The position numbers and the translations under genes are program-made. This document shows positions 1 to 64,000 of a stretch of 64,000 bases of DNA, piece by piece (position 1 is the first letter of the stretch; each line of letters opens with the position of its first letter). The notes under the pieces are model-generated. The model made no database searches. It had not been told where the DNA came from and saw only the letters and a list, made by a program, of their open reading frames with translations. The DNA comes from Pseudobacteriovorax antillogorgiicola. Lineage in GTDB: Bacteria > Bdellovibrionota_B > Oligoflexia > Oligoflexales > RGVZ01. The stretch lies in assembly GCA_945865565.1 (NCBI GenBank), contig CAMBEK010000003.1, forward strand, positions 1-64,000, written 5' to 3'.

Positions 1-219
1 TGTACCACCGCGCCCTACAGCCCGGAAAGCAACGGAATGGCAGAAGCTCTGGTGAAGACTATTAAACGCGACTACGTCGCGATGAATGACGTCCCAACGG
101 CAACAGACGTGATGAGTAAGCTAGCGGGGTGGTTTGAAGATTACAACGAACGAGCCCCGCACAAAGGACTTGGCATGAATTCGCCAAGGGAATACATCAG
201 CTCAATAACTGCTGGCTAA
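1..219 (+). pseudogene. IS3-family transposase OrfB (integrase core) C-terminal remnant, truncated by window edge
   Basis: Translation ...YSPESNGMAEALVKTIKRDYV...WFEDYNERAPHKGLGMNSPREYI matches the rve/IS3 OrfB C-terminal signature. Confidence 0.8.
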
Positions 220-220
220 T

Positions 221-403
221 TCGAAAACCGGCGGAGATATTTATCGAAAGCGAAAGACGATTACCGAACCGGTCTTCGGCCAATTAAAAGAAGCCCGAAG
301 ATTTAGAACCTTTCTGCTGAGGGGCACTGAAAAAGTGCGCGGAGAATGGCAATTGATGGCGATTTGTCACAATTTAGGGAAATTGCACAAGGCTAAGGCC
401 TGA
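221..403 (+). pseudogene. IS1182/IS5-like transposase C-terminal remnant without start
   Basis: Frame-2 reading gives SKTGGDIYRKRKTITEPVFGQLKEARRFRTFLLRGTEKVRGEWQLMAICHNLGKLHKAKA*, the typical C-terminus of DDE_Tnp_1_6-type transposases; preceded by an in-frame stop at 206-208. Confidence 0.8.
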
Positions 404-482
404 ACGGCGTATTCTGGCGCCTACTGCACTACGATTTCTTTCATGAAAAACATGGCGGTCGATTTTTTAAAAAAAAATTCGA

Positions 483-620
483 AGAAAGGATCCTTCCCCT
501 TCGCTACGCTCAGGGTCAGGATGACGAGTTAAGAAAGGATCCTTCGCATTCGCTCAGGATGACGGGGGTCCGGTCAGGATGACGGGGCGCCGCTCAGGAT
601 GACGGGGGTCCGGTCAGGAC
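483..620. repeat. Cluster of short GGATCCTTCG...CTCAGGATGAC repeats, including a ~40-bp tandem unit (551-590, 591-619)
   Basis: Direct reading: cgctcaggatgacgggggtccggtcaggatgacggggcgc followed by a second, slightly shortened copy; plus two ggatccttc... copies upstream. Confidence 0.85.
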
Positions 621-627
621 CCGCCCT

Positions 628-2076
628 TTACTGCAGAAACAGATCGAGGCCCTGGCGAGTGATGATTTCTGCGCCCCCCGGCTGACCGGCTGGCTTCGTG
701 AACGCGGGCTTGTTGGTGTCGCGGCCGAAGGTCATCTTGCGCGCCGGCAAACATACCTTTCCAAGCTGCAAGCACGAGACGCCGCGCTGGTAACCCAACT
801 CAATCTCTTCTTTGTAACGGGCTGCCAGGGCAGCGCCATCAAGACCGGCCGGACGAGCCAACAGCTTTGCCTTCTGGGCATCCGTCGGAAACGACTCAAG
901 GTCCAACCACCAGCGTGAGTTCTCTTGGAGGCTGTTCAGATTCACATCATACCAGCTGTGCATGATGGTGACTTCTGCAGTGCTGTAGTCCCAACGCCCC
1001 GTGCCCAGGGCACGAGCAGCCGGGAAAAGACGTTTCACGTCCTGGACCACGCCGGGCATCGCGAATCCACCGTTGTAGAAGCGACGGGTTTTGACCACGC
1101 CAGGCGTCTCAAAGCGAACGAGTTTTGAGTCGGATGGTTCTTCAATCGGGATAAAATAAGTCGGCTCGGCGATGCTGGCCAAAACGGCGAGCTTCATGTC
1201 TTCCGCCGTTTCCATCACGCGCACGTCACAAAGGCGCTCTTCCTGGGTCAGGTTTTCCGTCAAATAACGGAACATGACAGGATCGGCGAAGTAGGTACAA
1301 ATCTTGCCGACCTTTTGCGATTCAAAACTGAGGACGCCGTTCCGCTGAGAATAGGAAAAATCGCTGATATCAAACGAACGCGCACGGTCGCTATTGCCAT
1401 TCAACCAGCGGCGGTTGTCATTGACGTCTTGATTGGAAGCGACGATCACCGTTGGAATTCTCGGCACGCAGGCACCGTTAAGGGTGATTTCATCAACCAA
1501 AGGGGAAATGGTGCTCAAGGGCGAACCGAATTCCTGACCCGAAGTGATCGCACCAAGGACTTCGCGTAGTTTTGCTGCGATGTCTTCTTTTACCAATTCC
1601 GACGGAAATCCACTGACGATGCTCTCTGCGCCCTGGATGGCCTCGCTCGTGAAACCGCGACAGCTAAACCAGGCTGCAAGCAAGGCGCCACTGCTGTTTC
1701 CAGTCACCACGACATCACCGGCCGCCATGGCCTGGGCGTTCGATTCCGCACGCAGCATCGAAATGCGCTCGTAGGAAGCCTTGGCTACGCCAATATCCCA
1801 GGTCAGGGTCGTGCCCTTGCCCTGGAACGCGTAAACCAATTTCGGATTAATCGAATCAGAGCGATCGGCAGCAATCTGCATGCTCATGCCGTGCTGGGTT
1901 GCAATCGTGCGAAGGCCAACGCTCTGCTCCACTGGCTGCAGTGATTCTGATTCGGGGGCTGGCTGTGCCGGAGCCTTATCGCCGTTTGAACTCGAACCGC
2001 ACGAGGTCAAGGCAAATGACATGGCAGATGACAGAACAATAATCCGTGCGCCACTGGTGATTCTTTTAGATGACAT
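628..2076 (-). CDS. Patatin-like phospholipase family lipoprotein
   Basis: Lipobox LTSC after MSSKRITSG...; GKGTTLTWDIG oxyanion-like loop, GNSSG nucleophile elbow, NGGFAMPG near the C-terminus; start moved to MSSKR (2076). Confidence 0.6.
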   Translation of the reverse strand: MSSKRITSGARIIVLSSAMSFALTSCGSSSNGDKAPAQPAPESESLQPVEQSVGLRTIATQHGMSMQIAADRSDSINPKLVYAFQGKGTTLTWDIGVAKASYERISMLRAESNAQAMAAGDVVVTGNSSGALLAAWFSCRGFTSEAIQGAESIVSGFPSELVKEDIAAKLREVLGAITSGQEFGSPLSTISPLVDEITLNGACVPRIPTVIVASNQDVNDNRRWLNGNSDRARSFDISDFSYSQRNGVLSFESQKVGKICTYFADPVMFRYLTENLTQEERLCDVRVMETAEDMKLAVLASIAEPTYFIPIEEPSDSKLVRFETPGVVKTRRFYNGGFAMPGVVQDVKRLFPAARALGTGRWDYSTAEVTIMHSWYDVNLNSLQENSRWWLDLESFPTDAQKAKLLARPAGLDGAALAARYKEEIELGYQRGVSCLQLGKVCLPARKMTFGRDTNKPAFTKPAGQPGGAEIITRQGLDLFLQ

Positions 2077-2143
2077 GATTGGCCTCAACTCCGCTTGATC
2101 TGACTGATGTAATCTGACTGCCACGTTCTTTATTGCAATGCTG

Positions 2144-2761
2144 CTACTGAGCAAAAAACGACCGGACATCTGCAAAATACTTCGTAAAATCCTTTTCACC
2201 GGTGATGTCGAAGTACATCACGCTGGATGGCTCTGGATCGTGAACCATCTGCAGGCCATGGCCGGCTTCGTGGTAGAAAAGTTTGCGAATATCCGTTTTG
2301 TCGGCATCTTTAATTGAATTGATCTTCATGCGGACGAAATCTTCGTCGAGTTCAAGGCGCATCGAATAACTGGTAGTCCGCAAGGCCTTTGGTGCCGGCA
2401 AATAACTGCGGCGTTCTTCAGTCTCAGAAAGCCACTGCCCCCAACCCACTTTGCCTTCACGCATGTTCAGGCCCTGCGTCAAAGTGATGGGACTGTTCGC
2501 CTCATCTTCGATGGTCGTGTAGTGAAGGGCCTCGATGCCGGCTTCTGTATTGTATTGGTGGATCAAACGGCGAAAGCTGTCGTGCATGCCGCTGTCGGCA
2601 CCGACGCAAGTCAGGACGAAGTTCCTGACCTCTTTATCTTGGGTGGGCAGGCCACAAGACGTCAGGCCTGGGGCCACGACAAGGCATGCCAAAAGAAAAT
2701 TACGAATGCTGAAACGCAAATTCGACACAGGCAACCCCACAACAACAGCCACGGAAAACAC
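2144..2761 (-). CDS. Putative metzincin-like zinc metallopeptidase lipoprotein
   Basis: Lipobox LTSC; HEAGHGLQMVHD zinc motif followed by SSVMYFD Met-turn-like segment. Confidence 0.55.
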   Translation of the reverse strand: MFSVAVVVGLPVSNLRFSIRNFLLACLVVAPGLTSCGLPTQDKEVRNFVLTCVGADSGMHDSFRRLIHQYNTEAGIEALHYTTIEDEANSPITLTQGLNMREGKVGWGQWLSETEERRSYLPAPKALRTTSYSMRLELDEDFVRMKINSIKDADKTDIRKLFYHEAGHGLQMVHDPEPSSVMYFDITGEKDFTKYFADVRSFFAQ

Positions 2762-2935
2762 AACAGCAACAAGAACTACGACGAGCCTGATGGTTGAGGG
2801 GAAGTCTCAGATGGACCAACCCCAACGCTAGAGAGACCTTATAATAATTGTATTACAACGTCAATATATTTTAATAGAAATTATGAATTTATTAGAAAGT
2901 CTTGAATGATATCTGACACGGGGAGGCGCCTGGGT

Positions 2936-4318
2936 TCAATAGGCGTTTTTGCTCAGGAACCCCCTGAAAACAGTGAGAAAAATGATCCTCAAGTCCAGCC
3001 AAACCGACCAGTTCTGGATGTAGAACAGGTCGCATTCGATCCGTTTTTCAAGGCTGGTGTCGCCCCGCCAGCCATGGATCTGGGCCCATCCCGTGATCCC
3101 CGCCTTGACCTTGTGGCGCAGCATGTAGCCGGGAATCTCGCGGCGAAATTGATCAACAAAAACGGGGCGTTCTGGTCTTGGGCCCACCAGACTCATATCC
3201 CCGCGCAGGACATTCCAGAACTGGGGAAGCTCGTCCAGGCTGCTGCTGCGCAGAAGCCCTCCGAACCAAGTGGCGCGGTTGTCGGTCGGCTTGGCCCACA
3301 CCGCCCCCGAACCCTTTTCGGCATCCACCGGCATGGAACGAAACTTCAGGATCGAGAAGCTGTTGCCATCCAGACCCATCCGGGTTTGGCGGTATAAAAC
3401 CGGTCCTGGAGACGTGAGGCGCACGAGGATCGCAACCATGATCATGACTGGCCCAAACAAGGCCAAACCAAACAAGGCCCCAAAAACGTCGACGCCCCGT
3501 TTGATCAGGCGCCCGATCCCGGCCAACGGGGATTCGTTGATGCTGATCACCGGGCGACCATCAACCAAGGCAATGCCAGAGGCAAACCTGGTGAAGCGGC
3601 TCATATCAGGAATGATCCGGATATCCGGAACCTGATCCGCAATGCCGGCCAACTGATCTTCGACGACACCGAGTAACCGGTAGGGCAATGCCACCACCAT
3701 GGCGTGGACTTCCAGCCTGGTCAGAAGTTCGATCCAGTCGCTTGGCGCCCCAGAGACACCGTTGCCTCCGCCGAGATCCTCCAACAGGACAGTGCCCACG
3801 CAGCGAGACTGAACCAGGTCCATCTCCCCGGCGGCATCCATGGCGTGACTGGCCAAGCCCTGCGTTGAAACGACCAACACATTGCGCACCGGACTCTTGC
3901 GGCGATACCAACGAAAAAGTTTGCGGGTCAGCGACCTCCCGGCGATCAAAAGCAATGGCTGCAGAGCGGCAAACATCACCATCACAATGCGCGAATAACG
4001 GTACTCTTCGTAAAAATAGGTAAAGGCGACAAAGGCAAGGGTGGCCAGACCACAGGAAGGAATGATGTCGAGGGCTTCAAGAACCGCAGAACGGCGCCCC
4101 TGGGAGCGCTGGTAAAAACCACTGGCAAAAAAGACTGCTGCCCAGATCACGACAATGAAAGGGATCAGTTTCAAATACAAAGCCAATGGTGGAACGCCCT
4201 TCGGCGTTTCCAAAAGTGCAAAGCGAAGCTGAAATGCCGCAACCCACGCGACGACCACAGCACCCATGTCCATGCCGAGCCTGACAAAGCGAACAAGTTG
4301 TTTCTGTTGCTGGTTCAT
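2936..4318 (-). CDS. Exopolysaccharide polyprenyl glycosylphosphotransferase (WcaJ-type sugar transferase)
   Basis: N-terminal TM helices; C-terminal KRGVDVFGALFGLALFGPVM...KFRSM...LRSSSLDELPQFWNVLRGDMSLVGPRPERP (bacterial sugar transferase domain). Confidence 0.9.
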   Translation of the reverse strand: MNQQQKQLVRFVRLGMDMGAVVVAWVAAFQLRFALLETPKGVPPLALYLKLIPFIVVIWAAVFFASGFYQRSQGRRSAVLEALDIIPSCGLATLAFVAFTYFYEEYRYSRIVMVMFAALQPLLLIAGRSLTRKLFRWYRRKSPVRNVLVVSTQGLASHAMDAAGEMDLVQSRCVGTVLLEDLGGGNGVSGAPSDWIELLTRLEVHAMVVALPYRLLGVVEDQLAGIADQVPDIRIIPDMSRFTRFASGIALVDGRPVISINESPLAGIGRLIKRGVDVFGALFGLALFGPVMIMVAILVRLTSPGPVLYRQTRMGLDGNSFSILKFRSMPVDAEKGSGAVWAKPTDNRATWFGGLLRSSSLDELPQFWNVLRGDMSLVGPRPERPVFVDQFRREIPGYMLRHKVKAGITGWAQIHGWRGDTSLEKRIECDLFYIQNWSVWLDLRIIFLTVFRGFLSKNAY

Positions 4319-4333
4319 AATCCGGTCAACACC

Positions 4334-5476
4334 CTATTTTCGGTCTGCTTCGCGTCGATTTTGAATCAGCTGATCCACTTCCTGCTTTATCGCGCCCTGA
4401 AATGCCGGCGTTGAAAACCGGCGGGCTTGATGTGCCAGTGCTGCTGGATCCAATTCAAACTTCTCTTCGAACCTTGCCATGGCATCAGCCAGATCGTCCA
4501 CTTCGGGACGGTCAAAGAAAAGCCCACTTCGACCCTCGTCGATAAAATCGAGCGCGCCACCGGCACGCTGGGCAATGATGGGGGCACCAGATGCCATGGC
4601 CTCGACCCCGGTGATCCCGAAATCCTCGACCCCGGGAAACAACAAGGCCTTGGCTCCCCCCATCAGGGACTCCCACGTGGCGTCGTCGGGGCGATGAACA
4701 AATTCAACATTGGATCCGCCAAGGCGCTTTAATGACTGCCACTCAGGCCCATCACCGGCGACGATCAATTTTCGACCAAGTTTCTTGCAGGCCGAAATGG
4801 CCAGATCAAATCGCTTGTAAGATACGGCCGCCCCGGCGACGAGGTAGTAGTCCCCACGACTTGATGCGCCGCCTCCGCTCAGCCTCGCCTGGGCTTGCTT
4901 TTGAAAGCGGTCCACGTCCACTGGCGGATAGATGACCGATGCGTCGCGGCCATAAAAGCGCCGGACCCGCTGCTGGACAAATCTGGAGTTAGCCACAAAC
5001 TGATCCACCCGGTTTGCCGAGATGACATCCCACTGCCGCAGATCGGAAGATAATTTGTGGATCACTGATTTCAAAAAAGGAATGCGAGGCAGGCGGGACG
5101 TATATTCGCTTCGTTGATCCCAAATGTAACGCATCGGCGAATGGATGTAGCACAGATGGCTGGCCCCCGGTCCAGGCAACGCACCCTTCGCAACACAAGA
5201 TGACGTACTGATCAGTAAATCAAAATCAAACAGCGGCAAGGATTCAATTGCAGCGGGAAGAAACGGCAGCAGAGCCTTGCGCAAAGGACGCAAATGCTTC
5301 AGCCCGCTTGGAAAAAAAATTTCGCGACTGCGAATCGACTCAGGCATTTTCGCTGCGTCGTAGAACAAAGTGAAGACGGGAGCACCCGGAAAAAGGGGCA
5401 GCATTGCCTCAAGCACTTTTTCGCCGCCGCGGCAAGCCACCAGCCAGTCATGGACAAATGCTACTTTCACCATCAA
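4334..5476 (-). CDS. Glycosyltransferase family 4
   Basis: VAFVHDWLVACRGGEKVLEAM; VVSYKRFDLAI...GDGPEW; FPGVEDFGITGVEAMASGAPIIAQRAGGALDFI. Confidence 0.88.
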   Translation of the reverse strand: MMVKVAFVHDWLVACRGGEKVLEAMLPLFPGAPVFTLFYDAAKMPESIRSREIFFPSGLKHLRPLRKALLPFLPAAIESLPLFDFDLLISTSSCVAKGALPGPGASHLCYIHSPMRYIWDQRSEYTSRLPRIPFLKSVIHKLSSDLRQWDVISANRVDQFVANSRFVQQRVRRFYGRDASVIYPPVDVDRFQKQAQARLSGGGASSRGDYYLVAGAAVSYKRFDLAISACKKLGRKLIVAGDGPEWQSLKRLGGSNVEFVHRPDDATWESLMGGAKALLFPGVEDFGITGVEAMASGAPIIAQRAGGALDFIDEGRSGLFFDRPEVDDLADAMARFEEKFELDPAALAHQARRFSTPAFQGAIKQEVDQLIQNRREADRK

Positions 5477-5747
5477 ACCCCATTTTGGCTTGTCATATCA
5501 CGAAGTATCCCTCCAATTCCAGCCAATGGACAATTTCCACGAAACCCTTGGGGCTGAAGAATTTGCCGGGCGAAGTTTGCAGTGAGGGGGCAATTTTTGT
5601 TAATCTAGATTTACGCAAACAACACTTGTTTTTGAGTGACTCGTCTTCCCCGGGAAGGCTGCGAAGGACTGGGCTGAACCTGAGAAGCCACCTTCCGGTC
5701 GAATGGGCCGTTGTATCCTCACGCGTTTTTGGAGGCAGTTCTACCGT

Positions 5748-6929
5748 ATGAATACCCCTGAGATTCGCAGAACAGGAGAGGATTCTTGCCGCGCCCAATC
5801 CATGCTCTTCCGGAGCAAAGGACGGGCCGGCCTTCAATATGGGGACTGGCAGGAACTTTTTCCTGAGATCATCGGCCGTAGCCCGACGATGCTGAAGGCA
5901 CTGGAGACGGTTGCCAAAATATCGCACTCGGAGAGCGCCGTCCTGATTTCCGGTGAGTCGGGAACCGGGAAAGAGCTGATCGCGTCGGCCATCCACAGGC
6001 TATCCAGCCGGTCGGCCAGGCCCTTTGTCGCAATCAATTGCTCGGCCATTCCAGAAAACCTGCTTGAATCCGAACTCTTTGGTCACGAAAAAGGCGCTTT
6101 TACTGGCGCCGACCGCCGTCGGATGGGGCGTTTTGATGCGGCATCAGGCGGAACTCTCTTCTTGGATGAGATCGGGGATATGCCACTCGCCCTTCAAGCC
6201 AAACTGCTGAGGGTCCTTCAGGAACGTAAGTTCACCCCGCTTGGCGGCAATGAGATCCGTGAAGCAGACGTCAGGATCGTCGCGGCGACCAACTTGGACC
6301 TGGAAAAAGCAGTGAAGGCCGGGACGTTCAGGCTGGACCTGTTCTATCGCTTGAACGTTTTGCCAGTTGCCTTGCCGGCCTTGCGCGAACGCGCCGAGGA
6401 CATCGCGGAGCTGCTGGAGCATTTTCTGGATCTAGCCGTCCGGATGCACGGCTATGACGCGAGCACGACCCTTGGACCAGACGCCATGCAAACCCTTTGT
6501 ACCTTTGCGTGGCCTGGCAATGTGCGCCAATTACAAAACATGATTGAGCGGCTGGTGGTTTTGAAGGGTGGGGGCGAGATCACCCTTGAAGACCTTCCCC
6601 CAGAATTAACCCATGCGGCTCCAGCCTGTGTCATTCCGAGCGCTATTCCCACTGTCGTGGCAAATGCGACCATACCGCTGGCTGTCCGGCCGGTCGAAAC
6701 GCCGGCAGCGATCATCCCAGGAAGTTTTGGAGAACTCCCGAAAGACGGAATCGATCTGATCCAGTTTATCGAGGATCTTGAAAATTCAATGATCATGCAG
6801 GCGCTTGACCGGACGAGCCACAACAAGAACCAGGCTGCGAAACTTCTGGGGCTGAACCGGACGACCCTCGTTGAGCGCATAAAAAAGCGGGGACTTGCCC
6901 CGCTCAATGCACCAGCTCAAGAACTCTGA
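5748..6929 (+). CDS. Sigma-54-dependent Fis-family transcriptional regulator, no obvious receiver domain
   Basis: GESGTGKELIA Walker A, GAFTGA, GGTLFLDEIGDMP, C-terminal Fis HTH (NKNQAAKLLGLNRTTLVERIKK). Confidence 0.92.
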   Translation: MNTPEIRRTGEDSCRAQSMLFRSKGRAGLQYGDWQELFPEIIGRSPTMLKALETVAKISHSESAVLISGESGTGKELIASAIHRLSSRSARPFVAINCSAIPENLLESELFGHEKGAFTGADRRRMGRFDAASGGTLFLDEIGDMPLALQAKLLRVLQERKFTPLGGNEIREADVRIVAATNLDLEKAVKAGTFRLDLFYRLNVLPVALPALRERAEDIAELLEHFLDLAVRMHGYDASTTLGPDAMQTLCTFAWPGNVRQLQNMIERLVVLKGGGEITLEDLPPELTHAAPACVIPSAIPTVVANATIPLAVRPVETPAAIIPGSFGELPKDGIDLIQFIEDLENSMIMQALDRTSHNKNQAAKLLGLNRTTLVERIKKRGLAPLNAPAQEL

Positions 6930-6932
6930 CGA

Positions 6933-7499
6933 TCAAATCGTCATCACTTCTTTTTCCTTGGCGGCCAGTTTGTCATCAACTTGCTTGATGAACTGGTCCG
7001 TCATTTTTTGAACATCAGCCTGCAGCTTGCGGCTGTCGTCTTCATTCAACTCTTTATTTTTTTCCTTAGTCTTGATGTCCTCATTTACATCGCGACGAAT
7101 ATTGCGGATTCCAACTCGGGATTCTTCCGCCATTTTCTTGAGGCTCTTGGCGATGTCCTTGCGCCGTTCCTCGGTGAGGGCTGGAAAGGGAAGGCGGACG
7201 ACGTTGCCGTCGTTCGTGGGTTGCACCCCAACATCAGCAATCATGATTGCCTTCTCAATGTCTTGGATCAGGCGCTTTTCGAAGGGGGTAATAACAATCG
7301 TCCGCGCGTCAGGGGTGGTCAAGGTCGCAACTTGATTGAGCGGGGTCGGCGTGCCGTAATAGTCGAGGCGGACCGGATCAAGGATGGTAATGGAAGCGCG
7401 ACCGGTACGAACCAGCTTGAGTTCATTCTCAAAACCCTTGATCCGTTTTTCCATCGCCTGTTTGCATTGGCTGATCACATCGGCTGACATGTTGTTCAC
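6933..7499 (-). CDS. frr: Ribosome recycling factor
   Basis: Full-length RRF: LRTGRAS...LDPVRLDYYGTPTPLNQVATL...IRNIRRDVN. Confidence 0.97.
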   Translation of the reverse strand: MNNMSADVISQCKQAMEKRIKGFENELKLVRTGRASITILDPVRLDYYGTPTPLNQVATLTTPDARTIVITPFEKRLIQDIEKAIMIADVGVQPTNDGNVVRLPFPALTEERRKDIAKSLKKMAEESRVGIRNIRRDVNEDIKTKEKNKELNEDDSRKLQADVQKMTDQFIKQVDDKLAAKEKEVMTI

Positions 7500-7538
7500 T
7501 CCTTAATGTGCTTATGTCTCTTTTGTAACTCACGCGCA

Positions 7539-8252
7539 TCAGCGCACGAAGGTACCCATCTTGACACCCGTAACGGCCCTTTGAACGCATCCAGGTTCAC
7601 CCATCTTGAATACAAGAATGGGTAATCCGGCCTCCATGCACATGGTGACGGCTGTCGCATCCATGACGTCCAGTTTTTTCTGAATGACATCAAGATAAGT
7701 CAGGCTCTCGAACTTTTTTGCATTTGGATTTTTTGCCGGATCACTGTCGTAAATGCCATCCACCTTCGTGGCCTTCATGATGATCTCGGCCCCGATTTCC
7801 CGCGCGCGCAGGCTCGCTGCAGTATCGGTCGTAAATAGCGGGTTGCCCGTACCACCGGCAAAGATCACCACGCGGCCGCTCTCAAGGTGCTTGATGGCGC
7901 GGCGGCGAATGTAGGGTTCGGCAAGTTCGGTCATGGTGATGGCCGTCATGACGCGGGTCTGCTGCTGAAATTTATTTTCAAGAATGGCCTGCAATGCCAG
8001 GCCGTTGATAACGGTGGCCAGCATGCCCATGTAGTCGGCGGAGGCACGGTCCATGCCCCACTTGGAGGCGATGCTCCCACGAAAAATGTTCCCGCCACCG
8101 ATCACAACGGCGACTTCAACACCCATCTGGCGAACCAATGAAATTTCGTTTGCGACAACCTCAATCGCATCGCCGTCGATTCCAAACCCTTGTTTGCCAC
8201 CCAGCATCTCGCCAGAGACTTTCAGCATGATGCGCTTGAATTCCGGTTTCAT
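7539..8252 (-). CDS. pyrH: UMP kinase
   Basis: [14 protein letters not shown]...[10 protein letters not shown]...[16 protein letters not shown]...[13 protein letters not shown]. Confidence 0.97.
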
Positions 8253-8270
8253 TTTCCTGATTCTCCGAAA

Positions 8271-8309
8271 AAAAAAGGCAGATTCTCAAGTAAGAGAATC
8301 CGCCTTTTT
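8271..8309. terminator. Candidate bidirectional Rho-independent terminator between tsf and pyrH
   Basis: Inverted repeat aaaaaggc-a-gattctc / aagtaa / gagaatc-c-gccttttt with A/T tracts on both sides. Confidence 0.75.
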
Positions 8310-8324
8310 AAAGACTGAGGCAAC

Positions 8325-9227
8325 CTATTGTTGCAGCTGGGCCGCAACTTCCGATGCAAAATCCGTTTCCTTCTTCTCGATGCCTTCACCGAGATGATAC
8401 CGGACGAACTTGACCAACGACGCGCCGCCGCCCTGTTTTTGAACAAATGCGCTGACGCTGATATCAGGATCTTTAACGAAAGCCTGCTCCACAAGACAGA
8501 CTTCCTTGAAGAACTTCTTCATCTGGCCTTCAAGGATCTTCTCAATCATGGCTTCCGGCTTTTTCTCTTCGAGCAACTTCTTGCGTGCCAAAACGCGCTC
8601 TTGCTCGAGTTCAACGGTGTCAACCTCGGTGCTGTTAAGGTAGCGGGGAGCCGCCGCAGCAACATGCATGGCAACGTCCTTGCCAAGGGTCACGAGGGCG
8701 TCATTTTTGCTTCCGCCTTCCAGGGCGACCAATGTCCCGATCTTTCCGCCCATGTGGACGTAACCAGCAACAACGCCGTTTGGAGCTTCGACGACCGTGC
8801 AGCGACGCACGTTCATGTTCTCGCCAATCTTCGCGATCATTTCCGTCAAGGTGTCCTTCACCGTTGCGCCGGACGCCAGCTTGGAAGCGATCAATGCTTC
8901 TGCCGAGTTAAATTTGTTCTTGAGGGCAATCTCGGCACATTCACGGGCAAATTTACGGAAATCGTCATTCTTGCTGACAAAATCCGTTTCGCAATTGATT
9001 TCCAGAACAACACCGGCGTTCTGGTCCTCGTTCACAAAAACTTCAACGAGACCTTCAGCAGCAACGCGGTCTGCCTTTTTAGCAGCGCGAGACATGCCGC
9101 GTTCGCGAAGCCACAAAATCGCTTTTTCGATGTCACCAGAGTTTTCTTCGAGTGCCTTTTTGCACTCCATCATACCAACGCCGGTTTTCTCGCGCAGTTC
9201 TTTGACTTGTGATGCAGTGATGCTCAT
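8325..9227 (-). CDS. tsf: Elongation factor Ts
   Basis: VKELREKTGVGMMECKKAL, NCETDFV, VRYHLGEGIEKK. Confidence 0.97.
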   Translation of the reverse strand: MSITASQVKELREKTGVGMMECKKALEENSGDIEKAILWLRERGMSRAAKKADRVAAEGLVEVFVNEDQNAGVVLEINCETDFVSKNDDFRKFARECAEIALKNKFNSAEALIASKLASGATVKDTLTEMIAKIGENMNVRRCTVVEAPNGVVAGYVHMGGKIGTLVALEGGSKNDALVTLGKDVAMHVAAAAPRYLNSTEVDTVELEQERVLARKKLLEEKKPEAMIEKILEGQMKKFFKEVCLVEQAFVKDPDISVSAFVQKQGGGASLVKFVRYHLGEGIEKKETDFASEVAAQLQQ

Positions 9228-9286
9228 CGGAGTCGTTTCCCGTGTTGAGTCGGTTCAAATTAACGCAGGGCTTGAAGCGCTGCTGT

Positions 9287-10087
9287 TTACTGCTTTTTCG
9301 ACGGCTTGCGCTTTTCGACAGCCACAGCGTTGCCGTGCTCATCGAAGAACTTGCCTTCACTCACGCCATCGCCTTTGTCGGCAACTTCGCTCTTGTCCTT
9401 GGACTTCAACTTGCCGGCGAGGCAAGCCTCAGCTGCGGTCGCGATGAACACCTTCAGCGAGCTGATGCTGTCATCGTTGCCCGGGATGACGTAGTCCACG
9501 AAATCCGGATCAGCGTTGGTATCGGCAATCGCAACAACCGGAATACCCAAACGGCGGGCTTCCAGGAGGGCAATCGTTTCCTTGTGGGCGTCAACGATGA
9601 AAATCGCGCGCGGCATGCCCGGCATGTCCTTGATTCCACCGATGTTGCGCTCGAGCTTCTCGCGCTCGTTCTGAAGTCCGAGGACTTCTTTTTTCGGCAA
9701 TTTATCGAAGGTTCCGTCCTGCGCCATCTTTTCGATCCGCTTCAAGCGGTGGATGCTTTGACGAATGGTGGCAAAGTTGGTCAGAGTTCCGCCGAGCCAG
9801 CGGTGATTGACGAAATACATACCTGAACGGCGTGATTCGGTTGCGACAAGGTCGCGCGCCATGCGTTTCGTTCCAACGAAAAGCACGTGGCCGCCCCGGG
9901 CAGTGGTCTTCTCCAGAAAATCGCAAGCGGTCTGGAACAGCTTTACGGTTTTTTGCAGGTCGATGATGTGGATGCCATTGCGCTCGCCGAAGATGTACGG
10001 CTTCATTTTTGGGTTCCAACGACGAGCCTGGTGGCCGTAGTGGACGCCTGCTTCAAGCAGCTCTCTCATGTTCACTGTAACTGACAT
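9287..10087 (-). CDS. rpsB: 30S ribosomal protein S2
   Basis: [41 protein letters not shown]; rpsB-tsf-pyrH-frr order. Confidence 0.98.
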
Positions 10088-10290
10088 TTCTTATTCCTTT
10101 TTCGAAGGTTAGTCCTCGACTATCCCAACATCCCGACCCGCTCCAGCCGTCGTCACTTAACGCCCGACAGTAAAAGAAAAGGGGGACACCTTCGATGAGA
10201 CAGTCCGCGTAACGGGCACAGGCACCACGCCAACACCCTTTAAAAGCCGCTGTAACGTACTTGGGCGGCGTTCGATTGACAAGCGGGAAA

Positions 10291-10878
10291 CTACTTTTTG
10301 TTCTTTAATTCGGCTAGTTTTGCGAAAGGCGAGACCGGTTCGTCGACGACATCGCTGCCACCGCTGGAAAATACCCTGGGCGCAGACAAGTCGGCTTTGC
10401 AATAAAGGCACCGGTCCGATCCGGGTTCTGGCTGACAGCTTTGGGCCGGGACCGCCATCTGAACCAGGTCATTCAGCAGTTCCTCGACATCGATCTTTCC
10501 GTCCAGGATGTGGCGGTCCTCGAGGTCATCGGCGGACAAGGCAACCTCGCGGCGATCGTCCCGGGCACGAGGCACCGGTTTAAACAGCGCATCGACATCT
10601 TGGCTAAGGTCCACCGGAATCGAAAGATCACAGCGACTGCAGGGGACAAGGGGCTGATACTCTATCCGCCCCCGGACCGTGACACACCCAGACAACTCGC
10701 CATGCAGGGTCAATTCACCTTTTAATCGGCGCGGCTTGTCATCGATTCCCGGTGCGCAGGTGTCGTCTGCATCAAGGGAAAACGACGAATGGATGGCTTC
10801 CAACCACGGTTCGTCACCGTGAATCTGGATGGTTGCTTCTTTTTTGAGGTCCTTGACCGTTAGTTTCATAGGCTGCAT
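10291..10878 (-). CDS. YceD/DUF177-family protein
   Basis: C-terminal VPCSRCDLSIPVDL...DGKIDVEELLNDLVQMAVPAQSCQPE..CLYC layout typical of DUF177. Confidence 0.8.
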   Translation of the reverse strand: MQPMKLTVKDLKKEATIQIHGDEPWLEAIHSSFSLDADDTCAPGIDDKPRRLKGELTLHGELSGCVTVRGRIEYQPLVPCSRCDLSIPVDLSQDVDALFKPVPRARDDRREVALSADDLEDRHILDGKIDVEELLNDLVQMAVPAQSCQPEPGSDRCLYCKADLSAPRVFSSGGSDVVDEPVSPFAKLAELKNKK

Positions 10879-10900
10879 AACCTAAACTAAAGGAGGGCTC

Positions 10901-11371
10901 ATGTCACCACCTGCGAAGAGATGGACCGTTTACCGGCGCGGAGAAGCGCTGGGCACGTTCACTTCACCCGAAATTCGGGAGCAGCTCCGAAAGGGTGCCC
11001 TGTCCACGGGCGATTTTGCGTCCGCCGAGGGGTCTGCACTGCAACAAGAACTCATTGAAATCGATGAGATTTTTTTCTCCGCCGCCGACCAAAACGAATA
11101 CCTTTCTGAGTCCCCACGAAAGTCGCGCTGGGTCAAACGGGCTGAAGAACTCAACCTCCAAGCCGCGCCACCAACCCGGCCCAGCCCGAATCGCCTGAAA
11201 GCTGGACCGAATCTGCCTCGCCGCAATCATCGCCACCATGGAATGGGGGGACAACACCCAGGTTCGCTTCCCGCCCGCTCATCTGGGAACCCATGGCTTT
11301 TGGCCGTTTTTGCGGCTTTTGTCGCAATCGCCGCCGTGGCTGTCGCCTGGCTTATCCGCCGGCGAGGTTGA
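10901..11371 (+). CDS. GYF_2-like small protein with C-terminal membrane anchor
   Basis: WTVYRRGEALGTFTSPEIREQLRKGALSTGDFA resembles GYF_2; C-terminal hydrophobic helix LLAVFAAFVAIAAVAVAWLIRRRG. Confidence 0.6.
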   Translation: MSPPAKRWTVYRRGEALGTFTSPEIREQLRKGALSTGDFASAEGSALQQELIEIDEIFFSAADQNEYLSESPRKSRWVKRAEELNLQAAPPTRPSPNRLKAGPNLPRRNHRHHGMGGQHPGSLPARSSGNPWLLAVFAAFVAIAAVAVAWLIRRRG

Positions 11372-11496
11372 TGGGTGCCGATTCTCACAAGTTAACGATT
11401 GACCTGACATGAGGTTGGTAATAGAAGATGGTCGCTTGTTTCACGTTCCACGTTTCACGGCTCGTTTCGTGAAATCCAGACAAGGGAAATGGTCCC

Positions 11497-11709
11497 ATGC
11501 CAACACCAAAGTTTCGTACATCCAGCTCCAAGCGCAACATGCGCCGCTCACACCATCACCTGACGCCAGCTGGAATGTCAGTGTGCTCAAACTGCGGGAA
11601 CGTCAAAAAACCGCATTCGGTCTGTGAAGACTGCGGGCATCACAAGGGCAAGGCTGTTTTGCCGGCGAAAGTGTCCGCCGGTAATTCTGAATTCACTGCC
11701 GAATCCTGA
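11497..11709 (+). CDS. rpmF: 50S ribosomal protein L32
   Basis: MPTPKFRTSSSKRNMRRSHHHLT...CSNCG...CEDCGHHKG. Confidence 0.93.
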   Translation: MPTPKFRTSSSKRNMRRSHHHLTPAGMSVCSNCGNVKKPHSVCEDCGHHKGKAVLPAKVSAGNSEFTAES

Positions 11710-11720
11710 TTCGACCAACC

Positions 11721-12662
11721 ATGTCGACTCGCAATGCCGCTACCACTCTGGCTATGTTCCCCGGACAGGGGTCTCAATACGTCGGTATGGGGCGGCAATT
11801 GCTTTCTGAATTCCCCGACTCCCGCCTTGCTTTTGAAGAAGCGGAAGATGCCACTAGCATCAATATCCGCAAGCTTTGCCTTGATGGTCCGGAAGACGAA
11901 CTCAAGCTCACGGCAAACACACAACCCTGCATCTTGACCGTCAGCGCCGCCATGTGGCGCGTCCTGGAAAAAGAAGCCGGGTTTCGCGCCGAATGGTTTG
12001 CAGGGCACAGCCTTGGTGAATACTCGGCACTGGTAGCCTCAGGAAAACTTGCCCTCAATCGGGCTGCTTTTTTGGTTCGCCGCCGCGGAGAAGCCATGCA
12101 AGCCGCTGTTCCAGCCGGAGCCGGAGCCATGGCGGCCGTCATGGGTGTTGCGCCAGAAACATTGCTGTCCCGGGCCGAAAAAGCGTCACGCCCCGGCTGC
12201 GTTGTCGAAGTCGTTAATTTCAACAGTCCACAACAACTCGTGATCGCTGGCCACAAGACAGCTGTCGAAGATCTCGTAAAATCCCTGGAAGCCGAGAAGG
12301 CCCGCTGCGTCATGCTGCCGGTCAGCGCTCCGTTCCATTCATCTTTGATGACGAAAGCCCGGGAAGCCATGGAGCCTTTGCTCCGTGACACGCCCCTGTG
12401 CAATTCACCAGAAAAGGTGATTGCAAACCGCACCGGGAAAGTCGAATCCCCTTACCAGATCCAACACCTGATCGATCAAATTGATCACAGCGTCTTGTGG
12501 ACCCAGACCCTGGAGACAGCCGTTGCTGCTGGCTGTGTGGATTTTGTAGAAATTGGCCCAGGAAAAGTCTTGAACGGATTGGCCAAGCGTCAAATCCCAA
12601 AAGATGCCCGGCTCACCCACACGGATGACATCCGGGCAGCCGTCACTTCACTCTGTCGTTAA
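11721..12662 (+). CDS. fabD: Malonyl-CoA:ACP transacylase
   Basis: MFPGQGSQYVGMG, GHSLGEYSALVASG, VSAPFHSSLM, EIGPGKVLNGL. Confidence 0.96.
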   Translation: MSTRNAATTLAMFPGQGSQYVGMGRQLLSEFPDSRLAFEEAEDATSINIRKLCLDGPEDELKLTANTQPCILTVSAAMWRVLEKEAGFRAEWFAGHSLGEYSALVASGKLALNRAAFLVRRRGEAMQAAVPAGAGAMAAVMGVAPETLLSRAEKASRPGCVVEVVNFNSPQQLVIAGHKTAVEDLVKSLEAEKARCVMLPVSAPFHSSLMTKAREAMEPLLRDTPLCNSPEKVIANRTGKVESPYQIQHLIDQIDHSVLWTQTLETAVAAGCVDFVEIGPGKVLNGLAKRQIPKDARLTHTDDIRAAVTSLCR

Positions 12663-14034
12663 AGGCAGTCGCCCAAGCCGGGTTAAACTTTCCTTTGGCG
12701 TAAACCACACCAATTCGCATCTGTTTAAAAATATCGTTGGCAATCCTTTGGATATCTTCTGGCGTCACACGCTCTAAATCTGCCGGCATCTCGTACAGCC
12801 GGTCGGTGGACCCATAATAATTGAAAGTCGACAGCAGAGCCCCGGCGATGCCGCCGTGGGTTTCCTGGGTCATGAAATAGGATGTGCTGAAGACCACCTT
12901 GAAGCGGTCCACTTCGACCTGCGAAAACCGTTTGGTTTTCAATCGCTGAATGACGGCGGCGATAGCATCCATGGTTTCCTGGGGCTTTGAGGTCGAAACT
13001 GAAATCGCTCCAATGCCGACCCGGTACTGGATTTGCCCTGCACCCACCCCGTATGAAAGTGACTTTCTAGTCCGAACCTCGTCCCACAGCTCCTCACTAA
13101 GCATTTCAAAAACAAGGCGCGATGCTGTGGAATCCTTTGCAGCAGCCCCGATGGCCGGAAACTTTATCTTGATGTAGGCAGTCGGTATATCCCGCTCCTC
13201 CATCGCAAACGCGTTTGAAGAATCAAAAGACGGAGCCGTCACTGCGGCAGCATCGCGCTTTTTTCCAGACCAGTTACCGAATATCTTTTTTACATCCGCC
13301 AGAACCTTTTCGTCCGGCATATCTGACACGACAACAATAACTGGTGGCGGACCTGCCAACAGAGACTTGTGGTAAGCAACCACATCATCACGGCCCAAGG
13401 CAGCCAGCTCACCAAGCGCCTCATCGCGCAGCAATCGGTACGGGTGTCCGACAGGGTAATAGACACGATTCACGACATCATTTGACCACGACCCCGGATC
13501 CTCTGACATTCCTTTGAAGGAGGCTTCCATCCGGTCCTTCTGCAACTTCACATCAACTGGGTCAAAGACAGGATTCATTACAACGGCAACAAAAGCTGGA
13601 AAAGCTTGACCCCAGTAGGATGAAAGCGCGGTCATCGAACATTGGGAAAACTCGACACCGCCACCGCATCCTATGCCGATGGAATAACGCTCAGTTAGTT
13701 TATTAAGTTTCTCTTTTGAATAACCCTTTGCGGCACGTCCCATGCTCGACATGGACCAATCATTCAGGACCTTGCGTCCTGACGGCTGATTTGCAGAACC
13801 CTCAGGAAAACCAACCGAGATGGTTGAAATTCCTGAATCGGGAACGCGGCGAATGATGACCGTCACACCAGAATCCAGGACAACCGTTTTGGTTGCCTTC
13901 TTCTGAGCCGCAACCGACTCAGGCTTCACCAGATTTATATTGTTTGCCGCGTAGGCCGGGGAAAAAAGTGCGGCCGAAGCAGCTACAAATATCCCGCGCA
14001 AAATCAGAGAGGACAGGTGGCTTCTTTTACTCAT
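12643..14034 (-). CDS. M16-family peptidase-like subunit, no HxxEH motif
   Basis: M16 architecture; LNDWSMSSMGRAAKGYS at the HxxEH position; coupled to upstream M16 gene by ATGA overlap. Confidence 0.85.
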   Translation of the reverse strand: MSKRSHLSSLILRGIFVAASAALFSPAYAANNINLVKPESVAAQKKATKTVVLDSGVTVIIRRVPDSGISTISVGFPEGSANQPSGRKVLNDWSMSSMGRAAKGYSKEKLNKLTERYSIGIGCGGGVEFSQCSMTALSSYWGQAFPAFVAVVMNPVFDPVDVKLQKDRMEASFKGMSEDPGSWSNDVVNRVYYPVGHPYRLLRDEALGELAALGRDDVVAYHKSLLAGPPPVIVVVSDMPDEKVLADVKKIFGNWSGKKRDAAAVTAPSFDSSNAFAMEERDIPTAYIKIKFPAIGAAAKDSTASRLVFEMLSEELWDEVRTRKSLSYGVGAGQIQYRVGIGAISVSTSKPQETMDAIAAVIQRLKTKRFSQVEVDRFKVVFSTSYFMTQETHGGIAGALLSTFNYYGSTDRLYEMPADLERVTPEDIQRIANDIFKQMRIGVVYAKGKFNPAWATAFNDRVK

Positions 14035-15461
14035 TTCAGACCCTCCGCATTGTCTTTCAGACCCACCTTGCCCGCAGCGGCCGGCGACATGAAAGTCGAA
14101 CTGACGACTGGCTTTTTGACCAACCAGCGAGACACAAACGCCTGCACGTCACTCATCTTTACCGCCTGCAGTTTCGTCAGATAGTCATTGTAGTAATCGA
14201 GTCCAGTCACAGCCCACCAAAAAGCCAATGATTTGGTATGTTCAGATATCTTATTGAGTTCGAACTTGCGCTCAATCTGAAAGCCACGCTTGGCGTCTTC
14301 AAATTGATCCCGGGAGAAATAACCTGGCCTGCGCCACTCAGAAATTTCTGCCAGCAAAAGTTCGCGGGCCTTCTGGGATTTCTCTGGTGTTGTTGTCGCA
14401 GAAACCGAGAATTCACCTGCGTCACCCTGGGTGTAATATCCGCCGCCCGCTGAAAAGGTCAGTCCCGAATCAATGAATTTTTTATAGAAACGACCGTTAC
14501 GGTGACCGAGCATCCTGCCAAGGATATCTGCCGGATACGTATCGCTGCGTTCTATCTGTGCCCGCGGACCTGCAAAAGTCAGTTGGATGTCCGCATTTTC
14601 AACATCAGGCCTGGTCATGACAAAATCGGAAGATTTCTTGGCTCCCGTCAAAGTGGGACGAGTGACGGGCTTCCATCCAGCGGGATTTTCCCATGTACCG
14701 AAATGCTTTTGAACCATGCCGGGCAGCGTGATTGGATCGAAATCGCCACCAACAAGAAGGGCGCAATTCGCTGGCGCGAAAACCTCACGCTTTATCCGCA
14801 GCAACTGCTCTCTGGTGGCTGTTTCAATGACCTTTCGGACGCCGAGGGGATTTCTACGGTATTCGTCCGCACCATAGGACAACTTTCGCACAAGATTATA
14901 GCGGTCAAAGGATGGCGATGACGCGTCACGGTCGTACTCATCAAGGACAACGCGCCGCTCCTTTTCCATTTCTTTTTGTTCAAGCAAGGGTGTTGCGATG
15001 GCATCTGCCATGAACTGCAGCCCCTCATCCAGAAAAGCCGACGGCAGCGTGAAATAATAGCGCACCACTTCCGCCGAGGTATCGCCATTGAAGACGATAC
15101 CAAGTTCACGAACCCGGTTCATAAAGGCCTCTTGATCAGGAAGCCGTTTATTTCCCTTGAAAAACATGTGCTCCCAAAGGTGAGTCAGCCCGTTGATCTC
15201 GGGAGTTTCGGTCATCGATCCCGCTTTTGCGGTGAGAACGATTGTGACCAACGGCACCTTGGACGAAGGCACCATCACGAGATCGAGGCCGTTGGCTTGC
15301 TCGATCATCGCAAAGGAAGACTGAAGCCCCGAGGCCGCGGAAGATGCCGCAGAAGAGGCAGAAGAAGCGGCAGAAGAGACAGTAAAGGATAGTGCCAAAG
15401 ACGAAAGCAGAAGCGCGGCCATGCCCGCACTTGATCGATACGATTTAACAGCGAACCTCAT
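14031..15461 (-). CDS. M16-family zinc peptidase, secreted
   Basis: HLWEHMFFKGNKRLPDQEAF (HxxEH); signal peptide followed by SSAASSASSAASSAAS low-complexity linker. Confidence 0.9.
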   Translation of the reverse strand: MRFAVKSYRSSAGMAALLLSSLALSFTVSSAASSASSAASSAASGLQSSFAMIEQANGLDLVMVPSSKVPLVTIVLTAKAGSMTETPEINGLTHLWEHMFFKGNKRLPDQEAFMNRVRELGIVFNGDTSAEVVRYYFTLPSAFLDEGLQFMADAIATPLLEQKEMEKERRVVLDEYDRDASSPSFDRYNLVRKLSYGADEYRRNPLGVRKVIETATREQLLRIKREVFAPANCALLVGGDFDPITLPGMVQKHFGTWENPAGWKPVTRPTLTGAKKSSDFVMTRPDVENADIQLTFAGPRAQIERSDTYPADILGRMLGHRNGRFYKKFIDSGLTFSAGGGYYTQGDAGEFSVSATTTPEKSQKARELLLAEISEWRRPGYFSRDQFEDAKRGFQIERKFELNKISEHTKSLAFWWAVTGLDYYNDYLTKLQAVKMSDVQAFVSRWLVKKPVVSSTFMSPAAAGKVGLKDNAEGLK

Positions 15462-15496
15462 CCGTGAGTGCCCCCAATAAAACTGACTCGAAAAAT

Positions 15497-17503
15497 TTAG
15501 ATCGAGTCAGCGATGATTTCAGAAATATCCTTGACCGTAACTTCATCTGCCTTGCCGTTGGCCTTGACGCCATCGGTCAGCATCGTCATACAGAACGGAC
15601 ATGCAACGGCCACGGTTTTCGCACCGGTTGCGATCGCTTCCGCGGCACGATTGTTATTGATCCGCGTCCCAATATGCTCTTCCATCCACATGCGCCCGCC
15701 GCCGGCACCGCAACAAAACCCTTGCTCGCGGTTGCGGGGCATCTCAGTCAGTTTTACGGTTGGGACAGCCTCCAGAACCTGACGTGGACTTTCGTAGACT
15801 TCATTGTGACGGCCGAGATAGCAGGAATCGTGATAAGTGATTTCTGACTCTGCAGGCACCGCCGATGGCTTGATTTTTCCCGTCTTGACCAGATCGGTGA
15901 TCAGTTCCGAATGATGCACAACCTCAGCCTTGAATCCAAAATCAGGATATTCATTCTTGATGGTGTTGAAGCAGTGCGGACAGCCAGTCACCACCTTCTT
16001 CACGCTATATTTCTTCATCGTGCCGACATTTTCTTCGATCGCAGCGTTCGCAAGGTATTCATTACCCAAACGGCGCGCGGTGTCCCCGTTGCATTTTTCC
16101 TCAGTACCAAGGATCGAAAAGCTAACGCCGGCGGTTTGCATGATCTTCACAATGGAACGAGAGACTTTCTTGTAGCGCTCGTCGTACGAACCCGCGCAAC
16201 CAACCCAGAACAGGTATTCCACATCGCTTTTTTCAGCCATTGTCGACACGCCAAGTCCCTTGGACCAGTCCGCGCGCGTCGAAGGATTCATCGCCCAAGG
16301 CGAGGAATTGTTCTCAAGATTTTTGAACGTATTTGCCAGCTCTGGCGGGAATTGCCCTTCGGTGAGGGTCATGTAGCGCCGCATGTCCACAATGGCCGGA
16401 ATGTGTTCGATAAAGAGCGGACAGGCTTCCATGCATGCACCGCAGGTGGTGCAGCTCCAAAGCTCATCGCGGGTAACAATACCGTCTATAAGCGGACGCT
16501 GCTTTTCTTCGGGCAAAGTGGCCGCTTCGGTCACGGCACTCTTGAGGTGTTTGATGATCATGCGCGGATCAAGAGGCTTGCCCGTATTGGTGGCGGGGCA
16601 CTGCGAAGAACAACGACCACACTCGACGCACGTGTAACCATCAAGGAGCTGCTTCCATGAAAAATCCTGGACCTTGCCAACGCCAAATGATTCGGCGTCA
16701 TCTTTGAATTCCATGGGGCGCAACCTTCCGCGCGGCTTCAGCGAACGGAAAAATATATTTGGCCAGACCCACACAAAGTGCTGATGCTTGGAATATGGAA
16801 TAAAGGAAGTAAAGGCGAACAGGATGCCGACGTGAAACCACCAGAATCCGTTTGAAAAAGACTCCCAACCCGTCAAGCTTGAGACGCCAAATAAACCACC
16901 GATTCCGCTTCCAAACAGGCGCGACATGGGAAGGGCCTCCGCAGGAAGTCCGCCCACCTGTGCCGGGAGAAAGGTTTTTCCACCCATGTAAATCAAGGAC
17001 GTGGCAACAAGGCCTAAAATTGCACCCAATACAATCAACCCATCGACCTTCGAATCCCGGCCCAGACTAGCCAGCCTCGGTGGCATAAAAAACAGACGGC
17101 GGCTGATGGCCCAAACAATCGCTACGACCACAGCAAAATTCGCGATGTCTTGCGTCAACAAATAGATGTGGTAGGCGTCTCCCCCGCCCAGGAACCACTG
17201 AAAACTGAAGGGAGCATAAATCCCATGCAGCACTGTCTCGGCGGTCCCGATGGTAACCGTCACGAAACCCCAAAAGATGATTGCGTGCATGAAGCCCGGA
17301 ACAAATTCACGGAACATGCGCGGCTGAAGAAAACCCCCAACGACAACACCCAGAACCCTCTGCGGCAGATTATCCGTCCGGGTTTCCTCGGCAGCGGTTC
17401 CAAGGTGAAACCATCGCCAGAGCTTGACGATATTGAATCCAAAGAAACCAAAAACAGAAAGTGCCAGCACTGCAAAAATAAAATTAGCGGTAGACATGGA
17501 CAA
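15497..17503 (-). CDS. (Fe-S)-binding membrane oxidoreductase with N-terminal NarI-like TM domain, two 4Fe-4S motifs and CCG (HdrD/GlpC) domains
   Basis: [69 protein letters not shown]. Confidence 0.9.
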
Positions 17504-17537
17504 CTCTCCTTAAGGTCGAAATATCAGATGAGATGCA

Positions 17538-17924
17538 TCAAGACGACCGGGCAGCCTTCCTCAGGCTCCGCCGGGCCTCAAACAACATCAGGTGTGTCTC
17601 GTACTGGATCCTGCGGGCGATCGCATCGCCATGGATGTCGGCGTATTCTTGAATAAAATCCAGATAGGCTTTATCGCACAACGCTCGCCTTTGGGCACCT
17701 GCCACTGGGGCGCGATTGACGACTTCGTTTTTTTGAATTTGCCGGAAATGGCGTTCGACATCCTTCAGCCGGACAGGAAGGAGTGCCTCAAGGCGTCGCG
17801 CAACCTGACGGGACTTCAACGCCTCTTGCGCATGCGACTGGATTGCGCGGGTCAATTTTTCCTGGGCCATGTGCAAGTCCAAAGCCGGTATCCTCAAATC
17901 AACAAACGACCAGCGACTGACCAA
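17538..17924 (-). CDS. Hypothetical protein
   Basis: Coherent ORF in a minus-strand gene run; no recognised motif. Confidence 0.5.
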   Translation of the reverse strand: MVSRWSFVDLRIPALDLHMAQEKLTRAIQSHAQEALKSRQVARRLEALLPVRLKDVERHFRQIQKNEVVNRAPVAGAQRRALCDKAYLDFIQEYADIHGDAIARRIQYETHLMLFEARRSLRKAARSS

Positions 17925-17959
17925 AGAATTATCAGCGTATTCACGCGGGAATTTCAGCG

Positions 17960-20359
17960 TCAGCGAACGACCTCCCGAGTATATCGATCAAGGAGAATCT
18001 TGTCATCATCATCCACCCGCGAACGGGACACTTCATCGAGGATATCTTCGCGGTATTTTCGGTCTACTTCGTACTCCCGCTTAATCTCAACATCACCCCC
18101 GACAATGGACTGGCCGTAGTAATTGTCGCCATTCACCCGGCGCCTCCGCCCCCGGTCCTGACCAGAATCTCGCGCACGTTGGGCAGCTTGCTCGGCCTGG
18201 CGCAGCAACCGGCCAGCCATGTCGGAACTGCTCTCAGCCCCGGCAAATTGGCCCGCATTCCCCTGCTCAATCGTCTGCTGCATTTGAATGGCGGCGGCCT
18301 TAAGGCGCGCCTCGGCCCCGGGAGCAAAAGCCCGAACTTTGCCCTCGAGCCCCTTGGTTCCCTTTAAATTGCTGTTTTCAATAGCCCTCAGCCCCGGCCA
18401 GTTCGCCTCCACGTCTTTGGCCTGCCTGGATTGAGCCCGATCCAGGCCTCCGGAAACCTCGCCTTGGCGCCTTTGCAGTTCACGCAATTCGTTTTCGGTC
18501 GAGGCGAGTCCGCGCTGGCGTTCGGCTTCCCGCCGCTTTCGGGATTCGTCTTCTTTTGCCTCAAGCTCATCGATCCAAGCCCTATATTTTGCAACCCCAC
18601 GCGCAATTTTTGCGAGGGCATTCTGTGCACCAGCATCACGATCCGTGACATTCCCGGGCTGATCTGCGCCGATCAAACCTTGAATATCCCGAATCATCCG
18701 ATGGAAGGGCTTTTGATCGCGAATGGAGGGCCACTGGGATGGAATTAAATCCTTCCCGAGGCGTTCCACCCGCGCGATCCAAAACTTGTGACGCTCATCC
18801 AGAAAAAGACTCAAGCGGGAAAGGATGCGAGCGGCAGATGCTTCGCGCCCCTGATCGGGAGTTTGAAGGACCCGCGACAAAGTTCTTGTGGCAACAAAAA
18901 AATCACGGTCCCTCTCCCTTTGATCAATCGATTCATGGGCAAACAGGAATTCGCCGAGGGAGGCAGACAATTCAAGCATGGCAGATTCATCGCCTTCGCC
19001 AACCCGCGCATCGAACGAATTAAGGTCGTTGCGATCAAGTGCATCAAAATAGGGAGAATCAGCTGACTGTTGTGCGGCAAGCCCACTTAACCGCTGAGAA
19101 TCCTTTTTGACCTCTGGATTCAGTAATTTCCCTGATTGAGCCGCATCATCGACGACCGACTTCAGCTCACGCAGGGTCGCCAACGTCCGGCGGTAACGCC
19201 CATAAGAACTCAAAACCGTGATGCGCAATGGCTCACTGGCCCCGGTTAACGGTTTCGGGACAGAACGGTCGGTGGCGATGGCAACAATGGTGACCTCCGA
19301 TTCATCGGACTCGACATATGGCTCCAAAGTTACACTGTAGTCCGTGTCAATTTCGCGGCGATCGTCAGAAAGAACATTAAGCACATTTTCCACCGACTCT
19401 TGCTTGCCGCTGCGAATCAAAAGCTTTACCGCCGCAACAGGAGCCTCGGCCCGCACCCCGATCTTGAGGGGCAGTGGTTTGTCATCGTGCCAGGCACCAC
19501 CAAAAGGCGAAGCGGAATCTGGATTGGGGGCGCCCCCGGGAAAAGCCGTCGCGACAAGGGTGACCTTTGGCACCGGGAGCGACTGCACTTTGATGTTGGC
19601 CAAAAGAAGTGAGCGCCCATCGCCGTTCAAGTAGACGGCTGTGGAGCGCGAGACAGTCAACGTAATGGTAAATCGGCGCTCCTTGTCTGATTTGGTCATC
19701 ACAAAGTTTTGCGACGAGTCGCGAAGTTCGATGGCAGGACTTCCATCGGCGTAAGTTGCGATTTCGATCAGATTTCCTTCGAGAAGTTCAATATCTGGCG
19801 TCCGGTGGCGGTAAATGGCGATCACGCGCGGGCTCGTCGAATCCGGATTCGAAGGATCTCCTTTCAAGATGGCAATCTTTGCCCTCGGCTGCCAAACAGA
19901 AAGGACGCCCGCCAATTGACCCCAAGCCCGTGACAGGCTGGGAGGCTCGATCAACAAAATAAAAACGCCAAACAGCACCGGCACCAGCAAACGCTGACGA
20001 CGGCGATGCATAATCGCCGCCAGGTCGGCACCAAGGCGTCGACGCAACACCAAATCAGCGTGACCGGCACTGTTGCTTTGGACTGCAGGCAAAAGCATCT
20101 CGCGCAATAGATGCCATCGCTCCGGCAGGTCCTGCTGGTTTGTACCAGACACACTCCACCAAAGCGCCGCAAGCCGCTCAATCAATCCGACCAATACAGC
20201 AAGAACCAAAGCCCGCGTCAGGTTGTCCCACTCATCGCCGGGATACCACAAGGATCCAAGCGCAAAAAAAACGAATGCCAGAACTGCGCATTCGATCAGC
20301 GTCTGAAAAAACCTATGTCGAACTTTTAGTTTTTCAAACGCGACTGCTTCGGGATTCAT
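17960..20359 (-). CDS. Large membrane-anchored protein with coiled-coil/charged C-terminal half (DUF4175-like in layout)
   Basis: Two N-terminal TM regions, beta-rich middle, helical R/E/Q-rich C-terminus; start MNPEAVAFEKLK at 20359 overlaps upstream stop as ATGA. Confidence 0.65.
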   Translation of the reverse strand: MNPEAVAFEKLKVRHRFFQTLIECAVLAFVFFALGSLWYPGDEWDNLTRALVLAVLVGLIERLAALWWSVSGTNQQDLPERWHLLREMLLPAVQSNSAGHADLVLRRRLGADLAAIMHRRRQRLLVPVLFGVFILLIEPPSLSRAWGQLAGVLSVWQPRAKIAILKGDPSNPDSTSPRVIAIYRHRTPDIELLEGNLIEIATYADGSPAIELRDSSQNFVMTKSDKERRFTITLTVSRSTAVYLNGDGRSLLLANIKVQSLPVPKVTLVATAFPGGAPNPDSASPFGGAWHDDKPLPLKIGVRAEAPVAAVKLLIRSGKQESVENVLNVLSDDRREIDTDYSVTLEPYVESDESEVTIVAIATDRSVPKPLTGASEPLRITVLSSYGRYRRTLATLRELKSVVDDAAQSGKLLNPEVKKDSQRLSGLAAQQSADSPYFDALDRNDLNSFDARVGEGDESAMLELSASLGEFLFAHESIDQRERDRDFFVATRTLSRVLQTPDQGREASAARILSRLSLFLDERHKFWIARVERLGKDLIPSQWPSIRDQKPFHRMIRDIQGLIGADQPGNVTDRDAGAQNALAKIARGVAKYRAWIDELEAKEDESRKRREAERQRGLASTENELRELQRRQGEVSGGLDRAQSRQAKDVEANWPGLRAIENSNLKGTKGLEGKVRAFAPGAEARLKAAAIQMQQTIEQGNAGQFAGAESSSDMAGRLLRQAEQAAQRARDSGQDRGRRRRVNGDNYYGQSIVGGDVEIKREYEVDRKYREDILDEVSRSRVDDDDKILLDRYTREVVR

Positions 20360-21150
20360 TTCTGGAGCCACCGGGAGATGATATTTACCGGCAGGCTGCC
20401 AACGCCAACAGCCGATTGAACAACCGTACAACTAGCGCCTGCAGACCCAGAAAAAGACATGGTTTCTTTATGCCAGAGTATTTCTCTTTCCGGCGTCGCG
20501 GCAATAATGAGGCATTTGGTGGAAAGCATCGCCAATTGTTCTGAAATGCCGGCAACCGCCTCAACCAGTTCATGGGCAGCAGCGGGTGCCATTGATCCTG
20601 CGTTTTGCGCCCTGACGATCTTCCTTGCAGACAGAAGTCTCGCTGGAAGCTCAATATCGGGCATAAATTCCGCAAGAAATTTGGTCGCACCCTGCCGAAA
20701 ACGAGAGACCGACGTTGATTCCGGATGCGGGGGATCAATCAAAATCAGCCCCCCCACGAGCTTCGGATAGGCCAGCGCCAGCCGGACGGCAATAACTGAC
20801 GACAGTCCGTTGGCCAGAATGACGGGAGCCTCACCCTTCTCGTGATGTTTGACCAGGGCCACGACCTGCAGAAGATCTCTTTGCAGGAGTTTAATTGATT
20901 TTGCCCTGATCGCGCCATTGCGCCCCTTGCCATGTCCGCGCATGTCAAACCCATAGCTGGATCCGCCATTGGACGCAATAAGCTCCATGGCGCCACGATA
21001 GGTCGCCGCGGCCTCACCAATGTCGTGCACGCACACCAACGGCAACTGCTCTGCCGCCTCACATTGCCAACCCGTGATTTGAAGCGATGTCCCACCATGA
21101 TCCACAGGACAAAGGTGGGAGTAGATGGAAATGTTTGGCGCGTGGATCAT
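20356..21150 (-). CDS. Alpha/beta hydrolase
   Basis: VCVHDIGEAAATYRG...YGFDMRGHGKGR...VILANGLSSVIAVRLAL...GGLILIDPP. Confidence 0.8.
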   Translation of the reverse strand: MIHAPNISIYSHLCPVDHGGTSLQITGWQCEAAEQLPLVCVHDIGEAAATYRGAMELIASNGGSSYGFDMRGHGKGRNGAIRAKSIKLLQRDLLQVVALVKHHEKGEAPVILANGLSSVIAVRLALAYPKLVGGLILIDPPHPESTSVSRFRQGATKFLAEFMPDIELPARLLSARKIVRAQNAGSMAPAAAHELVEAVAGISEQLAMLSTKCLIIAATPEREILWHKETMSFSGSAGASCTVVQSAVGVGSLPVNIISRWLQK

Positions 21151-21223
21151 CTCAAAAGGTTACCACAACCCTAGATTGCTATGTGATAGAAACGATGCTT
21201 CCATAATTTCAAAGGGGCAAACC

Positions 21224-21592
21224 ATGAAAGTCGCCGTCCTCGGTGCCTCCCAAAACCCAGAGCGCTACTCCAACAAAGCGATCCGGATGCTCCTTCAGCA
21301 CAAACATGAAGTCACGCCCGTGAATCCGGCGCAGTCCACGATCGAAGGCCTGCCGGTCGCCGCAAACCTCGAATCTTTGCCCACCGGGATTCACACGATC
21401 ACCGTCTACGTGAGCGCCGACATCTCGACCAATCTCTTGAATCCCATGATCGCCGCAAGGCCCAGCCGCGTGATCTTCAATCCGGGGGCGGAAAATCCAG
21501 CGGTCGCGAAAGCCCTTGAGTCCGCTGGAATTCATGCGGTCGAGGCCTGCACACTTGTGCTCCTCAGCACCGGAACGTTTGAATCCACGTAA
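21224..21592 (+). CDS. CoA-binding domain protein (YccU-like)
   Basis: MKVAVLGASQNPERYSNKAIRMLLQHKHEVTPVNP...VIFNPGAENPAVAKALESAGIHAVEACTLVLL. Confidence 0.88.
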   Translation: MKVAVLGASQNPERYSNKAIRMLLQHKHEVTPVNPAQSTIEGLPVAANLESLPTGIHTITVYVSADISTNLLNPMIAARPSRVIFNPGAENPAVAKALESAGIHAVEACTLVLLSTGTFEST

Positions 21593-21708
21593 AACACAAG
21601 GCACTGATATAAAAAGAGAAGTGCGCGGAATTTGCTTTACTTGCCAGACCCGGCAGGGGAAAATCCTTTCAAATCTTGGACGGTATCCATCTATAACGGG
21701 GAGTTTTC

Positions 21709-22827
21709 ATGCGAGCATTGCGTCTTTCATCTGCATTTGCACGTGTGTTGGCTCTTGCACTGGTTTTTGCAACGACGGGCAACGCCTATGCCGTGGATAC
21801 TTTCCCTGGCAAGACCACCCCGGCGATCGGCGCCGAGCTTCGCACCGAATTCATCCATGACGACCGTGGCGTCGAAAAATTGTATTTCGACAAACTTGCT
21901 GCAACCAACACCTTCCGCCTCACCGATGTGAAAATCAGCCTGACTGGCGAATTCAACGATGCCACTAACTATCGCCTCCGCCTCAACATGAACCCGCAGG
22001 CATGGCAGCTGGGCAACGCCGCCGACCGGACCGAACTCGCTTATGCGACCATGCGCCTTAACAACCACCTGAGCCTGTCGGTCGGCAAGGATCAGGTCAT
22101 GCAGGGCGGCTGGGACAACTTTGATCAAGAATTCGATGCGGTCTGGGGGATGTCGTCTTACATGGGGCCTTTCAAGACCTATGCACCGGCCGCGACCCTG
22201 GCCTTCAACCAAGCCCACGGAACCCTTTCCCTGCAGATGACCAACGATGTCACCACCACATCTGGAATTCTCAGCGCGCTACTCAGTGGCAAAAATACAA
22301 ACACAACCAACGCCGATGGCCAATGGAACACCAGTCAGAGACAACCCGCTTTTATTTTGGACTACCGCGGCATTTACCGTGGCGGACTGGTTCGCCCACT
22401 CCTGCAAATAGGCCAATACGACGCAAACCATTCACGGTTCATCGATATCGGCGCGAAGATCTCCCGCGGTCCGCTGAATATCACCTTCGACTACCTCGTC
22501 GACAACCGTTCGGAAAAAACCTCGTCAGGCACGGAAAAATATTTCACGTACACCCTTACGGCATTGCGGGCGGATTACACGATCGAAGGTTTGGCGAAAC
22601 CGTTTATTTATTGGACCCAAACGAACACAACCGGTGAAACAACTCTCGCCCAAGATGCTTCCCCGACAAGCTCCGCGACGAGTCTCGGTGCAACTTATCT
22701 TGGGTTTGGCACTAAATATGCGCCTTACCTTGCGTATCACCGCCTTGCGGGCAAGTATGTTCTCGGTGACGTCGAAAAAACCGCCACTCAGAACAGTGTC
22801 CGCATCGGGGTGATGGGCAGCATTTGA
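21709..22827 (+). CDS. Outer-membrane porin (phosphate-selective-porin-like beta-barrel)
   Basis: Signal peptide; alternating beta strands; LSLSVGKDQVMQGGWDNF, FDYLVDNRSE. Confidence 0.7.
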   Translation: MRALRLSSAFARVLALALVFATTGNAYAVDTFPGKTTPAIGAELRTEFIHDDRGVEKLYFDKLAATNTFRLTDVKISLTGEFNDATNYRLRLNMNPQAWQLGNAADRTELAYATMRLNNHLSLSVGKDQVMQGGWDNFDQEFDAVWGMSSYMGPFKTYAPAATLAFNQAHGTLSLQMTNDVTTTSGILSALLSGKNTNTTNADGQWNTSQRQPAFILDYRGIYRGGLVRPLLQIGQYDANHSRFIDIGAKISRGPLNITFDYLVDNRSEKTSSGTEKYFTYTLTALRADYTIEGLAKPFIYWTQTNTTGETTLAQDASPTSSATSLGATYLGFGTKYAPYLAYHRLAGKYVLGDVEKTATQNSVRIGVMGSI

Positions 22828-22862
22828 ATCAGCTTCAGGCATCAAAGCAACGGGAGACAGAC

Positions 22863-23357
22863 ATGGTTTACAATCGCTGGACGGCATTGCTTGGACTTGC
22901 CTTGATTCAACTCAGTGTTGCCACACAGGCCTGCACGTTTGCTTCCGCCAAATCAAAAAAGACGAAAACGGAAGCCTCTCCCGAGGCGACAGCACCCGCT
23001 CCAGAATCCGTTACCAAGTCAAAAAAATCCGATATCACGGTCGCCGAAACTGTGAAGCTCCTGGAAGAGAACAAGGCCTATCTGGTTGACGTCCGCGAGC
23101 TTGAAGAAATCCTGGACGACGGAATGGCCAAGCCTGCCAAATGGCTCGCAATGGAAGAGATTCAAACCCGGGGCAACCGATATGAAGATGCGATCCGGAC
23201 CTGGCCCAAATCAACTTCTCTGATTTTTTATTGCGTATCAGGCAAGCGCGCCCGAATCGCAGCCGATCACTTCAAAGAACTCGGATACAAGGTTTCGGTC
23301 ATGGGTGGGTTGAAGGACTGGACGGGTGCAGGACTCCCGACGCGTCCGAAACCTTGA
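22863..23357 (+). CDS. Secreted rhodanese-domain protein
   Basis: VAETVKLLEENKAYLVDVRE...LIFYCVSGKRARIAADHFKELGYKVSVMGGLKDWTGAGLP. Confidence 0.88.
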   Translation: MVYNRWTALLGLALIQLSVATQACTFASAKSKKTKTEASPEATAPAPESVTKSKKSDITVAETVKLLEENKAYLVDVRELEEILDDGMAKPAKWLAMEEIQTRGNRYEDAIRTWPKSTSLIFYCVSGKRARIAADHFKELGYKVSVMGGLKDWTGAGLPTRPKP

Positions 23358-25218
23358 GCTTCTCACCGGTGGGTGCCAGCAGGCTTCGGAGTGCCGCACT
23401 CACGTCAATCATTCCGTAGCCATACCTTTCGCTGAGCCCCGACGCATCATATCCAGCATCAGGACCGCCAACCTTTTGCGCGGTCTTGGTCATTGCGGAC
23501 TTGATTGCAGCCGGCTGGACTGCGGGCACAAAACTGCGAAGGATTGCAGCCGATGCGGCTATCTGAGGAGCCGCCGCCGAAGTCCCCCAAAATGAATTGG
23601 TGTAGTCACCATCAGGCAGATTGGCAGAGTCGTTGCCGGTGTTATAACCAGGCGCGCCAACGCGGTCCGTTGTTACAATGCCCGGATTCAGTGGATTTCC
23701 CGCGTCTGCGGGGCCGGCGTTGGAGGGCGCAACCAAATCCAGGCAAGGGCCGTATCCACTGTCCCGAACTTTCTGGCCCGACCGGCCAACCGAACTGACT
23801 GCAATCACTTCATCCAAAGCCGAAATATCCGGGCTGGAAGCCCTGCAATCGTTGGAATTCGCATTGCTCATGGCAAATACAATCACTGAATCCCGCGCCA
23901 AATCCTTGATGGCCTCGACCACAACGTCCGTCACTGGTGGATTCAAACGGTATCCCCAGCTATTGGAAAAGACCCGGGCTCCCCGTGAATGCGCATACCG
24001 GAATGCGGCCGCCTGATTAAGAGAGGAATTGTCGACGACTACTGGAACGATCTGGCACCACGGACAAGCGCCCGCCACACCGCGCCCGTTGCCACGAGCC
24101 CCGATGATGCCAGCCGTTGCCGTGCCATGCTTGTTGGAAGACCCATAAAGCAAGTTATTGTTGTTCGTTGCGAAGTTCCAACCCGCAACATCATCGATCA
24201 ACCCATTACCATCGTCGTCTTTTTTATTTGCAGGAACCTCGCCCCCGTTTTGCAACCAGGCATCAGCAAGATCATGATGCCCTGCTTCAAACCCAAGGTC
24301 CAAAAGCGCCACAACAGATGCCTGTGGCACCAGGTTACGTGCCTCCGCCAGACGCCAGGCATTGAGTGTTCCGTTCGTATCCATGTGCCACTCCTGGCCC
24401 AACAACGGCTCCTGCCACGGGGCAAAGCCACGGGCCTCGACTTCGTAAGCCACATCAGGATGGGCAAATCGCGCCACGCCAGCCTCAACCAGGCTGTTCG
24501 CCGCATGCAAGGCCTCCAGAGGATGTTCAAAGACGGCCACGATCGCATCGCCCAAAAATGGCTTGGCCAGAAATCCCACAAAACCTAATTTACCGGTCAC
24601 TGCCGCACGAAAATCCGCGGCCGTGACGCCACTTGCGGGCGCCCCAATCATGATTTTTGAAATTCTGGCCGGAGCCGATTTTTCGCCGACTAGAACCCCT
24701 ATGTATTCTGGGTTTCCCTGTAACATTTCACGCAAGGAACCGGGAAAATTGACTTGGACCTTGCGCCCGCCAGAATGAAAATAAACCGAGGACAAATCTT
24801 GCGCCGCGGCCTTGTGCGGCAAAAAGAAAACGCCGGTCAGAAAGGTTAGAGTCCATACAATCAGAAATAAAATCGCCGCCGCGCGGTGCAGTTTTGCGTG
24901 GCGCTTCAAACCTGACCACAGCATGAACGGCATCATGATTGCCGCGGGGATTGAAAACCAAAGGTGGATCTTGAGACGCTGATAAAGCAGGGGGTCGGCC
25001 TTAATGTAGTCGTAAATATCGGGTTTCACGACACGGATGGCGACTTCAAAAAAAATCAGGGTGGTCACTGTCAAAAACACAAACACCAGGTTTATCCGGC
25101 CGTGCAATTGAAATTTCTTGCGCCACACCGCCCAAAGGGCACAGGCCAACAGGAGGGTGACCAGAGACACCGCGATCTTCAATGCTAAAATAACATTTGG
25201 TCCGGTCAACCATTGCAC
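23299..25218 (-). CDS. Fusion: N-terminal DUF420-like four-TM domain plus C-terminal subtilisin-like (S8) protease
   Basis: N-term HGRINLVFVFLTVTTLIFFEVAIRV...RLKIHLWFSIPAAIMMPFML...LTGVFFLPH; S8 triad ALLDLGFEAGHHDL, HGTATAGIIGARGNG, FWGTSAAAPQIA. Confidence 0.85.
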   Translation of the reverse strand: MQWLTGPNVILALKIAVSLVTLLLACALWAVWRKKFQLHGRINLVFVFLTVTTLIFFEVAIRVVKPDIYDYIKADPLLYQRLKIHLWFSIPAAIMMPFMLWSGLKRHAKLHRAAAILFLIVWTLTFLTGVFFLPHKAAAQDLSSVYFHSGGRKVQVNFPGSLREMLQGNPEYIGVLVGEKSAPARISKIMIGAPASGVTAADFRAAVTGKLGFVGFLAKPFLGDAIVAVFEHPLEALHAANSLVEAGVARFAHPDVAYEVEARGFAPWQEPLLGQEWHMDTNGTLNAWRLAEARNLVPQASVVALLDLGFEAGHHDLADAWLQNGGEVPANKKDDDGNGLIDDVAGWNFATNNNNLLYGSSNKHGTATAGIIGARGNGRGVAGACPWCQIVPVVVDNSSLNQAAAFRYAHSRGARVFSNSWGYRLNPPVTDVVVEAIKDLARDSVIVFAMSNANSNDCRASSPDISALDEVIAVSSVGRSGQKVRDSGYGPCLDLVAPSNAGPADAGNPLNPGIVTTDRVGAPGYNTGNDSANLPDGDYTNSFWGTSAAAPQIAASAAILRSFVPAVQPAAIKSAMTKTAQKVGGPDAGYDASGLSERYGYGMIDVSAALRSLLAPTGEKLKVSDASGVLHPSSPSTHP

Positions 25219-25310
25219 GATTGGTGCTCCGATCTTAATGTATCCACATCATTGCTGTGACATGGTACCGTTATCACTCGTTGTTATTAAAGCCCAAGGA
25301 GTCAAAAAAA

Positions 25311-25760
25311 ATGATCCGTCTAACCTTTGTGAAACTTGCAACCGTCGCCATTGCCCTGTCTGCTACCAGCCTTGCCCACGCCTCTGACAAGAAAAGTGAA
25401 ACCAAAAAGGAAGAGGCTGCTGCAGGCCATCAGGAAGTTAACCTTGATGAGCTCAAAAAAATGATCGAGACAAAGTCGGTGTTTCTGATCGACGCCAATA
25501 GCGGGAAAACCTACGACAAGGGCCACCTTCCAGGCGCAGTCAGCTTCACCAAAAACGAAAAGGACTTCGCCAGCCTCCTTCCAAAGGACAAAAGCACATT
25601 GCTCGTCGCTTATTGCGGCGGACCGATGTGTTCTGCCTGGGAAGACGCAGCTGAGGCAGTCACCAAGGCTGGCTACACCAACATCAAGCACTTCAAGGGC
25701 GGCCTGAAGGGCTGGAAATCTGCAGGACTTTCCCTTGAGATGGCGCCTGCGAAGAAGTAG
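25311..25760 (+). CDS. Secreted rhodanese-like protein
   Basis: Signal peptide; LKKMIETKSVFLIDANSGKTYDKGHLPGAVSF...LLVAYCGGPMCSAWEDAAEAVTKAGYTNIKHFKGGLKGWKSAGL. Confidence 0.9.
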   Translation: MIRLTFVKLATVAIALSATSLAHASDKKSETKKEEAAAGHQEVNLDELKKMIETKSVFLIDANSGKTYDKGHLPGAVSFTKNEKDFASLLPKDKSTLLVAYCGGPMCSAWEDAAEAVTKAGYTNIKHFKGGLKGWKSAGLSLEMAPAKK

Positions 25761-25800
25761 TAATGGGGTAACTGGAGCCTCGTGGCTCCAGGTTCTTTTT

Positions 25801-26155
25801 GGGGGTGTATTTGGTTTCGACAGGCGTGACTGCCGAGTCAGAGAGCATGTCCGGGGTGGGACCGTAACCCGGTTATTAAAAACGGGCCAACGCTTAATCG
25901 GCAACGATTACGCACTCGCAGCCTAAATAGGCCGCCGTTGAACCCTCGATCGCTGGTGTCGAGGGGGAAACGTTATAACGCCAGCTTGGTGCACGGTACT
26001 TCCGCCTGGAGTGCTTGGCATGACGACAATCAGGCTGCGGCCATGAAAGCCTGCTCGCGGGCGCTCAAGGCAAGAGGACAAATCGCGTAGCTAAACATGT
26101 AGCGCTTTTTCCGTCACACGTTTGGACGAGGGTTCGACTCCCTCCACCTCCACCA
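25801..26155 (+). ncRNA. ssrA: Transfer-messenger RNA (tmRNA)
   Basis: 5' GGGGGTGTATTTGGTTTCGACAGG and 3' GAGGGTTCGACTCCCTCCACCTCCACCA pair as the tRNA-like domain; tag reading frame GGC AAC GAT TAC GCA CTC GCA GCC TAA (GNDYALAA*). Confidence 0.96.
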
Positions 26156-26156
26156 A

Positions 26157-26195
26157 ATCAAAATCCCCGCTCAGCTTTTGAGCGGGGATTTTGAT
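26157..26195 (+). terminator. Candidate Rho-independent terminator of ssrA
   Basis: Perfect 16-bp inverted repeat atcaaaatccccgctc-agctttt-gagcggggattttgat starting 2 nt after the CCA end. Confidence 0.85.
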
Positions 26196-26234
26196 ATTGT
26201 AGTCAATATTGACGCTAAAACGGAGCAGGGTGCC

Positions 26235-27014
26235 ATGGGGTTTCTTCGACTTGCCGTAGGTTTTCGGTCCTTCCTTGGAAGACCCCTCCCAGTAATCTTG
26301 ACGATGGCGATGAATGTCTGCGGCGGTTGCCAGTCCACCCTGCGCAAGCCAGCAGAGGCGGATGTAAAGATCATCGGCGGCGAGGATGCTGGTGAAAACT
26401 TCCCAGCAGTGCACATGATTATTTCAGGAGAAATGCTTTGCTCCGGAACATTCATCGACACAAGCCACTTTTTGACCGCTGCGCACTGCCTTCGTAGCGA
26501 AAATGGAGAAACCCCGGAATTATCGAAAATCAAACTGGCAACGAATTCGGAACAGCCCGTACAAGTAGATATCCACGCACGCTACGGTAGCCCACCTCGC
26601 ATCGATCGCGATTATGATGTTGCCATCGTCACGTTCAAACCAAACACCGAACGCCTATCTGCTGTAATTTCCAGAATCTCACCTCGACTTGGGGACTGGG
26701 TTACCCCCGTTGGCTTTGGACCAGCAACAAGACTTGGATTTAATCCGTTTCCCCGCAAGAGGATGGGAAAAAACCAGATCTCCGAATTTATCGGAACGAA
26801 GGTATCGATCGAGAATCATTCGAATCGTGAGATGAGCGATCGCGTCTTACTTGGCCCGGGAGATTCGGGTGGCGGATGGTTTGACAGCAGGCGTGAACTG
26901 GTCGCCGTGGGGTCTTCAGGAAATACCACAGAGTCTCAGGCCGTCTTGATCAACGATCCGCCAATCCGGGAATTCATTCGGGAAGTTCTAAATAGGCCGA
27001 CCACCTCGGGCTAA
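26235..27014 (+). CDS. Trypsin-like (S1) serine protease, secreted or lipoprotein
   Basis: IIGGEDAGENFPAV, LTAAHCL, DYDVAIV, GDSGGGWF. Confidence 0.92.
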   Translation: MGFLRLAVGFRSFLGRPLPVILTMAMNVCGGCQSTLRKPAEADVKIIGGEDAGENFPAVHMIISGEMLCSGTFIDTSHFLTAAHCLRSENGETPELSKIKLATNSEQPVQVDIHARYGSPPRIDRDYDVAIVTFKPNTERLSAVISRISPRLGDWVTPVGFGPATRLGFNPFPRKRMGKNQISEFIGTKVSIENHSNREMSDRVLLGPGDSGGGWFDSRRELVAVGSSGNTTESQAVLINDPPIREFIREVLNRPTTSG

Positions 27015-28367
27015 TGGCAGCCAAACCAGAAGGGACACCCCAATGATCGTTTGCGCGGGAAGAAGGGTCCGGTAGCTGGAATAATGCAAGTGCCAGGTGA
27101 GATCATGATGTGTGCTCAGGTAGACGAGAAACATGAAGGCCGCATAGGAAAGAGCTCCCAGATTCGCTGCGAGGGCCATTTTGAACCGGAACTCCCCGGG
27201 CATGGTCTTATAGCGGAAGATGGTCGCTGCGAGAATTCCCGTCAGGATATAGCCGTTTCCAAGGTGCTGTGCGAAATAACCAAAGCAGATCCGCCACTGC
27301 ACAGGATCACTGACCCGCGAAAGGAAACGGGCCCACGCCGCACCCTTGTCCCCGCTCATGTCATTTACCAATCCAAGTCGACTGGAGATGACGACCCAAG
27401 AGGCAGAACAAACCAAAGCTAAAATGATCGAGGTCACCGGGACACACTTCCATTCTGTGTCACGTTTGACCTTGCCATAAGCCGCCCAGAGCAGTGGGGG
27501 CAGCGTCAAAAACACCAAGGGCAAACCCTCTGACTTTAAATTGACCATCAGACTGGCAACCATCACAGCAAAGCCAAGCAGCAAATCATCGCCATCTTCA
27601 ACCGCGAAGAACAATGCCAAAGCCATCAAGCCGGCACTGGCCGAAAGGATTGGATCGACATAGCCAGAATAAAGCAGGGAACCTCCCCCTGAAATCACGA
27701 GTCCAAGATAGACAAGGCCGAATAGATACCGGCGCTGAAAAAGCAGATCCGCAATAAACGTGAATGCCGGCAGCAACATCAGTGCCACTGAAAATTTTGG
27801 AAGATGATCGTTCCAAGCGCCGTTGATCCGGGCGACTGCTGACCCGATGGCGGGAAGGAGTTTTGGATAATCAGGATGGCTGAAGAGAACGGCAGGGTCT
27901 GCAAATCCAGCGTGTTGATTGATCCCCTGGGCATAAAAAATCATCTTGGCGTGAAAGAACCAGATCTCCTTGGCGTCTCCGACGATGATGGGATCCAAAA
28001 TTGAAAAGGCCGCAAGAGGCACCCAGAGAACAATAAATATCGCGACCACTTTCAGGGCTGGTTGGAGCAACGCCGGCTGTGATTTGAATCTCTGAAATTC
28101 TCCCCTCAACTTGCGAACAAGGACCGGGATCGCGCAGACACCGATGATGAGGCACAAAGCCTCTGCAATTTGGGAGTTGGCCGTCAACAATTCTGTTGCG
28201 TAGCGCAGGAGCATCCCCACGCCAACAGGCAATGCAAGTTTTACAGACAAGACAAACGAGCCGGAATAGGCGGGGCGTTTGCTGGCGGCGCTTGCCATCC
28301 ACAGGACCGACCAGCCGGTAAGCCAAAATAGAATCAAAGACTCAATCACGGCGCTTAACATGCACAA
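26988..28367 (-). CDS. Multipass membrane protein, possible glycosyltransferase
   Basis: About 10 predicted TM segments; context beside GT39-like gene; no decisive motif. Confidence 0.5.
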   Translation of the reverse strand: MCMLSAVIESLILFWLTGWSVLWMASAASKRPAYSGSFVLSVKLALPVGVGMLLRYATELLTANSQIAEALCLIIGVCAIPVLVRKLRGEFQRFKSQPALLQPALKVVAIFIVLWVPLAAFSILDPIIVGDAKEIWFFHAKMIFYAQGINQHAGFADPAVLFSHPDYPKLLPAIGSAVARINGAWNDHLPKFSVALMLLPAFTFIADLLFQRRYLFGLVYLGLVISGGGSLLYSGYVDPILSASAGLMALALFFAVEDGDDLLLGFAVMVASLMVNLKSEGLPLVFLTLPPLLWAAYGKVKRDTEWKCVPVTSIILALVCSASWVVISSRLGLVNDMSGDKGAAWARFLSRVSDPVQWRICFGYFAQHLGNGYILTGILAATIFRYKTMPGEFRFKMALAANLGALSYAAFMFLVYLSTHHDLTWHLHYSSYRTLLPAQTIIGVSLLVWLPLARGGRPI

Positions 28368-28797
28368 CCTCTTCGCTTAAAAAGGTGAGCGTGTCCCCTG
28401 AATACGCCGAAATGAATCCTTCGCGCGTAAAACCATCTTTGGCACTGGGCGAGCAACGGATTGGCCAACATCCTTCGACAATGCGCTGCTGTATGTGCTC
28501 TTCGAGACGGAATGACGGGTCCGTAAAGTATTCACGGATCCCGTGCGCAGTAAGATAGTCGCAGATGACTTGGACTTTCCTTGGCTCAAGTTGAAGATTG
28601 GTGACTGGTAGACCCGCCGCATGGATTCGCTGCGGCAACGTCTCGAGGACCTTCTGTCCATCGACCACCAGTTTTACGAGTGCTGGACTTCTTGCCCAGA
28701 ATATCCAAAGCAAACCAAGAATTCCGATGCAAAGGTCAAGGCGCCTCAATTGAATGACGCGACCCAATGGGACCGGCTGATTCTTGATTGCCACCAT
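28342..28797 (-). CDS. Hypothetical protein with single N-terminal TM
   Basis: Start at MVAIKNQPVPLGR (28797); longer ORF would overlap the divergent gene. Confidence 0.45.
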   Translation of the reverse strand: MVAIKNQPVPLGRVIQLRRLDLCIGILGLLWIFWARSPALVKLVVDGQKVLETLPQRIHAAGLPVTNLQLEPRKVQVICDYLTAHGIREYFTDPSFRLEEHIQQRIVEGCWPIRCSPSAKDGFTREGFISAYSGDTLTFLSEEVVHVKRRD

Positions 28798-28840
28798 GCA
28801 CAAGCCTTGAGACAATTTGTAAATACACAATGAGGATAAC

Positions 28841-30319
28841 ATGAACTTTCGACCCGGTCGAAAATGGCTCCCGGACGCCGAAGGTTGGGCCATGCTTGGC
28901 CTGATATCCGTCGCTGCAATGCAACTCTCCAAAATTGGAAACTCGTTTTGGCATGACGAGACCGGTTTAGTCGCAGAAATCCAAGGATCATTTTCCCAAC
29001 TTATTGAAGACTACAGCCATCGGCTGCCAATGCTTTCGATATTTGAAACATTCATGTGGGCATGGGGCCGGTGCTTCGGGTTTTCCGAAATTGCCATGCG
29101 TTCTCCATCGGTTATTTTCGGCGTTGTTACCCTTGTTTTTCTTTATCGCACGGCCCGATATTTCACTTCAACCTACGGCGCGACCCTCGTTTGCTTGGTT
29201 CTTTTGTGCATTGAACCCATGGCCTTTGTAAATGCCAGGCCCTATGCCATGACCATGGCATTTCTGTCTGCCTCGACCCATCAGTGGGTTGTCTTCTTGC
29301 GCACAGGAGCCGAAAGACACTGGATGAGAAGTTGCGCCGCCGGCGCAATGGCTGGGCTGACCAAGGTATTCGCGCTGGAGGGACCTCTTTTATTGTTTGC
29401 AGGTGGCCTCCTTTTTCGAAAATCGAGGGCACACATTTTTACGAGCTTGAGCCTGAAGGCCATCCTTGCCGGCCTGTCTATGCTTGGCGTGGCGATCCTC
29501 GTGCAGATGCCCATGGCCATTCATTTTTATTCTCGCTCAGCCCTACATTCCTATGCTGGCCCTCTGCCAGTACAGTGGCTGCTTGAGTTTCTTGTTTATT
29601 CCATTCTGCCGCCCGGCCTTATGGTCCTGCTTGTTGCGTCTTTGGCATTGAGGTTTTCGGCTCGTGCAAATCATTCCAGGAACGAAACGGGGCTCAGCTC
29701 TCAATTAATCGTATTCGCAGGGGCGGCCATCATTCCGTCGGTTGTCCATTATCTGGTTTACCGGATGACCGGTTCTTTTGTTGTTCACAGAAACTACATC
29801 ATCGCCTCGTTTCTTCCAGCAGCCTTGGCCATCGGGGTGACACTTTTTTCATCTAGTACCGACAAGCGCTGGCAGCACTTCATGTTTTGGGCAACCTTCA
29901 TAGTCAGCGTCTTTGGATTTATGACATATGTTCCACCGGAAAATTGGCGCCGGGCTGTGAACCTCATCAACGCACGTTATGATTCCCGATCATCTGTTGT
30001 TCTCGTCCAGGCCGGGTTCTATGAGAACGCCCACCCCGAGCTATTGGACCTGCCCCTTCTTGCCGGACCAGCCATCGCCTACCCGACCAAGGGCACTGTG
30101 GTTTCGATCCCAAGAAATTTGAGTACGGCTTCCAAGGAATACATTGAAAGGGTGTTGAACGATCATCATTTGCGTGATGATCCGAATCCCATTTTGATCA
30201 TGGCAAGGTCGCCATCCATTATGGTTCCCGAATATATTGCCAGTCGGCTGCAGAGAAATATCGCTTCATTGGAACAAGACGGCATCATCGTCTTCGAACT
30301 TTATAAAAATTCACGCTGA
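28841..30319 (+). CDS. GT39/ArnT-like membrane glycosyltransferase
   Basis: FWHDETGLVAEIQGSFSQLIEDYSHRLPMLSIFETFMWAWGRCFGFSEIAMRSPSVIFGVVTLVFLYRTAR; multiple TMs. Confidence 0.75.
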   Translation: MNFRPGRKWLPDAEGWAMLGLISVAAMQLSKIGNSFWHDETGLVAEIQGSFSQLIEDYSHRLPMLSIFETFMWAWGRCFGFSEIAMRSPSVIFGVVTLVFLYRTARYFTSTYGATLVCLVLLCIEPMAFVNARPYAMTMAFLSASTHQWVVFLRTGAERHWMRSCAAGAMAGLTKVFALEGPLLLFAGGLLFRKSRAHIFTSLSLKAILAGLSMLGVAILVQMPMAIHFYSRSALHSYAGPLPVQWLLEFLVYSILPPGLMVLLVASLALRFSARANHSRNETGLSSQLIVFAGAAIIPSVVHYLVYRMTGSFVVHRNYIIASFLPAALAIGVTLFSSSTDKRWQHFMFWATFIVSVFGFMTYVPPENWRRAVNLINARYDSRSSVVLVQAGFYENAHPELLDLPLLAGPAIAYPTKGTVVSIPRNLSTASKEYIERVLNDHHLRDDPNPILIMARSPSIMVPEYIASRLQRNIASLEQDGIIVFELYKNSR

Positions 30320-30406
30320 ACGCGATCAGGCGAATTTCTTGATTCGAAAAGACTTGTGCTAATATTTAGTTAGATTTCCAGATCGACTAAATCAAGCATG
30401 GGGCAC

Positions 30407-30904
30407 ACCATGATCACACGGGCCATTGGCTTTCGTCTGTCGTCTTTGTGCGTTCTGATTCTGCTGGCGGGCTGCGGCCGCGCAGACGACCTTCATTTGG
30501 ATGTTGATGAAATCCAGACGGCACAGGGTAGTCACTGGTATCCGGATGAAAAGAGAACCCCGGGGCACCTTTGCTCGCGATCTGACCCCGATTTTGACGA
30601 AACCAGGTACGCGGAAAACATCCCTCACTGCGCTCGCAACGTAAGTCGCGCAACACGGGTCGCAGTCTCGGCTCCCTATGGTGTGACCGAGGATGAGCTA
30701 AAGGATTATCAAGTGGATCACCTGATTCCCCTGGCCCTTGGTGGCAGCAATTCCACACAGAACCTTTGGCCTGTGCCCTACGAATCCGCAAGGAGCAAGG
30801 CTCAGTTTGAATTCGCCACTTACAATGAGCTTAAGGAAGGAAAAATCACCCAACGGCAAGCGATTGCAAAGATCCGCACGTGGGTGAAGGATCATCTTAA
30901 CTAG
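30407..30904 (+). CDS. HNH endonuclease-domain lipoprotein
   Basis: Lipobox LLAGC; DELKDYQVDHLIPLALGGSNSTQNLWPVPYES (HNH-like). Confidence 0.75.
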   Translation, partial: TMITRAIGFRLSSLCVLILLAGCGRADDLHLDVDEIQTAQGSHWYPDEKRTPGHLCSRSDPDFDETRYAENIPHCARNVSRATRVAVSAPYGVTEDELKDYQVDHLIPLALGGSNSTQNLWPVPYESARSKAQFEFATYNELKEGKITQRQAIAKIRTWVKDHLN

Positions 30905-31668
30905 CTTTTCGACGGAATTGCCTTCGAGGCGTCGTATTCGAGCTTGAGGTCGACGCCACTGAGCTGCCGCTGGATCGCCGTGCGCACCAAAAAGGCCGCC
31001 ATGTTTCCTGCCGCCTTGGGCTGCAGTCCTGAGTCATGAATATTGGAAATGCAGTTTCGGTCCGCATCAGTCCGGCCCGGCTTTGGATCAAACGTAAAAT
31101 AAACGCTCAACGAGTTAGAGCTGGCCAGCCCCGGCCTCTCGCCAATCAGCATGATCACCGACTTGGCCTTCAAACCAAATCCAATGGCGTCACCGAGGCC
31201 AACGCGCGCGTAACGGGCAAGGACCACGGGGCCTATCCCCAATTGCACGCCCTTCATGCTTTGAAAAAATCCTTCGATAAAGGCTGATGCATTGGTGTGA
31301 ACCGCGTTGGCCGAAAGACCATCAGCCACAACCAGCACGCAGTCTAACACCGGACTTTGCCCAAGATCGGCGTCAAGGCGCGCCTGTGATTCATCAGAGA
31401 GCGTCCTGCCCAAATCAGGGTTCAAGAGGAAGTTCTGTTTTCCGCTGCACTTGGACTGGACCTGGATCGACGAAAATCCGGACGATATCAGGACCGCACC
31501 GAGCGGCGCAAAATCAACCTCACGCCAAACACTGTCCCGGGCCCGGGAATGCGCCATCCGAAAATCAAGGAGCTCGCGCGTGGGAACGGAATTTCCAGAA
31601 CGGCCCAGCGCAATTCGCGCATGGGTAAGCTTGCGCAACGATTCCCAAGAGTCGGGCTTGATCGTCAT
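30901..31668 (-). CDS. eutC: Ethanolamine ammonia-lyase small subunit
   Basis: THARIALGRSGNSVPTRELLDFRMAHSRARDSVW...VVADGLSANAVH; overlaps eutB stop. Confidence 0.94.
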   Translation of the reverse strand: MTIKPDSWESLRKLTHARIALGRSGNSVPTRELLDFRMAHSRARDSVWREVDFAPLGAVLISSGFSSIQVQSKCSGKQNFLLNPDLGRTLSDESQARLDADLGQSPVLDCVLVVADGLSANAVHTNASAFIEGFFQSMKGVQLGIGPVVLARYARVGLGDAIGFGLKAKSVIMLIGERPGLASSNSLSVYFTFDPKPGRTDADRNCISNIHDSGLQPKAAGNMAAFLVRTAIQRQLSGVDLKLEYDASKAIPSKS

Positions 31669-33089
31669 TGAATACCGCCGCCCGGCAGAAGTTTCGTCGC
31701 CGCAGTCAACAGTCGTGATTTCGACTTACCAGCGGGCAGAAGGCGGCCCGACTTGTCGTGGACACCCATTTGCTGCAGCCACACCTCAAATTCGGGGGCG
31801 GCACGCAGTTTCAAGGCCTGACGCACGTACTGGGCATCGTGAAACGAAGTCGATTGGTAATTGAGCATGATGTCGTCTGCGCCCGGAACGCCCATAAAAT
31901 AATTGCAGCCTGCGACGCCGAGCAGGGTCAACAAATCATCCATGTCATCCTGGTCGGCCTGGGCATGGTTGGTGTAGCAAACATCACACCCCATCGGCAG
32001 GCGCAACATCTTCCCGCAGAAGTGATCTTCAAGCCCCGCACGAATGATTTGTTTCCCGTCGAAAAGATACTCCGGGCCGATAAATCCGACGACGGTGTTG
32101 ACCAGAAACGGGTTGAACATTCGCGCAATGCCGTAGGCCCGTGCCTCGAGGGTTTGTTGATCAACTCCATGGTGCGCTCTGGCTGACAAGGAAGATCCTT
32201 GGCCGGTCTCAAAATACATCACCTGCGGTCCACCTCGTTTTAGCGCGAGGGCTGCGTCCTGAGCCTCGCGCAAAATCCCAAGGTTCACCCCGAAACTCTT
32301 GTTGGTAAGTTCGGTCCCGGCAATGGATTGAAAGACCAAGTCCACCGGACTGCCCTTGTTCATGGCCTCGATCTGATTGGTGACATGACCAAGGACACAA
32401 GATTGAGTGGGAATGGCAAGGGTCTCGATAATCCCAGCCAAAAGGCTTTCAAGTTCCATGAGGCGCCCGACGCTGTCCGTCGCAGGATTGATTCCGATGA
32501 CCGCATCGCCACATCCATACATGAGGCCATCGATGGTAGCGGCCGTGATGGCCTTCAAATCATCGGTCGGATGGTTTGGCTGCAGGCGAATCGAGAGGTG
32601 CCCTTTTTTACCCACCGTCGACCGAAATTTTGTCGTTACCTCGGCCTTTTGTGCGACCGCAATCAAGTCCTGGTTGCGCATGATCTTGCTGACGGCAGCC
32701 ACCATCTCAGGCATCAGGCCTGGAGCAAGTGCGGCAAGTTCTGAATCAGTCGTTTCATAGGCAAGTAGATGTTCGCGGAAACCACCGACTGTCAGATGGG
32801 CGACCTTCTTGAAGGCCTCTTTATCCCATGAATCACAGATGGCACGGGTGACCTCGTCGGATTCGTAGGGGATCAGCGGATTCAATGGGAATTCGGCCAA
32901 CGGAATGTCGGCCAGACACATCTGGGCGGCAACCCGCTGTTCTTCGCTGTCGGCCGCCACGCCGGCCAGGATGTCTCCTGATCTTTGGGGTGTGGCCTTG
33001 GCCAAAACGTCGGCCAGATTATGAAAGCGATGAACGTTGCCTGAAATTGTGATCTGAAATTTGCTCACTGCCCTAATTTCCAAAAACAA
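31665..33089 (-). CDS. eutB: Ethanolamine ammonia-lyase large subunit
   Basis: IRLQPNHPTDDLKAI..GLMYGCGDAVIGINPATDSV...YFETGQGSSLSARAHHGVDQQTLEARAYGIAR...CYTNHAQADQDDMD. Confidence 0.96.
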   Translation of the reverse strand: MFLEIRAVSKFQITISGNVHRFHNLADVLAKATPQRSGDILAGVAADSEEQRVAAQMCLADIPLAEFPLNPLIPYESDEVTRAICDSWDKEAFKKVAHLTVGGFREHLLAYETTDSELAALAPGLMPEMVAAVSKIMRNQDLIAVAQKAEVTTKFRSTVGKKGHLSIRLQPNHPTDDLKAITAATIDGLMYGCGDAVIGINPATDSVGRLMELESLLAGIIETLAIPTQSCVLGHVTNQIEAMNKGSPVDLVFQSIAGTELTNKSFGVNLGILREAQDAALALKRGGPQVMYFETGQGSSLSARAHHGVDQQTLEARAYGIARMFNPFLVNTVVGFIGPEYLFDGKQIIRAGLEDHFCGKMLRLPMGCDVCYTNHAQADQDDMDDLLTLLGVAGCNYFMGVPGADDIMLNYQSTSFHDAQYVRQALKLRAAPEFEVWLQQMGVHDKSGRLLPAGKSKSRLLTAATKLLPGGGIQ

Positions 33090-33642
33090 ACGGGCGTTCG
33101 TAGTGGCATGTGTATCCGCCAGGATTTTTTACCAGATATTTCTGATGATAGTCCTCGGCCCGGTAAAATTCTCCCGCAGGAAGGATTTCGGTAACGACCT
33201 TGCCCTTCCAAAATCCTGTGGCGTCAACTTTTGCTGTGACTTTTTTGGCAGTCTTTTTCTGAGCATCTGAAAGATAAAATATGGCACTGCGATACTGTGT
33301 TCCAGTGTCATTGCCCTGCCGGTTCAGTGTCGTTGGATCGTGAATCTTGAAAAAATAATTGAGCAGTTGTTCGTAGGAAATTTTATCCGAATCAAAAACA
33401 ATCCGGACGGCTTCAGCGTGTCCAGTTTTGCCCTTTTTAACCTGGTCGTAGGTCGCCCCGGGAATGAACCCACCGGTGTACCCGGTTTCCGTTTCTTTTA
33501 CGCCGGGAAGTTTCCGGATCAAGTCCTCGACTCCCCAAAAACAACCGCCGGCGACCATCGCCACCTCGGCGGTTTTCGCCGCCGTTGCCGGAAAGGTCAT
33601 GGCACAGCCTAAGACAATCAGGATGCGGCGTAAAAAAAACAT
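33073..33642 (-). CDS. msrA: Peptide methionine sulfoxide reductase A, secreted
   Basis: GGCFWGVEDLIRKLPGVKETETGYTGG...HDPTTLNRQGNDTGTQYRSAIFYLS. Confidence 0.95.
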   Translation of the reverse strand: MFFLRRILIVLGCAMTFPATAAKTAEVAMVAGGCFWGVEDLIRKLPGVKETETGYTGGFIPGATYDQVKKGKTGHAEAVRIVFDSDKISYEQLLNYFFKIHDPTTLNRQGNDTGTQYRSAIFYLSDAQKKTAKKVTAKVDATGFWKGKVVTEILPAGEFYRAEDYHQKYLVKNPGGYTCHYERPFVFGN

Positions 33643-33660
33643 TGGCAGAGCCTTCTCAAA

Positions 33661-34095
33661 TTAATGGATCGAACAAAGCAGCTGTTCAGAATCCTTTGAT
33701 CCGTCGGCAGATATCATGTCAATCGCTCCGACGTGCAATCCGTCCAAGGCACGGTCGATGGAAATACTGATAAAACTCTTCGGCGAGGAATCGAGTTCAA
33801 ACTGCACCGTCCGCGGCCGGGACTGATATCCAAGGATGTGACCCTTGACGATTGCGTAGGACACTGCAACTCCGTCACCATCTGGGCCCTTAACCCGTTC
33901 GAGGGACGCGCTGATATTTCCACTTCCATTATCGGTATAAACTTTGATGTTCCAACCACCAAAATAAGAGTCGCTGTGGCAGTCAGCATAGTAATGCCAA
34001 CCCGGACCGTCAGGAATACTCTGGGCAAATGCTGGAACGGAAGCGATCAAGGCCATGGCTGCGGCGCGCGCAAAAGCAGAAAACGTCGTTTTCAT
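33661..34095 (-). CDS. Small secreted protein of unknown function (paralog of 36641-37006)
   Basis: Signal peptide MKTTFSAFARAAAMALIASVPAFAQ; DCHSDSYFGGW...LERVKGPDGDG...LLCSIH. Confidence 0.6.
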   Translation of the reverse strand: MKTTFSAFARAAAMALIASVPAFAQSIPDGPGWHYYADCHSDSYFGGWNIKVYTDNGSGNISASLERVKGPDGDGVAVSYAIVKGHILGYQSRPRTVQFELDSSPKSFISISIDRALDGLHVGAIDMISADGSKDSEQLLCSIH

Positions 34096-34144
34096 GAGAA
34101 TTCCCCGTCGATAAAAATAGTCTCGAATTTATAATATAATTTAA

Positions 34145-35512
34145 TCAATTTATCAACTTTTTAATACAAAACAGACGGTAAATTGGAACTCCGAGGGCGA
34201 TCAACAGTGCACCCGTCGCGCAGGCAGCGGGGTTGGAATGGATGGCCTGAGCCATAAGCCAAACGGCCATCAGGACAAAAAACACCGGAATCATTGGGAA
34301 AAATTTTATCCTGTACCCCGAAAATGCGCCCCCAATACGGCGCAACTTAAACAGACCTGCTGCCGCCAAGGCATAGAAAATCCACGACGAAAATACGACG
34401 TAATCCGTCAGTTGATCGAAAGAGCCGGTGGCGGCCAGAAGGCTGGCACTCACCCCTTGGACAAGAAGAGAAATGACCGGAACCTGGCTGCGCGGATGAA
34501 CCCGGGCAAACCAGGCAGGAAACAACCCATCGCGCGCCATCGCATAAGGGACACGCGCACTGGTCAAAATGGACCCGTTCATCGCGCCCAAGGCCGACAT
34601 GACAAAGGCAAAGGAAACGACGGCGATTCCGCCTTCTCCCAGAAATCCTTGAATGGCCTTGGTTGCCGCCGGCAGCGCCTCGGGATAACGCGTGCTGCTG
34701 GCCGTCGAAATCTCCTCAAAAGAGGCCCCGTAAAACCATGCAAGGTTGGCGGTGATATACATGATGGTCACCACACCAAGTCCGACAATCAACGCCCGCG
34801 GGACATTGCGTTGGCCATCTCGGATTTCACCGGCAGCCATCGGCATGTTGTTCCAGCCATCAAAGGCCCACAATGCTGCCAGGACAGCAGCTCCGAAACC
34901 TCCCGACGTCACCTGCCCCCAGGAAAACCCTTCGTGCGCCAGAAGGCGCGCCAAGTTCTGCTGGGGTGCACTGATAAAAATAACTGCCGCCAATCCACCA
35001 ATCAGAACGACTTTCAGAAGGGTCAAACTGGCCTGAACAGAACCGCCAAAGTGAACCTTGAAGCAATTGATGATGGTAAAAATCCAAACCAGCGAGACGG
35101 CTACGACAGCCCTGCCACCCAGTGCGTGGACGTCCAGAAATCCCGCCGAAAAGGTCGCGGCACCAACGGCATAGGCGGCAATGGCTGCCGGCGATCCGAT
35201 CCAAAATCTGGTCCAACCGTAAAGAAAGGCGATCCACTCCGGCCATGCCTTGCGTAAAAATACGTATTCGCCACCGGCATGAGGAAAGCGGGATCCAAGT
35301 TCGGCGTAACACAGCGCCCCCATCAGGGAGAGTCCAGCCGCAACCACCCACGCCAGGAGGACCGCCGTCACGCTGCCGGCCAACTGGGCCATAACGGCAG
35401 CTTTAAGAAAAATACCAGTTCCGATGATCGTGCCAATGACCAGGGAAACGGCTTCGCGAAAGCCTAACCCCGCAGCGAGGTCCATAGAAGTTTTGGAATG
35501 TTTTTTTTCCAT
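34145..35512 (-). CDS. APC-superfamily amino acid permease (LAT-like)
   Basis: GFREAVSLVIGTIIGTGIFLKAAVM...FPHAGGEYVFLRKAW; about 12 TMs; start MEKKHSKTS at 35512. Confidence 0.88.
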   Translation of the reverse strand: MEKKHSKTSMDLAAGLGFREAVSLVIGTIIGTGIFLKAAVMAQLAGSVTAVLLAWVVAAGLSLMGALCYAELGSRFPHAGGEYVFLRKAWPEWIAFLYGWTRFWIGSPAAIAAYAVGAATFSAGFLDVHALGGRAVVAVSLVWIFTIINCFKVHFGGSVQASLTLLKVVLIGGLAAVIFISAPQQNLARLLAHEGFSWGQVTSGGFGAAVLAALWAFDGWNNMPMAAGEIRDGQRNVPRALIVGLGVVTIMYITANLAWFYGASFEEISTASSTRYPEALPAATKAIQGFLGEGGIAVVSFAFVMSALGAMNGSILTSARVPYAMARDGLFPAWFARVHPRSQVPVISLLVQGVSASLLAATGSFDQLTDYVVFSSWIFYALAAAGLFKLRRIGGAFSGYRIKFFPMIPVFFVLMAVWLMAQAIHSNPAACATGALLIALGVPIYRLFCIKKLIN

Positions 35513-35589
35513 GACCTGGAGCTCCACGGTCGAACCAAGTGAATCAATATGTATAATGGAAGGCAACACCGCAAAAGGAAACCGCCAAA

Positions 35590-36651
35590 ATGAAATCATC
35601 TGCATTGATCATTGCTGGATTGATCCTGTTGGCGGGATGCAAAACCATTGCGCCAGATCAAAAAACCAGAAGCCAGCTTACTGAGTTCCGAAAACTCAGG
35701 CCTGGTCCGGTGGAATCCGTTAAAGATTTTCAATTGAATGCAGTCGAGCGCCTTGGGGGCGACCCGATCGAGTACACCGCCACCAACCAGTACTTCAAAT
35801 GGCAACCGGACTACGAAGAACCCCACTTGAAAGTGACTTTTCCATCACTAACCAATGAGCAGTTCAATGCACTGAAAAAAGTTTACGGCTTCGCCCTTTC
35901 ACAAGTCCAATACAGGGCTGGCGAAGTCTATACACTCGACGATTTTCTGATGCCCTTCATGCAGGCAACGGTGAATCATGAGTTCGAATCTGAAATCCAG
36001 GACGACTACACACGAATTGCCAGCAATTGCTGGGGAACAGCCTACGAGATCATTCGCACGTCAAAAAAAACCGCTACAGAAGACCTCTCGCGCAGTGTTG
36101 TCTTGTTTTACGCAGACACACCTGAAATGCAGGCTGTCCTTCAAGACGACAAGCGGAGCACACGCCTTGGCATGGGTGATTCGATCGAGGCCTTGTATCA
36201 GCAGGCTCTGACCGCCACGACTCCCATGGAATTCGGTGACGTTGTCCTGATCCTGGACGCGGCGGGCAACCTGCTGCACGTCGTCACTTATATTGACCGG
36301 GATGTCTGGTTTGAAAAGGTTGGGTATAGCGGTGGTTCGCCCTATCGACTGACGACGACGGCGGGGTTCTTCCACAAAATCAAAGACGAACGAACGGTGG
36401 AGTGGCGACGGTTTCCGCGTGGCGGATTGCCACATCCTTCGACGGTGTTCAAAACGTGGCGAACTTTGGAGTCTGTTCCCAACGGGACGTATGAGACGAC
36501 CGCGATTCTCGACAAGCCAGTAGAGGGACCGCTTACGCGGCGCGATGTCAAATTCGTATTTGACGAAATGGGAAGGGCGAGTTTGGAGGCATCTGCCTTC
36601 AAACCCGCCCGGCAACCCGCGGTCAATGAATCAAAAAAAACTAGTCGTTGA
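35590..36651 (+). CDS. Lipoprotein with possible NlpC/P60-like (Cys/His) domain
   Basis: Lipobox LLAGC; SNCWGTAYEIIR and EFGDVVLILDAAGNLLHVVTYID. Confidence 0.5.
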   Translation: MKSSALIIAGLILLAGCKTIAPDQKTRSQLTEFRKLRPGPVESVKDFQLNAVERLGGDPIEYTATNQYFKWQPDYEEPHLKVTFPSLTNEQFNALKKVYGFALSQVQYRAGEVYTLDDFLMPFMQATVNHEFESEIQDDYTRIASNCWGTAYEIIRTSKKTATEDLSRSVVLFYADTPEMQAVLQDDKRSTRLGMGDSIEALYQQALTATTPMEFGDVVLILDAAGNLLHVVTYIDRDVWFEKVGYSGGSPYRLTTTAGFFHKIKDERTVEWRRFPRGGLPHPSTVFKTWRTLESVPNGTYETTAILDKPVEGPLTRRDVKFVFDEMGRASLEASAFKPARQPAVNESKKTSR

Positions 36652-37006
36652 AGTCACAGGTCAATGGCATCGTCGACACCACGTCGCCCTTGCTGTCGAG
36701 CTTGCGGAGTTCGCCTTCAAGCTTGGAATTGTAGGGTTGCGTGTACACACCGACAACTTCAAGTTCCCAGCCCTTGAATTGATAGAGCATTCCATTTTCC
36801 AAGTGGATGGCGTTAATGGACGAAGTGGTTTCGTCGGCGATAACGCCAGCCGTACCATCACCATCCGGACCCTTGAACTCTTCGATGACAAGATTGTAGG
36901 TAAACTCGTCCGCGGAACGGGTCAGTTCGGCCTTGGTGCCGCCAAAGTAACTGCCGCCGTTCAAACACGATGCGATGACTGTTGATGCGAAAATTGCGTT
37001 GATCAT
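36641..37006 (-). CDS. Small secreted protein of unknown function (paralog of 33661-34095)
   Basis: N-terminal hydrophobic segment; CLNGGSYFGGT...IEEFKGPDGDG...LTCDFND. Confidence 0.55.
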   Translation of the reverse strand: MINAIFASTVIASCLNGGSYFGGTKAELTRSADEFTYNLVIEEFKGPDGDGTAGVIADETTSSINAIHLENGMLYQFKGWELEVVGVYTQPYNSKLEGELRKLDSKGDVVSTMPLTCDFND

Positions 37007-37083
37007 GGAAGGCCCCCGGTTGGCTGAAGTCGTTACTGGTCAAGGCTTTCGAGAGTTTCTAGACCTTGACGTCCCGGGGGGAG

Positions 37084-38577
37084 ATGTATAGCACAGGTTT
37101 TATGAATTGCAGCCCCGACATAAAAAAATATTTTAGCCCCGAAGAATCGCAACGCCTTGCCACAGAACTCGGCCGCTGCCTTGCCAATTACTATACGGAA
37201 TGTCAGGCAAAATCAGGCCGGACCGTTCCCCCTCTGACTCCAAATGCCTACATTCAGATGGCTGATGAAGCCATGTCGCTGGGGGGGCAGGACTCCGCGA
37301 AACCGTCTGCACTGCGCTTTGCAGAACTTGCAACCATGGCCCTTACCTATGGCCACCACCTCCACGACCCCCGCTACATGGGCCATCAGGTTCCTCCGGT
37401 GGTCCCGGCATCGGCCCTGTTTGATGTCCTTGGACGCGCCGCAAATCAAGGCGCCGCCGTCTTTGAAATGGCCCCGTTCGGAACCGCTGTCGAAAAGGCC
37501 GTCGTCAACGCGCTCGGGGAGCTGATCGGCTGGGCTCCGGGCACATTTGCAGGGATCGGAACCCACGGCGGAACCCTGGCTAATGTGACGGCCCTGCTTG
37601 CCGCACGCAACATCCGGTACGGCAACTCCTGGACAGATGGAGTCGCGGCGAAAGGTGGCCTGAAGCCTGCGATCATGACCAGTTCCGACAGCCACTACTG
37701 CATCGCCAGAGCCTGTGGAATTCTGGGCATCGGCACAGCGCAATTGATCAAGGTTCCCATCGACAAAGAACACCGGATGGATCTGGCACAAGCCCGTGAA
37801 CTTCTGCGCACATCCCGAGATCAGGGCCTTGATGTCTTTGCCATTGTTGGATCGGCCTGCACGACCCCAACTGGCTCCTTTGACGACCTTGCCGGGATTG
37901 CCCGGATCGCACAGGAGCATAAAATTTGGTTCCACGTCGATGGAGCCCACGGCGCCAGTTTCCTGTTTTCCGAAAAGCACAGGCATTTGGTTGCTGGTAT
38001 TGAACACGCAGACAGCATCACTTGGGATGCCCATAAAATGCTTTTTGTACCGGCCTTGTGCACCTACCTCTTTTACAAGAATGCACGCCATAGCTGGGAG
38101 GCCTTTGCCCAGGACGCTCCGTATCTTTTCGACCCCAACGATCCGACGGGACTTGCGGAATTCGACGGGGGACTCCGGACTTTTGAATGCACGAAGGGGA
38201 CGCTGTCTCTTGGCCTTTGGGGTATTTGGAGCCTTTATGGCAAGGAATTTATCGCCTCATTGATTGACCGTGCGATGGCCAGCACCAAAAAAATGTTTGA
38301 ATTGGTCCAGAACGCGCCAGATTTTGAAGTGGCCCACGTGCCCCAATGCAATATCCTGTGTTTCCGTCATGTCCCGGCAAATTCCAATCTTGACTCCCAA
38401 GGCTTGTCGAATCTGCAACAAAAAATCCGAACCCAAATCGTCAATGACGGCAACTGGTACATCACGGGCACGCGCCTTGACGGCTCTTACTGGCTACGCG
38501 TCACCGTCATCAATCCGTTGACCACAGAGGAACACCTCGCCGGACTTCTGGACGCGATCAGGCAGACCAAAAACTGA
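37084..38577 (+). CDS. PLP-dependent group II decarboxylase (glutamate/aspartate/2,4-diaminobutyrate type)
   Basis: PRYMGHQVPP, GTHGGTLANVTALLAAR, VDGAHGAS, DSITWDAHKMLFVP (Schiff-base Lys). Confidence 0.9.
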   Translation: MYSTGFMNCSPDIKKYFSPEESQRLATELGRCLANYYTECQAKSGRTVPPLTPNAYIQMADEAMSLGGQDSAKPSALRFAELATMALTYGHHLHDPRYMGHQVPPVVPASALFDVLGRAANQGAAVFEMAPFGTAVEKAVVNALGELIGWAPGTFAGIGTHGGTLANVTALLAARNIRYGNSWTDGVAAKGGLKPAIMTSSDSHYCIARACGILGIGTAQLIKVPIDKEHRMDLAQARELLRTSRDQGLDVFAIVGSACTTPTGSFDDLAGIARIAQEHKIWFHVDGAHGASFLFSEKHRHLVAGIEHADSITWDAHKMLFVPALCTYLFYKNARHSWEAFAQDAPYLFDPNDPTGLAEFDGGLRTFECTKGTLSLGLWGIWSLYGKEFIASLIDRAMASTKKMFELVQNAPDFEVAHVPQCNILCFRHVPANSNLDSQGLSNLQQKIRTQIVNDGNWYITGTRLDGSYWLRVTVINPLTTEEHLAGLLDAIRQTKN

Positions 38578-38750
38578 TCAAAAATTGGTGAAAAACTGAC
38601 TGCGTCTCAGTCACTGTCAATGACCACGACAGAACTTCGCCTCGTACGAACCACATAACCCCCTGTAATCCTGTAGACACGCCATTGGCATGATTCTTCC
38701 ATTCAGGATCAAGTTCGCATTAATCAAACAGTCTTGATCCGGCGGTTGCT

Positions 38751-39632
38751 ATGCATCAACTACGTCTCCTTAACGTTGATGATTTCATGATCCTGAGCGC
38801 CCTGCGCGAAGGCCTCACCGTAACCAAAATTGGCCAGCGATTGGGCCTGTCCCAGCCAGCCATCACGCAACGAATTCGAAAAATGGAAGAGGCCTTCGGG
38901 CAAAAAATTCTGGAGAAGGACGGGCGAGGCATTAAGCTTTCGACCAGCGGCCAGAGGCTGGCGCGGCAAGCCATCGATGCCCTTTCGGCCTTTGAAAATA
39001 TCCAGCCTGCTACCTTTGGAGATGAATTAAAAATCGGAATCCGAAAGGACCTGGCGGACAGCTGGCTTTTTCCCGCAATCCTGATGGCCCGGACAAAACA
39101 CCCCGACATCCGGCCCAACATCCGGCCCGGGTCTGAAGAAGAAATCATGCAGGACCTGAACTACGGACGCCTTGATGCCGTTATCACCCAGACCTCACCT
39201 GCCATGCAAGACGACCACGGAATCGACGTCGGGCTCGAACGTCATGTCTTTGTTGCGACTCCATCAGTGGCGCATTCCATCATTGAAAATGCAGATCTGG
39301 CCAACGTCACATTCATCGATCGTCACAGCTCTCTGCCCTCGATGCGCTTATTTCCATCTGAAGTCCGCATGAAGATGCGCTTCAAAGGCACGTGGGCCGT
39401 TGGTAGTACGCAAAACGTCGCCAAGGCGGTGGCTGACGGACTGGGCGTTGGAATCCTTCCCGACTTTTTAGCCGCGCCTCTGTTATTGCAAGGCACCATT
39501 GAAATGATCCTGCCTGACCTGGAATTGGAAACCACACAAATCAAACTGTTCCATAAGCCACAATCGTCTAGTCATAAGTATTTTGAATCACTGGGAGAAA
39601 TTTTGCGCGGACTTTCGATTTCGATTCCGTGA
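38751..39632 (+). CDS. LysR-family transcriptional regulator
   Basis: N-terminal HTH ALREGLTVTKIGQRLGLSQPAITQRIRKMEEAFGQKILEKDGRGIKLSTSGQRL. Confidence 0.93.
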   Translation: MHQLRLLNVDDFMILSALREGLTVTKIGQRLGLSQPAITQRIRKMEEAFGQKILEKDGRGIKLSTSGQRLARQAIDALSAFENIQPATFGDELKIGIRKDLADSWLFPAILMARTKHPDIRPNIRPGSEEEIMQDLNYGRLDAVITQTSPAMQDDHGIDVGLERHVFVATPSVAHSIIENADLANVTFIDRHSSLPSMRLFPSEVRMKMRFKGTWAVGSTQNVAKAVADGLGVGILPDFLAAPLLLQGTIEMILPDLELETTQIKLFHKPQSSSHKYFESLGEILRGLSISIP

Positions 39633-39682
39633 AGTGCTAATCTGAAATCCGTAGAAACGCAAATCGACCAGGGAGGTACGAA

Positions 39683-40705
39683 ATGACGCGCGGACTCAGT
39701 ATTTTTTTTGTGCTCGCATTATTCTCTAGCATAGCTTCTGCAGAAACCACCAAACGACACTCCACAGGCCTCATTGTTCCAGCAGACGCTGAATACGGCG
39801 TGCCATTTTTAAGCTGGAACGACATCACGGAATTACCGGATATATTGGACCTGCGCGAAAGTGGTTTTGTTAGTCCGGTAAAAAACCAGCGCAGTTGTGG
39901 ATCCTGCTGGGCATTTGCTGGAGCCGCAGTGATGGAATCAGCAGTGCTTCGCGCCAACGGCGGGGCCTTGAATTTATCCGAGCAAGAACTTGTTTCTTGC
40001 GACAAGGAAAGTTTCGGTTGCGGCGGTGGATGGCAACCATTCGATTACATGAAAAAGAACGGCATCGGCCTTGAAGAAGACTTTCCGTATGCGGCTAAGA
40101 ATCTCTCGTGCAAGAAAATCGAGCCTGCTGCCAAAGCACTCCGCTGGGGCAACATTGGGAGCGCAGGGAAACGTGCCACTGTCGATGAAGTCCGCAGGGG
40201 TGTGAACGACTTCGGCGCCCTTTGGGTCAGTGTCGCAGCCGACAGCAGTTGGCAAAATCCAAGTCCCATCAATGCGCGTTGCACCAGCGCACAACCAAAC
40301 CACGCGGTCACCATTGTTGGTTATGAAAAAAACGATGATTCAAAATACAACTTCATCGTGAAAAACAGCTGGGGTCAGTCTTGGAATGGCGATGGGTTTA
40401 TCAAGTCACGGCTCGGATGCGACAGTTTGGGGCGTCACGTGTCTTTCGTTGTTCCGGCCGACAGCATCTGTAGCCCTCCGGAATTTGGACTTAGAAAAGA
40501 GTTGATCATGAAGGGCGGAGGCGAACTCAAAGCCCCGGGCCTTGATGACGCCGGCCTTGCTTATGACTGGTACCGCGTCGGTCAACCCATGCCGATTGGC
40601 CAACCACGGCGCATCGGTCCAGGCGATGGCGGTGACTATATCGTCAGGACCAACAATGCGTGCGGAAATTGGGAAATGATGGTCAAAGTTCGCACGTCAT
40701 CCTGA
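39683..40705 (+). CDS. Papain-like (C1) cysteine protease, secreted
   Basis: SPVKNQRSCGSCWAFAGAAVMES, LSEQELVSC, NHAVTIVGY, KNSWGQSWNGDGF. Confidence 0.94.
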   Translation: MTRGLSIFFVLALFSSIASAETTKRHSTGLIVPADAEYGVPFLSWNDITELPDILDLRESGFVSPVKNQRSCGSCWAFAGAAVMESAVLRANGGALNLSEQELVSCDKESFGCGGGWQPFDYMKKNGIGLEEDFPYAAKNLSCKKIEPAAKALRWGNIGSAGKRATVDEVRRGVNDFGALWVSVAADSSWQNPSPINARCTSAQPNHAVTIVGYEKNDDSKYNFIVKNSWGQSWNGDGFIKSRLGCDSLGRHVSFVVPADSICSPPEFGLRKELIMKGGGELKAPGLDDAGLAYDWYRVGQPMPIGQPRRIGPGDGGDYIVRTNNACGNWEMMVKVRTSS

Positions 40706-41705
40706 GCGTCAGCGAAGGATCCTCTCCCCGGCCCTCTTCAACCCCACCGATGATCCATGATTTTTCACCGGCGGTTGCGAGGGCCTGCATGGCGTCATCG
40801 GGGCGATCCGTGGCGATCACGAGCCCCAACCCCATGTTGAAAGTGTTGCACAACTCCACCAGGCCCAATCCGGACCGATCAAAAAACTCGCCCATGCACC
40901 GTGGAATTTCTGATCGGTCTGGAATCCGGTCAATCCGGTAGTGCAATGCTTCATTCATCCGCGGAATATTTTGAAGGCCCGAGCCGGTGATGTGAGCCAA
41001 ACCATGAAGTGACTCGCCCAGGGAATCCTGCAAGGCTTTAACCACACCAACATAAATTTTTGTCGGCATGAGAATCTGAGACGCAAATCCTCCGCCAACA
41101 AAATCAGATTCACGAAGGAGCCTGCGCAACAATGAATAACCGTTGGAATGAAATCCCGTGGATGCAAGGCCAATGAGGGAATCGCCAGGCTTGACCTTTG
41201 CACCGCCCAACAAATCCTCTTTCTTCACTTCACCGACACAAAATCCAGCGAGGTCATAATCGCCAGGCGAATACACGCCCGGCATTTCTGCGGTTTCCCC
41301 GCCAATCAAGGCCATATCTGACTGAATGCAGCCATTGGTAATCCCGCTAATGATCGATTTTGAAACTTCCAAATCCAAGGATGCACTTGCCAGATAATCC
41401 AAAAAGAACATGGGTTTTGCGCCGGTGCAGATGACGTCATTCACGCACATGGCCACAAGATCAATCCCAATGGTGTCATGAACACCAAGCTTTCCGGCCA
41501 GAAGCAGTTTCGTTCCGACTCCGTCGGTGCCAGAAGCCAAGTACCGCCCGTCCCCCATGTCATATAGAGAAGCAAAACCACCAACGCCCGAGACAACCCG
41601 GTTCGAATAGGTCTGGCGGACTTTGGATTGGATCCACTCGACAAAGTGATCGGCCTTTTCCACATCCACACCAGCATCACGATACGATGTCGATTTTTTG
41701 CCCAT
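40683..41705 (-). CDS. purM: Phosphoribosylformylglycinamidine cyclo-ligase
   Basis: SYRDAGVDVEKADHFV, GTDGVGTKLLLA, GGETAEMPGVY, GLASTGFHSNGYSLLRR. Confidence 0.96.
   Translation of the reverse strand: MGKKSTSYRDAGVDVEKADHFVEWIQSKVRQTYSNRVVSGVGGFASLYDMGDGRYLASGTDGVGTKLLLAGKLGVHDTIGIDLVAMCVNDVICTGAKPMFFLDYLASASLDLEVSKSIISGITNGCIQSDMALIGGETAEMPGVYSPGDYDLAGFCVGEVKKEDLLGGAKVKPGDSLIGLASTGFHSNGYSLLRRLLRESDFVGGGFASQILMPTKIYVGVVKALQDSLGESLHGLAHITGSGLQNIPRMNEALHYRIDRIPDRSEIPRCMGEFFDRSGLGLVELCNTFNMGLGLVIATDRPDDAMQALATAGEKSWIIGGVEEGRGEDPSLTLRMTCEL
40696..40722. repeat. Short repeat GTCATCCTGAGCGTCAGCGAAGGATCC, same family as the 483-620 cluster
   Basis: Reverse complement resembles the ggatccttc...ctcaggatgac elements at 483-560. 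Confidence 0.8.
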
Positions 41706-41727
41706 GTTGTCTTTCTCTCCCCTCCCG

Positions 41728-43380
41728 TCAATGCCGGAAATGGCGACGACCGGTAAATGCCATGGCAACCCCAAGGCGGTTGCACGCCTCAATAACCTCA
41801 GGATCACGAATGCTGCCACCGGGTTGGATGATTGACTTGATTCCCGCCTCGGCGGCTGCCTCAACGGTGTCAGGAAACGGAAAAAACGCATCGGATGCCA
41901 GGACAAGATCCTGCACTTGGATGGAACTTCGTTTCATGTTCTCAATGGCCCGGGGCAACGCCAGTTTGCGTAGGCTGTCAATCCGGTTTGGTTGTCCCAT
42001 GCCCGCACCGACCACTTCAAAACCCGTTGAAGTTTGAGCCACCAGGGCGATGCTGTTGCTCTTCAAGTGTTTCGCAACAATGACACCAAAACGCGCCGCG
42101 TCAGCTTGCCCATTGTTGAGTTTCAGAATCGTTGTATGGACCAATTCAGGGTCGATCCCGACGTCCTCTTCCTGCATGAGAAACCCACCAGAAATACTCC
42201 TGATTGATACTTCCTTGTCCGCTGCAAGCAACTCCAGTTGCAACAGGCGAAGCGCCTTTTTCCGGGAAAAAACCTTTAACGCTGCGGGCATATAACCGGG
42301 CGCCAGAATCACTTCGCAAAAGCGATCTTGAAGAAACGTGGCCATTTCCTCCGTCACCTTGTGGGTACAGGCAATGATGCTGCCAAAGGCACTCGTCGAA
42401 TCCTGATCCCATGCCCTTGCAAGAGCCTCGTCCACAGATTTGGCAATGGTAACACCGCAAGGATTTCCGTGTTTAATGATGGCAACCGCCGGATCATTGG
42501 AGAACATCGCAAGGTCGCTGACAAGCCGCCATGCTCCATCCGCATCAAGCAGGTTGTTCCAGGAAAGTTCCTTGCCCTGCAGGACACTGGCTGACGCGAC
42601 GCCGCCGGCACCGGCACCGGCACCGGCACCGGTTGTTACCGCGACCGCCGCCCGCTGGTGCGGGTTTTCTCCGTAGCGCAGCTCCGTTTGATGCGGCAGT
42701 TGAATCGACCGGGGAAAGACGGGTCTTCCCTTTGAAAATCTGACATCCAGTTCGGCAGCGATTGCGGCATCGTATTGGGCCGTCAACCGGTAGGCATCAA
42801 CGGCCAGTTCGCGCCTGAATTCGATCGAGGTCTGCCCCCCGCCACCCACAAGATTTGAAATCAGTTTTTCATACTGACTGGGGTCGGTGCAGATTGTGAC
42901 AGACTGATGATTTTTTGCTGCCGCACGAATCATCGATGGTCCACCGATATCGATATTCTCAATGAGTTCATCGTTCGGTGATTTCATGTCCACATGTTTT
43001 TGAAATGGATAAAGGTTGCAGACCACAAGATCGATCTGACCCATTTTGAGGCGGTTGGCATCGGCGACGTGACTTGGGTTATCGCGGCGGTGAAGGATGC
43101 CGCCGTATATTTGTGGCGAAAGGGTTTTCAGGCGCCCGCCAAAGCATTCAGGAAATCCGGTCCAGTCTTCTACGAGCTGCACCGGAATGCCAGCCTCGCG
43201 AATCGCCCTCGCCGTCCCCCCGGTGGACAGAATCTCTATATCGTAGTCAGCGAGCACCCGGACCAAATCAATCAAATTTGTTTTATCAGAAACGCTGACC
43301 AGCGCGCGCTTGATTCTGACGAGACCAGAGGCACCTTCATTCTGTTCCAGACTATCTTTCATCGACGTACCTCCTCGCAT
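41728..43380 (-). CDS. purH: Bifunctional AICAR formyltransferase/IMP cyclohydrolase
   Basis: KRALVSVSDKTNLIDLVRVLADYDIEILSTGGTARAIREAG...LRYGENPHQRAAV...LQGKELSWNNLLDADGAW. Confidence 0.96.
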   Translation of the reverse strand: MRGGTSMKDSLEQNEGASGLVRIKRALVSVSDKTNLIDLVRVLADYDIEILSTGGTARAIREAGIPVQLVEDWTGFPECFGGRLKTLSPQIYGGILHRRDNPSHVADANRLKMGQIDLVVCNLYPFQKHVDMKSPNDELIENIDIGGPSMIRAAAKNHQSVTICTDPSQYEKLISNLVGGGGQTSIEFRRELAVDAYRLTAQYDAAIAAELDVRFSKGRPVFPRSIQLPHQTELRYGENPHQRAAVAVTTGAGAGAGAGGVASASVLQGKELSWNNLLDADGAWRLVSDLAMFSNDPAVAIIKHGNPCGVTIAKSVDEALARAWDQDSTSAFGSIIACTHKVTEEMATFLQDRFCEVILAPGYMPAALKVFSRKKALRLLQLELLAADKEVSIRSISGGFLMQEEDVGIDPELVHTTILKLNNGQADAARFGVIVAKHLKSNSIALVAQTSTGFEVVGAGMGQPNRIDSLRKLALPRAIENMKRSSIQVQDLVLASDAFFPFPDTVEAAAEAGIKSIIQPGGSIRDPEVIEACNRLGVAMAFTGRRHFRH

Positions 43381-44134
43381 TTTTAAAAATATCGAGCCCG
43401 CGGGCCGAACCTTTTTCCTTTGACGGGTGAAGCCAATCGGAAACAGCGGCTTCAGGATGCGGCATCAACCCAAAAACGACGCCAGACGGGTCGCACAAGC
43501 CTGCGATGCGATCCATCGAACCATTGAAATCCTGCCGGTATCGCAATGGAATCTGCCTGCGCCGTTTCAGCTCTTGCAGGACTTTTGATTCGTCAGCGGC
43601 AGTTACCCTGCCCTCGCCATGGCGAACCGGATATTGGATTGGGATCCTGGCGTCATCTTCTATGCCCTTGGTCCAGATACAGATGGAGTCGGGGAACTCA
43701 ACCTCGACCCATCGATTGATGAAATTCCCTGCTGAATTATGAGCCAGGGCAATCTCCTGTGGCGTATCAGGCCACGGCAGCAGCCCAAGTTTCACGAGGG
43801 CCTGAAAGCCATTGCATATCCCAATGACAGGATTTCCCCGGCGCACAAAGTCCCTCAGTTCATGAGAGGCGAAGGTTCGCAATTTTTTTGCCAGAATTTG
43901 CCCGCTGCCAAGTTCGTCACCAAAAGAGAATCCACCGGGAATCCCCATTGCCTGAAAAGACCCAAGGATTTTCGGGTTCCTGACAAGTTCATTGATGTGA
44001 GTGATGGAACTGACAAATCCAGCCGCATCAAATGCCGAAGCCGTTTCCCTTTCGCAATTCAAACCGTCGCCACACAAGATCATGGCTTTGGGCATTGCAG
44101 CCCTGGAGGTAGATGTCACAGATCCCCCTTCCAC
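43352..44134 (-). CDS. purQ: FGAM synthase glutaminase subunit (start possibly 44095)
   Basis: KAMILCGDGLNCERETASAFDAAG, GGFSFGDELGSGQILA, GICNGFQALVKLGLLPW, PHPEAA. Confidence 0.93.
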   Translation of the reverse strand: MEGGSVTSTSRAAMPKAMILCGDGLNCERETASAFDAAGFVSSITHINELVRNPKILGSFQAMGIPGGFSFGDELGSGQILAKKLRTFASHELRDFVRRGNPVIGICNGFQALVKLGLLPWPDTPQEIALAHNSAGNFINRWVEVEFPDSICIWTKGIEDDARIPIQYPVRHGEGRVTAADESKVLQELKRRRQIPLRYRQDFNGSMDRIAGLCDPSGVVFGLMPHPEAAVSDWLHPSKEKGSARGLDIFKNARRYVDER

Positions 44135-47100
44135 CAGCGGTTGAGTTCGAGAACCCCGAATTCCAGAAGATCTTCACAAACATTTTTGAAACTCAATGCA
44201 CCTGCGTCGTTTGTGGTTCCAATCCGCACGTGTGACGCACTTCCCAACAATTCAACAAATGCAGCTTCGTTCTCTGGGCTGACCGAAATCACAAGTCTGC
44301 CGGGTCCTTCGTGAAAAAGATCTCCAAGGGATCCAACATGCGGCGAGTCAATCATTGCCCCCTTGCGGCCCCCAATCGCTGATTCCGCCAAGGCAACAAA
44401 AAGGCCGCCGTCACTGACGTCATGGCAGGACTGGATCAGCCCTGAGCCAATGGCACGATGGACTTTCCGGTAAAGTTCCAACTGCGAGGCAAGATCAAAT
44501 CGCGGGTAATCAGCCATGGCGTCGGGCACATGCCACGCGTCGCAGAGTTCGCTGCCCTCAAGTGGCCAACTCGCCATTGGGCCGCACACGTAGATCGTGG
44601 CATCCGATTTCTTAAAATCACTGGAAACTAGTTTTCGGACGTCTGAAACTTTCGCCATGGCCGTAACAAGAACCGTGGGAGGTATGCTAATTTTCACGCG
44701 AGTTCCGTCTGGCCGCATTCCTGAAAAATCATTTTTCATGCTGTCTTTGCCACTGACAAACGGCATCCCCCACGCAATCGCAGTGTCGGCAAGTCCGCGG
44801 CAGGCTCGAACCAATTGCGCGGCCTTGTGTGCATGATCTGGATTATTGGGCCCAGGCAAGGGATCGGGCCAGCAAAAGTTGTCGACCAGGCATGTGTGGT
44901 CGGGATCACCGCCACTGCAAATCAAATTTCGAACGGCTTCGTCCAAAGACAACTGTGCCGACATATAGGTATCGACGTGGGCGACTTTCGAATTGATACC
45001 ACTGGATACCGCGACACCAACATAAGGATCTGCCGCCCCGTGAGGCTTCAGCCAGATAACGCCCGAGTCGGCAGGACCATCGGCAGCGACTCCTGTGAAT
45101 GGCTTGCCAACGGTCGCCGCCTGAACTTCATGATCAAATCGTCTAACCCACGCTTCTTTGGACGCGACGTTGGGTCGCGAAATGATGCTCCGGGCGATTT
45201 CGCGGAAGGACACAGAGCGCGTCGTGTCAGGGACTGGTTTTTTATCGGACCTGCGGATCCACTCTGGTTTTTTCTGCGGACCTGACCAGATGGCTTGAAT
45301 GGCCATCGGACGAAGATCTTTGTGCAGAAAATCAAGTTTAAGGCAGCCAACGGTCCGTCCGTTCCAAAAAATCCTGAACTCACCCGATTCATCGAATGAA
45401 CCAAGCCGGGTCACTTCGACTCCATGCAATTTAGCGAGGTCAAAAAATGCCGGCCATCGCGATTCCGGCACGGACACCGTCATCCGTTCCTGGCTTTCGC
45501 TAACGATAATTTCCCAAGGCTTCAGGCCTAAATACTTCAGCGGGACCAAACTGGCATCAATGGCAGCGCCACCCGTAAACTGCGCCATTTCACCCACGCT
45601 GGAACTGAGCCCTCCAGCACCGTTATCTGTAATCCCGGAATAGAGCCCCAAATCGCGCGCCGCAAGAATGAAATCGGCAAGTCGTTTCTGCGTAAGGGGG
45701 TCCCCGATCTGGACTGCAGATTGGGGAGACGCCTCGTTCAATTCAAGGGAGCTGAAGGTCGCACCATGAATCCCGTCCTTGCCAACACGCCCCCCCGCCA
45801 TCACCACCAGGTCACCAGGCAGCACGCGTTTCTTGGATCCGGAACTTCCGTCAGGCAGCCGCGCCGGAGAGACGCCAATCGTTCCGCAGTAGACCAGAGG
45901 TTTGCCGCAGTACCCTTCATCAAAGACGAAAGCACCGTTGATCACGGGAATTCCGCTTTTGTTTCCGCCATCCTGAATTCCCCGGTGAACTCCCTCCATG
46001 ATCCGGCGCGGGTGTTTTAATCCAGACGGCAGATTCTCCTCGACTTGCTTTTCACTCCAATCGGGAAGTCCAAAGCAAAGAACATCTGTGTTTGCAACCG
46101 GGCGCGCGCCCATGCCAACTCCCAGGATGTCGCGATTCACCCCAAGGATTCCTGTCAACGCACCACCGTATGGATCGAGAGCCGAGGGGCTGTTGTGGGT
46201 TTCAACCTTGATCGATACATCAATGGCTTCATCAAAACGGACCATGCCTGCATTGTCACTGAATGTGCTGGAGAGCCAGCCTAGACCGCGAATGGCTTCG
46301 ACTTCCCGCGTTGTGCGAACAATCTCTGACTTGAACAAGCCATTAATGTTCAAAGGACCAATAACCTTGAGGCCCCCAAAATTACTGTCCGTTGCGGCTT
46401 CGCAGTAATCGATATCAGCTGCAAAAATCTTGTGTTTGCAGTGTTCACTCCACGTCTGTGCAATGACCTCCATCTCGACGTCAGTCGGACTTTCCGGCAG
46501 CCCCACCTCAAAGCGGCGCATTCTGATCTCGGGATTAGAGAAATAGTCACGTATCTGTTGCAGCTCCGACCGGTCCAGAGCCCAGAAGTTTTCCTGACTC
46601 CAGCGAAGCCAGTCCTCCATCGGTACGTGCAGTGGAAAAGATGCGACCATCACACCAGATTGCAGATCTGCTTTGTCAGCGTCTTCAGGTGCAAGGCAAT
46701 TTTCCCAGACCTCCTGTTGAAGGTGCTCCGCCCATGCCCTTACTGAAATTTTTTGTACCAGAGGATTGGCAACCTCACGTCGGGCCCATGCACCAACAAG
46801 AATCCTTAGATCCTCATCCGCTTGCACTCCATCATCGCAATAAACGTAATAGACGTCTCCCGATGCCACAGTTGCCGCAGTACTCAAAAGGTCCATGGCC
46901 TCGGCGGACGCTTGGGCCCGATTGTCCGTGACACCTGCACGCCACCGCACGTCGATCACCAAAGTTGGGGGAGAACCGACCGCTGTCACAGATCCCCCAA
47001 TGGACTCGATCCGGGTTTGAAGAAGGGGATCCGACAAGACGGTCGTGTCAATGCCTGCAGCACCCGTAACCCAAAACACTTGCCCGACACTAACCCTCGT

Positions 47101-47193
47101 GACACCGGGTGGAAGATTCCAGCGAGAGCTGAGACGTCGCGAAGCCGATGCCTCACGTTCATGGATTTCAATGCGCCGCATGTTCATGGTCAA
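44116..47193 (-). CDS. purL: FGAM synthase with N-terminal PurS-like region (PurSL-type, no glutaminase domain)
   Basis: VIAQTWSEHCKHKIF, VKVETHNSPSALDPYGGALTGILGVNRD, SGKDSMKND, HDVSDGGLFVALAES; ~190 aa N-terminal extension. Confidence 0.94.
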   Translation of the reverse strand: MTMNMRRIEIHEREASASRRLSSRWNLPPGVTRVSVGQVFWVTGAAGIDTTVLSDPLLQTRIESIGGSVTAVGSPPTLVIDVRWRAGVTDNRAQASAEAMDLLSTAATVASGDVYYVYCDDGVQADEDLRILVGAWARREVANPLVQKISVRAWAEHLQQEVWENCLAPEDADKADLQSGVMVASFPLHVPMEDWLRWSQENFWALDRSELQQIRDYFSNPEIRMRRFEVGLPESPTDVEMEVIAQTWSEHCKHKIFAADIDYCEAATDSNFGGLKVIGPLNINGLFKSEIVRTTREVEAIRGLGWLSSTFSDNAGMVRFDEAIDVSIKVETHNSPSALDPYGGALTGILGVNRDILGVGMGARPVANTDVLCFGLPDWSEKQVEENLPSGLKHPRRIMEGVHRGIQDGGNKSGIPVINGAFVFDEGYCGKPLVYCGTIGVSPARLPDGSSGSKKRVLPGDLVVMAGGRVGKDGIHGATFSSLELNEASPQSAVQIGDPLTQKRLADFILAARDLGLYSGITDNGAGGLSSSVGEMAQFTGGAAIDASLVPLKYLGLKPWEIIVSESQERMTVSVPESRWPAFFDLAKLHGVEVTRLGSFDESGEFRIFWNGRTVGCLKLDFLHKDLRPMAIQAIWSGPQKKPEWIRRSDKKPVPDTTRSVSFREIARSIISRPNVASKEAWVRRFDHEVQAATVGKPFTGVAADGPADSGVIWLKPHGAADPYVGVAVSSGINSKVAHVDTYMSAQLSLDEAVRNLICSGGDPDHTCLVDNFCWPDPLPGPNNPDHAHKAAQLVRACRGLADTAIAWGMPFVSGKDSMKNDFSGMRPDGTRVKISIPPTVLVTAMAKVSDVRKLVSSDFKKSDATIYVCGPMASWPLEGSELCDAWHVPDAMADYPRFDLASQLELYRKVHRAIGSGLIQSCHDVSDGGLFVALAESAIGGRKGAMIDSPHVGSLGDLFHEGPGRLVISVSPENEAAFVELLGSASHVRIGTTNDAGALSFKNVCEDLLEFGVLELNRWWKGDL

Positions 47194-47855
47194 CCACCTC
47201 TGCTGTCTGCAATGTGGGCCAGGACTTTGGCGTAGAGGCGGTGCTCGACGGCCTGTCCCCGCAGTTGAAATGTGCTGAAATCATCATCGGGATATCTTGG
47301 AAACGGCTCCTGTGCCAGAACCGGTCCAGTATCAACACCCTCGTCGACTTGATGCACTGTGACGCCGCTATGGGAAACACCGGCGTCGAAGGCCCTGCGG
47401 TATGCGTCCATTCCAGGAAATTCCGGGAGGATCGACGGGTGGATGTTGACGACACGAAAACGCCCTGTGGTCTCGCAGCGAAATCGTGCAAGAAAATCTG
47501 CCGAAAGGATCCGCATGTAGCCCGCTAAAAAAATCCATTCGGGCTGCCATTCTGCAATTGCCTCCAGAATCCGCTTTTCATGCGCTTTTCGGCAGATTCT
47601 TGGCCCGAGATCGGAGCCGACACCGGAGCCACCATGAGGATCTACCCTCGGAACAACCTTGACGGGGATATTCATGGTCGTGGCCTTGTCAATGACGCCC
47701 GCCTGTGGATTATCTGTGAGTAACCCGGCCACGATGGCTCGCGATGGGTTGTCAATCGCCCATCGCCCAAGGACTTCAGCATTGCTGCCAGCCCCTGAAG
47801 CAAAAATCACAATTTTTAAGGGACGATGAATCACTTGCCGATATCCGTTCGCCAC
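47190..47855 (-). CDS. purN: Phosphoribosylglycinamide formyltransferase
   Basis: LKIVIFASGAGSNAEVL...AGYMRILSADFL...NIHPSILPEFPGMDAYRRAFDAGVSHSGVTVHQVDEGVDTGPVLAQ. Confidence 0.95.
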   Translation of the reverse strand: MANGYRQVIHRPLKIVIFASGAGSNAEVLGRWAIDNPSRAIVAGLLTDNPQAGVIDKATTMNIPVKVVPRVDPHGGSGVGSDLGPRICRKAHEKRILEAIAEWQPEWIFLAGYMRILSADFLARFRCETTGRFRVVNIHPSILPEFPGMDAYRRAFDAGVSHSGVTVHQVDEGVDTGPVLAQEPFPRYPDDDFSTFQLRGQAVEHRLYAKVLAHIADSRGG

Positions 47856-49213
47856 TGCGCACCATCAAAGTTCACTTCATTAATGGACTCGTATGCCAAC
47901 ACATGAGCCGAATTCAAATCATCAGCCATCACGGTCACACCAAGGACTCGCCCGCCTGATGTCTCAAGGCCTGACTGGCCTTTGGAACTGACCACACCGG
48001 AATAAAAAACCAAGTGCTTACTTTCCCCGAACACTGGATCGCCGGACCGAATCGTCACACCATCAATCCCTGGATATCCAGCAGCGGCCTTCACAACATG
48101 CAAAGCGTTGGCGCGGCTCCACTGTAGTCCATCGGGGAACGCTTCTTTCAGTCGTCCATCGGTCGCTGCCATGATCACTTCAAACAAATCCTCGTTCAAT
48201 CGAGGCAGCAGCACTTGGGTTTCCGGATCGCCAAGGCGGACATTGAATTCCAACACCTTTGGCCCCGTGCTTGTCATCATAAGTCCGGCAAAAAGAAAGC
48301 CCCGAAAGGGGCTGCCGGTTTGATCCATCAATTTCAAAACGGGATGAAAAACCTTCTCGTCGATTTCCGCCTCTACTGAAGTCAACGGCGCGTCATTCCA
48401 TGCGGGCCATGCAGTACCTTGGTCTTGATTTAGCCAAGGCACCGGAGAGTAGGCCCCCATGCCACCGGTGTTGGGTCCACGGTCTCCGTCAAGAAGCCTC
48501 TTGTGATCGCAGGCCATACCGAAGGAAAGAAAATCACGCCCATCGCATAAAACAAACGCAGACACTTCGCGCCCCACGAGGACTTCCTCGCAAACGAATC
48601 CATTCGCGCTCAATGCGCCCCCGGAGGTTTCATCCATCAACTTCAATGACGCAACAGCGCGCCCTGCATCTTCGCGCGTTTTACAGACAAATACGCCTTT
48701 GCCGGCGGCCAAACCGTCAACCTTGATCACCATGCCTTCAGGCCATGGCCAGACTTCAATCATTGGATGTAAATCTGCCCAGCCATGGGCAATCAGAAAT
48801 TCTGGCGAAGGCACACCGGCCTTTTCAAGGATCCGTCGTGCAAATGCTTTTGATGTTTCCAGCCGGGCCGCCGCCTTCGTCGGTCCAAAGACGCGAATCC
48901 CTGACTCCTGAAGCGCGTCGACCACGCCAAGACCCAATGGTCCCTCGGGACCCACAACCACAAGCTCGCAATCATTAATCCTGCAAAACCGGATCAACCG
49001 TTCAAGGTCCCCGGGTTGATCTGCGACGACAACCGGACGGGACTCAAGCACGGCCTGTGAGATTTTTGAGCCTGAGAACATTCCGGCATTTCCCGGGGCG
49101 ACGAAGACTTTGCCGACACGCTGCGACTGCGCGAATTTCCATGCCAAGGCGTGCTCTCTACCGCCAGAGCCGACGACCAGAATGTTGGCGAGATTTTTTT
49201 TCCCGGAAGTCAT
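47831..49213 (-). CDS. purD: Phosphoribosylamine-glycine ligase
   Basis: ILVVGSGGREHALAWKFAQS...VVVGPEGPLGLGVVDAL...NTGGMGAYSPVPW...EFNVRLGDPETQVLLPRL. Confidence 0.96.
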   Translation of the reverse strand: MTSGKKNLANILVVGSGGREHALAWKFAQSQRVGKVFVAPGNAGMFSGSKISQAVLESRPVVVADQPGDLERLIRFCRINDCELVVVGPEGPLGLGVVDALQESGIRVFGPTKAAARLETSKAFARRILEKAGVPSPEFLIAHGWADLHPMIEVWPWPEGMVIKVDGLAAGKGVFVCKTREDAGRAVASLKLMDETSGGALSANGFVCEEVLVGREVSAFVLCDGRDFLSFGMACDHKRLLDGDRGPNTGGMGAYSPVPWLNQDQGTAWPAWNDAPLTSVEAEIDEKVFHPVLKLMDQTGSPFRGFLFAGLMMTSTGPKVLEFNVRLGDPETQVLLPRLNEDLFEVIMAATDGRLKEAFPDGLQWSRANALHVVKAAAGYPGIDGVTIRSGDPVFGESKHLVFYSGVVSSKGQSGLETSGGRVLGVTVMADDLNSAHVLAYESINEVNFDGAQWRTDIGK

Positions 49214-50304
49214 GCGAGCCCCTCTTCCCGCACCCGCGCAACAAGTTGACTTAAATCCCATGCCGCGGGAAATGGTGGCCGTTCACCCTTCACTCTGGCC
49301 AATGAGTTGGCAATGGCTGGATAGATATTTTCAGCAATCTTGCGGATCTCGGGCGTAAGCGGCATTGGCCGCTGCTGCATGTCGTTTGCGCACAGGGAAC
49401 GCCAATCAAGCTCTGGTTTCCCGGCCGCAATTTTCTTTGCACGCCCGATGGCAGCATGCCATGGTCCATCCGTATAAAACTGACGCAAGATTTCTTTCGA
49501 AATCTGAACCCCATCATGAGTCAAGCGCAACTCATCCGGACCGACAGAATCCACCAGCATGAAATTTCGCGCCGCGTCGCCCTTGATAAAGGCAAACTCA
49601 AACTTGCCGTCCCAAAGTTTTAAATCGGCGCTGGCAAAAAATATTTTCAACTCGATAGCCAGGCCCTTGGCCATTTGAAGTAGCCGTGCGATTTCGGCTT
49701 TGGTCATTCCAGCAATCGACATCGCCTCGTCCAAGGCAACGTAGCGATCCGAATCTTCCAGCTTGGTTGAGAATTCAATGACGGGCTCTGCAAATTCAGC
49801 CCCGATGGTTGGCGGCAGGTCAAAGCCCAGGGACTTCATGTAATCAGGATTCGATGCCAACCGGGAAGGCAGGGAACTACCCACTGGCACACCAAAACGG
49901 AAAATCACTTCCAAAGGCACCAAGCAGTCGACTGGCTGATTCGCGTACTGAGAATAATCCCATCCCGAATTATTTTTTTGCGGCCACTTCACATCAACTT
50001 TTTTTACCGACAGGCAGCGCGGTCGTCCCGGCATTAAACCAAGGCTATGGTGTGGAATCCTGACGTTGCGGAAAACCTGGTCGGCAATCGTAGCCAGGGC
50101 TTCTCCCTTTCCGGAAATTTCATCGGGCATCGGCCCCCAATCAAACACAGAATAGCGATCGCTATATTCAAAGATCAGGCCGTCGCGATCACCGCCGCCA
50201 AGGACGTCTTTTACGGATCCGCGGTAAATAAGGGCAGATCCGGCCCTTTTTTCTGTCACGGCGAAACCTCCACTGGATAATCCCCCGTCAGACAAGCCGT
50301 GCAT
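49210..50304 (-). CDS. purC: Phosphoribosylaminoimidazole-succinocarboxamide synthase (start possibly GTG at 50262)
   Basis: YRGSVKDVLG...FEYSDRYSVFDWGPMPDEI...VPLEVIFRFGVPVGSSL...LKLWDGKFEFAF...DSVGPDELRL. Confidence 0.92.
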   Translation of the reverse strand: MHGLSDGGLSSGGFAVTEKRAGSALIYRGSVKDVLGGGDRDGLIFEYSDRYSVFDWGPMPDEISGKGEALATIADQVFRNVRIPHHSLGLMPGRPRCLSVKKVDVKWPQKNNSGWDYSQYANQPVDCLVPLEVIFRFGVPVGSSLPSRLASNPDYMKSLGFDLPPTIGAEFAEPVIEFSTKLEDSDRYVALDEAMSIAGMTKAEIARLLQMAKGLAIELKIFFASADLKLWDGKFEFAFIKGDAARNFMLVDSVGPDELRLTHDGVQISKEILRQFYTDGPWHAAIGRAKKIAAGKPELDWRSLCANDMQQRPMPLTPEIRKIAENIYPAIANSLARVKGERPPFPAAWDLSQLVARVREEGLA

Positions 50305-51677
50305 AGCGAGGGCAAGGCAATAGCCTCGCGCAGCCCTTGCATGTCCAAATAAAACAGACCGTCGACGCCAATCTCTTCGGCGATCTGTTGTCCGTTTCTG
50401 CCGTGGGCCACGAGCCTTCGTGCATCAGGAAAATCGATTCCATAGTGGCAAGGATGGCGCACCGGCGGGCAGGTGCTGGCCAGATACACCCGTTTGGCTC
50501 CAGCCGCCCGCACCATTGCGACAAGGCGTCGCGCCGTTGTGCCGCGCACAACACTGTCGTCTACAAGCAGAACGCTTTTTCCGGCAATCTCTGATGCGAC
50601 CGGGGCCAGCTTGATTTTAAGAGCCCGCTCCCGCTCCTCTTGCGTATTCAAAATGAAGCTTCGGAACACGTACCGGTTTTTGATCAAGACATCGCGATAG
50701 GGAATCTTGAGGGTTTCGGCCATGGCAATGGCTGCCGTGCGGCTTGTATCAGGAATTGGGACCACGATATCAAGCCCAGCATCATGTCCGTCACGCTGAA
50801 TGATCCGCGCCAAGGCCCGCCCTAGCTCCAGACGTGCGCCGTAGACGCCTCGCCCTTCGACTTCGCTTTCCGCACTGGCAAAGTAAACCCACTCGAACAT
50901 GCACGGGGTGTGCTTGACGACTTTCGTGCGATGCGATTGGATCGAACCCTGTTCATCGATAAAAATAATTTCGCCCGGCTCCAGATGGCGAACCAGTCGA
51001 TGGCCAGTGATATTCAATGCCGCGGTTTCCGATGCGATGGCAAAGCTGCCGTCGCCACCACTGCTGGCGAGCCGCTGCCCGAGAACAAGAGGCCTGATCC
51101 CGTTCGGATCACGAAACGCATACATTCCCTGCCCGGCAATCATCCCAACGACGGCATAGCCGCCGCGCGCGATATCGAAGATGCCCTCAACCGCACGACA
51201 AAGGTCCTGAAAATCAAAACGGCCCGGGATTTTGTCCCGAGCCGTTGAAGAAGTGAGTCCTTCAGCGAGGAGGCACTGCAGCACCTCCAAGTCATTTCCA
51301 GTTTGCAAATACCGGTTCTGCGAGGCGCGGATTTTCTCCGCCAACGATTTGTAATTGGCCAAGTTGCCGTTGTGGGCCATTCCAATGCCATAGGGCTGAG
51401 GCATGATTGAAGGCTGAATATCGCGGCCTTCCGTCAACCCAACCGTTGAATAGCGCGTGTGACCAATGGCCATCGGTCCGGTCAGAGTCTTCATGGAGCT
51501 TTGATCAAAGGCTTGAGAAACGAGGCCTGCGCCGCGAAGTAGATGAAAGCGTTGTTCTGTGAAATTGAAGGACAGGATTCCCGCGGCATCCTGACCTCGA
51601 TGTTGCAGCGCCAGAAGGCCGGCATAAACATCTCGGGATGCAGACTGGCTACCGATGATACCCATGACACCGCACAT
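50256..51677 (-). CDS. purF: Amidophosphoribosyltransferase
   Basis: MCGVMGIIG, ALQHRGQDAAGI, GIGMAHNGNLANY, VLLVDDSVVRGTTARRLVAMVRAAGAKRVY. Confidence 0.97.
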   Translation of the reverse strand: MCGVMGIIGSQSASRDVYAGLLALQHRGQDAAGILSFNFTEQRFHLLRGAGLVSQAFDQSSMKTLTGPMAIGHTRYSTVGLTEGRDIQPSIMPQPYGIGMAHNGNLANYKSLAEKIRASQNRYLQTGNDLEVLQCLLAEGLTSSTARDKIPGRFDFQDLCRAVEGIFDIARGGYAVVGMIAGQGMYAFRDPNGIRPLVLGQRLASSGGDGSFAIASETAALNITGHRLVRHLEPGEIIFIDEQGSIQSHRTKVVKHTPCMFEWVYFASAESEVEGRGVYGARLELGRALARIIQRDGHDAGLDIVVPIPDTSRTAAIAMAETLKIPYRDVLIKNRYVFRSFILNTQEERERALKIKLAPVASEIAGKSVLLVDDSVVRGTTARRLVAMVRAAGAKRVYLASTCPPVRHPCHYGIDFPDARRLVAHGRNGQQIAEEIGVDGLFYLDMQGLREAIALPSLCTACLTGDYPVEVSP

Positions 51678-52097
51678 GGTCGGGCTCTCGATCTGGTGAA
51701 GTCGCGCAGAGTCTAACCGCAAACTTCAAAACATATCCAGAGAATTCTTTTTCCCATCACATCATGTTCGAAAATAATTGGCGCACCCGAAAAGTCCTGT
51801 ATTGGCGATCAACCAAGGCGCAGGTGACGATCGATCCGATTGACGATATCGTTCATGGCAATGGCATCTGGAGCATCACCCTTGAGGTATTCCCATCGCA
51901 TGGGGCAGAGCAAAGCAACAGGATGGCTGCAAAAGCTTGGTACACAGAACCTCTGAGGGAAAACCAAGTATCAATTTCGACGCGCATTCTATGTTATTTT
52001 AATGAAAATATGAAATTATTAATGTATTTAACGATGGCTTACGTAAACACCTGAAAGCGCAGTCATTTTTTTCACAATCTTTTCTGGCTGACTCTCC

Positions 52098-53567
52098 ATG
52101 AATATCGAACCGGTAAAAATCGCCCTCGGCAGCCTCCACCACCAGATCATGAACACCTTCGGAAGCCTTTACGGAATCTGCGCCGCAGCCATGTTTGTCC
52201 TGACGTGCCTGGCCCTTATTAGCCCACTTTCAAGGATTCGCATCGGGGGGCCCGAGGCACAACCTGTCATGTCGACCTGGCGCTGGATCGCCACCAGCAT
52301 CACATCCACCGTGGCGACAGGACTTTTTTTCTGGTCTGCCGCTGAACCCGTCGCACATCTGGCGTCCCCATCGCCATCGTCTGGCGACCTACCCTTCAGT
52401 GCCGGAGCCGCATCCAGCGCGTTGGGACACCTGTACTTGCACTGGACCCTAGTGCCGTATGCGATCTACGTCGTGCCGTCTTTGGTATTTGCCATCGCCC
52501 ACTACAACCGCGGAGCAGCGCCCGGCGTCTGTGCAACGCACCATGGCGCGATGCCCGCGAAACTTGCCCGCGCGCGTGGCATCGGCAACGTGATCGAAAA
52601 AATCTCCATGATGAGCCTGACCTTTGGAATCGCCGCCTCGGTCGGAACGGGAATCCTGATGGTTACGCGCGGCGCGACCATTATGAGCGACCTTGCCGGA
52701 TCCCAAATTTCATTCACAAGCATGTTCAACATCACAACGATTCTGCTCATCGCAACTTGCGCGATTGTGATCATGGCGGGGCGCAACCACGGGATCGGTC
52801 GCCTGGCATCCATTAACAGCCTCATTTTTATCGCCATCGCAGTCGCTGTGCTTGCTGTGGGGCCGACGTCCTTCATTACCAGCCAGTCAAAAATCGGCGT
52901 GCACAAATTCTTAACAGGACTCTTCAGCGCAACATCGGGCTCGGGCCGCGAAATGGACCGGGCTTGGCGGCAGGACTGGACGTTATTTTATTGGACGGCC
53001 TGGATCGCATGGGCTCCGGTAACTGCACTTTTTTTGGGCGGCATCGCCCGCGGCAGGACGGTTCGGGCATTTCTCACGGTGAATTTTTTGGTTCCGGCGA
53101 TCTTCACTGGAATCTTGATGAGCATTTTTGGTTCAACCGTACTCTATCTGCAAACATCCAGCGGCATGCCCCTGGCTCAAGAATTTCAAAAGACCGGTGC
53201 CGATGCGGTGGTCTACATGGCCCTCGGGGCTTTGCCTTACGCCAACACCTTTCGAACGGTCTTTACCATCCTGGCCTTCATGTCCCTTGTTTCACTTTGC
53301 TCAAGCGCCTTGGCATCCCTGGCAGGAATGAGTTCAGGAAAAACGCGAATTGGACAAGAGCGCGGCACCGTTACAGCCTGGAGCCTGGCCATCAGCGCCA
53401 TCATTATTGTGACGGTCAACGGTTCGGGGGTTGACGGCGTTCGGATGCTGGCAAATCTCGGTGCCTTCCCCATGCTGTTCCTTCAACTCATGTCGGGTGT
53501 TGCCCTGACAATAATGTTACTCGACCCGTCACGCGCGCGTTGGCAAGATAAGAAGCAGGGGGGATAA
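52098..53567 (+). CDS. BCCT-family (betaine/carnitine/choline-type) transporter
   Basis: TGLFFWSAAEPVAHL, LHWTLVPYAIYVVPSLVFAIAHYNR, LFYWTAWIAWAPVTALFLGGIARGRTVRAFL. Confidence 0.85.
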   Translation: MNIEPVKIALGSLHHQIMNTFGSLYGICAAAMFVLTCLALISPLSRIRIGGPEAQPVMSTWRWIATSITSTVATGLFFWSAAEPVAHLASPSPSSGDLPFSAGAASSALGHLYLHWTLVPYAIYVVPSLVFAIAHYNRGAAPGVCATHHGAMPAKLARARGIGNVIEKISMMSLTFGIAASVGTGILMVTRGATIMSDLAGSQISFTSMFNITTILLIATCAIVIMAGRNHGIGRLASINSLIFIAIAVAVLAVGPTSFITSQSKIGVHKFLTGLFSATSGSGREMDRAWRQDWTLFYWTAWIAWAPVTALFLGGIARGRTVRAFLTVNFLVPAIFTGILMSIFGSTVLYLQTSSGMPLAQEFQKTGADAVVYMALGALPYANTFRTVFTILAFMSLVSLCSSALASLAGMSSGKTRIGQERGTVTAWSLAISAIIIVTVNGSGVDGVRMLANLGAFPMLFLQLMSGVALTIMLLDPSRARWQDKKQGG

Positions 53568-53568
53568 C

Positions 53569-54465
53569 ATGACATCACAAAAACCATCATCCGTGCTCCA
53601 TCAGAAACTGCGTGAACTCAACTCCTGGGACAAGATTGTCCGCCTGGACAAGTATCCTGTTCACGACCTGGAAAGTCTGGCCGCACGCAAGCTCATCGAC
53701 GCGGGCCGGGAAAATATGGCCCGCCTTGGCGCCTTTGAAATGCCGGATTTCGTAACACCGGCAGCCATTGAGGCCCTGCAATTGGAAAGCGCCATCCTGG
53801 AACACTCTGCCTTTTTCAAACCGGTCGTTGGCAATCCGTACCTTACCCCGGAAGACCCTGGCCTTCCTGCTGACCATCCAAACCGGATGACGGAAACCAC
53901 CCGCGTAGGAGTCATTGCCTACGACCAGTACCCGCTTGATTCGCTGCTGCGTCGAATTTACGAGTGGGATCCTCTGATGAACTTTGTCGGAAAAATTTTA
54001 AATCTGCCAGAAATCCATCGCTATGCTGACCCGATGGGGGGATTGAATCTATCCGTAATGACCAAGGGCGATTACTTGCGCTGGCATTTTGATCAAGCCG
54101 ATTTTGTAACCTCCCTGGCCGTCCAGAGTTCAACGGAGGGCGGAGAATTCGAATACGCACCTTTGATCCGGACGACGGACAACGAACGCTACGATGACGT
54201 TCGCAGCGTTTTAAAGGGCGATCGCAAGCAAGTCACCACCATCACGAACAATCCAGGCACGCTGGTCTTGTTCCAGGGGCGCTGGTCGATGCATCGCGTA
54301 ACCCCGGTCCAAGGAACCAAGAGCCGCCTCATGGGACTTTTCGGATTTGATTCAAAGCCAGGGGTGATGAGTTCACCGCACCTTTACGATATCCGCTACG
54401 GAAGAACGACGGTGGCAAAAGAACCACCGACTTTTGAGGATTATGACCATGCCCGCAAGAAGTGA
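53569..54465 (+). CDS. Fe(II)/2-oxoglutarate-dependent oxygenase (HalD/ArpA-like)
   Basis: LRWHFDQADFVTSLAVQSSTEGGEFEYAP (HxD), PGTLVLFQGRWSMHRVTPVQGTKSRLMGLFGFD (distal His/Arg). Confidence 0.75.
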   Translation: MTSQKPSSVLHQKLRELNSWDKIVRLDKYPVHDLESLAARKLIDAGRENMARLGAFEMPDFVTPAAIEALQLESAILEHSAFFKPVVGNPYLTPEDPGLPADHPNRMTETTRVGVIAYDQYPLDSLLRRIYEWDPLMNFVGKILNLPEIHRYADPMGGLNLSVMTKGDYLRWHFDQADFVTSLAVQSSTEGGEFEYAPLIRTTDNERYDDVRSVLKGDRKQVTTITNNPGTLVLFQGRWSMHRVTPVQGTKSRLMGLFGFDSKPGVMSSPHLYDIRYGRTTVAKEPPTFEDYDHARKK

Positions 54466-55966
54466 CGCGTTAAGCTGGATTACTGCGACCGTAAAAAACA
54501 AAAAAAATGGCGCCTTCGTCGGCGGCGAGTGGCACCGGGATGACCCTTCAAAATCAGCGCACCTGATCAAGGTGATCAATCCTGCCACTGGAGAAATTCT
54601 TTGCGAACTGCGTGAGTCAGACAAAAGCGTCGTTGATCATGCAGCAGCCGCAGCACTTGCCGCATTTACATCCGGCCCCTGGACCAAATGGCCTCGCTCA
54701 GAACGGGCTGCGGCCCTGATCAAGATTGGTGCGGAGATCCGCAAGCACCATCATGAACTTGCCGCACTGGAAACGCTCTGTAACGGAAAAACATGGGCCG
54801 AGTCGTTCCATGACGACATCCCTGAATCCGCCAGTGTCTTTGATTACTATGCGGGTTGGATTGACAAGATTTACGGCGAGACGTGTCCTGTCGAACAGGG
54901 ATTTGTAAATTTCACCCTGCGCGAATCCGTCGGACCCTGTGCACTCATCGTTCCATGGAATTTCCCCCTTTTGCTTGCTTGCTGGAAGATTGCACCGGCA
55001 CTGGCCATGGGAAATACGGTGGTGATCAAGCCGTCGCCACAAACTTCCCTGTCGATGCTGCGTCTGGCTGAGATCATCCACGATGCTAAAATTTTGCCAG
55101 CAGGTGTTTTCAATGTCGTCGTGGGAGGCGGACCCACTGGCGAAGCCCTGACCCACAACGACGCCATTGCGAAAGTTTCCTTCACTGGCGGAACGGATAC
55201 GGGGCGTGCTGTCTTGAAGGGATCTGCCGATTCTAACCTGAAATCTGTCACCCTTGAACTCGGTGGGAAATCACCAAATATTATTTTTGGTGATGCGAAA
55301 AATTTGCAAGCCGTCATTGACCGGTCGTTTCAAGCGATGTTCTCGCACAAGGGCGAGAAATGTTCCGAACCGACGCGGCTGATTGTCCACCGCAGCCTGC
55401 ATGACAAGGTTGTTACCGCGTTGGTGGAAAAGGCAGAGAAAACACGTTGCGGAGATCCTTTCGCCGACACGACCGACCAAGGTCCGCAGTGCTTTGAAGG
55501 CCACATGGAACGGATCCTTGGTTACATCAAGGCAGGTAAGGCCGAGGGCGCCAAGTGCGTTGCCGGAGGCAACCGCGACACAGCCGGAGACAATGCAAAA
55601 GGCTACTTCGTGCGTCCGACGATTTTCACTGGCGTGACTCGTGAAATGAAAATCTTTCAAGAAGAAATCTTTGGACCAGTTTTGGCCGTGAGTGTTTTTG
55701 ACACGGAGGAAGAAGCCATTGAGTTGGCAAATGCCACCCGCTACGGTTTGGCGGCAGGCTTGTACACAGCAGATGCGGACCGGGCCATGCGCGTATCGCG
55801 TCGCCTCGATGCCGGAATGGTCTTCGTCAACCGTTATGGATGCTACGATTTTTCAAGTCCGTTTGGTGGATTCAAGCAGAGCGGCTGGGGCAAAGAGATG
55901 GCGATTCATTCGCTGGAGTCTTACACGCGGCGGAAGTCGATCTGGTTCGCTGTGGCTCCGAACTGA
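54449..55966 (+). CDS. Aldehyde dehydrogenase (betaine-aldehyde-dehydrogenase-like)
   Basis: PWNFPLLLACWKIAPALAMGNTVVIKPS, FTGGTDTGRAVL, LELGGKSPNIIF, HKGEKCSEPTRL, EIFGPVLAV. Confidence 0.94.
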   Translation: MPARSDALSWITATVKNKKNGAFVGGEWHRDDPSKSAHLIKVINPATGEILCELRESDKSVVDHAAAAALAAFTSGPWTKWPRSERAAALIKIGAEIRKHHHELAALETLCNGKTWAESFHDDIPESASVFDYYAGWIDKIYGETCPVEQGFVNFTLRESVGPCALIVPWNFPLLLACWKIAPALAMGNTVVIKPSPQTSLSMLRLAEIIHDAKILPAGVFNVVVGGGPTGEALTHNDAIAKVSFTGGTDTGRAVLKGSADSNLKSVTLELGGKSPNIIFGDAKNLQAVIDRSFQAMFSHKGEKCSEPTRLIVHRSLHDKVVTALVEKAEKTRCGDPFADTTDQGPQCFEGHMERILGYIKAGKAEGAKCVAGGNRDTAGDNAKGYFVRPTIFTGVTREMKIFQEEIFGPVLAVSVFDTEEEAIELANATRYGLAAGLYTADADRAMRVSRRLDAGMVFVNRYGCYDFSSPFGGFKQSGWGKEMAIHSLESYTRRKSIWFAVAPN

Positions 55967-55993
55967 ACGGCGCAGGCCATAAAGGAAAATCTT

Positions 55994-57325
55994 TTGTTTT
56001 TCCCGCAAGTCAAAAACATAATTTTCTCCGAAGGGGTCGGATCCTGCTGGCAGGAGGATATTGCTGCGGTCCGTGAGTCATGGACCGCGGCCGGTGACCG
56101 CTGGAAGACACACTCGCCAAATGGTTCGATGCAATTCATTCGACAACCAGCACGAGTTCTTTCCATCGGGCTTCAATTGGAGTCTGGCGATACGGCCTGG
56201 GGCGATTGCCTGAGCGTTTCGTTTGCCGGAAAATCCGGACGCGACCAAGCCATTCAAACACACAGTGCGCGCGAGGCGCTTCAACCAAGAAATCTTTTGG
56301 CGGAACTTCAAAACCTGCAGGGTCACAGCCTTCGTGAGGTCGAGAGTTCTTTGAGCAAGACGTTTTCAGACTGGACACCAGCCATCCGGTTTGGAGTCAG
56401 CCAAGCGCTGGTCAACGCTGTGGCAACAGCAAATCAAAAGTTGCCTTGTGACGTCCTCCAGGAAGCCTTGGAATCTGCGGGGGCCGCGACGGCGCCTGCC
56501 CTGCAGGGTTCCTGTGGCAGCAACTGGCACGATGCCGTTGAGCGCATGATCGTGGCCGGGGTGGAATATTTACCGCAAGGGCAATTTGAAAATCTCGCAA
56601 AAGAACTTGGGCCCGACGGCTCCAGACTTTTTTTATACATCGACTGGCTCAAAGGGCGGATTGCTGAATTGACTCCCGTCAGCCTGGCTGGACCAAATGC
56701 ACGACGCGTCATCACGCTGGATTTTCATGGTGCCCTCGGCCAGATATTTCAGGGCAAGAGCGCTGCCATCGCAGATTACATCGAGCAGTTGACGCAAGCC
56801 TGCAAACCATTTGATCTGCACGTTGAAAGTCCCGTCGTTGGGGGCAACTTTGATGAGCATGTTGTTCAAGTGTCGGAACTGACCAGGATGCTCCGTGCGC
56901 GCGGTTGTTCGGTGAAAATCATCGCCGACGAGTGGGCCAATTCCCTGGAACAGATAAAAATTCTAGCGACCAAAAAAGTCGTCGATGGAATTCACATCAA
57001 GATGCCTGACACCGGCTCCTTGCTGGAGTCAGGTCGGGCTGTTGCCATTTGCAAGGCAGAGGGTTTATTTGTTTTACTGGGTGGCAGCTGCACAGAGACA
57101 GCAACGTCCGCACGGCTTGCCGCGCATCTGGCCATGGCGACTGGTCCTGACGCGTTGCTCGTAAAGCCGGGAATCTCGTTTGATGAGGGATTCAGTTTGA
57201 TCACCAACGAACTCGCGACGATTCAATCCTTGCGCGCAATCCGCGCGGCGGATTCAGACAGCCATGACTCCACCAAGGGAAACGAGTCCAGTGCGGCGAA
57301 ACGGCCAGCGACCACATCCGTATGA
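55994..57325 (+). CDS. Methylaspartate ammonia-lyase-like enolase-superfamily enzyme (divergent)
   Basis: YGDC-like AWGDCLSVSFAGKSGRD, AIRFGVSQALVNAVA, LHVESPVVGG, IIADEWANSLEQIK, GIHIKMPDTG, LGGSCTETATSARLAAHLAMATGPDALLVKPGISFDEGFSLITNEL follow the MAL family end to end. Confidence 0.82.
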   Translation: MFFPQVKNIIFSEGVGSCWQEDIAAVRESWTAAGDRWKTHSPNGSMQFIRQPARVLSIGLQLESGDTAWGDCLSVSFAGKSGRDQAIQTHSAREALQPRNLLAELQNLQGHSLREVESSLSKTFSDWTPAIRFGVSQALVNAVATANQKLPCDVLQEALESAGAATAPALQGSCGSNWHDAVERMIVAGVEYLPQGQFENLAKELGPDGSRLFLYIDWLKGRIAELTPVSLAGPNARRVITLDFHGALGQIFQGKSAAIADYIEQLTQACKPFDLHVESPVVGGNFDEHVVQVSELTRMLRARGCSVKIIADEWANSLEQIKILATKKVVDGIHIKMPDTGSLLESGRAVAICKAEGLFVLLGGSCTETATSARLAAHLAMATGPDALLVKPGISFDEGFSLITNELATIQSLRAIRAADSDSHDSTKGNESSAAKRPATTSV

Positions 57326-58350
57326 CCGTAGTCACGGATGCTTCCGAAAGCCTTGCCGAGAAAAGTAAGTTCTTTTTCACCACCGGCTGCATCGAATGCT
57401 TTCTGCACTGACGCCTGGCTGGCGAGGTAGTCCTTGCTGGCTCCGATAAATCGAATGGGCACAGAACTCTTCGCCAGGTCGGCCGTGTAATTTACGCGTC
57501 CGTCACGGGAGTATATTCCGCCCCGTCCATTCCAAACGCTAACCTGACGCGCGAGCCCCCTTGAGACATTCGCACCAACATTCGCAACAAATGCCCGTGC
57601 AAACATTGGGTCATAATTACTTTTGAAGCCTAATGAAGCTTCGTTATCAGGTACAAAATCTGGATAAAACAGACTGACGGTTTGCAACCACAGCCGATTC
57701 GGTAATTGATTGCCCGGAAATATGGTGGCAAGGCGCAGCATGATCCCGACCCGCAGGGGTAAGTCGTCAATCATCCCTGGACTGGCGATTGCGACGCCGC
57801 GACGCACACGCACATCGCCAGAAAATCCCCCGCCGTGGCCCGCGATCGCATAGAGCAACATTCCACCCATCGAGTGACCCACCCAGTCAACTTCTGGAGA
57901 TCCCGTGATCTCCTTGATTCGCGACAAGATCGCCGGCACGTCTTTTTCACGGTAGGTGTCAAAATCAAAATCCCATTTCGACTCGCTACTGGATCCGGGG
58001 GTCAATTCAACGGATCGACCTGCGCCACGCAACTCAACGACAAAAACGTCACGGCCACGCGAAGCAAGCCACGCGGCGAGATTGCTGGGTCCGGTCTGCG
58101 CAAGATTGAAACGGTTGGCCCCCATTCCATGGCATAGAACCACGGGAGGCAGCCTTCGTCCGCTGGAGGCCGGAATGCGAGGAGTAAAACGATAAAGCGG
58201 CAAGACCCAACCATCACTGGTTTGTGCGACGAAGGCCTCATTGGAGCCCATCTGCCAATTCGCCTGAAAGTCGGGGCGCTTTGGCGATGCCAAAGCCGGC
58301 GTGGTGAGGGCCAACATCAAAAAAACAAAGCTGCTGAAAGTGTTGCGCAT
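57223..58350 (-). CDS. Secreted alpha/beta hydrolase (lipase-like)
   Basis: Signal peptide; PPVVLCHGMGANRFNL, DVFVVELRGAGRS, VDWVGHSMGGMLLYAIAG, YGHTDVV. Confidence 0.88.
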   Translation of the reverse strand: MRNTFSSFVFLMLALTTPALASPKRPDFQANWQMGSNEAFVAQTSDGWVLPLYRFTPRIPASSGRRLPPVVLCHGMGANRFNLAQTGPSNLAAWLASRGRDVFVVELRGAGRSVELTPGSSSESKWDFDFDTYREKDVPAILSRIKEITGSPEVDWVGHSMGGMLLYAIAGHGGGFSGDVRVRRGVAIASPGMIDDLPLRVGIMLRLATIFPGNQLPNRLWLQTVSLFYPDFVPDNEASLGFKSNYDPMFARAFVANVGANVSRGLARQVSVWNGRGGIYSRDGRVNYTADLAKSSVPIRFIGASKDYLASQASVQKAFDAAGGEKELTFLGKAFGSIRDYGHTDVVAGRFAALDSFPLVESWLSESAARIARKD

Positions 58351-58540
58351 GGAATGACACGTTCCCCGCCGGTCGAATGACCAGTTAATTGTCGAACAGA
58401 ACGCAGGCTGGCAAACGACTGGACAGATTTCACCGCCTTGCCAACTCTAACACGCTGATATATCCGGACTTAAATTGTCGCTCGATAGGCATGAATTCTG
58501 CAATAGCCACCTCATCCACGTAGAGGAAAGGGTATTTCAA

Positions 58541-59284
58541 ATGAGCCAAATCAAAGCCAATTCCATCGTTAAATCAGTGCTATCGGTCACTTTTGCGGCC
58601 CATCTTCTGGCGGGCTGCGGCACCACAACCGGAGCTGGATCAGCGAACCTGGCCGGCAGCGAAAACCCCCCGCTCAACCGCGGCGAGTACCGTCGGATCA
58701 CTCAAATTGCCAGCGACACCAGTTCAGCATTGTCGAATATGGCCGTCAGAATTCCCCCTGAAATTTTAAAGCAAGCGCGATGCCTTGCCGTGATCAGGAC
58801 CGTACAGGCCGGCTTCATCTTTGGCGGCAGCGGCGGTGACGGGATGGCAACTTGCCGTCTTCCTGAAGGAACGTGGAGTGCACCATCCTATTTGTCCCTT
58901 GGCGGTGCCTCAGTCGGCCTACAAATTGGCGGCGGTGTCGTCGAGTCCGTCCTTCTATTCATGAATGACGCAAGCGTGCAAACCCTCTCCAACGCGCAAT
59001 TCACGCTCGGCGCTGGAATCGGTGCAATGGTCGGACCACTTAGCGGCGGAAGAGGCAGCGCAGTGACTCGTGACGCAGACATCTTCACCTATTCTCAGGG
59101 AGTTGGCCTTCAGGCGCGCCTGGTGATCGACGGGACTGTGATCAGTCATGAAGACAACCGCAACAGGAAGGTTTACAGCCAACTCGGCATCCAGACTCCG
59201 CGAGAGATCATGGCCACCCAGGGAGCCCTGGCACCGAATATCGCGTCGCCCTTCATTGACGCCGTTAGCCGCATCGCACCCTGA
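58541..59284 (+). CDS. SYLF/Ysc84-domain lipoprotein
   Basis: Lipobox LLAGC; RCLAVIRTVQAGFIFGGSGGDGMATCR...APSYLSLGGASVGLQIGGGVVESVLLFMN...AVTRDADIFTYSQGVGLQARLVIDG. Confidence 0.88.
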   Translation: MSQIKANSIVKSVLSVTFAAHLLAGCGTTTGAGSANLAGSENPPLNRGEYRRITQIASDTSSALSNMAVRIPPEILKQARCLAVIRTVQAGFIFGGSGGDGMATCRLPEGTWSAPSYLSLGGASVGLQIGGGVVESVLLFMNDASVQTLSNAQFTLGAGIGAMVGPLSGGRGSAVTRDADIFTYSQGVGLQARLVIDGTVISHEDNRNRKVYSQLGIQTPREIMATQGALAPNIASPFIDAVSRIAP

Positions 59285-59309
59285 TCGGGATTAAATTAGA
59301 GTTTAGCTT

Positions 59310-59341
59310 AAGCCCACCATGGAAACATGGTGGGCTTTTTA
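59310..59341 (+). terminator. Rho-independent terminator after SYLF gene
   Basis: aagcccaccatg-gaaa-catggtgggctt followed by T tract: perfect 12-bp stem. Confidence 0.93.
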
Positions 59342-59412
59342 GTCAGTGCTAGGCGCAGCCCGTCGTAAAGTGCTAGATCATTGGTGCGAAACCCAAGAGG
59401 AGTGCGACCCAT

Positions 59413-60645
59413 ATGAAATTTGCCCTTGTAACTTTTCTCTTCTTTGCCTGGGGTTTCATCACCTGCCTTAACGACATTCTGATTCCACACCTGAAGTCAG
59501 TTTTCAACCTCGGCTACACGGAAGCCGCCTTGATCCAGTTTTCTTTTTTCATTGCCTACTTCGCAGGGGCGATTCCAGCGGGCGCAATCACCGCCCGGCT
59601 TGGTTACCAACGCGCACTCGTGACTGGACTTGCCACCTGCGCCTTGGGCGCAGCGATGTTTTGGCCGGCCGCCCAAGTACCCTCATTTGCGATGTTTCTT
59701 GTGGCACTATTTGTCTTGGCCCTTGGAATCACTGTATTACAGGTCGCCGCAAATCCATTTGTTACTTTATTGGGTGATCCCGCAACGGCATCGAGTCGTC
59801 TGACGCTGACGCAGGCGTTCAATTCCCTGGGCACGGCTGTTGCCCCTTGGATTGGCGGCTGGTTGATACTCCAACAAACGGGAGGCGGCGCGGAACAGGT
59901 TCAGGGACCTTATGTGGTGATGGCCTTGATCCTCCTTGCCATGGCAGCAATCTTCCTTAAAACAAAACTCCCGGAGGTTTCAGGAAAGATCGAACCTTTC
60001 AGCCTCGCAGCCGCGCGCACCGCATTAAAATCAACCCCGCTGCGCCTGGCAGTGATCGGAATTTTTGTCTACGTTGGTGCCGAGGTTTCAATCGGCAGCT
60101 TTTTAATCAATTACCTGACCAACGTTGCTCACATGGTCGCATCGGAACACGAAGCGGCAAAATACGTATCGGTTTACTGGACGGGGGCCATGATTGGCCG
60201 GTTTGGTGGCAGTGCGCTGATGCAAAAAATCAGCGGCGCAAAGACCCTGTGTGCTGCGGCACTCGCGGCGACAGTCCTGGTCGCAACTGCCACACTGACC
60301 TCCGGTCAGACCGCAGGCTTGGCATTACTGGCTGTTGGCTTGTGCAACTCGATCATGTTCCCGACCATTTTTGCCCTTGGTGTCAGCGGCCTTGGGACAC
60401 TGACGAGCATCGGATCAAGCCTTCTCGTGATGGCCATTGTTGGCGGAGCGATCTTGCCCGTTCTCGTCGGATTCATTGCTGACGCTTCAGGGCTGAAGGC
60501 CGCCTTGGCGCTGCCAGCCCTGTGTTACGTCTACATCGCCTGGTTTGCCATGAAATGCGGAGGCCTTGAATCAACAAACCCAAACATCACTTCCGCGCAG
60601 CCAAAAGGTCACGGATCTCACGCAAAAGTTTTTGCTCATCACTGA
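59413..60645 (+). CDS. MFS sugar transporter, FucP/GluP-like
   Basis: FALVTFLFFAWGFITCLNDILIPHLKSVFNLGYTEAALIQFSFFIAYF...VLQVAANPFVTLLGDP...TLTQAFNSLGTAVAPWIGG. Confidence 0.93.
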   Translation: MKFALVTFLFFAWGFITCLNDILIPHLKSVFNLGYTEAALIQFSFFIAYFAGAIPAGAITARLGYQRALVTGLATCALGAAMFWPAAQVPSFAMFLVALFVLALGITVLQVAANPFVTLLGDPATASSRLTLTQAFNSLGTAVAPWIGGWLILQQTGGGAEQVQGPYVVMALILLAMAAIFLKTKLPEVSGKIEPFSLAAARTALKSTPLRLAVIGIFVYVGAEVSIGSFLINYLTNVAHMVASEHEAAKYVSVYWTGAMIGRFGGSALMQKISGAKTLCAAALAATVLVATATLTSGQTAGLALLAVGLCNSIMFPTIFALGVSGLGTLTSIGSSLLVMAIVGGAILPVLVGFIADASGLKAALALPALCYVYIAWFAMKCGGLESTNPNITSAQPKGHGSHAKVFAHH

Positions 60646-60988
60646 CTGGTGGCGGCGGTGGTACTGGAACCTGGCTTTTCTGTCTCATGAGGAAGCCCAT
60701 GAATTTCACCATAAAGGCATACAATGCGAATGCCACGATGAGGAAATTCACCACTTCACCAAGAAATAAACCGTATGGGATTTCTTTTGCCCCTATGGCC
60801 AGTTTCCAGCCGATGTAACTCTGATCCCCCGGGATCAGCAGGCTGATCGCAGGCATCAAAATATTCTTCACCAGAGAATCGACGATTTTTCCAAACGCCG
60901 CCCCAATGATCACACCGACAGCCATATCAACCACGTTGCCCTTGAAGGCGAAATTCCGAAACTCATCAAAGATATTCCGAACAACCAT
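60587..60988 (-). CDS. mscL: Large-conductance mechanosensitive channel
   Basis: NIFDEFRNFAFKGNVVDMAVGVIIGAAFGKIVDSLVKNILMPAISLL. Confidence 0.97.
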   Translation of the reverse strand: MVVRNIFDEFRNFAFKGNVVDMAVGVIIGAAFGKIVDSLVKNILMPAISLLIPGDQSYIGWKLAIGAKEIPYGLFLGEVVNFLIVAFALYAFMVKFMGFLMRQKSQVPVPPPPPVSDEQKLLREIRDLLAARK

Positions 60989-61049
60989 TTTTATCTCCTT
61001 GCAGCCGTCTTCCGATTAAACTGCAGTATTGTTGCAGATTCCTGGCCAA

Positions 61050-62210
61050 CTATTCCTCTGGCAATGCAGGCGCCAGAGCTGACAGGCCATCTACACCCGA
61101 CAAACGAATTTCTTCAAGTTTTTCGAGCGGTTTTTCCAGTTGCCGGCGACGGGTTGTGACCAAGGCATCGTATTCTTTTTGCACGGCATTGATCTTTGCC
61201 CCAAGGCCGTCAAATTTCTCGGTAAATTTCTCCCACTGGCGCTTGAACTCGGCAACAACCTTGAGCATCTCACCAGAAGCCTTTTCCAGAGCAAAACTGT
61301 CGACGGCCTGACGGACCACCGCCAAAACAGCAAACAGGGTCAAGGGCGAGCAACACACAACCTTTTGCCGCAGAGCCAGTTCGAATAGTTCAGGCTCTTG
61401 GCTTTGAATGAATGCGTAGATCTGCTCATGAGGAATGAACATCAAAACACAATCAACCGTATTCTGGTCTTGATTGATGTAGTCGCGAACAGTGACTTCC
61501 TTGATACGTAATTTAACGTCATTCAAAAAAGCCTTCCGTGCGCCTTCCTTTTCGATCGCAGAATTGGCCTGGACAAATCGCGTGTAATTCGCGATCGGAA
61601 ATTTAACGTCCATGTTTAAAACAAGATTGCGAGGCAAAATAAAGGTAAAGTCAGGCTTGGTTCCAACCCCGGCGATGGCCCTTTGTTTGTAGTAGTTGAT
61701 GTTCTCCACGAATCCGGCAAATCGCAGAATGTCGTCGGCAATCCTTTCGCCCCAGACGCCGCGCGACTGTGAGCTGGACAGGACCTCACGCAATTCGCCA
61801 GTGGCATCGCTAAGATGGCGCATCTGTTCCTGGGTTGATTTCAAAACCTGGCCCAGCTCCGCAAAATTCGACTTCCTGTCGGATTCAATTGAGCGGACCA
61901 TGGTATTGAGGCCATCCAAGGCCTGCGCCATGCTCTGCATCTCCTTGTCGATCATCGATTTCTTGTGGTCCAGTTCTGTAGCCGCCACCTGACGTTCTGC
62001 CGACAGCTGAGAACGGTTCAGGGTAGAAAGCTGTTCGCTGGCAGCACCAAGCGCCTGGACAGACAGTTGACTGAACAGGCCGCGCACGGTTTCCATCACC
62101 TCGTCCTTTTGCTTGCCGGCCATCCAGAGGCGCAACCAAAATCCAGCGATCCCGCCAAGAACAAATGTTAACAGGGCAAATGCGCCGATTGCCCAAAAAT
62201 TGCTAGTCAT
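61050..62210 (-). CDS. rmuC: DNA recombination protein RmuC
   Basis: SSQSRGVWGERIADDILRFAGFVENINYYKQ...PDFTFILPRNLVLNMDVKFPIANYTRF...MFIPHEQIYAFI. Confidence 0.94.
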   Translation of the reverse strand: MTSNFWAIGAFALLTFVLGGIAGFWLRLWMAGKQKDEVMETVRGLFSQLSVQALGAASEQLSTLNRSQLSAERQVAATELDHKKSMIDKEMQSMAQALDGLNTMVRSIESDRKSNFAELGQVLKSTQEQMRHLSDATGELREVLSSSQSRGVWGERIADDILRFAGFVENINYYKQRAIAGVGTKPDFTFILPRNLVLNMDVKFPIANYTRFVQANSAIEKEGARKAFLNDVKLRIKEVTVRDYINQDQNTVDCVLMFIPHEQIYAFIQSQEPELFELALRQKVVCCSPLTLFAVLAVVRQAVDSFALEKASGEMLKVVAEFKRQWEKFTEKFDGLGAKINAVQKEYDALVTTRRRQLEKPLEKLEEIRLSGVDGLSALAPALPEE

Positions 62211-62263
62211 CGGAAACTCCGTGGGAGTAAGAAAGTTCACCTGCAATGTAACGGAAATAAGCC

Positions 62264-63436
62264 ATGGATCAACAAACATACGACGCAATTGTGGTGGGCA
62301 TTGGTGGAATGGGCAGCGCGACAGCCTGGCATCTGGCCCGGCGCGGGATCCGGGTCTTGGGTCTGGAACAATTCGATCCAGGCCACGACAAGGGTGCCTC
62401 CCATGGCGATACTCGCCTGATTCGAAAGGCTTATTTCGAGCATCCGGACTACGTCCCTTTGCTCCACCGGGCCTATGACTTGTGGGACGAACTGGAAGCC
62501 GAATACGGCTACAAGCTTTTTCACCGCACTGGGCTGATTTTGGCCGGCAACCCGCAAACCAGCCAGGTGGTGGCCGGGGTTAAAAAGGCGACCGTGGAGC
62601 ACTGCCTCGGGATCGAGGAGTGGACCCCCGCCCAGGCCCGCCAAATGTACCCCCAATTCCAGTTCAACGATGATTGGCAGATATTATTTGAAGAAAACGC
62701 GGGATTCCTGCGGGTTGAAGAGTGCGTCAAGGCTCACACGGAGATGGCCGTAAAAAACGGCGCCAAAATCCTCTACAACACTAAAGTCGAATCGTGGAAG
62801 GTCTCAGGCGATTCCCCCGCTCATGGGCCTGTCACTGTGACGACGAGCGCGGGCGAATTCCGTTGCAACCGATTGATCATCACGAGCGGACCTTGGGCGC
62901 CCCAGTTGCTCAAGCCTTTGGGGCTGAACCTGCACCTGCGTCGCATCGTGCAACACTGGTTCAATGTCCCCGAGGCCTTTGATGAACGGCACGGCATGCC
63001 TTGCTTTGGATTCGACACTAGGGACGGATTTTTCTATGGCATGCCGGCAAGAGACGGGGTCGGGCTAAAGGCTGCGTCCCATTCACACGGCGTCAAATTT
63101 GACGACCCGGATTTCATGGATCGCAGCGATGTCGATCCCGACCTTCAGCATCTCACGGCCTTTTTGGGCCGACATCTTGCCGGCATGTCTGAAGTAAAAT
63201 CGATCCGCGCCAAACCTTGCATTTACACCATGTCGGCCGATGAAAATTTTATCATCGACGCTTGGCCCATGGAGGGAGGCGGCCGAAGCCAACAGATTTT
63301 CTTTGCCGCTGGATTTTCCGGACACGGATTCAAATTTGCCAGTGTGGTGGGAGAACTGCTGACAGATCTTGCCTTGGCCGGGGATGCGCGGGTACCATTT
63401 GGGTTCTTGCAATTGAGGCCAGGAATCCAAAAGTGA
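62264..63436 (+). CDS. FAD-dependent sarcosine oxidase / N-methyl-tryptophan oxidase-like protein
   Basis: YDAIVVGIGGMGSATAWHLARRGIRVLGLEQFDPGHDKGASHGDTRLIRKAYFEHPDYVPLL...FAAGFSGHGFKFA. Confidence 0.92.
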   Translation: MDQQTYDAIVVGIGGMGSATAWHLARRGIRVLGLEQFDPGHDKGASHGDTRLIRKAYFEHPDYVPLLHRAYDLWDELEAEYGYKLFHRTGLILAGNPQTSQVVAGVKKATVEHCLGIEEWTPAQARQMYPQFQFNDDWQILFEENAGFLRVEECVKAHTEMAVKNGAKILYNTKVESWKVSGDSPAHGPVTVTTSAGEFRCNRLIITSGPWAPQLLKPLGLNLHLRRIVQHWFNVPEAFDERHGMPCFGFDTRDGFFYGMPARDGVGLKAASHSHGVKFDDPDFMDRSDVDPDLQHLTAFLGRHLAGMSEVKSIRAKPCIYTMSADENFIIDAWPMEGGGRSQQIFFAAGFSGHGFKFASVVGELLTDLALAGDARVPFGFLQLRPGIQK

Positions 63437-63918
63437 CGAACAAAAAAAATTCACAATCCGTGGAATCCGAAAGCGATCCATTCATGAGGGCCGCCATTGC
63501 AGAGGCCCGAAAGGGACTTGCCGAAGGGGGAATTCCAATCGGCAGCGTTCTGGTAATCGATGGACGCATCATTGCGCGCGGGCACAACCGGCGCGTCCAA
63601 AACGGCAGCGCGATCTTGCACGCTGAAATGGACTGCCTTGAAGCCGCAGGAAGATTGACGCCAGACGATTACCGGCGCGCAACCCTTTACTCGACCCTGT
63701 CCCCCTGTGACATGTGCAGCGGAGCCGCCCTATTGTACAAGATTCCCCGGATCGTGATCGGCGAAAACAAATCGTTTCAAGGCCCGGAGGAATACGTTCG
63801 CAGCCGGGGCGTGGAACTCGACATCCGCGACAACGACGAATGCAAATCCCTGATGGACCAGTTGATTCGCGAAAAGCCCGAGTTATGGTTCGAGGACATT
63901 GGCGAGCAAAATGCATGA
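63433..63918 (+). CDS. Cytosine deaminase, fungal FCY1-like, GTG start
   Basis: HAEMDCLEAAG, TLYSTLSPCDMCSGAALLYKIPRIVIGENKSF, C-terminal ELWFEDIGE; GTGA overlap with upstream stop. Confidence 0.88.
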   Translation: MTNKKNSQSVESESDPFMRAAIAEARKGLAEGGIPIGSVLVIDGRIIARGHNRRVQNGSAILHAEMDCLEAAGRLTPDDYRRATLYSTLSPCDMCSGAALLYKIPRIVIGENKSFQGPEEYVRSRGVELDIRDNDECKSLMDQLIREKPELWFEDIGEQNA

Positions 63919-64000
63919 ATCATTTTTCTGAAATCGACCGGGTATACCGTTATTATTCAACCGACCTTGCCCTGCGCGCGGCCGTCGTTATCACGACCAA
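63915..64000 (+). CDS. Start of a further CDS (MNHFSEIDRVYRYYSTDLALRAAVVITT...), truncated by window; possibly Hsp33-like, weak
   Basis: ATGA overlap with the deaminase stop; open to window end. Confidence 0.45.
   Translation, partial: MNHFSEIDRVYRYYSTDLALRAAVVITT

Follow-up and report, generated by a model that had tools for sequence, protein, structure and literature searches.

The window analysed here, a 64,000-nucleotide stretch of DNA, contains a tight cluster of four genes on one strand (+), encoding a BCCT transporter, an Fe(II)/2OG oxygenase, an aldehyde dehydrogenase (ALDH) and a protein resembling methylaspartate ammonia-lyase (MAL). The respective features are:

52050..52097, + strand: likely remnant of BCCT TM1 (PESAVIFFTIFSG*LS), from an HMM match, lacking a start codon and interrupted by an in-frame TGA at 52089-52091
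52098..53567, + strand: BCCT-family transporter ORF of 489 aa without TM1 (PF02028, E = 1.4e-82, 278 bits; alignment with relatives)
53569..54465, + strand: Fe(II)/2OG oxygenase of the BesD/HalB/HalD fold, hydroxylase type (H173-x-D175...H242, R253; profiles and fold match)
54443..55966, + strand: aldehyde dehydrogenase of a distinct subfamily, catalytic motif GEKC[ST]xPTR (PF00171, 1.1e-164)
55994..57325, + strand: MAL-like C-N lyase (MAAL_C 1.4e-69, MAAL_N 4.4e-25)
57233..57325, + strand: C-terminal lyase extension beyond its relatives, overlapping a convergent hydrolase gene (alignment, ORFs)

A single nucleotide separates the BCCT frame (52098-53567) from the oxygenase ATG at 53569. The ATG codons at 54443 and 54449, which follow a GAGG, are likelier ALDH starts than the TTG at 54434 with which that frame opens, and as all of these positions precede the oxygenase stop at 54465 the two genes overlap. 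The ALDH stop at 55966 is followed after 27 nt by the lyase TTG at 55994. Coordinates, families and spacings (1 nt, overlap, 27 nt) agree with the four-gene cluster described in the first-pass annotation. The oxygenase-ALDH-MAL order recurs in two further genomes from its family (G004 and G005) and is thus common to three genomes from two genera; because it persists at protein identities of 35–67% and amid different flanks, these three genes form a conserved unit, in line with the catabolic unit proposed earlier. An oxygenase-ALDH pair without MAL is found in G042 and G011, with an OpuAC-type ABC importer directly 3′ of the pair in G042. The BCCT gene lies inside the cluster in the window only and in none of the other oxygenase-ALDH-MAL loci found, and neither BCCT nor OpuAC was detected in G005, so that the co-occurrence anticipated by the annotation extends to the three enzymes but not to the transporter. 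The viral contigs searched held no relatives of the oxygenase or the lyase.

The BCCT HMM match begins at 52059 and spans one TGA, and related BCCTs begin ∼45 residues earlier than the window ORF. The ORF therefore carries the PF02028 domain without being a complete 12-helix protein, and its function is doubtful because TM1 is missing. It is the sole BCCT of its genome and has the motif HWTLVPYAIY, common to a BCCT subclade. In a phylum sample of about 58 genomes a BCCT is present in 3 of 5 oxygenase-bearing genomes and in 4 of the 53 others (Fisher p 0.01, kinship not corrected), which lends weak support to a BCCT link. At the other end of the cluster the lyase is extended by ∼30 aa into the convergent hydrolase gene. 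With its BCCT start gone and its lyase stop displaced, the operon could be undergoing decay here, and a relative (G007) has a short C-terminal MAL fragment. However, the reading frames of the oxygenase, the ALDH and the lyase are unbroken and their catalytic residues are retained, making a non-functional remnant quite improbable.

The oxygenase belongs by profile and fold to the BesD/HalB/HalD family, whatever its activity. It matches PF23169 HalD (E = 1.8e-9), HalB (1.3e-10) and the lysine hydroxylase (1e-8), the top PDB matches of its AF2 model are all HalB, Hydrox, HalD or BesD (Foldseek 1e-14), and the only Pfam families found in it are HalD, 2OG-FeII_Oxy_3 and WelO5. Its iron motif is H173-F-D175, and HxD occurs in every aligned relative; on this ground halogenation, which goes with an HxG/A motif, was rejected. 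It is not a TauD/BBOX/TMLH-type hydroxylase, and the cluster has no aldolase-like gene or sign of C-C cleavage. A carnitine-like hydroxylation followed by a retro-aldol step was therefore rejected, and of the earlier interpretation the general idea survives while the carnitine analogy does not.

In 11 loci of Actinobacteria and Myxococcota, the nearest cousins of the oxygenase (∼40–51% identity) have a Fae-family protein (PF08714, E as low as 1e-49) as their direct neighbour. Fae is a formaldehyde-activating, formaldehyde-capturing enzyme, and the pairing of these cousins with Fae, not with an ALDH, suggests demethylase chemistry in that branch. The methylguanidine demethylase is a precedent for the chemistry only (PMC12508155). 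By extension, the window oxygenase might be an N-demethylase, with the ALDH clearing the freed formaldehyde and the lyase eliminating a methylated or free amine from a demethylated, aspartate-like product. We consider this unlikely, as the catalytic Cys of the ALDH is preceded by a basic residue, the other members of the ALDH clade are accompanied by aspartase-like lyases and alcohol dehydrogenases but by no demethylase, and a formaldehyde scavenger tracking a dicarboxylate lyase would be odd.

The window ALDH scores 487.5 bits against TIGR01804, where the curated cut-off is 668.6, and is thus not assigned as a betaine-aldehyde dehydrogenase. Together with the Priestia, Ensifer and Vibrio ALDHs it forms one clade (support 100/100) with a unique GEKC motif in common. 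These orthologues (53–57% identity) lie on plasmids of Vibrio pelagius, Ensifer adhaerens and Priestia megaterium and adjoin PF00206 aspartase-like lyases, whose fold is unrelated to MAL. In these aspartase-like lyases, H188 is replaced by C and N142 by S or A, the two residues that are the amine contacts of AspB (PMC11744663), while the carboxylate contacts T187, K324 and N326 and the catalytic Ser loop are retained. The loci also hold an alcohol dehydrogenase or aldo/keto reductase, which is what an aldehyde derived from an alcohol would require. Two BCCTs are present at the Vibrio locus, and in Peribacillus a Priestia-type lyase is fused to a same-motif BCCT; the Ensifer ALDH-lyase pair stands beside a peptide-type ABC importer, not one of the betaine type. 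With the BCCT of the window and the OpuAC-type importer of G042, the Vibrio transporters sustain the earlier link to quaternary amines. The Vibrio and Priestia loci further encode an SDR, an FGGY kinase and an FAD enzyme whose closest match is alkyl-DHAP synthase (1e-46). This unit occurs in Enterococcus with an osmoprotectant ABC transporter and a glycerol-3-phosphate antiterminator, which would fit a glyceryl ether of a betaine.

The lyase has a full-length MAL fold (PDB matches at 1e-55), with the enolase-fold domains, the catalytic K331 and the metal ligands D238, E273 and D307. Its TIGR01502 score of 276.1 bits falls just below the curated equivalog cut-off of 286. All three cluster lyases retain this base and these ligands and share eight pocket changes: Q73S, F170Q/H, Q172S, H194Q, Y240H, Q329H, Y356L and T360S. 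The amine- and enolate-binding positions Gln73, Gln172, His194 and Gln329 are thus occupied by S, S, Q and H, the enolate-binding pair H194/Q329 being exchanged to Q194/H329, and the C1-carboxylate contacts (S360/C361) are retained. In MAL, Q73 and Q172 bind the substrate amine, and T360S is near-neutral in CaMAL (PMC7241714). The classical MALs beside glmSE in Rhizobium, Ensifer and Gemmobacter keep all of these pocket residues, and those of the Myxococcota-type phylum (G096, G267 and G362) are likewise classical, in glmS/L/E-type loci. Glutamate mutase E is absent from the window genome (G000) and from G004 and G005, as the annotation had stated for the window. The fold and the near-threshold score would suit an ordinary mesaconate-pathway MAL that happens to lie beside unrelated genes. 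However, the missing mutase and the altered pockets speak against classical mesaconate fermentation, and with the conserved order alongside ALDH and oxygenase, and with the genuine MALs found sitting beside glmS/glmE, they leave an ordinary MAL very improbable. The earlier view of a non-classical MAL is supported, and so is the amine elimination that it proposed as the final step.

One ALDH clade is thus accompanied by two unrelated lyase folds with the same loss of amine contacts. This loss indicates a changed amine, though not trimethylamine in particular; the Q or H at position 170 of the MAL-like lyases could bind an amine instead. Dimethylamine addition to fumarate is possible with CtMAL (PMC12363623). 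As both folds keep their alpha-carboxylate contacts, a dicarboxylate is the likelier substrate, and these contacts (T187/K324/N326 and S360/C361) speak against homocholine or beta-alanine betaine being degraded to acrylate.

Building on the protein families, the gene order and its conservation, the catalytic residues, the lost amine residues and the ALDH orthology with the loci of the second lyase fold, we infer the substrate, regiochemistry and products as follows. The cluster probably serves import and breakdown of a trimethylated amino-acid betaine, likeliest homoserine betaine or an algal betaine-lipid head group. In our main reading, to which we give a probability of about 0.45, the four genes would be a catabolic operon that converts a quaternary betaine of the homoserine type to fumarate and trimethylamine. 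The substrate, either free N,N,N-trimethylhomoserine (homoserine betaine) or the glyceryl ether of this compound that serves as head group in the betaine lipid DGTS, would enter through the BCCT protein or a different betaine importer, and the oxygenase would hydroxylate C4, the oxygen-bearing carbon. The resulting hemiacetal or gem-diol would collapse to 2-(trimethylammonio)-4-oxobutanoate (aspartate-semialdehyde betaine), releasing glycerol from an ether substrate, and the ALDH would oxidise the aldehyde to 2-(trimethylammonio)succinate (aspartate betaine). With Lys331 and Mg2+ the lyase would take the C3 proton and expel trimethylamine, leaving fumarate.

The same C4 oxidation might instead act on a substrate whose amine is primary or secondary or carries some other N-substituent (e.g. 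an opine, or a 4-substituted 2-aminobutyrate like S-methylmethionine), so that fumarate would be formed together with ammonia or with a substituted amine. Ammonia and simple amines are the usual leaving groups of MAL and aspartase folds, free amino acids are the substrates of the oxygenase fold family, and the Ensifer importer is of the peptide type. This is nevertheless a rather unlikely alternative, as both lyase folds have lost their amine-binding residues, the ammonium-binding E123 and D143 of BesD align with Met and Gln in the oxygenase, and betaine transporters recur.

More tentatively than the quaternary-betaine operon itself, the window may show one of three ways in which an undescribed pathway for glyceryl-N,N,N-trimethylhomoserine and homoserine betaine is put together, all of them sharing the ALDH subfamily and convergent trimethylamine lyases. 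The glycerol ether would be opened by the 2OG oxygenase in the window, and in Vibrio and Priestia by a reversed alkyl-DHAP-synthase-like enzyme with the kinase and SDR; the trimethylamine-eliminating lyases would have arisen independently from MAL and aspartase.

Algae are rich in betaine lipids. The principal osmolyte of Trichodesmium is homoserine betaine, and the free compound has been measured in water from reefs and seagrass (PMC5864184, PMC13403184). The open-licence literature searched contained no catabolic pathway for betaine lipids, homoserine betaine or aspartate betaine, and we found no example of a natural C-N lyase acting on quaternary amines. If true, the proposal would provide a bacterial breakdown route for betaine lipids and homoserine betaine, with no earlier description found, natural C-N lyases that act on quaternary amines, a new biological source of trimethylamine, and marker genes in the GEKC-type ALDH and the stripped-pocket C-N lyase.

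Among known systems, carnitine biosynthesis and CntAB carnitine degradation share with the proposal hydroxylation, an aldehyde, an ALDH and quaternary-amine transport, but the window has another oxygenase family, no aldolase and a predicted final elimination from a dicarboxylate. The BesD/HalB/HalD halogenases and the lysine hydroxylase (Hydrox) have the same 2OG oxygenase core at ∼14–16% identity; their lysine-binding acids and His are not conserved in the window oxygenase, which has HxD where the halogenases have HxG/A. Betaine-aldehyde dehydrogenase (TIGR01804) is the best-scoring NCBIfam model for the window ALDH, which differs in its GEKC[ST]xPTR motif and in forming a separate clade linked to C-N lyases. 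MAL (CtMAL/CaMAL; PF05034/PF07476, TIGR01502) matches the window lyase in fold, length, Lys331, Asp238/Glu273/Asp307, Cys361 and Leu384; in contrast to MAL of the mesaconate pathway the window lyase lies below the equivalog cut-off, carries the eight pocket changes and is paired with an oxygenase and an ALDH in place of glutamate mutase. Finally, the uncharacterised Vibrio, Ensifer and Priestia loci resemble the window in their orthologous ALDH, a C-N lyase with a stripped amine site and, in Vibrio, a BCCT, whereas their lyase has the other fold, an alcohol dehydrogenase or aldo/keto reductase replaces the 2OG oxygenase, and the Vibrio and Priestia loci add an ether-handling unit that is absent from the window cluster.

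The first-pass annotation had described four tightly spaced genes on one strand, an arrangement that the coordinates confirm:

52098-53567, + strand, BCCT transporter
53569-54465, + strand, Fe(II)/2OG oxygenase
54443 or 54449 (ATG) to 55966, + strand, aldehyde dehydrogenase (ALDH)
55994 (TTG) to 57325, + strand, methylaspartate ammonia-lyase (MAL)-like lyase

Transporter and oxygenase are 1 nt apart, the oxygenase overlaps the ALDH, and 27 nt separate the ALDH from the lyase. All four family assignments are certain. The lyase matches MAL structures at 1e-55 and scores slightly under the MAL equivalog cut-off. Its frame runs ∼30 codons beyond the end of its relatives (57223-57325) and shares ∼100 bp with the convergent gene for a secreted alpha/beta-hydrolase, as if a stop codon had been lost.

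Three of the 10 genomes of the window's family carry the lyase (G000, the window's own, and the relatives G005 and G004), and all three keep the oxygenase-ALDH-lyase order. In the two relatives the oxygenase is 60/56% identical to that of the window, the ALDH about 67/59% and the lyase 40/35%. The proposed co-occurrence therefore holds for these three genes but not for the BCCT, which is found in neither relative's cluster; the flanking genes also differ from the window's. No other genome of the small phylum (58 genomes) has the lyase. An oxygenase-ALDH pair occurs without it in two of them, G042 and G011; in G042 the genes that come next on the same strand encode an ABC ATPase and a binding protein of the OpuAC glycine-betaine type. 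The relative G007 retains a 36-residue piece of a MAL-like C-terminus (L008 3209-3316, 58% identical), consistent with operon loss. As had been argued, the mesaconate pathway cannot account for the lyase, because G000, G004 and G005 all lack glutamate mutase subunit E.

We aligned the three lyases with the reference CtMAL and the classical MALs of Rhizobium, Gemmobacter and Ensifer, which adjoin glmS/glmE. K331, D238, E273, D307, C361 and L384 are retained, and the common changes are Q73S, Q172S, H194Q, Q329H, Y240H, Y356L, T360S and F170Q/H. In MAL the amino group is bound by Q172 and, through water, Q73, the enolate carboxylate by H194 and Q329, and the C1 carboxylate by T360/C361, T360S being almost neutral (PMC7241714).

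Close relatives of the ALDH lie on Priestia, Ensifer and Vibrio plasmids (53-57% identity, against a background of at most about 45%) and group with the five window-phylum ALDHs in a single clade (100/100). All of these share GEKC[ST]xPTR; seven background ALDHs have GQxC at that position. Beside the ALDH, each of the three plasmids encodes an aspartase/fumarase-superfamily lyase (PF00206) and an aldo/keto reductase or zinc alcohol dehydrogenase; the Vibrio locus adds two BCCTs. Compared with the reference aspartase AspB, these lyases carry Cys for H188, Ser or Ala for N142 and Ile for T101, and retain T187, the GSSxxPGKVN loop, K324 and N326. AspB contacts the amine through H188 and N142, and its alpha-carboxylate pocket consists of T187, M321, K324 and N326 (PMC11744663). 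Two unrelated lyase folds tied to the same ALDH have thus lost amine contacts and kept carboxylate contacts. The simplest reading is that the common ALDH product is an aspartate whose amine is modified and probably quaternary. The enzymes next to it that oxidise alcohols point to an alcohol as the source of the aldehyde, and in the window the oxygenase would fill that place.

By profile and AlphaFold model (pLDDT 79; C-terminus 268-298 unreliable) the oxygenase groups with HalB, HalD, BesD and lysine hydroxylase, and its HxD motif is of the hydroxylase type. BesD binds the lysine ammonium groups through D239, D143 and E123 and the carboxylate through R77, H137 and W241 (PMC13244439). At about 15% identity D143, E123 and H137 align with Gln176, Met156 and Leu170, so that ammonium-binding acids are tentatively lost here too. 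In 11 Actinobacteria/Myxococcota loci (L061, L062, L063, L067-L071, L073, L075, L009) a Fae-family (formaldehyde-activating) protein lies directly 3′ of oxygenase cousins, which suggests an uncharacterised formaldehyde-releasing demethylase pair in that branch and speaks against the homoserine-betaine-type reading given below. That the window oxygenase is likewise an N-demethylase we consider unlikely; the branches may differ only in the carbon attacked, since both would hydroxylate a heteroatom-adjacent carbon and yield an aldehyde by collapse. Other cousins, in Pseudomonas, Caballeronia and two Actinobacteria, are followed by an M24 protein (L018 8950-11187; L020 8953-11154; L076 7396-9659; L077 7459-9484). 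The two M24 proteins tested resemble the DMSP lyase DddP (330-347 bits, cut-off 600), and the Pseudomonas and Caballeronia loci also hold OpuAC-type betaine-binding proteins.

The window BCCT ORF lacks the first transmembrane helix, the phylum's other BCCTs starting ∼45 residues further upstream. The frame 5′ of it reads PESAVIFFTIFSG, then an in-frame TGA (52089-52091), and contains no start codon; the remnant (52050-52097) may reflect a sequencing error, a pseudogene start or a genuine short transporter. The BCCT supports a betaine link in this genome only weakly. On a Peribacillus sp. R9-11 plasmid (L100 8998-11556) a single ORF joins an aspartase-like lyase without its C-terminal end to a BCCT without its first helix, either a natural fusion or a deletion scar.

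In Vibrio and Priestia a second unit near the ALDH-lyase unit encodes an SDR, an FAD enzyme, an FGGY kinase and an RpiR/SIS-type regulator. The best solved relatives of the FAD enzyme are alkyl-dihydroxyacetonephosphate synthases (1e-46), a type of enzyme that swaps the groups attached to the ether carbon of a glycerol ether. Across the SDR-FAD-kinase loci (L099, L097, L101, L102, L103) the partners are the RpiR/SIS regulator, ETF, and an osmoprotectant ABC importer or glycerol-3-phosphate-responsive antiterminator, both of the latter in Enterococcus and the antiterminator in Streptomyces. We regard this unit, which occurs in several phyla, as a candidate pathway for cleaving glycerol ethers. 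The head group of the betaine lipid DGTS, glyceryl-N,N,N-trimethylhomoserine, is a betaine's glycerol ether. The alcohol of this ether is homoserine betaine, which serves Trichodesmium as its main compatible solute and is also present in free form in the water of reefs and seagrass (PMC5864184, PMC13403184). C4 oxidation of a homoserine-type betaine would give aspartate betaine, and elimination would then yield fumarate and trimethylamine, a route for which our search of the open-licence literature found no published description.

Together, the cluster is real and conserved, and its best reading is a route of betaine catabolism that has not been described. The homoserine-betaine-type reading is tentative (probability roughly 0.45); the broader claim, that the ALDH makes an amine-modified aspartate which the lyase splits, is probable. 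The initial proposal of betaine or unusual amino acid breakdown ending in amine elimination gains from the conserved unit and the altered lyase, and weakly from the BCCT. Compared with MAL, window-type lyases retain the base and the sites for metal and carboxylates, with the enolate pair swapped and the amine site lost, which argues that they may take a different amine off an aspartate-like acid; CtMAL itself already catalyses dimethylamine addition to fumarate (PMC12363623).
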